From Anaerolineales bacterium UBA877 (lineage in GTDB: Bacteria; Chloroflexota; Anaerolineae; Anaerolineales; Villigracilaceae): 33,743 bases of DNA. Shown one piece after another: positions 1 through 33,743 of the stretch (positions are counted from its first letter, which is position 1; each line of letters starts with the position of its first letter). The stretch covers positions 11,604 through 45,346 of the forward strand of contig DBFP01000019.1 of assembly GCA_002294405.1 (NCBI GenBank), in the 5' to 3' direction. The notes under the pieces are model-generated. The model worked only from the letters and a program-made list of their open reading frames with translations, ran no database searches and was not told the origin of the DNA. Position numbers and translations under genes: made by a program.

Positions 1-2742
1 CTGGCTCAAGAAAACCAGACTGTTCTTGAGGCTGCCCGTGAAAATGGGATAGAAATCCCCACCTTATGTCATCACAAAGACCTTACGCCAGTTGGTTCAT
101 GCCGTCTTTGCGTTGTTGAAGTCGATAAAATAAATGGTCAAGTGGCTTCGTGCAATCTTCCAATCTCTGAAGGAATGGTTGTACGCACAGAAACTCCGGC
201 GTTAATCCAAACCCGCCGAACGGTACTATCCCTTCTCTTACAAAATTATGTTGAAGAGGACCGAGCTTCCCACGATGCCCATTTAACCGAGTTCGAGCAC
301 TGGCTTAGGTTCTATGATGTCCGGCAAAGGGAAGGAATAGTTATTTCGCCTCGCTACCAGGTTGACGGCGATCCAAATCCATTCATTAGGGTGGACCTAA
401 ATAAATGTATTCTATGTACGCGTTGTGTCCGTGCTTGCGCAGAAATCCAGGGACGTTTTGTTTGGGGTGTCGGCGAAAGGGGAAGCCATACTTTTATTGT
501 GGCTGGGGCTGATACGACCATGCTCGATGCCCGGTGTGAATCCTGCGGAGCCTGCGCGGCTTACTGCCCAACCGGGGCTTTGGATCATAAACTATCTTTC
601 CTTCAAGCGGATCCCGATCAAAAGGTTCTCACTACTTGCCCTTATTGCGGGGTGGGGTGCAAGTTCGACTTGAATATCAAAGACGGGAAAATCATCGGGG
701 TTACCTCCAATCCGCGAGCACCTGTGAACGGCATGCATTTGTGCGTAAAAGGAAGGTATGGGTTTGATTTTGTTCACCACCCCGACCGGATTACCAGGCC
801 GCGAGTTCGCCGCTATCTATTGGAGGGAGGAGAAAAAATCGTAAACGGACCCGGCTGGGATTGGGTTGAAATAGGCTGGGACGATGCATTGGATCTCACA
901 GCCAAAAAAATAGTTACCACAAAGAAAACCTTTGGCAGTTCCAGTATCGGCATCCTGGCTTCAGCCAAGTGTTTGAACGAAGAAAATTACCTGATGAATA
1001 AACTTGCCCGGCAGGTTTTAAGCACGAATAACATCGATCACTGTGCCCGCTTATGCCATTCATCCACGGTGGCAGGTCTGGCCACCTCTTTTGGTTCAGG
1101 CGCGATGTCCAATTCAATGGATGATGTGGTTGAGAAGGCGGCTGCGATCCTGGTTATCGGATCCAATACAACCGAACAGCACCCTGTATTCGGTTCCAGA
1201 TTGCGCCAAGCGGTATTGAGGAACGGAGTCAAATTAGTGGTGGCAGATCCAAGAAAAATCGACCTGGCTGAATTCGCGAGGCCAGAATATGGGGGGTTAT
1301 ATCTTCGACATCGCCCTGGTACTGATATTGCACTGGTGAACGGGTTGATGCGCCTAATTTTGCATAATGGATGGGAAGATAAAGATTTTATTGCTGGACG
1401 GACAGAAGGTTTTGACGAGTTCGCGGCAACCATCGAGGACTATACCCCCGAAAAGACCTGCGAAATAACCGGGATATCACAAGAGCAGCTTCGAAGGGCC
1501 GCTGAGATCCTGGCGTTAAATAAACCAATGGCAGTAATATGGGCAATGGGAATCACCCAGCATATTGTTGGAGTATTAAACGTGATGACCCTGGCAAACC
1601 TCCAAATGCTTCTGGGTAACATGGGGAAAGAAGGCGGTGGAGTGAATCCGTTGCGTGGGCAGAATAATGTCCAGGGCGCATGCGATATGGGTGCGCTGCC
1701 CAACGTTTACCCCGGATACCAGAATGTAATCAATCAAGAATCCCGTTTGAAATTCGAAAACGCATGGGGGGTGGCATTACCAGACCAGGCAGGTTTAACA
1801 GTCACGGAAATGATCCCTGGTTGCGAAGACGGGCGGATTAAAGCTCTGTATATTTTGGCAGAGGATCCGATCATGAGTGATCCGGACACTGGTCATGTAA
1901 GGAAAAGCCTGGAAAAGTGCGACTTCGTGGTTCTCCAGGAAATATTTCCCACGGAAACATCCGTTTATGCTGACATATTATTGCCCGGGGTCAGTTTTGC
2001 TGAGAAAACCGGAACTTTTACCAATACCGAGCGGCGTGTGCAAATGTGCCAGAAAGCCATTGAACCGATCGGTGAATCAAGACCAGATTGGCAAATTATA
2101 GTGGATATCGCCAAGCGGATCATCGCCTTTGGGGGGGATGTAATCCAGCCTGCTCCACAATCCGGATGGGAATATGACAATACTGGCGAGATCATGTCGG
2201 AAATTTCAAAAGTTACGCCTTCTTATTCAGGAGTATCTCATGCGCGGTTGGAAGCGGGGGAATGCCTGCAATGGCCTGTAAAGGGACCTGACCACCCCGG
2301 AACACCAGTTTTACATATCGGACAATTCACCCGGGGTAAAGGAAAATTTATCGCAACCAACCATATTCCGCCGGCGGAGTTACCCGACGAAGATTATCCG
2401 GTGCTGCTTTCAACAGGTCGTGTTCTGTATCACTGGCATGGCGGAGAGATGACCCGCCGTGCCAAAGGATTGATGGGGGTATATGACCAGGCACTGGTGG
2501 AAATAAACCCCGAAGATGCTGCAAGCTGGAAAATCAGGGACGGTGCATTTGTACGGGTAACTTCCCGCAGAGGGGCGATTGAAGCCGAGGCGTGGATCAC
2601 CGATCGCGTCCCAACCGGGATGGTATATGCAAATTTCCACTTCCCTGAAACATCAGCAAATATCCTGACCCACGCATCCCTCGATCCGGTGGCGAAGATT
2701 CCGGAATATAAGATCAGTGCAGTGAGGGTGGAGGTGTGTTAA
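1..2742 (+). CDS. fdhA: Formate dehydrogenase catalytic (alpha) subunit, Cys form, 5' truncated by window edge
   Basis: The reading frame is open from base 1, so the true start lies upstream; probably only some 10-20 residues are missing. Counting codons from base 1, a NuoG-type 2Fe-2S domain has Cys23, Cys34, Cys37 and Cys51. Two 4Fe-4S motifs follow (CILCTRCVRAC and CESCGACAAYCP). Then comes the molybdopterin-domain 4Fe-4S site (Cys213, Cys216, Cys220, Cys248) and a full molybdopterin oxidoreductase body with its C-terminal dinucleotide-binding domain. The active-site motif ARLCH has an ordinary TGC codon at 1054-1056 where many acetogen enzymes use Sec. The enzyme interconverts CO2 and formate, the first methyl-branch step of the Wood-Ljungdahl pathway, in the cytoplasm. 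The His-Cys cluster region between the 2Fe-2S and 4Fe-4S domains has no cysteine. NADH- or ferredoxin-linked partner subunits are not in the window and may lie upstream. A related molybdopterin oxidoreductase is possible, but context favours FDH. Confidence 0.93.
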   Translation: MAQENQTVLEAARENGIEIPTLCHHKDLTPVGSCRLCVVEVDKINGQVASCNLPISEGMVVRTETPALIQTRRTVLSLLLQNYVEEDRASHDAHLTEFEHWLRFYDVRQREGIVISPRYQVDGDPNPFIRVDLNKCILCTRCVRACAEIQGRFVWGVGERGSHTFIVAGADTTMLDARCESCGACAAYCPTGALDHKLSFLQADPDQKVLTTCPYCGVGCKFDLNIKDGKIIGVTSNPRAPVNGMHLCVKGRYGFDFVHHPDRITRPRVRRYLLEGGEKIVNGPGWDWVEIGWDDALDLTAKKIVTTKKTFGSSSIGILASAKCLNEENYLMNKLARQVLSTNNIDHCARLCHSSTVAGLATSFGSGAMSNSMDDVVEKAAAILVIGSNTTEQHPVFGSRLRQAVLRNGVKLVVADPRKIDLAEFARPEYGGLYLRHRPGTDIALVNGLMRLILHNGWEDKDFIAGRTEGFDEFAATIEDYTPEKTCEITGISQEQLRRAAEILALNKPMAVIWAMGITQHIVGVLNVMTLANLQMLLGNMGKEGGGVNPLRGQNNVQGACDMGALPNVYPGYQNVINQESRLKFENAWGVALPDQAGLTVTEMIPGCEDGRIKALYILAEDPIMSDPDTGHVRKSLEKCDFVVLQEIFPTETSVYADILLPGVSFAEKTGTFTNTERRVQMCQKAIEPIGESRPDWQIIVDIAKRIIAFGGDVIQPAPQSGWEYDNTGEIMSEISKVTPSYSGVSHARLEAGECLQWPVKGPDHPGTPVLHIGQFTRGKGKFIATNHIPPAELPDEDYPVLLSTGRVLYHWHGGEMTRRAKGLMGVYDQALVEINPEDAASWKIRDGAFVRVTSRRGAIEAEAWITDRVPTGMVYANFHFPETSANILTHASLDPVAKIPEYKISAVRVEVC

Positions 2743-2889
2743 TCGGGTGTAACACGAGGTACTTTTATCCATTTTTATAGTGACATTACTCACAAGTTTT
2801 GATTCAAATAGCAAAGAAGCAGGTTGAAGCAATCTAAAGGTATATAATTGGTTTGAGATATTAAACATTAGAAATTCATCTGCATGAAA

Positions 2890-2917
2890 TTGATTAATGG
2901 ATTGAACCAAATATCAT
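2890..2917 (+). promoter_or_regulatory. Candidate sigma70 promoter for the CODH/ACS operon
   Basis: In the 219-base gap between the formate dehydrogenase and the HMA-like gene, TTGATT (2890-2895) and TATCAT (2912-2917) are separated by 16 bases. Transcription would start near 2924, leaving a leader of about 38 bases with the SD-like GGAGG before the ATG at 2962. A perfect TATAAT also occurs at 2843-2848 but lacks a well-placed -35. The rest of the gap is AT-rich with no ORF or clear riboswitch fold. Confidence 0.35.
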
Positions 2918-2961
2918 CTTTTACTGGTCTGAAGATAATTTATCTGGAGGTGTAATAAATT

Positions 2962-3354
2962 ATGCAGAGTAAAACCTTCGAAGTTCCGGTTATGTACGGC
3001 GACCATCACGTCAGTGAAGTTCGCCGTATTTTACTTTCAATACCTGGAGTGGAAAATGTCTATGCCAGCAGCGCATTTAGGGTGGTAGAAGTTGCGTATG
3101 ATCCAGAAAAAGTCAATGATGTTGAAATTCAAGTTAAATTGGAAGACGCAGGCTATCTTGGGGAATGGCTGCTGCACACGGAATCAGGTAAAGCTGTGGG
3201 ATCGTCGGATGGCATTCCCCAGTTTATGCGCCACACGGCTGTCAATGAACAGGTAAAGAAAGTTGTAGGATTTGCACAAAACGTTAATTATCGTGGTCGT
3301 CCGTTATGGCCCTGCCCCGGTATGGGCACTATTAAAGGTATGGAAGAGGAATAA
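2962..3354 (+). CDS. HMA-fold small protein lacking the metal-binding CxxC, upstream of CODH
   Basis: A 130-residue cytoplasmic protein. Residues 5-70 read as a ferredoxin-like beta-alpha-beta-beta-alpha-beta heavy-metal-associated (HMA) domain: an amphipathic helix with VSEVRRILLSIPGVENV, a strand RVVEVAYDP, then a second helix ending EDAGYLGEW. The loop that normally carries the MxCxxC copper/zinc site is MYGDHHV, so the usual metal ligands are absent, though two adjacent histidines are present. The C-terminal tail has a single Cys in PLWPCPGMG. It ends 5 bases before the CODH gene and starts after a GGAGG, so it is almost certainly co-transcribed with acsA and acsB. The role is unknown; an assembly or delivery function for CODH is an inference from position only. 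Confidence 0.75.
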   Translation: MQSKTFEVPVMYGDHHVSEVRRILLSIPGVENVYASSAFRVVEVAYDPEKVNDVEIQVKLEDAGYLGEWLLHTESGKAVGSSDGIPQFMRHTAVNEQVKKVVGFAQNVNYRGRPLWPCPGMGTIKGMEEE

Positions 3355-3359
3355 ACAAT

Positions 3360-5372
3360 ATGCCAACAAAAAGAACTGCCAAGGAGCAAAGTGTAGATCC
3401 AGCTGCCCAGCAAATGTTGATTCGTGCCGAAAAGTTGGGCATTGGAACCGCCTTTAGTCGGGCTGATGAAATGGCACCATGTAATATTGGAGCTGCTGGG
3501 TTATGTTGCAAGCAGTGTGGAATGGGCCCCTGCCGATTGACGAAGGCTGGCCAGGTTGGTGTTTGTGGTGCCACCCTGGATACCATCCAGGCGCGTAATT
3601 TTATTCGATCCGTAGCCGCAGGGTCTGCAGCCCATTCGGATCACGGGCGGGATATGGCTTTTACTCTTAAGGCGGTTGCCAATGGAGAAGCAGAAGGTTA
3701 TACCATCCGTGATGTGGCGAAATTGAGAATGGTGGCTACCAACTGCGGAATCGATATAAACAACCGGACGCCGGAAGACATTGCGAACGATCTGGCAGAC
3801 CTGTATATTGCCCAATTCGGGCAACAAAAAGGGGAGACAGTACCCGGGCTGCGAGCCCCCAAAAAGCGCCAGCAATTATGGCGACAGAATAAAGTGTGGC
3901 CGCGAGGGGTAGACCGGGAGGTTGTGGAAGCCCTCCACCGGACACATATCGGAGATGATCAGGATGCTGAGCATATCCTTTCCCACGCCATTCGCACAGG
4001 GTTGGCTGACGGTTGGGGGGGATCCATGATCGCAACTGATATTTCTGACATCCTTTTCGGCACGCCGGCACCGGTATTGGGTCAGGCGAACCTGGGGGTT
4101 TTAAAAGAGAACATGGTCAATGTCATTGTTCATGGACACGAACCGACATTAAGCCAGATGATCGTAGCAGCCACACAAGATCCGGAAATCATTGAATATG
4201 CCAAGAAGGCAGGTGCCAAGGGAGTCAATCTCTCGGGTATTTGTTGCACTGCGAATGAAATCCTTGTTCGCCAGGGGATCCCAGCTGCAGGTAATTTCCT
4301 GCACCAGGAACTGGCAATCATGACCGGCGCAGTCGAAGCGATGGTTGTCGACGTTCAATGTGTCATGCAGGCACTGGTCAGCCTGGCAGCTCACTTTCAC
4401 ACCAAGGTAATTACCACTTCTCCAAAGGTGCGGATCACGGGAGCGACACATATCGAATTTGATGAACACAAGGCATTGACAATTGCCAAACATATTTTGA
4501 AAGAAGCCATTGATAATTACAAGAACCGTGGGAAAATTGAAATTCCGGATATAAGGGAGGATTTGATCCCCGGTTTCTCAAACGAATATATTAACTACAT
4601 GCTGGGGGGTTCTTTCAGGGCTTCCTTCCGACCATTGAACGACGCAATAATGGCTGGACGCATCAGGGGGGTTGCCGCCATAGTTGGCTGCAACAATCCA
4701 AGGTCCTCACAAGATTACCTTCACAACCTTGTTGTCAAGGAGTTACTAAAACAGGATGTGCTAATCGTCCAAACTGGGTGCGGAGCGCTTGCCAGCGCAA
4801 AATTAGGTCTGATGCTCGGTGAGGCTGGTTTAACTGAAGTCGGTCCAGGTCTACGGGAAATATGTGAAACCGTCGGGATTCCACCCGTGCTGCATATGGG
4901 ATCCTGTGTAGATAATACCCGAATCTTAACCGTCCTTACACAAATGGTGGAAGAAGGTGGGTTGGGAGATGACATCGAGCAAATTCCTGCGGTTGGATTG
5001 GCGCCGGAATGGATGAGTGAAAAAGCGCTTGCCATTGCAGTTTATTGTGTCGCTTCTGGAGCCTATGTCATTTTTGGTGGTTCGTCGCCCATAAGTGGCA
5101 TGCCCGATAGAATCCAGGATAGTGATAAAGTGCTTCATTACATCAGCCATGGGTGGGAAAAGCTATATGGAGGTAAGCTGGAGTTCATCCCTGATCCAAA
5201 TGAAATGATCGCAGCGACTCTTGCCCATATTGATAAAAAGCGGGCTGCATTGGGACTGCCAGTTTACGATGCAACAAAATGGGGCAAGAGCGGTGATGCT
5301 CAAATGTTGGAACTGGAGAAACTACCCATTGACCAACGCCGCAAGGCAATCTACGGAACAGCAGCAGACTAG
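3360..5372 (+). CDS. acsA: Anaerobic Ni-Fe carbon monoxide dehydrogenase catalytic subunit
   Basis: Also called cooS. A 670-residue, full-length Ni-CODH that interconverts CO2 and CO in the cytoplasm, supplying CO to acetyl-CoA synthase. The N-terminus has Cys41, Cys49, Cys50, Cys53 and Cys58 followed by GVCGA, which matches the D- and B-cluster ligand pattern of the family. The C-cluster signals are visible: VHGHEP (histidine), SGICC, VDVQCVM, VGCNNPR, VQTGCGA and MGSCVDN, plus the lysine in SEKALAIAVYC near the active site. The start at 3360 follows a purine-rich GAAGAGGAA and leaves 5 bases after the HMA-like gene. It lies 18 bases upstream of acsB, the expected partner, and there is no archaeal epsilon subunit, so this is a bacterial acetogenic-type CODH/ACS. 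Confidence 0.97.
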   Translation: MPTKRTAKEQSVDPAAQQMLIRAEKLGIGTAFSRADEMAPCNIGAAGLCCKQCGMGPCRLTKAGQVGVCGATLDTIQARNFIRSVAAGSAAHSDHGRDMAFTLKAVANGEAEGYTIRDVAKLRMVATNCGIDINNRTPEDIANDLADLYIAQFGQQKGETVPGLRAPKKRQQLWRQNKVWPRGVDREVVEALHRTHIGDDQDAEHILSHAIRTGLADGWGGSMIATDISDILFGTPAPVLGQANLGVLKENMVNVIVHGHEPTLSQMIVAATQDPEIIEYAKKAGAKGVNLSGICCTANEILVRQGIPAAGNFLHQELAIMTGAVEAMVVDVQCVMQALVSLAAHFHTKVITTSPKVRITGATHIEFDEHKALTIAKHILKEAIDNYKNRGKIEIPDIREDLIPGFSNEYINYMLGGSFRASFRPLNDAIMAGRIRGVAAIVGCNNPRSSQDYLHNLVVKELLKQDVLIVQTGCGALASAKLGLMLGEAGLTEVGPGLREICETVGIPPVLHMGSCVDNTRILTVLTQMVEEGGLGDDIEQIPAVGLAPEWMSEKALAIAVYCVASGAYVIFGGSSPISGMPDRIQDSDKVLHYISHGWEKLYGGKLEFIPDPNEMIAATLAHIDKKRAALGLPVYDATKWGKSGDAQMLELEKLPIDQRRKAIYGTAAD

Positions 5373-5390
5373 CATTCAGGAGATCTCATC

Positions 5391-7685
5391 ATGTCACGAT
5401 ATATTGCCACCCGAGCTATGCGCGGCGCAAATTCCCTGGTCACTGAGGCGGAGCTTATGTTGAGCAGGGCCTTGACGGAAAAAGGTCCGGATACAAAAGT
5501 CTCATTTCCCAACACTGCTTATTATTTACCAACCATACTTGGGATGACAGGAATCCAGGTTGAAACGTTGGGACAGCTACAACCAGTCATTAGCAATGCC
5601 CGTGCTTTACTGCATCCGGTTCCTTCGGATACACATTGGACCCCTTATTTGGGTGAAACCTTGGACAGCGGCATGGCGACCCTGCTGGCAGCTGAAACCA
5701 TTGAAGCGGTTCGGTTTGCATATGGATTTCAACCTGAACAAGTACCGAATTTTCACCTGGCAGGTGGGACTTCATTCACAAGCCCGGATGCAAGTGCGGA
5801 TGCTGAAAAGGCTGCTATAAACAGTCATTTAAATGGTCCGATCGACGATATACGCTTGCGATCATGGGGCATCCAGTTGGTCGATGGACGCATGCCTGGT
5901 TTTGCTGCCATTGTAGGGTGTGCAAAGTCCAATGAAGTGGCGGTTAAGATCGTCAGAGAACTCCAGAAGCGCAACATTCTTTGCTTCCTTTCCGGCAACG
6001 TGAATGGTCGGAGCATTATCCACCAATTGATGGAAGAAGGGGTGGAACTTGGCTATGACACTTATACAGTACCTTTTGGTACCGATACCATCAGCGCGAT
6101 CTACGCCCTGGGATTTGCAACTCGATCAGCCCTGACATTTGGTGGTTTGAAAGCAGGTATGGCCAGGGAAATTCTTCTGTATAACAAAGACCGGGTTTTC
6201 GCCTTTGTATTGGCGCTCGGTGAGGTGGATGATCTTAAATATGCTGCAGCAGCCGGGGCCATCAATTACGGTTTTCCCGTGATCGCGGATACCGTGATTC
6301 CCGAAATCCTTCCGACGGGGGTCACCACGTATGAACACGTGGTAAGCATGCCGTTCGATTCTATTGAAGGCAAGGACGACCTTGAACGAGCCGAACGCCT
6401 GGTGCAGAAATGCATCGAGGTGCGTGGGGTCAAAGTCAAGGTATCCAGCGTGGATTTGCCGGTCCCGTACGGTTCGGCTTTTGAGGGGGAAGTTGTCCGC
6501 AAAGCCGACTTGCGCATTGAGTTTGGCGGCAAGCATTCGCGCTGTTTTGAGTATCTCCACATGGCCCCCATGGAAGAAGTAGTGGACGGCAAGATCGAGG
6601 TCATTGGCAAGGACTTTTCCGATGTGCCCGCCCAAGGCTCAACAGACATGGGGATCGTGATCAAGGTAGCCGGACGAAACATGCAACAAGATTTTGAACC
6701 AGTTCTGGAACGTCAAGTTCATTACTTTGTAAATGGTGCATCTGGAATTCAGCACGTTGGGCAAAGGGATATCGCTTGGATACGCATCTCGAATGCTGCG
6801 GCTGACAAGGGTTTCAATCTTTCCCATTTTGGAAAAATCCTGCATGCCCGGTTCCATGAAGATTTTGGTGCAATTGTAGATAAAGTCCAGGTCACGATCG
6901 TGACTGATCCCAATCTACATACAGAATGGTTGGATAAGGCTCGAGCCGCATATGATTTCCGAAACAAGCGCCTCGCTGATTTGACCGATGATAAAGTGGA
7001 TGAGTTCTATTCCTGCACTCTCTGCCAATCTTTTGCCCCAAATCATGTTTGCGTTGTCAGTCCACAGCGTCTCGGATTATGTGGAGCCTACAACTGGTTG
7101 GATTGCAAGGCTTCTTTTAACATTAACCCCACAGGTCCGAATCAACCAATTAAACTGGGGAAAATGGTCGATCCAGTGAAAGGGTATTGGGAAGGTACAA
7201 ATGATTATGCAAAACTCGGTTCCCACGGGGTGGTAAATGAGGTCGCAATGTACTCGATCATGGAAAATCCGATGACTGCTTGCGGCTGCTTTGAATGTAT
7301 TGTAATGCTCGTGCCCGAAGCCAATGGCGTTATGATTCTCAGCCGGGAAGACACCTCCATGACCCCAGCCGGCATGACTTTTTCAACACTGGCTGGTATT
7401 GCCGGTGGCGGCCTGCAAACTCCAGGTGTGATGGGAGTTGGGAAATATTACCTGCTCAGTCCCAAATTCATATCATCTGACGGTGGTTTTAAACGTGTCG
7501 TCTGGATGAGCAGTGTTCTTAAGGAGTCCATGGCCGAAGAATTCAAGGCAGCCGCCGTGCGCGAGGGGGATCCGGATTTGCTTGAAAAGATTGCTGATGA
7601 ACGAAAGGTGAATAATGTGGAGCAGCTGGTGGCTTGGCTGGAGGAGCATAATCATCCGGCGCTTGCCATGGCTCCCATGTTCTAA
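5391..7685 (+). CDS. acsB: Acetyl-CoA synthase (CODH/ACS beta subunit), bacterial long form
   Basis: A 764-residue protein that condenses CO, the methyl group from the corrinoid protein, and CoA into acetyl-CoA. The A-cluster ligands are intact: Cys542, Cys545, Cys554 and Cys564 in the spacing Cx2C-x8-C-x9-C for the 4Fe-4S cubane, and Cys631-Gly632-Cys633 for the proximal and distal nickel sites. Phe548, in QSFAP after the second Cys, corresponds to the hydrophobic gate residue of the family. The N-terminal domain of about 300 residues, which contacts CODH and shapes the CO tunnel, is present, unlike the shorter archaeal CdhC. SD AGGAG precedes the ATG. A 9-bp hairpin lies just downstream. 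Confidence 0.97.
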   Translation: MSRYIATRAMRGANSLVTEAELMLSRALTEKGPDTKVSFPNTAYYLPTILGMTGIQVETLGQLQPVISNARALLHPVPSDTHWTPYLGETLDSGMATLLAAETIEAVRFAYGFQPEQVPNFHLAGGTSFTSPDASADAEKAAINSHLNGPIDDIRLRSWGIQLVDGRMPGFAAIVGCAKSNEVAVKIVRELQKRNILCFLSGNVNGRSIIHQLMEEGVELGYDTYTVPFGTDTISAIYALGFATRSALTFGGLKAGMAREILLYNKDRVFAFVLALGEVDDLKYAAAAGAINYGFPVIADTVIPEILPTGVTTYEHVVSMPFDSIEGKDDLERAERLVQKCIEVRGVKVKVSSVDLPVPYGSAFEGEVVRKADLRIEFGGKHSRCFEYLHMAPMEEVVDGKIEVIGKDFSDVPAQGSTDMGIVIKVAGRNMQQDFEPVLERQVHYFVNGASGIQHVGQRDIAWIRISNAAADKGFNLSHFGKILHARFHEDFGAIVDKVQVTIVTDPNLHTEWLDKARAAYDFRNKRLADLTDDKVDEFYSCTLCQSFAPNHVCVVSPQRLGLCGAYNWLDCKASFNINPTGPNQPIKLGKMVDPVKGYWEGTNDYAKLGSHGVVNEVAMYSIMENPMTACGCFECIVMLVPEANGVMILSREDTSMTPAGMTFSTLAGIAGGGLQTPGVMGVGKYYLLSPKFISSDGGFKRVVWMSSVLKESMAEEFKAAAVREGDPDLLEKIADERKVNNVEQLVAWLEEHNHPALAMAPMF

Positions 7686-7700
7686 ACTAGCTTAAATGAA

Positions 7701-7726
7701 TTGAGTGTTTATTCCGCAACACTCAA
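7701..7726 (+). other. Intercistronic hairpin between acsB and the CBS gene
   Basis: A perfect 9-bp inverted repeat, TTGAGTGTT and AACACTCAA, encloses an 8-base loop. No T-run follows on the + strand (the next bases are ATCAAAAACC), so it does not look like an intrinsic terminator. It may protect or process the mRNA 3' of acsB and so set different transcript levels for acsAB and the downstream genes; that is inference. Confidence 0.5.
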
Positions 7727-7756
7727 ATCAAAAACCAATATTTAGGCAATTGCTAA

Positions 7757-8278
7757 ATGGCCCTGACCCGGTCCCGCACCCTTGTCCGCGATCTCATGCA
7801 GGTTGGAGTGGCAACCTGTTCTCCTGACACACCAATCGCTGACATTTCACGGATTATGTCTGAGAAAAAACTGGAGGCTGTCATAGTGATTGACTCCGAC
7901 GAGGGACATGCCCTCGGAGTGGTCAGCCAGGAAGAATTGGTCCAGGCATTTGTTAAATATGGAACTAAAACCGTCAGTGCAGTAGAAGTAATGAAAGAAG
8001 GGATTCCGCAGATCCCTCCGGATATCCCGTTGGAAGTCGCTGTCCAGACAATGCGGGACCTGAATGTTCGAACCTTGTTCTTAATGCATCATGCCGGGGG
8101 AATAGTGTATCCCGCGGCATATATTTCTTATGCTCACATATTGCGTTATCTGGCGGCTCAAAACGAAGAAGATTTATCTGGGCTTGGAGTCGAAGCAGAA
8201 CGAAAGAATCCATTGGATGCATTTTTCGAAAAGAGAGATGCTGCGAGGGCAAAGGTTCAATCTAAGAGAAGGGAGTAG
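7757..8278 (+). CDS. Two-CBS-domain (Bateman module) protein
   Basis: A 173-residue soluble protein made almost entirely of two CBS motifs, roughly residues 10-70 (VRDLMQVGVATCSPDTPIADISRIM... ALGVVSQEELV) and 80-140 (VMKEGIPQIPPDIPLEVAVQTMRD). CBS pairs commonly bind AMP, ATP, SAM or related ligands and act as regulators. No catalytic domain is attached. It sits between acsB and acsD, ending 4 bases before acsD, so it should be co-expressed with the acetyl-CoA synthase machinery. A role sensing adenylate energy charge or SAM for the pathway is plausible but is inference. The start codon at 7757 has only a weak SD. Confidence 0.88.
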   Translation: MALTRSRTLVRDLMQVGVATCSPDTPIADISRIMSEKKLEAVIVIDSDEGHALGVVSQEELVQAFVKYGTKTVSAVEVMKEGIPQIPPDIPLEVAVQTMRDLNVRTLFLMHHAGGIVYPAAYISYAHILRYLAAQNEEDLSGLGVEAERKNPLDAFFEKRDAARAKVQSKRRE

Positions 8279-8282
8279 GGAT

Positions 8283-9230
8283 ATGCCTATAGAAATTCCA
8301 AAAGATAAATGGGGAGGAAAAATCAGGACTACCGTCCTGGGTGCGACGGCTGCCGAGGGAGGTACGCGTTCACATACCGTGACCATCGGTGGGGAGTCAT
8401 CCTTACCATTCATGCACTTTGAAACTCCAACCCCAAATACACCCCGTATAGCAATTGAGATCAAAGATCGGAAACCAGAGGACTGGTCTCCAATTCTTTC
8501 CGATATTTGGGGGGAAGCAATGAACTCCCTTGTTTCTTGGTCGAAAGCTGCAGAATTGGCTGGTGCCGATATTATTTTATTGTGGTTGACGCTTGAAGAC
8601 ACTCCACAAGATGCAGTAAATGCAGTCAAGTCTGTGCTTGGAGCGACTGGATTACCACTCATCGTTTATGGTCCAGGCCAGGTGGAAAAAGATAATGAAC
8701 TGTTGGTAGCGGTTTCTGAAGCAGCCAAAGGTGAAAAACTGGTTCTGGGGATTTGTGAAGACAAGAATTATCGTACAATCGTGGCCACCGCGATGGCAAA
8801 TGGACACCTGGTCACCGCACGCACTCCAATGGATGTCAACCTTTCCAAACAGCTCAACATCCTGATCAGCGACATGGGAATGTCCAATGAACGGGTCATC
8901 ATGGACCCAACGACAGGCGCTCTTGGATATGGGATAGAGTATGGATATTCGGTCATGGAACGCCTGCGCCTGGCAGCATTACAAGGCGATCAAATGACGC
9001 AGGGAGCAATGATTGTCACCCCGGGGTTTGAAGCCTGGAAAACAAAGGAAGCCAAAGTGGGAACGGGGGTGCCCACTGCCTGGGGTGAGTGGAAAGAACG
9101 GGCCATCAATTGGGAGACTTTGACCGCAGTCGCGCTGATTGAAACTGGAGCGGCCATTGTGGTTTTACGGCACCCTGAAAGCGTCAAGCGGGTGAAAGCC
9201 GCCATCAGCGAATTGATGACTGTTTCGTAA
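8283..9230 (+). CDS. acsD: Corrinoid iron-sulfur protein, small subunit
   Basis: A 315-residue TIM-barrel protein of the AcsD/CdhD family, the small partner of the corrinoid protein that carries the methyl group from methyl-THF to acetyl-CoA synthase. Recognisable stretches are MPIEIPKDKWGGKI at the N-terminus, FMHFE, PRIAIEIKDRKPEDWSP, and the MDPTTGALGYGIEY motif. The reading frame stays open upstream to 8130, but ATG 8283 with GGGAG just upstream gives the usual family length and follows the CBS gene by 4 bases. AcsC follows 12 bases downstream. Confidence 0.95.
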   Translation: MPIEIPKDKWGGKIRTTVLGATAAEGGTRSHTVTIGGESSLPFMHFETPTPNTPRIAIEIKDRKPEDWSPILSDIWGEAMNSLVSWSKAAELAGADIILLWLTLEDTPQDAVNAVKSVLGATGLPLIVYGPGQVEKDNELLVAVSEAAKGEKLVLGICEDKNYRTIVATAMANGHLVTARTPMDVNLSKQLNILISDMGMSNERVIMDPTTGALGYGIEYGYSVMERLRLAALQGDQMTQGAMIVTPGFEAWKTKEAKVGTGVPTAWGEWKERAINWETLTAVALIETGAAIVVLRHPESVKRVKAAISELMTVS

Positions 9231-9242
9231 AGGAGACGACCC

Positions 9243-10568
9243 ATGGCACTTTCTGGAATTCAAATTTACAAATTACTCCCGCAAACGAATTGTAAAGAAT
9301 GCGGATATCCAACCTGTCTTGCGTTTGCCATGAAATTAGCCGCAAAACAAGCAGAACTTTCCGGCTGTCCATATGTTAGCGAAGAATCTAAGAAGCAACT
9401 GGCAGAGTCATCCGCTCCGCCCATTCGCCTGATCAGTGTAAAAGCTGGCGAACTTGAAACCAAGGCGGGAAATGAAACCGTCATGTTCCGACACGAAAAG
9501 ACCTTTTTCAACAGGACCGGAATATTTATTAAGGTAAAGACAAGTGAAGGACTGGAAGCGATAAAAGCCAAGATTTCCGAAGTGGAAGGTTATAAAGTCA
9601 GTTATGTTGGCATGGACTTCACGGTGGATGGTTACGCAATTGAAGCAGATGGAGGAGATTTTTCCAACGCAGTAAAAACTGTTCGTGCGACCACGAAACG
9701 ACCGTTGATCCTGGTGGGAAATGATCCAATGATTTTGGACACCGGTCTAGCTATATTGAATGGCGAAAAACCAATGCTAGTCGGAGCGGATGCATCAAGT
9801 TGGGAGGCAATGGCTGACCTGGCTAAAAAATATTCAGCCTCATTATCAATCACCGGTGATAACGTGGATACCCTCGCTGAACTCACGGAGAAAATTAAAA
9901 CCAAAGGTGTAGAAGATATCGTTATTCATTTAAAAAGTGAAAACCTGGGTAAACATCTCGCCCTTTCCACGCAAATTCGCCGATTGGCGTTAAAGTCGAA
10001 TTTCCGTGCGCTTGGATATCCAATAATCACATTTGCGGAAGGCGGTAACGGTCGGGATGCGATAGTCGCCTCACAGGCAATCGCGAAATACTCTGGTTTC
10101 CTTGTAATGGACCGGTTCTCACCTGAATTAATTTACCCCCTGCTCGTTCTTCGACAGAACATATATACAGATCCGCAGAAACCCATTCAAGTTCAACCGG
10201 GTATTTACGAAATTAATTCTCCCAAGCCCGACAGCCCGGTCTTGGTCACCACAAACTTCAGCATTACTTACTTTAGTGTTGCAAACGAGGTGGAGGGTTC
10301 AGGACTCCCAGCCTGGTTGGTTGTCTGCGATGCAGAAGGTATGAGCGTGTTAACTGCCTGGGCGGCAGGCAAGTTCGATGCGGATCGGATTGCCAAATCC
10401 ATCAAAGGCTTTAATGTCGCAGAAAAGGTGTCAAAGAAACGTGTCGTCTTACCGGGGCATGTGGCAGTACTATCTGGAGAGGTGGAAGAAGAGTTACCTG
10501 AATGGGAGATAAGGGTGGGACCGCGCGAAGCGGTGGATATCCCATCCTTTTTAAAACAAGCACTTTAA
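9243..10568 (+). CDS. acsC: Corrinoid iron-sulfur protein, large subunit
   Basis: A 441-residue AcsC/CdhE-type protein. The N-terminal 4Fe-4S domain has Cys17, Cys20, Cys25 and Cys42 (NCKECGYPTC), the low-potential cluster used to reactivate the cobalt. It is followed by a TIM-barrel region and a C-terminal cobamide-binding domain (about residues 320-441, from SITYFSVANEVEGSGLPAW). It forms a heterodimer with AcsD and shuttles methyl groups between AcsE and AcsB. SD AAAGGAG is well placed before ATG 9243. Order and spacing with acsD indicate one operon. Confidence 0.96.
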   Translation: MALSGIQIYKLLPQTNCKECGYPTCLAFAMKLAAKQAELSGCPYVSEESKKQLAESSAPPIRLISVKAGELETKAGNETVMFRHEKTFFNRTGIFIKVKTSEGLEAIKAKISEVEGYKVSYVGMDFTVDGYAIEADGGDFSNAVKTVRATTKRPLILVGNDPMILDTGLAILNGEKPMLVGADASSWEAMADLAKKYSASLSITGDNVDTLAELTEKIKTKGVEDIVIHLKSENLGKHLALSTQIRRLALKSNFRALGYPIITFAEGGNGRDAIVASQAIAKYSGFLVMDRFSPELIYPLLVLRQNIYTDPQKPIQVQPGIYEINSPKPDSPVLVTTNFSITYFSVANEVEGSGLPAWLVVCDAEGMSVLTAWAAGKFDADRIAKSIKGFNVAEKVSKKRVVLPGHVAVLSGEVEEELPEWEIRVGPREAVDIPSFLKQAL

Positions 10569-10624
10569 CAATTAAATAGTGTTTGAGGCATAAAGAGCAA
10601 AAGAAGAATCCCTTTAAATAAGCA

Positions 10625-10654
10625 TTGGATTTCGAAATTCATTAAGAGTATATA
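10625..10654 (+). promoter_or_regulatory. Weak candidate promoter upstream of the corrinoid activator
   Basis: The roughly 170-base gap after acsC is AT-rich. TTGGAT (10625-10630) and TATATA (10649-10654) are separated by 18 bases. This may be an internal promoter for the activator gene. A 14-codon ORF (ATG 10670 to TGA 10714) sits downstream, with GGAGGG at its end, but there is no evidence that it is translated. Confidence 0.25.
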
Positions 10655-10742
10655 TTGGCTGGGATTCATATGATTCTTGCTAGAAGAAAGTACGTTAGTT
10701 CACTCGGAGGGTGAATATTTCGTTATACAAAGCGACTCTCAT

Positions 10743-12674
10743 ATGGCAGAGCATAAGATTAACTTCCATATAGAAGAAAGCAATACCACTATCGCTACAA
10801 GCGTCCAAACCGGGGCACTAATAGCTGAGGCCACCCGGAAGGCCGGGATTGAATTGGAACAGCCTTGCGGAGGACAGGGACGTTGTGGTCGATGTATTGT
10901 TCAGGTTAAGGAGGGAAATGTTCGACGCCGAAGTACATTAAGACTTTCTGCCGAAGATATCTTAGATGGATATGCTCTTATTTGCCAATCTGTGGTGGAA
11001 AGCAACCTCGAGGTAATCATCCCGGTTCAGCAAAAGATCGCCCGAAGGATGACATCGGATCGGACAGCGGCTGAAGTCCGAGTTCCCGAAGATTACTCGT
11101 TTCCCCGTTCCCAGACCATCCAACGCATCGGCCTTTCGATATCACCTCCGAGTATCGATGATCAGACAGATGATTGGGGTCGTTTGCAAACTGCCCTGCG
11201 AATACAAGCCAACATTTCAGAAGTGAATTGTCCTGTCACTCTTTTAAGACGCATCGGCACGATTTTACGACAAGGCGAATGGAATGTTAGCGCAATTTTG
11301 GATATCCCCCGGGAGGATGTTGGGAAGACCGCAAGATTGGTCGATTTACTACCAGGCATCAAACCCGAAGAGGATCCACTTTGGACTGCGGCAATAGATA
11401 TTGGAACAACAACTGTATCATTATGGCTGGTTGATCTTATAACTGGAAAGGTAAAAGCACAAACCGCAGAATACAATGCTCAAATATCACGAGGGGAAGA
11501 TGTGGTTTCCCGCATCATCTTTGCCGGTAAAAACCAAGGCGGCGAAGAACTTCATAATCTGGTCATTGGTACGATTAATGGGTTGGTTGACGTTGCATGC
11601 AAACGGGTCAATGCCAACCCGAAGGAAATCATTAAGGTAGCAATTGCTGGAAACAGTACAATGATCCACCTGTTGTTAGGAGTCCCGCCAGAGAGCATCC
11701 GCCTTGCACCATTCATTACGGCGATAAATAATCCACCCTTGACGACCGCCCGCGAAGTAGGATTAAATATTTGTGCAGAGGCGACGGTCGATTGCCTTCC
11801 AGGAGTAGCCAGTTACGTGGGTGCAGACATTACCGCGGGGGTTCTATCAAGCAGCCTGGACAAATTCGATGACATCGCATTGTTCCTGGACGTTGGAACC
11901 AATGGTGAAATGGTACTTGGCAATCGTGACTGGTTGGTCACATGTGCTTGCTCGGCTGGCCCGGCATTTGAAGGCGCTGGTGTCTTTCACGGTATGAGGG
12001 CAACGGAGGGTGCGATTGAAGAAGTATGGATAAATGGCGAGACATATGAGCCGACATACCGCGTGATTGGAAATGGAAAACCGAAAGGTCTATGTGGATC
12101 AGGTTTGATAGCAATTTTGGCCGAGCTTCTGTTGACCGGAATCCTTGATAAAGCCGGGAATGTAAACCTGACTCGGAAAACAAACCGAGTGCGCGAGGGG
12201 GAGCACGGAGGTGAGTACGTGGTTGCCTGGGGAGCTGAAACAGAGCATGGGAACGATATCGTAATCACCCGGGTGGACGTGGATAATCTGCTAAGAGCCA
12301 AGGCAGCCATTTACGCAGGCTTCAGCGTGCTGGCAGATCAGGTCGGTGTATCCCTAAAAGATGTTACCAAGATGCTAATAGGTGGTTCGTTTGGTAAATA
12401 CATTAATGTTGAGAAGGCGATTCAAATTGGCCTGTTACCCGACATGCCATGGGATCGTTTTGAATTCCTGGGAAATACTTCCGTCCGGGGAGCATATTAC
12501 GCCTTGTTGAGTTGGCAGGCCCGGCAACGGGTTGCAGAAATTGCCCATAGAATGACCTATATCGAATTATCCGCTGACAATTCATTTTATGATTCTTTTA
12601 TGTCAGCCATGTTCTTGCCGCATACTGATATGAGTCGTTTCCCAACAGTCGAGGCAAATCTTAAAAAAGAGTGA
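10743..12674 (+). CDS. acsV: Reductive activator of the corrinoid iron-sulfur protein (RACo/AcsV-like)
   Basis: A 643-residue protein with an N-terminal 2Fe-2S ferredoxin domain (Cys42, Cys48, Cys51, Cys81; motif CGGQGRCGRC) and a large ASKHA-type ATPase domain (DIGTTTVSLWLVD, AGNSTMIHLL, LFLDVGTNGEM, LIGGSFGKYI). In acetogens this family (DUF4445) uses ATP to drive electron transfer that returns inactive Co(II) to active Co(I) in the corrinoid protein. Length matches the family (about 630). The frame remains open to a TTG at 10677, but ATG 10743 begins at the expected N-terminal boundary; neither has a convincing SD, so the start is uncertain. Position next to acsC supports the role. A methyltransferase activator for another corrinoid system is the alternative. 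Confidence 0.9.
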   Translation: MAEHKINFHIEESNTTIATSVQTGALIAEATRKAGIELEQPCGGQGRCGRCIVQVKEGNVRRRSTLRLSAEDILDGYALICQSVVESNLEVIIPVQQKIARRMTSDRTAAEVRVPEDYSFPRSQTIQRIGLSISPPSIDDQTDDWGRLQTALRIQANISEVNCPVTLLRRIGTILRQGEWNVSAILDIPREDVGKTARLVDLLPGIKPEEDPLWTAAIDIGTTTVSLWLVDLITGKVKAQTAEYNAQISRGEDVVSRIIFAGKNQGGEELHNLVIGTINGLVDVACKRVNANPKEIIKVAIAGNSTMIHLLLGVPPESIRLAPFITAINNPPLTTAREVGLNICAEATVDCLPGVASYVGADITAGVLSSSLDKFDDIALFLDVGTNGEMVLGNRDWLVTCACSAGPAFEGAGVFHGMRATEGAIEEVWINGETYEPTYRVIGNGKPKGLCGSGLIAILAELLLTGILDKAGNVNLTRKTNRVREGEHGGEYVVAWGAETEHGNDIVITRVDVDNLLRAKAAIYAGFSVLADQVGVSLKDVTKMLIGGSFGKYINVEKAIQIGLLPDMPWDRFEFLGNTSVRGAYYALLSWQARQRVAEIAHRMTYIELSADNSFYDSFMSAMFLPHTDMSRFPTVEANLKKE

Positions 12675-12694
12675 TGTCTGGTCAAGGAGAACCT

Positions 12695-13261
12695 ATGTTA
12701 CCAGAGCAAATTAAAAACTTTCGCGAAGTTGTGACCCTCAAAGATGGTGTATATGTATTAATCCGTCCAATCGTTAAAGAGGACAGCAAACACCTGGAAG
12801 AATTATTCTCTCCTCTTTCAGATGAGGATCTGCGGATCTTTAGGCAAAATGTGAAAGACGCAGAAGTTGTCCAATCCTGGTGCAATAATTTAAATTATGA
12901 CGAGGTCTTACCAGTCATCGCGCTGGTAAAAGATCGCGCAGTTGGGTTGGTGACCCTGCACTTCTTTCATGGTGCCCGACGACATATCGGAGAAATCCGC
13001 ATCTTTTTGGCGAAAGATTTTCGAAGACGGGGACTCGGTACAAAGATGATCCGCGTTGGTATTGAAATTGCGCGCAAACAAGGTCTTCATATTCTCATCG
13101 GCGAGGTGCTGGCAGACCAGACAAAAGTGATTCGGGCGTTTGATCAATTGGGACTCAAGGTTCAATGCACTTTGGATGATTTCTTCATGTTCCCGGATGG
13201 CGATTGTGCAGATGTGGTTTTCTTAATGATGCAGTTAAAACCCAAGGTTGAGGAATTCTAA
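12695..13261 (+). CDS. GNAT-family N-acetyltransferase inside the acs operon
   Basis: A 188-residue protein. The C-terminal half has the acetyl-CoA pyrophosphate-binding motif FRRRGLGTKM and the later GNAT strand (LHILIGEVLADQTKVIRAFD). The N-terminal part (LKDGVYVLIRPI, PLSDEDLRIF) resembles the GNAT domain of Pat/PatZ-type protein lysine acetyltransferases. ATG 12695 has a clear AAGGAG at 12684-12689; an upstream in-frame start at 12671 overlaps the acsV stop but has no better signal. It lies between acsV and acsE. Because its likely co-substrate, acetyl-CoA, is the pathway product, feedback acetylation is an attractive inference, but the substrate cannot be read from the sequence. Confidence 0.85.
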   Translation: MLPEQIKNFREVVTLKDGVYVLIRPIVKEDSKHLEELFSPLSDEDLRIFRQNVKDAEVVQSWCNNLNYDEVLPVIALVKDRAVGLVTLHFFHGARRHIGEIRIFLAKDFRRRGLGTKMIRVGIEIARKQGLHILIGEVLADQTKVIRAFDQLGLKVQCTLDDFFMFPDGDCADVVFLMMQLKPKVEEF

Positions 13262-13316
13262 TTCAATGGCGCGTAAACACATCGCGCGGCTCATATTCAT
13301 TTAGGAGGAGGACTTT

Positions 13317-14240
13317 ATGTACATCATCGGTGAGAACATCCATATCATGTCTGATCAAGTAAAGGCAGCCTTAACCAACAAAGACAGCGAATTTTTCATG
13401 GACCTTGCATTAAAGCAAGTGGAAGCTGGTGCAAAGGCGGTAGACATAAACTTGGGTCCACGCAAGAAGGATTGGATGGAGGTTTTTCCGTGGATAATTC
13501 AAGCGGTTGAAACCGTGGTGGATGTACCCCTTTCCATCGACACCACCAACCTTGACGGCATGGAAGCAGCGCTTAAAACCATTAAAAAAGCACAGCCCAT
13601 CCTGAATTCCACGTCAGCGGAACCGGAAAGGTTGGAGAAAGTCCCTCTCTTGGCAAAAAAATACAATGCCAAGATAATCGCCTTAACAATGGGTGTTTCT
13701 GGCATCCCGGTCGCTGCAGAAGAACGGGTCAATATTGCCGTGGGAACCCTAATCCCACGCATGATGGAAATTGACTACCCAATGGATAACCTGATCATTG
13801 ACCCCCTGGTGTTGACCGTTTCTGGGTGCCAGGAATATTGTCCGCAATTAATCGAGACAGTGCGGACGCTGCAATATGCCTGGGACCCGACGCCAAACAT
13901 CTCAGTTGGCTTATCCAATGTTTCGAACGCAGTTCCAGTGGAGGGACGCCCACTTATAAATCGAGTTTATTGCGCAATGTTGATGGGGGTTGGCTTGAAG
14001 ATGATGATTGCCAATCCATTTGACCAGCAACAGAACGATGTCATCCGGTGGGTGGAGACCAAGGATCTATCCACGCCCTTGTCCAGGGTTTACAACAAAA
14101 TTGCCGAACGGATCACAAACAGTGAAGAACCTCAGTTGAGTGATTTCGATATGGCTGATCCCGATCAGAAAGCCATCTGGAAAACAGTTCAAATCCTGTT
14201 AAATAAAGTCATATATGCTGAAGGATACCTGAACCAATAA
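13317..14240 (+). CDS. acsE: Methyltetrahydrofolate:corrinoid iron-sulfur protein methyltransferase
   Basis: A 307-residue TIM-barrel enzyme of the pterin-binding (DHPS-like) methyltransferase family. It moves the methyl group of 5-methyl-THF to the Co(I) corrinoid of AcsCD. Family signals are the N-terminal MYIIGENIHIM, DINLGPRKKDW, PLSIDTTN, LNSTSAEPERL and ISVGLSNVSNAVP. It is longer than the Moorella enzyme (about 262 residues), with the extra length at the C-terminus. The start has a strong SD, AGGAGGA. Co-location with acsCD and metVF supports this over MetH-like or other corrinoid methyltransferases. Confidence 0.94.
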   Translation: MYIIGENIHIMSDQVKAALTNKDSEFFMDLALKQVEAGAKAVDINLGPRKKDWMEVFPWIIQAVETVVDVPLSIDTTNLDGMEAALKTIKKAQPILNSTSAEPERLEKVPLLAKKYNAKIIALTMGVSGIPVAAEERVNIAVGTLIPRMMEIDYPMDNLIIDPLVLTVSGCQEYCPQLIETVRTLQYAWDPTPNISVGLSNVSNAVPVEGRPLINRVYCAMLMGVGLKMMIANPFDQQQNDVIRWVETKDLSTPLSRVYNKIAERITNSEEPQLSDFDMADPDQKAIWKTVQILLNKVIYAEGYLNQ

Positions 14241-14303
14241 ACGAAAAATAAGTTGGCGGCTTGAATCCAACCATTCTTGATAAATAATTCCAAGGAGTTC
14301 TTC

Positions 14304-15713
14304 ATGTCAGAACAAACAAAAATGAGTGTAGATCAATTAATCGCAAAAGCGACCAAACCAGCATCCGATGCAATGAGACTTCACCCTTTTTACAAGGGGA
14401 AAGTTGAAACAGCATTAAAATGCACCGTTCGAGATTTTAACGATTTTGCTATCTGGTACACCCCGGGAGTGGCTGCTCCCTGCAAAGCAATTCAAGCCAA
14501 CCCGGAATTGGTCTACGAGCATACGAATAAGTGGAACACGGTTATCGTTGTTAGCGATGGAACTAGGGTCCTTGGTTTGGGTGACATAGGACCTAAAGCT
14601 GGATTACCTGTAATGGAGGGCAAAGCCCTGTTATATAAATACCTGGGGGGTGTTGACGGGATCGCCATAATGCTTGATACGAAGGATCCCGATGCGATCA
14701 TCAATACGGTATTAATGCTCCAGCCTGGATTTGGTGGTGTAAATCTGGAAGATATATCAAATCCCAAGTGTTTCTACATTTTGGATACCTTGCGGGAGAA
14801 AGCGGAGATTCCGGTCTGGCATGATGATCAACAGGGAACCGCCACGGTGACCCTGGCTGGACTAATCAATGCCTTAAAGGTGGTTGGCAAAAAGATGAGC
14901 GAAGTGAAGATAGCTTTTATTGGAACCGGCGCATCCAACGTTGCCTGCTCTCGGCTGATCTTTGGGTGGGGTGCAGACCCTGAAAAATGTTTAATGGTGG
15001 ATACTAAGGGTATTCTGGGAAAACATCGGAAAGATCTTGAGATGCGCAAGGCAGAATATGTGGATAAGTGGAAATTGTGTAATACCACGAACGCAGAGGG
15101 TCGGGAAGGTGACATCGCCGAAGCCATGAAAGGTGCGGATGTGGTGATTGCCCTCTCCAAATCAGGTCCGGGGGTGATCCTGCCGGAATGGGTAAAATCC
15201 ATGTCCAAACAAGCCGTCGTTTTTGCTTGCGCCAATCCTGTACCGGAAATTTGGCCGTGGGAGGCGAAAGAAGCTGGCGCAGCCGTGGTAGCTACGGGAC
15301 GATCGGATTTCCCAAACCAGGTGAATAACTCTTTGGGTTTTCCCGGTATTTTCAGAGGCACCCTGGATGTTCGCGCTCGCACGATTACTGATGAAATGTG
15401 CTTCGCAGCGGCAAAAGCCCTTGCTGACCATGTTGGTGAAAAGATGGATGAAGAGCACATTTTACCGAATATGGATGACTGGGAGGTATTTCCACGGGAG
15501 GCATCCGCAGTGGCGATGAAGGCAATTGAGCAAAAGCTGGCGCGGATTCCGATGACATATGAACAGGAATTCGAGAATGCCACCAAGATCATAAAACGAT
15601 CACGGCAGCTGACACAAATGATGATGGACCAAGGCTTTATACCCGAAGCACCGGAAGATGAAACGCAACAGCATGTTGACATCGAAACGGTCAAAGCTGG
15701 CCTTGAATCATAA
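14304..15713 (+). CDS. Malic enzyme (decarboxylating malate dehydrogenase)
   Basis: A 469-residue MaeB-type malic enzyme without the C-terminal phosphotransacetylase domain found in longer forms. Visible motifs are IWYTPGVAAPC, VSDGTRVLGLGDIGPKAGLPVMEGKA (split across the substrate region), VWHDDQQGTATVTLAGL for metal and malate binding, and the Rossmann GTGASNVACSRL. It interconverts malate with pyruvate and CO2 using NAD(P)H. ATG 14304 follows AAGGAG; an upstream in-frame ATG at 14277 lacks one. In a Wood-Ljungdahl operon it may carboxylate pyruvate to malate for biosynthesis or feed reductant. Cofactor preference is not clear from sequence. Confidence 0.92.
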   Translation: MSEQTKMSVDQLIAKATKPASDAMRLHPFYKGKVETALKCTVRDFNDFAIWYTPGVAAPCKAIQANPELVYEHTNKWNTVIVVSDGTRVLGLGDIGPKAGLPVMEGKALLYKYLGGVDGIAIMLDTKDPDAIINTVLMLQPGFGGVNLEDISNPKCFYILDTLREKAEIPVWHDDQQGTATVTLAGLINALKVVGKKMSEVKIAFIGTGASNVACSRLIFGWGADPEKCLMVDTKGILGKHRKDLEMRKAEYVDKWKLCNTTNAEGREGDIAEAMKGADVVIALSKSGPGVILPEWVKSMSKQAVVFACANPVPEIWPWEAKEAGAAVVATGRSDFPNQVNNSLGFPGIFRGTLDVRARTITDEMCFAAAKALADHVGEKMDEEHILPNMDDWEVFPREASAVAMKAIEQKLARIPMTYEQEFENATKIIKRSRQLTQMMMDQGFIPEAPEDETQQHVDIETVKAGLES

Positions 15714-15742
15714 CCATGGAAAAGGGTAAAGGAGGAACGCAC

Positions 15743-16651
15743 ATGTATGACTTAATTGTTGTTGGGGGTGGACCGGCGGGATTAACCGCAACCATTTATG
15801 GGCTTCGAAAAAGGCTAAATGTATTGATGATAACGAAAGATTTGGGCGGGAAGACGCAATATAGACTAGCTTTGCCATGGATCCAGGATTACCAGGTAAT
15901 CCGGGGCCTTGAGATTGTGAACAAATTTAGAAGTGAATTGGAATACCTGGAATTCGCCCGGCATATGGACCTTGTCGAAAAGGTTACCAATAAAAAGGAT
16001 CATTTTGCTATAACCACAAAAGGTGGTGAGGAATTTCAAACCCGGGCGGTCATTATCGCGACAGGCACCCGCCAGGTTCGGTTGAATGTACCCGGAGAAA
16101 AAGAGTTCACCATGCGCGGACTCTGTTACTCTGCACTAAGCTACGCGCCGTTGTTCATAGATAAAGAGGTGATTGTTATAGGAGATGGAGATCTGGCTCT
16201 GCGCGCAACGGCTGAACTGGCAACAGTTGCCAAGCATGCAAGTTTGGTAAGTAAAGGACTGGGGAAATCTTTGTCGACCGCACTTGGCAAAAAACTTGCC
16301 GCGGCAAAGAATGTCAAAATATTAAAAGATTATCAAGTGATGGAATTTAAAGGAGATGAATTTGCCGAGGTGGTAGCATTAAAAGATTTATCCGGCAGCG
16401 TCGTCGATTTTAAAGCTGATGGAATTTTTATCGAGCAGGCTCTAACTCCGATGTCACAAATGGTTGATGGATTGGTGGAACTGGATAAGCAGGGTCGGAT
16501 AATCATTGATTGCGGCAGCCGGACAACCCTCCCTGGAATTTTCGCTGCGGGAGATGTGACAAACACCTACGCCGAGCAAGTTCTGGTTGCAGTTGGCGAA
16601 GGAGCCAAGGCAGCCTTGAGCGCATATGAATATCTTTTACCCACTCTTTAG
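15743..16651 (+). CDS. Thioredoxin-reductase-like flavoprotein without redox cysteines, next to metVF
   Basis: A 302-residue two-dinucleotide-fold flavoprotein: FAD motif VVGGGPAGLTATIYG, an ATG motif (IIATGTRQVR), the NAD(P)-fold VIVIGDGDLALRA, and a C-terminal FAD motif IFAAGDVTN. In thioredoxin reductases the segment before the NAD(P) fold carries CAxC; here the aligned residues are SALS (in GLCYSALSYAP), so both redox cysteines are replaced. It therefore should not reduce thioredoxin. ATG 15743 with AAAGGAGG at 15728-15735 is preferred over ATG 15716. It ends 19 bases before the MetVF fusion, so an electron-donor role for methylene-THF reduction is a reasonable inference; ferredoxin-NADP reductase activity is another possibility. 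Confidence 0.85.
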   Translation: MYDLIVVGGGPAGLTATIYGLRKRLNVLMITKDLGGKTQYRLALPWIQDYQVIRGLEIVNKFRSELEYLEFARHMDLVEKVTNKKDHFAITTKGGEEFQTRAVIIATGTRQVRLNVPGEKEFTMRGLCYSALSYAPLFIDKEVIVIGDGDLALRATAELATVAKHASLVSKGLGKSLSTALGKKLAAAKNVKILKDYQVMEFKGDEFAEVVALKDLSGSVVDFKADGIFIEQALTPMSQMVDGLVELDKQGRIIIDCGSRTTLPGIFAAGDVTNTYAEQVLVAVGEGAKAALSAYEYLLPTL

Positions 16652-16670
16652 GTTATAAGGGAGATATAAA

Positions 16671-18161
16671 ATGCCTGTATTTACCCCCGGACGACGCTGG
16701 CAGCCACCCTTCATGCCTTTCAAACATGAGACTTTTGGTAATCGCATGTTGGAGTTAACAGAACAATTAATCAAAGGTCCTCTTTGGGGATGCCGTATGT
16801 GTGGAAACTGCCTGCTCCAAGAAACTGCTTTTATTTGTCCCATGGAATGCCCGAAAGGGCTTCGCAATGGACCGTGCGGGGGTTCCACGGTGGAGCATTG
16901 TTATGTGGATGAGACCCGCCCTTGCATTTGGTATAAGATCTACGAGCGTGCATATAAAATGGGGCGCGAAGAGATCCTTATGGAAGTCCTGCCTCCGCTG
17001 GATTGGGAAAAGGTCGGTGGCGAAACATGGGGGGATGTTGTCAAGCAAATTGGCGTTGTTGGGAGCGGTAAATTTTTTGGAAGCCTGCTGTCAAGGGATG
17101 CTGAAAGGAAGATTACGACCTGGGATGCGGTCTTTCGGACCATCCGGCAACCAGAATGGTGGCAGGGAGATAAGGATTACCACGCACCGAAATACAGCGA
17201 TCCGATTTCCAACCTTGAGCGGTGCCTTAGAGCAGGAGATTTTGTTGTTACGGCGGAAGTCCAACCACCTCAAACAATTTCAACCAATAAGTTAAATAGT
17301 AATATTGATTTAGTCAAGCCTTATGTAACCGCGATCAATTTTACTGATTGCCCTTCAGCAACGCCGCGGATGTCTTCCTGGGCATGTTCAACGGTAGCCA
17401 TCCAGCGAGGTGCAGAACCCGTGATGCAAATTGCTGCCCGGGATAAGACCCGTGTGGGGCTGCAGGCGGATGTTATTGGCGCGAGTGCTCTGGGTGTAAA
17501 TAACATTCTCTGTCTGTCAGGTGACAGCATGAGCCTCGCACCTGATCCGCGCGGCAGGATGGACATTGTCGATCTTGACTCGGTGCAAATGCTGTGGATC
17601 TTGCGGCGAATGCGCGATGAAGGAAAATACCTGGATGGAAGGGATATTAAATTTCCACCCAAATATTTTCTGGGAGCTGCGGCTTCACCCTTTGCGTCAG
17701 AACCAAAATTCCAGGCATTGCGCGAACACAAAAAAGTCAACGCTGGGGCACAATTTTTCCAAACAAACCTTGTTTACGATGCGGAAAGGCTCGATTTGTG
17801 GTTGAATGATCTGGCAAAACGCAACATTCTCGATAAAGTATTTATCTTGATAGGGATCACACCCATTAAATCTTTTAAAATTGCCAAGTATATGGATGAC
17901 GAAGTTCCAGGGGTGACGATCCCAAGCGCGCTGATGAAACGCATGGAAGCAGCCGAGGCAAAAGGAAATGCACAGGAGGAAGGAGTTCAGATTGCGCTTG
18001 AACTCATCCAGAAGATAAAACCCAAACAAGGAGTTCATGGAATCCATCTTATGGCTGTAGGGTGGGAAGAGATCGTTCCTCGCATCGTGACTGAGGCTGG
18101 CCTGCTGCCAAAAGGTTTCATCCCCCCTGTGCCCAAGGAAAAAGTTCCAATAAAATCTTGA
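16671..18161 (+). CDS. metVF: MetV-MetF fusion, methylenetetrahydrofolate reductase
   Basis: A 496-residue fusion. Residues about 30-110 form a MetV-like cysteine-rich domain (CRMCGNC, FICPMECPKG, NGPCGGS, then two further Cys). Residues about 185-490 are a MetF TIM barrel: VVTAEVQPP with the family's catalytic Glu, INFTDCPSA, DKTRVGLQADVIGA, ILCLSGDS, and QFFQTNLVYD. It reduces 5,10-methylene-THF to 5-methyl-THF. In Moorella MetV and MetF are separate subunits that need an electron-delivering partner. Here they are one chain with an intervening linker of about 75 residues, and the upstream flavoprotein is a candidate partner. SD AAGGGAG. It is the last gene before a strong terminator. Confidence 0.92.
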   Translation: MPVFTPGRRWQPPFMPFKHETFGNRMLELTEQLIKGPLWGCRMCGNCLLQETAFICPMECPKGLRNGPCGGSTVEHCYVDETRPCIWYKIYERAYKMGREEILMEVLPPLDWEKVGGETWGDVVKQIGVVGSGKFFGSLLSRDAERKITTWDAVFRTIRQPEWWQGDKDYHAPKYSDPISNLERCLRAGDFVVTAEVQPPQTISTNKLNSNIDLVKPYVTAINFTDCPSATPRMSSWACSTVAIQRGAEPVMQIAARDKTRVGLQADVIGASALGVNNILCLSGDSMSLAPDPRGRMDIVDLDSVQMLWILRRMRDEGKYLDGRDIKFPPKYFLGAAASPFASEPKFQALREHKKVNAGAQFFQTNLVYDAERLDLWLNDLAKRNILDKVFILIGITPIKSFKIAKYMDDEVPGVTIPSALMKRMEAAEAKGNAQEEGVQIALELIQKIKPKQGVHGIHLMAVGWEEIVPRIVTEAGLLPKGFIPPVPKEKVPIKS

Positions 18162-18189
18162 ACCCAGTATGCTGCCTGAATTTGGTGAA

Positions 18190-18226
18190 AAAACACCCGA
18201 TGTTCGGGCATCGGGTGTTTTCTTTC
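18190..18226 (+). terminator. Intrinsic terminator closing the Wood-Ljungdahl operon
   Basis: A perfect 13-bp stem (AAAACACCCGATG at 18190-18202, CATCGGGTGTTTT at 18209-18221) with a 6-base loop is followed by TCTTTC. It lies 29 bases after the metVF stop. The flanking A- and T-runs could allow some bidirectional function. Confidence 0.9.
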
Positions 18227-18308
18227 AAAACGGTTTATAGTTTATTCATTAAATTTTATATTTCCAGACGAATCAGCTTCGGCATGATGAAGAAAATCAG
18301 GATACACT

Positions 18309-18923
18309 ATGTCCGAAAAACTAACCGGTCGACTTGCTGAATTGCGAAGTGGGTTAGCCCAAAAGAAACTAACAATCCTGGCGACACTTTCCGGGGCACA
18401 GATCGAAAAAGAGACAGGTAGCCTGTGCATAAGTTATTTTAACAATCGAGTTACCGTCAGTTTTCCTGAATTAATGATCAGCGATGCAAAGACCGGAACC
18501 AAACTTTCAGAGGCAAATCAGCTGCTTATTCTTTACTATTTAAATTATGCAGATGGAACTCCCCTCGAAGGGCGGTGGATTGCATTCTCCGAGTTGCGAG
18601 ATGGACGTTTTTACAACCAGGCTTTTCAAGGTTACACAGGGAAAGAACTGGCGAAATACTTTAATAACGAGATCGATGCGTTTGATCGCGCAGGGCAATT
18701 TTTGGAAGGAGTGAAAATCGCGTATGGTGACAGGGGATTTGCATTTCACATCCTGCCACGAGTGATGCTGTCGGTTATTTATCATCTTGGTGATGAAGAG
18801 TTCCACCCGAATTGTCAAATTCTTTTTGATGCCTCATCCAATCATTATCTTCCAACAGATGCTTGCGCTGTCCTCGGAAGCATGCTGACTCAGAAATTAC
18901 TTTCCGCAAACCAGATCTTTTAA
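18309..18923 (+). CDS. DUF3786-family protein
   Basis: A 204-residue soluble protein that I recognise as likely DUF3786 by the pattern LLILYYLNYADGTP, GRWIAFSELRDG, FHILPRVMLSVIYHLGDEEF and the C-terminal HYLPTDACAVLG. Members are often found in anaerobes with corrinoid or CODH/ACS genes; the biochemical role is not established. Only two Cys are present, so an N-terminal Fe-S domain seen in some relatives is absent. It starts after the operon terminator and precedes the isochorismatase gene by 5 bases, suggesting a new operon. The AGGA ahead of the start is weakly placed. Confidence 0.65.
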   Translation: MSEKLTGRLAELRSGLAQKKLTILATLSGAQIEKETGSLCISYFNNRVTVSFPELMISDAKTGTKLSEANQLLILYYLNYADGTPLEGRWIAFSELRDGRFYNQAFQGYTGKELAKYFNNEIDAFDRAGQFLEGVKIAYGDRGFAFHILPRVMLSVIYHLGDEEFHPNCQILFDASSNHYLPTDACAVLGSMLTQKLLSANQIF

Positions 18924-18928
18924 CAAGA

Positions 18929-19576
18929 ATGAAAGAGACTTATTTCACTAGAGAAACGCTGCTTCAGCAATCGCAAGAAATGCTAGCCGCGGTTTTGGAA
19001 CAACGCGCCCGGCATAATTGGAAATTTACTCCAGGCAATTCTGCATTGCTCGTGCTGGACATGCAGAATTATTTTCTGAAGGAATCTTCCCATGCATATA
19101 TTCCAAGTGCTCCTGCAATCGTTCCAAACATTCAAAAGCTGATCGAGAAGTTCATCCAACTGAAGCAGCCCTTGATTTTTACCCGTCATATTAATACAAA
19201 AGAGGACGGCAAAATGATGCTGCGGTGGTGGAAAAACTTGATAAGTGCCGACGATACAGAGAGCAACATATATGATCAAGTTGATACATCGGGGGGGATG
19301 GTCATAGAAAAAACTCAATATGATGCATTTTTCCAAACAAATTTGGATATGTTCCTGCAATCCAAAGGAATAGAGAAAGTCGTGATCACCGGGGTAATGG
19401 CAAACCTTTGTTGTGAAACAACGGCGAGATCAGCTTTCATTAGAGGATATGAGGTATTCTTTGTGATTGATGGAACAGCGGCATATAATGAGGCAGTTCA
19501 TCGCGCCACCATATTAAATCTTGCACACGGATTCGCCATTCCGGTGTTGGCCTCAGAAATACCTTGGAATAAATAA
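18929..19576 (+). CDS. Isochorismatase-family cysteine hydrolase
   Basis: A 215-residue alpha/beta hydrolase of the isochorismatase/nicotinamidase fold. The likely catalytic triad is visible: Asp44 in LVLDMQNYFL, Lys in IEKTQYDAF, and the first Cys of ANLCCETTARSAF; the latter also has the cis-peptide segment before it (GVMAN). The substrate cannot be assigned: nicotinamide, ureidoacrylate and N-carbamoyl amides are all used by relatives. An upstream in-frame ATG at 18863 would overlap the DUF3786 gene; ATG 18929 begins 5 bases after that gene's stop and gives normal family length. No clear SD, so it may depend on translational coupling. Confidence 0.88.
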   Translation: MKETYFTRETLLQQSQEMLAAVLEQRARHNWKFTPGNSALLVLDMQNYFLKESSHAYIPSAPAIVPNIQKLIEKFIQLKQPLIFTRHINTKEDGKMMLRWWKNLISADDTESNIYDQVDTSGGMVIEKTQYDAFFQTNLDMFLQSKGIEKVVITGVMANLCCETTARSAFIRGYEVFFVIDGTAAYNEAVHRATILNLAHGFAIPVLASEIPWNK

Positions 19577-19620
19577 ATATTGCGCGTAGCCATAAACACC
19601 TAAATTTAATTCATATAAAT

Positions 19621-20523
19621 ATGACTTATAAAAAGCATAAAGTTTATCCAGTTGTTATAATTGGCGCTGGTCCTGCGGGTTGTGCCGCGGCAATCCAACT
19701 GCGCAGATCGGGGATTCGGTTCCTGCTGATTGAAGGTGACCGAATTGGTGGATTGGTGAGGAGCGCCAACCTTATTGAAAATTATCCAGGATTCCCTTGT
19801 GGAATTTCAGGTCCCGATCTAGCCTCATTATTTGAAAACCAATTAAACCAGTTAAAAATAAATATTACTCACGAGGTGGTAAATAGCCTTGACTATGATG
19901 AACCAGCGTACAAAATAGACACAGAGAATGGCGTTTTTCTCTCTACCAATATTATCTTGGCTAGCGGCACTAGACCAAAACCAATTCCATTTGAGGTATC
20001 AATAAGGCTTCAAAACAAAGTGATAAGTGATATTGGTCCAATTCTTGGGATTAAAAATCAGCGAGTGATAATTGTGGGGGCAGGAGACGCGGCCTTTGAT
20101 TATGCCTTGAACTTGGCAAAATGGAATACAGTTGAGATCTTGAACCATCGTAAAACGATCAGTTGCCTGCCATTACTCACGCAAAGGGCATTTACCTTAG
20201 ACTCTATTTCATATACTGATGAAATTAAAGTGACTGGGGTAAAGTCTAAAAGGGTAAATCCAAGATTGCATGTCATCTGCGAGAGGAAAGGGAAGCAGTC
20301 AGTGATTCCTGTAGATTATCTTCTCTTCGCCATTGGGCGGATTCCTAATATAAGCTTCCTTTCTGATAGAATTCGTAATAACGAAGGCCATCTTATAAGA
20401 TCTGGGTCACTTTATTACGCAGGTGATGTTAAAAATGGTTTTTTTCGACAAACCGTCATTGCAGCAGGTGATGGCTTGAGAGCTGCAATGGAAATATCCA
20501 ACGTTTTATTGGAGTCCCAATGA
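19621..20523 (+). CDS. Second thioredoxin-reductase-like flavoprotein lacking CxxC
   Basis: A 300-residue FAD/NAD(P) oxidoreductase: FAD motif VVIIGAGPAGCAAAIQLRR, GGLVRSANLIENYPGF (a typical TrxR-like stretch), IILASGTRPK, NAD(P) motif VIIVGAGDAAFDYAL and C-terminal YYAGDVKNG. The region between the two folds that holds the CxxC in thioredoxin reductases is shortened (NKVISDIGPILGIKNQ) and has no cysteine. Its stop overlaps the start of the radical SAM gene by 4 bases (ATGA), which implies coupled translation and a shared pathway, perhaps electron supply to the SAM enzyme (inference). No SD is visible before ATG 19621. The gene reads more AT-rich than the acs genes. Confidence 0.83.
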   Translation: MTYKKHKVYPVVIIGAGPAGCAAAIQLRRSGIRFLLIEGDRIGGLVRSANLIENYPGFPCGISGPDLASLFENQLNQLKINITHEVVNSLDYDEPAYKIDTENGVFLSTNIILASGTRPKPIPFEVSIRLQNKVISDIGPILGIKNQRVIIVGAGDAAFDYALNLAKWNTVEILNHRKTISCLPLLTQRAFTLDSISYTDEIKVTGVKSKRVNPRLHVICERKGKQSVIPVDYLLFAIGRIPNISFLSDRIRNNEGHLIRSGSLYYAGDVKNGFFRQTVIAAGDGLRAAMEISNVLLESQ

Positions 20524-21464
20524 AAGTATATGCAGTAACAGGTACGACCGATGTTGCATCCGTTTATATGGCGGAGATGGGAAATGACCGGTTAATAGAA
20601 TTCGTGGAGGCTTGTCAACCTCCATATTCTCGTGATGAACGCTGGATCTTGATGATTTCCACTTTATATGGCTGCCCGGTAAAATGTCAAATTTGTGATG
20701 CAGGCGGGCAATATCGGGGTAAACCTAATGTTTCAGAAATATTAGCCCAGATCGATTACCTGGTTTTTCGCTGGTATCCAGACGGTTGCGTCCCTGCAAA
20801 AAAATTTAAAATCCAGTTTGCACGGATGGGGGAACCCTCTCTAAATGATGCCGTACTGGATGTTCTGGAACAATTAAAGGACCGTTATACAGCTCCTGGT
20901 TTGATGCCTTCGATTTCGACAATCGCTCCACAGGGGAAAGATCATTTCTTTGATCGATTGGTAGAAATTAAAAATCGTTTTTATGCAAAAGGTCAATTTC
21001 AGTTTCAATTTTCAATACACACAACTGATGGAAAATTGCGCGACCAACTTATTCCCGTTCAGAAATGGTCATTTGAACAGATGGCGGCTTATGGAGATAG
21101 TTTCCTGAACCCAGGAGATCGCAAGATAACTCTAAACTTTGCGCTTGCGGAGGGAATGCCCATTGAACCAGATGTGCTACTGAGATATTTCGATCCATTA
21201 TCGTACTTGATAAAAATTACACCAGTGAATCCAACCTGCCAGGCAGTAAAAAACGGATTGGCTTCATATATTGATCCCCGAAAACCAGGAATGAATAATC
21301 AGATTGCAAAAAAATTGACTCACGCTGGTTATGAGGTGATCATCAGCATTGGCGAAGTGAGGGAAAATCAAATTGGCAGTAATTGTGGTCAGTATGTACT
21401 AAATTATCTGGCAAATGGGATCCCCATAAAAGATGCGTATTCGTATAAAGTTGAGACAATTTGA
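20520..21464 (+). CDS. RlmN/Cfr-like radical SAM protein, non-canonical
   Basis: A 314-residue radical SAM enzyme. Cys52, Cys56 and Cys59 (GCPVKCQICDAGG) form the CxxxCxxC 4Fe-4S site. Several stretches parallel RlmN/Cfr: ARMGEPSLN, FQFSIHTTDGKLRDQLIP, IKITPVNP, and the C-terminal SNCGQYV, whose Cys289 aligns with the methyl-carrying Cys355 of E. coli RlmN. The second catalytic Cys of RlmN (Cys118, seven residues before the first cluster Cys) is Met45 here. It is also shorter than RlmN (about 350-390). It may therefore perform a different methyl or radical transfer than rRNA A2503 methylation. It overlaps the upstream flavoprotein and precedes two CooC genes, so a role in cofactor maturation is possible but unproven. 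Confidence 0.85.
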   Translation: MKVYAVTGTTDVASVYMAEMGNDRLIEFVEACQPPYSRDERWILMISTLYGCPVKCQICDAGGQYRGKPNVSEILAQIDYLVFRWYPDGCVPAKKFKIQFARMGEPSLNDAVLDVLEQLKDRYTAPGLMPSISTIAPQGKDHFFDRLVEIKNRFYAKGQFQFQFSIHTTDGKLRDQLIPVQKWSFEQMAAYGDSFLNPGDRKITLNFALAEGMPIEPDVLLRYFDPLSYLIKITPVNPTCQAVKNGLASYIDPRKPGMNNQIAKKLTHAGYEVIISIGEVRENQIGSNCGQYVLNYLANGIPIKDAYSYKVETI

Positions 21465-21491
21465 GTTGAATATAAATAATTCAGGAGAGAA

Positions 21492-22256
21492 ATGAAAATA
21501 GCGATTACTGGTAAAGGTGGAGTTGGAAAAACAACCCTCACGGCATTACTGGGTCAGCATTATGCAGACATGGGTCTTGAGGTGATGGTCGTCGATGCTG
21601 ATCCTTCCCCTTGCCTGGCGGGGGCGTTGGGCTTGCCGGCTGATTTACGATCAAAACTATGCCCGATTGTTGAAATGGATGAGTTAATTGAAGAAAGGAC
21701 AGGTGCAAAACCCGGCACTATTGGGGGATTCTTTACCCTTAACCCGCGTGTGGATGATATTCCTGAAAGATTCAGTGTGCTGCATCGGGGAGTGCGCTTG
21801 TTGGAAATGGGCAGCGTGGATATGGGCGGGTCAGGATGTATTTGTCCAGAGTCTGCCATGCTGAAGACTCTATTTACCCACCTTCTTTTCCGAAATGATG
21901 AGGTTCTCCTGTTGGATATGTATGCTGGAGTCGAGCATCTGGGTCGGGCCACCGTAGATTTTGTGGATGCCATGCTGGTGGTCGTCGAGCCAACTCGACG
22001 TTCATTGGGAACAGCCGCCCAAATTAAAAAATTGGCAAACGATATTGGCTTGACAAAGCTGTTCCTGGTCGGAAATAAGATCCGTAACAAGGAAGAATCT
22101 GAATTTGTAAAGGCTGAAACACCTGGAATTCCGGTCATAGGATTTTTACCCGCAGATTTAAAAGTCCAGGAAGCAGATAGGTTGGGGATACCAGTTTACG
22201 ATCATGTGCCTGAACTTAAATGCGCTGCAGCAGAAATTGCCAAGGTCTTCAAATAA
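21492..22256 (+). CDS. cooC: CooC/AcsF-type nickel-insertion ATPase, copy 1
   Basis: A 254-residue MinD/SIMIBI-class ATPase. It has the deviant Walker A GKGGVGKTT at residues 7-15, switch I DADPSPCLAGALG, and a Walker B-like LLLDMYAGVEHLGR. The CooC nickel-binding CxC is Cys116-Ile-Cys118. The family matures the Ni-containing clusters of CODH (C-cluster) or ACS (A-cluster) by ATP-dependent nickel delivery as a dimer. SD AGGAGAG. It is followed by a second, clearly different paralogue. Which client each serves cannot be told from sequence. Confidence 0.9.
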   Translation: MKIAITGKGGVGKTTLTALLGQHYADMGLEVMVVDADPSPCLAGALGLPADLRSKLCPIVEMDELIEERTGAKPGTIGGFFTLNPRVDDIPERFSVLHRGVRLLEMGSVDMGGSGCICPESAMLKTLFTHLLFRNDEVLLLDMYAGVEHLGRATVDFVDAMLVVVEPTRRSLGTAAQIKKLANDIGLTKLFLVGNKIRNKEESEFVKAETPGIPVIGFLPADLKVQEADRLGIPVYDHVPELKCAAAEIAKVFK

Positions 22257-22303
22257 CACTCAATGATTGGTATAAGGAATCGGAAGTAATTTAATGGAGA
22301 ATT

Positions 22304-23089
22304 ATGACTACAACAATTGCACTTGCGGGTAAGGGCGGTGTGGGAAAAACCACGGTCGCCGGTATGGTTATAAAATACCTGGCTCAAAACCAATCGGGGA
22401 GCATTTTGGCCATCGACGCCGATCCATCCAGTAATCTGAATATGGTACTTGGTCTTGATCTTGAATGGACCGTAGGGGACATCCGGGAAGATATGCTTGA
22501 GAAAGTCAAGGCATCCTTGACAGAAGGAGGGGCGGCGATGGGTTCGATGCCAGGCGGGCAATCCAAGAGGGACTACCTGGATTACCATGTCCGTTCGTCT
22601 CTTGCAGAGGGCAGCCGTTTTGACCTGATCGCCATGGGTCGCGGAGAAGGGTCTGGATGCTATTGTGCGGTAAACCATAACCTGCGGGAAGTAATCGACG
22701 GCATGAGCCGGCATTATTCTTATGTTGTAATCGATAATGAAGCCGGCATGGAGCATCTTTCCAGACGCACAACCCGCGATGTACAACATCTACTTATTGT
22801 CAGCGATCCCACACAGCGTGGATTGGTGGCAGCCCAGCGAATCGGGGAGATGAGTAAAGAATTGGATATCAAGATAGAGCAAGCTCATCTCATTCTAAAT
22901 CGAGTGCCAAATGGAATCCCGGTCGAATTAAAGGAATCCATTTCACAAGTTGGCGTGCCATTGCTGGGAGTAATTCCGACCAACGATGAACTGACAACCT
23001 TTGAATACAGCGGGCGTCCATTAGTGAACCTGGATAATGATTCTCCAGTTTACAGGGCGGTGGAAGAAATGCTGAGAATATTACTATAA
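22304..23089 (+). CDS. CooC/AcsF-type nickel-insertion ATPase, copy 2
   Basis: A 261-residue paralogue of the preceding ATPase with the same deviant Walker A (AGKGGVGKTT), DADPSSNLNMVLG, and a CooC-type CxC at Cys119-Tyr-Cys121 (GSGCYCAVN), followed by VVIDNEAGMEHLSRRT. It differs in the segment after the first switch (an acidic helical insert around residues 50-85 with SLTEGGAAMGSMPGG). SD GGAG. The tandem pair suggests separate maturation factors for CODH and ACS, an inference. No ArsA or NifH features that would favour another function are seen. Confidence 0.9.
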   Translation: MTTTIALAGKGGVGKTTVAGMVIKYLAQNQSGSILAIDADPSSNLNMVLGLDLEWTVGDIREDMLEKVKASLTEGGAAMGSMPGGQSKRDYLDYHVRSSLAEGSRFDLIAMGRGEGSGCYCAVNHNLREVIDGMSRHYSYVVIDNEAGMEHLSRRTTRDVQHLLIVSDPTQRGLVAAQRIGEMSKELDIKIEQAHLILNRVPNGIPVELKESISQVGVPLLGVIPTNDELTTFEYSGRPLVNLDNDSPVYRAVEEMLRILL

Positions 23090-23145
23090 ATGCCACTGGA
23101 CCCGGTAGAAATTGAACACATAGCGTTGATCAACCGATAGTTTGA

Positions 23146-24012
23146 ATGAACATTCTCGTTTTTACTTACGCCATAAATGGTCTCCTAATGGTTGCCCTTC
23201 CAATTAGCCTGGCAATCTATTTGACCAGCAAATTTATCCTGGGATGGCGGCTGTTCTGGATCGGGGCGTTAACCTTCATATTTTCCCAAATATTGCATAT
23301 TCCCTTTAATGCTCTTGTTGCCCCCCTTTTTAATCGTACCGATTTCACGGGTTTGCCAGTAATCCTCCAAAATGTTCTTTTGTCTGGTTTCCTTGGGATC
23401 AGCGCCGGTGTATTTGAAGAGTTGTCGCGATATATAATGTATCGATGGTGGGCAAAAGAAGCCCGTTCTTGGAGCAACGGTTTACTTGCAGGAACAGGTC
23501 ATGGAGGGATTGAGGCGATTTTACTTGGCATATTGGTGCTCTATGGATATATACAAATGCTGATTGCTCGAGGAGTGGATATTTCCACATTGGTAACGCC
23601 AGAAAAAGTTGAGTTGGCAAAAATGCAGATCACGGCATATTGGTCTGCACCCTGGTACTTGACATTGCTGGGTGGTGTGGAACGACTGTTTACCCTTCCG
23701 CTGCACCTGGCGTGTTCGGTGCTAGTTTTACAGGCATTTATTCGAAATAAATTCTGGTGGGTAAGCCTGGCAATCTTTTACCATGCTGTTGTGGATGGGG
23801 TGGCTGTATTTTTATCGAGACTTGCATTTCCCCCATTATTCATCGAGGGTATTATTGGCATCTTTGCTATCATCAGCCTCTTCATAATATATTCCACTCG
23901 ACAGGTAGATCCTAAATTGGAAATAATACCAATTTCATTTCCAAAAAAAGATTTTAAACCCAGACCGCCTGAAGAAACCGTCATAAATTTAGACCAGACC
24001 CGTTTCCAATAG
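23146..24012 (+). CDS. YhfC-type intramembrane metalloprotease-like protein
   Basis: A 288-residue integral membrane protein with about seven hydrophobic segments. Conserved polar positions in membrane segments fit the YhfC/CPBP-like glutamic protease group: EELSRY (about residue 88), GTGHGGIEAI (about 117) and FYHAVVDG (about 211). It precedes an ABC exporter gene set by 11 bases, an arrangement often seen when such proteases process or protect against a transported peptide; the substrate here is unknown. The start has a weak SD. Confidence 0.75.
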   Translation: MNILVFTYAINGLLMVALPISLAIYLTSKFILGWRLFWIGALTFIFSQILHIPFNALVAPLFNRTDFTGLPVILQNVLLSGFLGISAGVFEELSRYIMYRWWAKEARSWSNGLLAGTGHGGIEAILLGILVLYGYIQMLIARGVDISTLVTPEKVELAKMQITAYWSAPWYLTLLGGVERLFTLPLHLACSVLVLQAFIRNKFWWVSLAIFYHAVVDGVAVFLSRLAFPPLFIEGIIGIFAIISLFIIYSTRQVDPKLEIIPISFPKKDFKPRPPEETVINLDQTRFQ

Positions 24013-24023
24013 AGGGATAAGAC

Positions 24024-24932
24024 ATGATTCATACAGACAATCTATCAAAAAAATTTGGGGCTATTCAGGCAGTGGAGAGTCTAAACTTGGATGTGGCGGA
24101 AGGCGAGGTATTCGGTTTCCTTGGCCCAAATGGAGCGGGTAAAACAACGACCGTTCGCTTGTTAACCTGCCTCATCAGTCCAACTGGAGGCTCGGCAACT
24201 ATCAATGGATTCGCGGTCGGACAGCAGGATACTGAGATCCGGCGGATTGTTGGGGTTCTAACTGAAACTCCAGGAATGTATGATAACTTATCTGCTGAAT
24301 ATAACTTGCGGATATTTGCAGAGCTATATGAGGTAAAAGATGTAAAGGGACAAATTGAAAAGTACCTCAAGATGCTTGGCCTGTATGAACGGCGCCAAGA
24401 TGCTGCAGGAACATTTTCCAAAGGGATGAAGCAAAAACTGGCGATCGCACGCGCTCTGCTGCACGAGCCGCGCATACTATTCCTTGATGAACCTACGGCA
24501 GGGCTGGACCCGGAGGCATCCCATCTGGTCCGGGAATTCATTGCAGAACTCAGGAAGGAAGGTCGGACAATATTCCTTTGCACTCACAACCTGGATGAAG
24601 CTGATCGCCTATGTGATCGCATCGGGGTATTTAAATCTCATCTGCTTGTTGTGGATACTCCTTCGAACCTGCGTTCTTCAGTATTTGGGCGGAAGGTGGT
24701 ATTTCATCTTCGATCGGCGGATGAGGTTATTAGCAGCGCTGTACGAAAACTCGCAGTTGCGAGGGAAGTGAAAATAGTGGAGAATAAGCTGGTGGTAACC
24801 CTCGATGATCCTGAAAGGCAAAACCCGGAGATCGTTCGAACTCTTGTTGCGGCCGGTGCTGATGTTCAGTTTGTTGGAGAATTACGCCATTCCCTGGAAG
24901 ATGTTTACTTGCAGCTGGTCAAAGGTGCTTAA
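24024..24932 (+). CDS. ABC transporter ATP-binding protein (ABC-2 type system)
   Basis: A 302-residue ATPase with Walker A GPNGAGKTT (about residue 34), Q-loop region VGVLTETPGMY, signature FSKGMKQKLAIARAL, Walker B ILFLDEPTAGLDP and H-loop LCTHNLDEADRL. The C-terminal extension of about 80 residues is usual for CcmA/NatA-type ATPases. The signature reads FSKGM rather than LSGGQ, common in this group. It ends one base before the permease ATG, so the two form one transporter that likely exports an ion, lipid or peptide; the substrate is not evident. Confidence 0.93.
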   Translation: MIHTDNLSKKFGAIQAVESLNLDVAEGEVFGFLGPNGAGKTTTVRLLTCLISPTGGSATINGFAVGQQDTEIRRIVGVLTETPGMYDNLSAEYNLRIFAELYEVKDVKGQIEKYLKMLGLYERRQDAAGTFSKGMKQKLAIARALLHEPRILFLDEPTAGLDPEASHLVREFIAELRKEGRTIFLCTHNLDEADRLCDRIGVFKSHLLVVDTPSNLRSSVFGRKVVFHLRSADEVISSAVRKLAVAREVKIVENKLVVTLDDPERQNPEIVRTLVAAGADVQFVGELRHSLEDVYLQLVKGA

Positions 24933-24933
24933 T

Positions 24934-25737
24934 ATGAAAAAGATCAAAACCATTATTCGAAAAGAATGGGCGGAAGTATTCAAGAATCGCATGGTGATTT
25001 TTACGATTGCCTTTCTTCCTCTCATATTAACAGCCATCCCATTAGGGATAATTTATGGAACCCGGAGTTCTGGAGCAACAACTGATGCAAACCGCGTTGA
25101 CAGCGGGTTACCAGCCGAGATGACCAAGTCAATGTGCCCAAGTGGATTAAGTGGATCTGATTGTTTCCAGGTGTTCATGGTCAGTGAGTTCATGATGCTG
25201 TTCATGCTCATACCCGTGGCCATCCCGGTGACCATTGCAGCCTACTCAATTGTCGGTGAAAAGACAACCCACAGCCTTGAGCCACTGCTGGCTACACCCG
25301 TGACCACCCTTGAATTGCTGATGGGCAAATGCCTGGCTGCCGTAATACCGGCGGTGTTGGCGACATATGGAGGATTTGGGATTTTTGCACTAGGCTCCTG
25401 GATCATTGTTTCCAACAAGAGCTTGCTCATGGCTATGCTCGATGCGCGCTGGCTGATTGCCATATTCATTGTTGGGCCATTGCTTGCAGTGATGGCTGTT
25501 ACCTTTGCGCTGATGATTTCATCGCGCGTTGATGACCCTCGAGTCGCTGAGCAGGTTTCCATGGTTGTGATTGTCCCAGTCCTCGCGGGATTCTTTGGTC
25601 AGGTAGCCGGACTGTTTGTTTTGAACAAGCAGATAATCACGATTGTTGCCTTTGTCATGCTTGGACTTGACGCAGTGCTGCTTTACCTGACTATGCGCGT
25701 TTTCCAGCGCGAGCAAATTCTGACCCGATGGAAGTGA
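24934..25737 (+). CDS. ABC-2 type transporter permease
   Basis: A 267-residue membrane protein with about six transmembrane segments: an N-terminal cytoplasmic KKIKTIIRKEWAEVFKN, the first helix IFTIAFLPLILTAIPLGI, an extracytoplasmic loop with two Cys (about residues 65-75, MCPSGLSGSDCF), then VAIPVTIAAYSIVGEKTTHSLEPLLATPVT, a typical ABC-2 core. The two loop cysteines could form a disulfide. The frame is open upstream to 24805, inside the ATPase gene, but ATG 24934 directly follows the ATPase stop. Partner of the preceding ATPase. Confidence 0.9.
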   Translation: MKKIKTIIRKEWAEVFKNRMVIFTIAFLPLILTAIPLGIIYGTRSSGATTDANRVDSGLPAEMTKSMCPSGLSGSDCFQVFMVSEFMMLFMLIPVAIPVTIAAYSIVGEKTTHSLEPLLATPVTTLELLMGKCLAAVIPAVLATYGGFGIFALGSWIIVSNKSLLMAMLDARWLIAIFIVGPLLAVMAVTFALMISSRVDDPRVAEQVSMVVIVPVLAGFFGQVAGLFVLNKQIITIVAFVMLGLDAVLLYLTMRVFQREQILTRWK

Positions 25738-25741
25738 AAGT

Positions 25742-26494
25742 ATGAATAGAAACCAGACTGCCTTATTAGTTGCTGCTATTATTACTTTCCTTATATTCAT
25801 ACCCGTTCATGCTCAAACCGAAGAGATGACACTAAAGTTATCCCGCGATTGGGGATATGGTGGGTTTAACGGAGATATTCAGGGGTTATTCTCAATGAAA
25901 GCCACAGGACCGGCGGACCTTACGAAGGTGGAATTTTATATTGATGATGTAAAGCTCGGGGAGGTTGAAAGGGCTCCGTTCAATTTGCAATTTAACACTG
26001 ATAATTTCTCCCTTGGCAAACACAATTTATATGCCTTGGGGTACGCCTTGAATGTTCAAAAATATAAATCCAACATTATCCCTAGGAATTTCGTCCCCGC
26101 TTCGGAAGGCACCAAATCCGCCATGAAGTTTGTATTACCTATTGTGGTGATAGTGTTTGGGTTCATCCTGCTCTCATTTGTAATCCCATTGGTGACTACC
26201 AGAGGGAAGATCCTGGAATTACCACTTGGCGCAGGGCGAATTTATAAATTTGGTGGGGGAATTTGCCCGAAATGCAGCCGACCCTTTGGTTTTCAGGCAC
26301 TAAGCATGAATCTTGGTTTCTCTAAACTTGCCAGATGCCCGTATTGTGGAAAATGGAGCCCGGTTCGCATTCAACCTCTGGCGAAATTACGGGAAGCGGA
26401 GGCCGCGGAAATGCAATGGGGAAAACCACAGGTGAAGGAAGAAACCGAGGAGGAAAAATTACGCAAGGAATTGGACGATTCGAAGTATCAATGA
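25742..26494 (+). CDS. Membrane-anchored zinc-ribbon protein with extracellular Ig-like domain
   Basis: A 250-residue protein I do not recognise as a named family. An N-terminal signal peptide (residues 1-24, ending PVHAQ) precedes a beta-rich domain (about 27-115, TKVEFYIDDVKLGEVERAPF) like an Ig-like or Big-type fold. A transmembrane helix follows (about 127-152), then a cytoplasmic zinc ribbon (CPKCSRPF ... CPYCGKWSP) and a charged helical tail. It begins 4 bases after the permease stop with GGAAGTGA as SD, so it belongs to the same operon. It may be an accessory or sensor component of the transporter. Confidence 0.8.
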   Translation: MNRNQTALLVAAIITFLIFIPVHAQTEEMTLKLSRDWGYGGFNGDIQGLFSMKATGPADLTKVEFYIDDVKLGEVERAPFNLQFNTDNFSLGKHNLYALGYALNVQKYKSNIIPRNFVPASEGTKSAMKFVLPIVVIVFGFILLSFVIPLVTTRGKILELPLGAGRIYKFGGGICPKCSRPFGFQALSMNLGFSKLARCPYCGKWSPVRIQPLAKLREAEAAEMQWGKPQVKEETEEEKLRKELDDSKYQ

Positions 26495-26507
26495 CACTGG
26501 TACATTA

Positions 26508-26537
26508 AAAAAACCCGGTCAAAGAACCGGGTTTTTT
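26508..26537. terminator. Bidirectional intrinsic terminator between convergent genes
   Basis: A perfect 12-bp stem, AAAAAACCCGGT (26508-26519) and ACCGGGTTTTTT (26526-26537), with a 6-base loop. The terminal A- and T-tracts give a U-run in both directions. It sits between the zinc-ribbon gene (+) and the unrecognised gene (-). Confidence 0.92.
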
Positions 26538-26556
26538 GCTGGATTGGAACGCGGAA

Positions 26557-27822
26557 CTATTTATGCAGGTTTTCTGCGGCGATAAAGGAAAGCCCTTTCT
26601 CTGTCAATGCCCGGGCAGACTTGTTGCAGGCATCCACTTTGTCCATGAAATTCAACCGCATGTTGTCCCAATCGCCTGATTCGATGACTTCCTTCTTCTC
26701 CCTGAAATAATCCAAAATATCTGAGGGGTGGACACGAGACTTTTCAATCTCAACATCACCACCCTCATGTTTAGCAGAAATATTCGCCACATGATCGGCG
26801 ATATCGACCAATTCTGCACGTCTGTCATAAGGCTGGATGACGATACTTTTCCATGTTTCGACTATGTGATGCTCAAAACGAACCACATTTTCAAAACCAA
26901 GCGCTTTACGGAATTGCGCGGTTAACTCCATTGTCTGGTTGTTGATCGAGTTGGACCAATTAAAGCCGATGAGCGGAGATGTTCCGTCGTCCCTGCTGAA
27001 GAGTTTGGCAGCAAGCATGATCCACAATGCATGGTATGGATTGTCAGAGCCAAAGAAAACCGATATCTTGAATTGGATATTAACACCCAAACGATACAGG
27101 AGGAAACCGAGCAAGATCGTCCCTGCATTGAAATTTAGCACATGCTGAACCCCATAATTTGTGTAATAGTACAGGAATTCGTCCAGCCACAGCAGCGCGT
27201 GCTCGTTGGGTTGACCGATGCCACCGAAATAACCGGTGATTGTTGCTGGTCCCCCGAGGTGGGGATTTGAACCGTCAGTACCTTTCGTATCCAATGTCTC
27301 TACAAAAGATGAACCAATAATATCCATTGCAGCGACAATAGCAGGTAAATCGCCATCTTCCTCAGATTCTTTCATTTTCCGGACAGCAATAAACCGCCCC
27401 GGGATGAGGCTGCGGTCACGAATAGCCCGTTCGCACATCGGACGAATCCAGGGGAAATACTGCAAAGCTGATACTTCGAGGGTGACAGCAGATGCATCGG
27501 CGAACTCCATGCCCTTTGATTTATCACCCAGGACTTGAGCGCGGTACTCAGACATAGAGGCAAATGCACTTTTGTCCCGTTGATCCATCAACCATTTCAA
27601 GTCCTGCATGTGGGAGGGGGCGCGCTCTGAAACAATTTTAAACAGGTGATCAAGTTTTCGAGATTCGAGGTGTTTCTGATTTATCTCATCGGGAGTGCCA
27701 TATTTGGTTACAACCGCAAGGAAATTTTCCATCACCTTCTGGTCGGGATCAAGAAGGACGGAATTGATTGCCCCCAGGCGATCAGGGGAGATTGCAAGAA
27801 GATGGCGAAGTTCTTCGTTCAT
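26557..27822 (-). CDS. Conserved-looking protein of unknown function downstream of panB
   Basis: A 421-residue soluble protein I do not recognise. It has no signal peptide, membrane segment or Cys cluster. Notable stretches are HLGGPATITGYFGG near the middle, a pair of hydrophobic strands (VQHVLNFNAGTILLGFLLYRLGVNIQFKI split by helices), FNWSNSINNQTMEL and RFEHHIVETW, which could be active-site loops in an alpha/beta barrel. The start is set at 27822, where GAGAGGAGAATT gives a strong SD; an upstream in-frame start at 27882 overlaps panB and has none. It follows panB by 52 bases, so it probably shares its transcript. A link to pantothenate/CoA or THF metabolism would be only by association. 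Confidence 0.75.
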   Translation of the reverse strand: MNEELRHLLAISPDRLGAINSVLLDPDQKVMENFLAVVTKYGTPDEINQKHLESRKLDHLFKIVSERAPSHMQDLKWLMDQRDKSAFASMSEYRAQVLGDKSKGMEFADASAVTLEVSALQYFPWIRPMCERAIRDRSLIPGRFIAVRKMKESEEDGDLPAIVAAMDIIGSSFVETLDTKGTDGSNPHLGGPATITGYFGGIGQPNEHALLWLDEFLYYYTNYGVQHVLNFNAGTILLGFLLYRLGVNIQFKISVFFGSDNPYHALWIMLAAKLFSRDDGTSPLIGFNWSNSINNQTMELTAQFRKALGFENVVRFEHHIVETWKSIVIQPYDRRAELVDIADHVANISAKHEGGDVEIEKSRVHPSDILDYFREKKEVIESGDWDNMRLNFMDKVDACNKSARALTEKGLSFIAAENLHK

Positions 27823-27874
27823 AATTCTCCTCTCATTGGAAATGGCAGCTTGTGAAACCCTCCCATCACAACTG

Positions 27875-28741
27875 TTATTCAATCATCTTCTGTAATTCTT
27901 CGAATTCTTCATCTGACATCCCAAACCAGTTTTCCGGTTGGGGAAACTGCCTGCCGATCACCTCACTGCTGTAGTTCTTAAGGCCGTTCAAGATGACCTC
28001 CCCGGCATTCCCGTAAACTTTGGCCATTTTTGGTTTGAACTTGGGGTAGAGACCAAACATATCGTGGTAAATGAGCAGTTGACCATTTGCATCTGGGCCG
28101 GATCCAAGAGACATGATGATGCATCCTTCCGCACGTTCGGTAATCAGTTTGCAAAGCCTATCCGGAACTAATTCCAGTAAGATGGCAAAGGCGCCGGCTT
28201 TTTCGAGGGTTTTTGCATCATCAAGGATCTTCTTGGCCAGTTGAGCGGATTTCCCTTGTACTCTGAAACCTCCCAAAGAGCTGACAGATTGGGGTGTCAA
28301 CCCGAGGTGGCCGATAGCCGGGATTCCCGCATCAACTATACCCTTAATCCGATCCGCCATTGATTCTCCCCCCTCTAATTTAATGGCATCGCAACCACAT
28401 TCAGCCATGAATCGACCCGCATTGCGGATAGCCAATTCAACCGAGGGCTGGTATGTCATATAAGGCATGTCACCTATAACAAAAGCAGTTGGAGCGCCGC
28501 GACGAACTGCCTGCGCATGACGGACCATATCATCCATTGTGACGGGAAGTGTGCTGTCATAACCAAGCATGGTCATACCCAGACTGTCTCCCACAAGAAT
28601 CATTTCGATCCCGGCTTGCTCCTGAAGATAGGCGGTAGGGTAGTCGTAGCAGGTTAACCAAGTGATTGGCTCGCCGTCGGAAACCTTTTTAAATAAATAT
28701 GGCAGGTTGATCTTCTTGCGAGAGGAATTTGAATCCGGCAT
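27875..28741 (-). CDS. panB: 3-methyl-2-oxobutanoate hydroxymethyltransferase
   Basis: A 288-residue PanB. It transfers a hydroxymethyl group from 5,10-methylene-THF to 2-oxoisovalerate to give ketopantoate, the first step of pantothenate and CoA synthesis. Family signals: ITWLTCYDYPTAYLQEQAG, ILVGDSLGMTMLGYDSTLPVT, DAIKLEGG, PAIGHLGLTPQSV, and the YHDMFGL loop. Strong SD AAGGAG before ATG 28741. It is a cytoplasmic decameric enzyme in known cases. It uses the same one-carbon donor that the Wood-Ljungdahl methyl branch makes. The panC and panD genes are not adjacent. Confidence 0.96.
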   Translation of the reverse strand: MPDSNSSRKKINLPYLFKKVSDGEPITWLTCYDYPTAYLQEQAGIEMILVGDSLGMTMLGYDSTLPVTMDDMVRHAQAVRRGAPTAFVIGDMPYMTYQPSVELAIRNAGRFMAECGCDAIKLEGGESMADRIKGIVDAGIPAIGHLGLTPQSVSSLGGFRVQGKSAQLAKKILDDAKTLEKAGAFAILLELVPDRLCKLITERAEGCIIMSLGSGPDANGQLLIYHDMFGLYPKFKPKMAKVYGNAGEVILNGLKNYSSEVIGRQFPQPENWFGMSDEEFEELQKMIE

Positions 28742-28777
28742 ATTTTCTCCTTTTTAATATGGAAAAGAACCATTTGT

Positions 28778-28806
28778 AGTATAGGATAATTTGGATGCAC
28801 ACGCAA
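28778..28806 (-). promoter_or_regulatory. Candidate sigma70 promoter for panB
   Basis: Read on the - strand, TTGCGT (28806-28801) and TATACT (28783-28778) are 17 bases apart. Transcription would start near 28771, about 30 bases before the panB ATG. The rest of the 271-base gap up to 29012 is AT-rich, holds a tandem GGTAACA repeat near 28840 and an imperfect GGGAAT/ATTCCC inverted repeat near 28900, and has no convincing gene. Confidence 0.6.
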
Positions 28807-29012
28807 GATACAAGTAGCAGGGTTTTTACCAGGATTTATAGGTAACAGGTAACACGAACCAATTTATTAAGATGAAGCGAAACATAAGTTGGAGAATAAG
28901 GGAATTATTCCAAACGCATATAAGATTATTCCCAATTTATCCGCGCGCTATTTTTCATATACGATGAGCAAAATCAACGGTGAGACGATCTCATCCCTGA
29001 AAATCCCATTAT

Positions 29013-30842
29013 TTACTTGGTTTCCGCAACCATACCTGGAATCTCAATATCATAGGCTTGTTCCATCTCATATTTGAATTGCTGCGTGTACAGGCGATAA
29101 TAGTGTCCCCGGAGTTTTAGCAATTCAGAATGCGAACCCATCTCGGTGATGTGTCCGTCTTCTATTACAATAATTCGATCGGCCCTCCTGATGGTGCTCA
29201 AGCGATGCGCAATGATTATCGAGGTTCGCCCGGTCATCAGAGCCTCCATACCTTGCTGGATCAAAGCCTCGGTCAGGGTGTCCACACTGGAAGTTGCCTC
29301 GTCCATTATGAAAATTTCCGGCCTCGATAGTACTGCGCGTGCGAGGCTGATAAGTTGCTTTTGCCCCACTGACAACAAATTTCCGCCCTCGCCAACATTC
29401 TGGTCATAGCCATTCTCAAATACCTTAATAAAGTCGTGGGCGCCGGCAATCTTGGAAGCCTCTTCAACCTCTTCGTCACTGGCACCGAGGCGACCATAAC
29501 GGATGTTTTCGCGTATCGATCCGGAAAATAGGTGCGGCGTCTGGAGCACGATCCCCACATGTGAGTGAATCGATTGCAGAGTGTAGTCGGTGTAGTCATG
29601 ACCGTTGATGCGTATATAACCTTCTTTTGGCTCATAAAATCGGCAGAGCAGATTAACGATAGTGGTCTTCCCTCCGCCTGTTGGTCCAACCAAAGCTATC
29701 GTTTCACCAGGCTTGACCTTTAACGAGAAATCGGACAGGATCGGTTTCTGGTCTTCGTAATAGAAATGCACATGGTCAAACTCAATTTCACCAAGGATTG
29801 TCTCCGCGGTATATGCTTCGGGGCGGTTTTGAACATCAGGAACGGTATCCAATAATTTGAAGATACGCTCTGCAGAGGCAATGGAATGCTGCATTTCGGC
29901 ATACACGCGTGCCAGATCTTGAACAGGCCAAATCATGAAAGTCAAGTATGAGACAAATGCATGGATGTCACCTACGGTAAAGGTGGAATTAACACTTTGC
30001 ATTCCACCATACCAGACAATCGCACCCAGTGCGAACGCAGCCACAATTTGGACGGTCGGCAGGAAGAGCGCTGACAACCAGGCAGCCCGGTACGAAGCCT
30101 TAAACATATCATCGGTTAGTAAGGAAAATTCCTTCAAATTTTCATCTTCGCGACCCAGTGCCTTGACAACCCGTACACCTTGAATATTCTGATTGTATTC
30201 GCCGGTTATTTTGGAGTTCGCACGACGCGACCTGCGAAATTCCACCAGGATCTTTTTACGGAAGGTGACTGCAATCATTAGCAGGATTGGGATGATGGCA
30301 AAGACGATCAGCGCCAATCTCCAGTTGATGATCATCATAAAAACCACTGACATGATCACACTTACGATGGCCCAAGTAACATCGAGCATGCCCCAAGTCA
30401 TCAAGCTGGAAATTCTACCGGAGTCTGAAGTCACACGCGCCATAAGTCGTCCGACTGCATTCTGGCTGTAAAAAGAGAGCGATAAATCCTGCAAATGGTT
30501 GAAGACCGCCCTGCGGATATCGTATTGAATGCGTTCTCCCAGGATGCCGACCAGGAATATAAAGAAAAAAACAGAAATAGCCTGCAAGAGCTGCAATCCA
30601 CCGTAATAGGATGCGTACCTCAAAAGAGTGGGAATGCTTTTCTGGGCAATTCCCTGGTCAATCATGTTCTTGTTAATGAACGTGAACAAGGCGTCCAGGC
30701 TCGCGGTGAAAACGATGGCGATAAGGAATTCAACCATCCAGCGCCTATGCGGCTTTACCAGTCCGATAATCCTTTTAAAGGTGTGAGAGGTCAATTGACT
30801 GGTATATTCTTCTTCTTCAAGTTCGATCAAATCATCAGGCAT
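29013..30842 (-). CDS. Heterodimeric ABC exporter, catalytically complete half (BmrD/TM288-like)
   Basis: A 609-residue half-transporter: about six transmembrane helices in residues 1-330 and a nucleotide-binding domain after that. Walker A is GPTGGGKTT, Walker B IFIMDEATSSVD keeps the catalytic Glu, and the H-loop is IIAHRLSTI. The signature is LSVGQ rather than LSGGQ, so when paired with the next gene one of the two ATP sites is degenerate. This is the pattern of heterodimeric multidrug exporters such as BmrCD and TM287/288. It is the second gene of the pair, 42 bases downstream of its partner, with a GGAGA SD. Substrate is unknown. Confidence 0.93.
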   Translation of the reverse strand: MPDDLIELEEEEYTSQLTSHTFKRIIGLVKPHRRWMVEFLIAIVFTASLDALFTFINKNMIDQGIAQKSIPTLLRYASYYGGLQLLQAISVFFFIFLVGILGERIQYDIRRAVFNHLQDLSLSFYSQNAVGRLMARVTSDSGRISSLMTWGMLDVTWAIVSVIMSVVFMMIINWRLALIVFAIIPILLMIAVTFRKKILVEFRRSRRANSKITGEYNQNIQGVRVVKALGREDENLKEFSLLTDDMFKASYRAAWLSALFLPTVQIVAAFALGAIVWYGGMQSVNSTFTVGDIHAFVSYLTFMIWPVQDLARVYAEMQHSIASAERIFKLLDTVPDVQNRPEAYTAETILGEIEFDHVHFYYEDQKPILSDFSLKVKPGETIALVGPTGGGKTTIVNLLCRFYEPKEGYIRINGHDYTDYTLQSIHSHVGIVLQTPHLFSGSIRENIRYGRLGASDEEVEEASKIAGAHDFIKVFENGYDQNVGEGGNLLSVGQKQLISLARAVLSRPEIFIMDEATSSVDTLTEALIQQGMEALMTGRTSIIIAHRLSTIRRADRIIVIEDGHITEMGSHSELLKLRGHYYRLYTQQFKYEMEQAYDIEIPGMVAETK

Positions 30843-30884
30843 GGATTAAGTCTCCAACGAGGATAAAAACCCCATTCAGGCGGG

Positions 30885-32714
30885 TCACGCTAAGGAAATT
30901 TCTTGTTCCAACTCGTCGTCTATACGTGTCTGGATTGCATAAATCCTTTGGTACATCCCATCCTTTTCAACCAAATCTGCATGCCTTCCCATTTGAACGA
31001 TTTCACCTTTGTCCATAACCAGGATCAAATCTGCGTTCATCACTGACTGGATCCGATGAGCAATGATGAACGAAGTGCGGTTTTTCATCAACTCATTTAA
31101 TGCCGATCGAATTTCCGCTTCAGTCTCAGTATCCACGCTGGAAGTGGAATCATCCAGGATCAGGATGCGAGGATTCTTTAGAATGGTACGAGCAATGGCG
31201 ACACGCTGCTTTTGACCACCGGATAGGGTCACTCCCTTTTCTCCCACCAGCGTGTTGTATCCCTCCGGGAATGTCATGATCACATCATGAACCGCAGAAG
31301 TCTTGGCAGCCTTCACAATCTCTTCCTGTAAAACTTCGCGACCCACGCCATAAGTAATATTCTCGCGAATGGAACGACTAAAGAGGAATGGCTCCTGCTC
31401 TACGATTCCTATTTGTTTTCGCAGGTATTCTCGCGGGTAATCCTTTAATTCTTCACCGTCGAGAAGTACGCGTCCATCCGTATATTCATGGAAACGGGGC
31501 AGGAGATTGACCAATGTAGTCTTCCCTGATCCGGTCGAACCGAGCAGGGCTACCGATTGCCCCGGCTGCACGACAAAGGAGATATTCTTAAGAACATCTG
31601 CATTTCCATCACTGTACTGAAATGAGACGTTCTCAAAGATGAATTCTCCACGAACGCTGTTCGTTGGCCTTACAGTACCTTGATCAAGAGGTTCCCGGTC
31701 TTGTTTCACTATGTCCATTAGACGTCCATAAGAGACCATTCCAGTGGAGGTGTTAACGATGATCCGCCCAAGATTGCGCATCGGCCAAATGAGCCAGACA
31801 ACCAGCCCAACATAAGCCGGGTAGGTGCCAATCGTAATCTCGCCGTGAACAACCAAGATGCCGGCGAAAATAAACCCGGCCAGCATTTGAAAACCGCATA
31901 ATAAATCCGAAAGAGGCCAAAACAACGAGTGCATCCTCATGAGTTTTCGCCCTAGCTGGTACTTTTCCCAGTTATCTTTTTCGAACTTTTCCATTTCATA
32001 TTCCTGGCGGGCAAAAGCCTTCACTACGCGAACCCCGGTAAGGTTTTCCTGCAGGGTGGTGGAAAGCTTCGCTTCCTGTTCCTGGTATTTCTCGTAGGCT
32101 TTTGTTACTTTCCTGAAAAACCATATTGAAACGATGATGATTATTGGGACCACGGCGATGGATACCAAAGCCAGTTTCCTGGAAAGAGACCAGATGGCAA
32201 TAAAGTTAATAATGAAGAGAAGCAAGATTCGACCGACGCCGATAGCCTGGTCATTAAAAAATGTACGCACAGAGTCCACATCTGAAGTTACCCGCTCAAT
32301 CAAGTCTCCGGTTGGAGTTTTACTGTGATAGGCAAAGGATAAATGCTGTATATGATCAAATAGGAAATTGCGCAATCGCCTGGTGATATTTTCTGCCGCG
32401 TAAGAAGCCATGCGACTGGATAGGTAGGCGAATCCTCCTTCAAAAATGGCAAGGACAATAAACCCCGCAGCAATAATAATCAGGGTTCTGGAAAGGATTC
32501 CTGCAAAGGGTGGAATATTGCCGACCACCGTATCAGCGAAATTCCTTAATAACAAGTAGGTCAGAGTTTTCGCAGTTGATGAAAAAGCCAGCGTCAGGTT
32601 GGCGACAGCATAGATGAGGCGATAGCCTATCATCATACGCAGCATGCCAACAAGCTTATTTTTGCTTATGGCTTTGCGAAAGTCGAAATATGTTGTAGAG
32701 GAATTTGTTTCCAT
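30885..32714 (-). CDS. Heterodimeric ABC exporter, degenerate-site half (BmrC/TM287-like)
   Basis: A 609-residue half-transporter with an N-terminal membrane domain (about six helices) and C-terminal ATPase domain. Walker A LGSTGSGKTT and signature LSGGQKQRVAIART are canonical, but Walker B reads ILILDDSTSSVD, with Asp in place of the catalytic Glu. Together with the LSVGQ of its partner this makes exactly one degenerate and one intact composite site. It is the first exporter gene after a short leader ORF and terminator. The ATG at 32714 has only a poor SD (GGACC-like). Likely a drug or lipid exporter; substrate not readable from sequence. Confidence 0.93.
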   Translation of the reverse strand: METNSSTTYFDFRKAISKNKLVGMLRMMIGYRLIYAVANLTLAFSSTAKTLTYLLLRNFADTVVGNIPPFAGILSRTLIIIAAGFIVLAIFEGGFAYLSSRMASYAAENITRRLRNFLFDHIQHLSFAYHSKTPTGDLIERVTSDVDSVRTFFNDQAIGVGRILLLFIINFIAIWSLSRKLALVSIAVVPIIIIVSIWFFRKVTKAYEKYQEQEAKLSTTLQENLTGVRVVKAFARQEYEMEKFEKDNWEKYQLGRKLMRMHSLFWPLSDLLCGFQMLAGFIFAGILVVHGEITIGTYPAYVGLVVWLIWPMRNLGRIIVNTSTGMVSYGRLMDIVKQDREPLDQGTVRPTNSVRGEFIFENVSFQYSDGNADVLKNISFVVQPGQSVALLGSTGSGKTTLVNLLPRFHEYTDGRVLLDGEELKDYPREYLRKQIGIVEQEPFLFSRSIRENITYGVGREVLQEEIVKAAKTSAVHDVIMTFPEGYNTLVGEKGVTLSGGQKQRVAIARTILKNPRILILDDSTSSVDTETEAEIRSALNELMKNRTSFIIAHRIQSVMNADLILVMDKGEIVQMGRHADLVEKDGMYQRIYAIQTRIDDELEQEISLA

Positions 32715-32756
32715 AATACAGGTCCATAAATTCGAAAATCATCCATCTGTGAGCAC

Positions 32757-32785
32757 AAAAAACCACGGTGCAGGAGGCACCGTGG
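32757..32785 (-). terminator. Intrinsic terminator upstream of the ABC exporter genes (possible attenuator)
   Basis: On the - strand, CCACGGTGC and GCACCGTGG form a perfect 9-bp GC-rich stem with loop CTCCT, followed by six T. It lies 24 bases after the short ORF's stop and about 42 bases before the ABC exporter start, so read-through is required to express the exporter from the upstream promoter. Confidence 0.88.
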
Positions 32786-32787
32786 CA

Positions 32788-32808
32788 GAATAACTGCTTT
32801 CGTTATCC
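32788..32808 (-). other. Hairpin between the leader ORF stop and the terminator
   Basis: On the - strand, GGATAAC and GTTATTC can pair (7 bp with one G-U) around a 7-base loop. It may help space the terminator from the ribosome at the leader stop codon. Modest stability; could be incidental. Confidence 0.35.
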
Positions 32809-32809
32809 T

Positions 32810-32905
32810 TTATAAGGTGACAGGCGCACTCCATTCAGGTTTAATTCCGCCTGCAGCTTCAAGGCAGAGGATTTGTGGAAACCCGACAGTGTTATGAAAT
32901 GCCAT
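32810..32905 (-). CDS. 31-residue leader peptide ORF upstream of the ABC exporter
   Basis: A small ORF of 31 codons plus stop, with ATG at 32905 and TAA ending at 32810. The SD AAAGGAGG lies 8 bases upstream, far stronger than that of the exporter gene itself. The peptide starts MAFHNTVGF, has one Cys, and ends PEWSAPVTL; it has no signal peptide or membrane segment. It has its own promoter and is followed by a terminator, so it forms a leader unit for the ABC pair. I do not recognise the peptide. It could be a regulatory leader, as BmrB is for bmrCD, or a free small protein. Confidence 0.6.
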   Translation of the reverse strand: MAFHNTVGFPQILCLEAAGGIKPEWSAPVTL

Positions 32906-32919
32906 AGAGTGCGCCTCCT
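32822..32919 (-). promoter_or_regulatory. Alternative RNA pairings around the leader SD
   Basis: On the - strand, AGGCGCACTC (32916-32907), overlapping the SD, is perfectly complementary over 10 bp to GAGTGCGCCT (32831-32822) near the end of the leader ORF. The same SD region, AGGAGGC (32919-32913), is also complementary over 7 bp to GCCTCCT (32778-32772) in the loop and left arm of the downstream terminator. The two pairings exclude each other, as in an attenuator. Folding energetics were not computed. Confidence 0.55.
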
Positions 32920-32948
32920 TTCCTTAAAATTAGATTAATCCAAAGGAG

Positions 32949-32976
32949 TTTATCATCTCAAAGCAAGAATTGTCAA
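32949..32976 (-). promoter_or_regulatory. Sigma70 promoter for the leader-exporter unit
   Basis: On the - strand a consensus TTGACA (32976-32971) and GATAAA (32954-32949) are separated by 16 bases; an alternative -10, TAAACT, gives 18. Transcription would begin near 32942, giving a 5' leader of about 37 bases before the small ORF. It is the best promoter I found in the window. Confidence 0.7.
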
Positions 32977-33024
32977 GTAATCTTTTTGTTCGTGTAAGCA
33001 GCAACAATCGGTATAAATGGTCAT

Positions 33025-33743
33025 TTAGTTTGCAACCCTGATTGTGAGATCATTTATCCATTTTCTCGAGAAGTAGCGTGCCAGTCCTGCAAAAAACTTG
33101 ACAGCTTCTTCGCATAATGTAAGCGCATAAACAAGATGGATGGGGAGGTGTAAAAGGAATGCGCCTAGCGCAGTAACCGGAACACCTACCAACCAAATGA
33201 TAAAACCATCCAAAACAAGGGAGAACCTGGTGTCTCCCCCTGAGCGCAAGATCCCGATAATGATCACGTGATTTGCAGCACGCACGGGCATACCTAGAGC
33301 CAGGACAGTGAGGATGTTACGGGCATCCACGATCACATCGGTGGAAACATTAAAATATTTGAATAAATGCCAGGCGGTAAAATATATAAGCACACCCATT
33401 AAAGCAGCCCCGAACATATTGAGACCAAGGGAACGACCGGCATATAGGAAAGCCGTTTTTTTATCACCTTGACCAATAAGGTGTCCGACCATGATGGATG
33501 TGGCGCTTCCGACACCCATGAAGATCACGAATGCCAATTGATCTACGGTCGCAACAATATTGATGGCTGCAATGGCGCTCGTTCCGATATGCGCGTAAAT
33601 TGCCGTGTATGTGGTTATACCCAGGGACCATAATATCTCATTTGCTATTACCGGGAGGACTGGTTTCAACACTGACAGCAAAAAATGGAAATCAAGTTCC
33701 ACCAGATTCCGAAACGAGGCAGCAGAAGGGTTCGTCCGATCCC
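33025..33743 (-). CDS. MATE-family efflux transporter, C-terminal half (5' truncated by window edge)
   Basis: The frame stays open to the last bases of the window, so the start lies beyond it. The visible 239 residues cover about six transmembrane helices, about half of the usual 450-residue protein. Signals include PVIANEILWSLGITTYTAIYAH split across the start of the second half, FMGVGSATSIMVGHLIGQGD and GILRSGGDTRFSLVLDG, which are typical of the second MATE repeat. MATE proteins export drugs or metabolites using Na+ or H+ gradients. It lies just upstream of the leader and ABC exporter on the same strand but ends 49 bases before that promoter; no terminator is evident between them. Confidence 0.88.
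   Translation of the reverse strand, partial: DRTNPSAASFRNLVELDFHFLLSVLKPVLPVIANEILWSLGITTYTAIYAHIGTSAIAAINIVATVDQLAFVIFMGVGSATSIMVGHLIGQGDKKTAFLYAGRSLGLNMFGAALMGVLIYFTAWHLFKYFNVSTDVIVDARNILTVLALGMPVRAANHVIIIGILRSGGDTRFSLVLDGFIIWLVGVPVTALGAFLLHLPIHLVYALTLCEEAVKFFAGLARYFSRKWINDLTIRVAN

Follow-up and report, generated by a model that had tools for sequence, protein, structure and literature searches.

The leader of vmlR, the gene for an ABC-F resistance factor of Bacillus subtilis, contains an anti-antiterminator that encloses a uORF, an antiterminator and a terminator. An antibiotic-stalled ribosome prevents the anti-antiterminator, so the antiterminator forms and the intrinsic terminator is avoided (PMC9226507, in the part of its text available to us). 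bmrB, also from B. subtilis, has 53 amino acids and a terminator inside the coding region (PMC4191407, in its accessible part). The Gram-positive mef(E)/mel and ermK leaders share a macrolide stall peptide, MRLR (PMC4335068, likewise in part). A survey of premature terminators describes attenuators hopping between genes and covers ABC leaders; the word Chloroflex- is absent from its main text as available to us (PMC2965389).

The leader compared with these systems here lies on the minus strand of the window, which is the whole stretch of 33,743 nucleotides that was analysed. We argue that it very probably attenuates transcription by way of the ribosome, in response to impaired translation. As in attenuators of the vmlR and bmrB kind, a short ORF led by a Shine-Dalgarno sequence (SD) stands before a terminator and a target gene, and mutually exclusive structures were found by computation. 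A literature search by title and abstract found no leader-peptide system of such a kind in the Chloroflexi or Anaerolineae.

Like vmlR, the uORF is inside the anti-antiterminator (helix 1:2 encloses nearly the whole ORF) and ABC-F genes are among the targets. Unlike in vmlR, as far as the accessible text describes it, the strand that switches is the ORF end, several gene families in one class share the element, and a second terminator follows in 41 of 118 copies. The preliminary description had likened the layout to bmrB-bmrCD. The mechanism agrees: there is a translated leader, competing stem-loops, an intrinsic terminator and a multidrug ABC exporter pair as the target. The anatomy does not, because the bmrB terminator is within the ORF whereas here it begins 23 nt past the stop (median 22 nt, range 9-94, in the family), and the ORFs here have only 17-35 codons (median 28). 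By layout vmlR appears anatomically closer, on the portions of both papers that we could consult. The mef(E)/mel and ermK leaders also attenuate transcription of resistance genes through a leader peptide, but the N-terminal part of the peptide here has no sequence conservation. The trp-type amino-acid attenuators use a 1:2 / 2:3 / 3:4 logic, and so does this leader, although its switching strand is the end of the ORF. A shared run of regulatory codons, as in the trp type, was not found among the leader peptides inspected by eye.

The window leader and its exporter pair

The preliminary description listed a promoter with a consensus -35, a 31-codon ORF with a strong SD, an inverted repeat of 10 bp from the SD to the ORF end, and an intrinsic terminator followed by two exporter genes. 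All of these are present (Table 1), and the repeat is longer than claimed. Helix 1:2 has 13 bp, one of them G-U (32916-32904 with 32834-32822, -25.0 kcal/mol). The window leader folds at -68.6 kcal/mol, against -48.05 +/- 3.99 for dinucleotide shuffles (z -5.15; reached by none of 200). Promoter-like matches in the window are at chance level, with 4 found and 3.8 expected. The extended -10 recurs upstream of 67 of 103 related leaders, where 5.1 would be expected after mononucleotide shuffling. The hairpin right behind the stop codon could possibly serve for pausing or spacing. Rfam gave no match at the gathering score in the window or in the relatives' loci L001, L006, L010, L022 and L029.

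Table 1. Parts of the leader and its target genes in the window.
Feature	Position	Strand	Remarks
Predicted promoter	32947..32976	-	TTGACA 32976-32971, 18-nt spacer, extended -10 TGATAAACT
-10 hexamer	32952-32947	-	window -10 reads TGA-TAAACT
Segment 1	32904..32916	-	AGGCGCACTCTAT; SD 3' part and start-codon flank; 5' arm of anti-antiterminator helix 1:2
Leader ORF	32810..32905	-	31 codons, SD-led (AAGGAGG), ATG 32905, stop 32810; peptide MAFHNTVGFPQILCLEAAGGIKPEWSAPVTL
Segment 2	32822..32834	-	putative switching strand ATGGAGTGCGCCT; ORF 3' end, inside codons for E-W-S-A-P
Hairpin behind stop codon	32787..32809	-	from the fold
Segment 3	32773..32781	-	GGTGCCTCC; terminator left arm and loop; partners 32832-32829 and 32827-32823, one bulged U
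Intrinsic terminator	32757..32786	-	10-bp stem, 5-nt loop (stem-loop 32786-32762) and T run; -18.1 kcal/mol
Target gene 1, ABC half-exporter	30885..32714	-	609 aa, degenerate Walker B (Asp); Pfam ABC_membrane and ABC_tran
Target gene 2, ABC half-exporter	29013..30842	-	609 aa, complete Walker B, LSVGQ signature; Pfam ABC_membrane and ABC_tran

The first target protein has Walker B ILILDD, where Asp replaces the catalytic Glu, and the signature LSGGQ. The second has IFIMDE and LSVGQ. The order is thus the one described earlier, a degenerate-site half-transporter and then a complete one, and this is the arrangement of heterodimeric ABC exporters. The gene pair is a probable drug exporter. By sequence both proteins match animal ABCB proteins best in the PDB; among the bacterial entries are TM_0288 with its partner and a pair labelled 'multidrug resistance' (5mkk). 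For the first protein, the closest relatives come from metagenome bins of Anaerolineales or Chloroflexi (best identity 84%), and a few relatives are from bins with other taxon names (L015, L025, L064). The window probably derives from an uncultured bacterium akin to the Anaerolineales. The 3' part of a MATE-family efflux gene lies directly upstream of the leader at 33025-33741, on the same strand as the exporter pair.

Frame, codons and pairings among the relatives

We looked for the leader in 67 of 72 loci with exporter relatives, leaving out L066, L067 and L070-L072, which are at most 36% identical. The criterion was an SD-led ORF before the exporter that ends in [RWGCS]-[SG]-[AV]-P plus at most 6 residues. 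A leader of the window kind is found in 34 of the 67, and the aligned upstream regions conserve both the leader ORF and the competing pairings. The motif is absent in the other 33, five of which have less than 200 nt upstream. Further copies were found with a covariance model, R1. Its purpose was solely to locate copies, and so its structure was left with a 3-bp hairpin in CCTTCTCGGAG that is doubtful. Removing duplicates took 130 copies to 121, one of which (L086, E 0.86) is probably a chance match and was kept among the copies without a gene label.

The conserved end of the leader peptide is P-x-R-S-A-P, and most relatives encode it by nearly identical codons, CCT NNT CGG AGT GCG CCT. The codons were counted in 95 model-found copies, after 9 of 104 model loci with a motif score below 27 had been removed before the codon and frame counts. 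The Ala codon is GCG in 89 and GTG in 6, with no synonymous change, and the Ser codon is AGT in 84, ATT in 4, AGC in 3, GGT in 3 and ACT in 1; the model that found them favours the conserved letters, so these counts are biased. Even so, the pattern is one expected from RNA pairing and not from a peptide, and the constraint on segment 2 seems to lie in the RNA.

If the conserved end were instead an arrest peptide, it would stall the ribosome through the nascent chain, and its conservation across non-homologous downstream genes could be read that way. We consider this very unlikely. It is the nucleotides that are conserved, and the Ala changes are non-synonymous and preserve pairing. Some copies have W, T, C, L or Q in place of the R, and two leaders (L163 and L176) keep the segment 2 RNA but read it in frame +1; that of L163 even stops within segment 2. 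A ribosome at the ORF end would also cover segment 2, so termination would be favoured. RSAP as an arrest motif was rejected on the codon evidence.

The frame argues for conservation of a translated leader. A frame-blind search upstream of each of the 121 copies for the best SD plus ATG or GTG gave 103 starts, and 101 of these are open and in frame with segment 2 (the S-A-P frame). The start lies 36-81 nt from segment 2. An SD-led start is missing in 18 copies. In four ABC-F copies (L081, L129, L137 and L173) the search found no SD, and some 6-9 nt separate the leader ATG from the end of a -10-like box, TATAAT or TGATAAACT. The leader mRNAs of these copies may therefore be leaderless.

Two other features were seen around the ORF end. 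A conserved CCT NNT stands directly upstream of segment 2 (window 32839-32837), with CCT as the first codon in 78 of 95 copies. The T of NNT is often retained where the amino acid differs, and no pairing partner was found for these codons. By eye, several relatives seem to have compensatory changes in a hairpin spanning the stop codon (GTTGAC...GTCAAC), which differs from the post-stop hairpin of the window. Over the 121 copies, however, the mean z of this hairpin is no lower than -1.0, and we rejected the hairpin as a conserved element.

The core of segment 2, GGAGTGCGCC, is complementary both to segment 1 and to segment 3. Segment 3 reads GGTGCRCTCC in many relatives. Of 35 leaders, 34 have a called terminator. 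Their mean energies are -16.4 kcal/mol for 1:2, -16.5 for 2:3 and -12.3 for 1:3, and the cognate means were reached by 121, 2 and 107 of 5000 permutations, respectively (L037 entered with its second terminator here and with its first in the set of 118 copies). None of the permutation counts and test p-values, here or below, is a true probability, because the copies share ancestry.

Over 118 copies (three of the 121 are without a called terminator) the mean for 2:3 is -15.1 kcal/mol. Segment 2 with 107 unrelated terminators, each paired with three randomly chosen segments 2, gives -9.2 kcal/mol. A duplex of -12 kcal/mol is reached by 81% of the copies and 25% of the controls, and the cognate mean was reached in none of 10000 permutations and none of 5000 within gene class. 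In alignment A1 (33 of 35 leaders, L037 and L053 left out) 92.9% of 310 cells pair for 2:3, against 20.5-53.5% when slid, and four cells changed on both sides. One leader (L065) has GCG changed to GTG in segment 2 and a matching ACATTCC in the terminator loop. For 1:2, over the 103 copies with an SD-led start, the cognate mean is -18.4 kcal/mol against -17.2 when permuted within gene class (0 of 5000), and control windows give -8.6 in mid-ORF (41 leaders) and -10.2 upstream.

Ribosome position and the proposed switch

We propose three exclusive pairings: segment 1 with 2, segment 2 with 3, or segment 3 with 4, the right arm of the terminator. During normal translation the ribosome would run across segment 2, or 1:2 would form; in both cases 3:4 could form and transcription would stop. 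If, say, a ribosome-targeting antibiotic held the ribosome at the start or on one of the next few codons, segment 1 would be covered and segment 2 left free. 2:3 would then form before the right arm of the terminator exists, and the polymerase would read into the exporter genes. In this scheme we infer the inducer, the stall site, termination and read-through, while the parts, their conservation, the frame, the pairings and the downstream gene set are computed.

The ribosome was represented by masking its footprint in a transcript cut just before the terminator right arm, and leaders with at least 5 bp of 2:3 were counted. Of 101 leaders, 92 form 2:3 with the start masked, 54 with codon 6 masked, 50 with no ribosome and 9 with the stop masked. 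With no ribosome this pre-terminator fold is split, 40 leaders having 1:2 and 50 having 2:3. In the window, the fold without a ribosome has 12 bp of 1:2, and the one with the start masked has 10 bp of 2:3 instead. Since masking codon 6 gives nearly the same count as no mask, stalling would need to be very early. Full-length folds still contain the terminator in 93 of 101 leaders under the start mask, so 2:3 must act kinetically. A ribosome at the stop allows a rival pairing, 1:3, in 37 of 101 leaders; the window is one of them and shows it strongly. Because of these 93 terminators and 37 rival pairings, the mechanism depends on the order in which the segments are transcribed and on the SD being occupied anew, both of which we infer.

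The 1:3 pairing has to be weighed as an antiterminator in its own right. In that case the SD segment would pair with the terminator, the ORF end would be its competitor, and read-through would come once the ribosome had left segment 1 and sat on segment 2. The stop-mask folds, that of the window included, are what such a switch would give, and in the window 1:3 is even slightly stronger than 2:3 (-17.6 and -16.4 kcal/mol). The family argues otherwise. Over 101 leaders the mean is -10.6 kcal/mol for 1:3 and -15.3 for 2:3, and 2:3 is stronger in 87. Three leaders (L007, L010 and L011) have a changed segment 1 yet keep segments 2 and 3; in the folds of L010 and L011 the partner of the altered segment 1 is CATGATTCTACCTCC, which immediately precedes segment 2. 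Control through 1:3 also predicts the highest expression under unhindered translation, unlike the drug-induced systems compared above, as their available texts describe them. We find it unlikely. The preliminary description had the SD region pairing with either the ORF end or the terminator. Both pairings exist in the window, but the second is not conserved in the family, and the conserved putative antiterminator is ORF end with terminator (2:3), not SD with terminator (1:3). The ribosome-mediated attenuation proposed there is well supported by the in-frame leader ORFs, the conserved competing pairings and the conserved terminator, with the change that the switching strand is the ORF end.

Distribution, downstream genes and tandem terminators

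At E<=1e-3, R1 has matches in 82 of the 396 class genomes, which carry up to 4 copies each. In control genomes at the same threshold it matches 2 of 185 (the class of L071, whose record is titled Proteobacteria) and 0 of 198 (the class of L066, titled Bacilli). The two control matches (L177 and L178) are ordinary terminators without a leader, so the weakest matches in the class may include some false ones. In a phylum-wide search all 28 matching genomes belong to the class sample; the numbering implies 345 newly drawn genomes without a match, their class not being given.

The genes behind the 121 distinct copies are window-type exporters (60), GNATs (19), other ABC exporters (9), other ABC ATPases (9), ABC-F proteins (6), HAD proteins (4), RIO kinases (2) and RsgA (1), and 11 have no label. 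The weakest 31 of the 122 listed R1 matches (E 5.5e-5 and above) are outside this analysis. Labels come from family searches for representatives, and for the others from BLAST to the window exporters, clustering or reading; one HAD label (L110) is by clustering alone, with no Pfam match, one ABC-F label (L137) is by likeness, and the name DrrA is based on one match below the cut-off (L175). Four of five scanned ABC-F proteins (L129, L131, L152 and L173) pass the NCBIfam cut-off for ribosomal protection-like ABC-F; the fifth (L081), cut by the locus end, is below it. The element also stands before genes that are not usually counted as resistance genes, namely RIO kinase (L139, L157), RsgA (L174) and HAD (L143, L146, L170).

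The element is therefore not specific to exporters and precedes several unrelated gene families. This bears on another reading of the window, in which the upstream MATE gene merely has a strong terminator, the ORF is there by chance and the exporter promoter lies downstream of the terminator. The element is indeed downstream of the MATE gene and on the same strand. However, many genomes have the extended -10, the SD, the frame and the pairings in front of unrelated genes, and we regard this reading as scarcely credible. The set of downstream genes fits translation stress and hints at a common alarm that is raised when protein synthesis is blocked.

The 41 copies with a second terminator (T2) behind the first (T1) include L138, L163, L171 and L159; only one terminator was found in the window leader. 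They are unevenly spread: 15 of 19 GNAT copies, 4 of 4 HAD, 2 of 2 RIO, 5 of 9 ABC ATPase, 9 of 60 window-type exporter, 1 of 6 ABC-F, 5 of 11 unlabelled, and none of 9 other exporters or of 1 RsgA. The right arm of T1 pairs with the left arm of T2 at -17.2 kcal/mol. Permutation gives -12.3 (0 of 10000 reach the cognate value), or -13.9 when it is confined to the gene class (0 of 5000). This duplex is stronger than the reciprocal one, T1 left with T2 right, in 29 of 41 (-17.2 and -14.7 kcal/mol, Wilcoxon p 3.5e-4). Segment 2 in these copies pairs with T1 at -14.6 and with T2 at -9.3 kcal/mol (Wilcoxon p 6.5e-7).

One can picture a relay. Segment 2 would capture the left arm of T1, the freed right arm of T1 would pair with the left arm of T2, and T2 would be disarmed. 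A single ribosome event would then open two gates in series. It is also possible that T2 is a duplicate of T1 that serves only as a fail-safe. Duplication alone would make T2 similar, the left arm of T1 is also constrained by segment 2 and this could produce the asymmetry, and the tandem copies are related to one another. A fold test with exchanged T2 arms gave 40 of 41 for cognate and 330 of 410 for exchanged arms, a weak control as the stems resemble each other; we preferred the energy permutations for this reason. A count of differences in the T2 left arm covers paired positions only and is no evidence by itself. We put the chance at about even that there is a class-wide translation-stress attenuator regulon in the Anaerolineae with many copies acting as such a domino relay.

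If real, the tandem-terminator relay would be a way to gain tightness of attenuation. A relay of this sort combined with leader-peptide attenuation was not found described in the literature search, which most subscription papers were beyond the reach of, and the phrase tandem terminators is absent from the papers, as far as their text was available, among the matches listed for a looser search.

Our best reading of the leader is that it would work as in vmlR and bmrB and yet represent a new family that has a regulon of its own. To our knowledge, work on the leader-ORF attenuators of resistance genes has mainly gone gene by gene, in Firmicutes and other cultured bacteria. In the present case a single RNA element that can be identified by sequence stands before at least 8 kinds of gene in a largely uncultured class, and thus outlines a translation-stress regulon. 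The RIO kinase, RsgA and HAD genes under the element are candidates for translation-stress functions. By association these and the GNATs may be unrecognised resistance or ribosome-repair genes.
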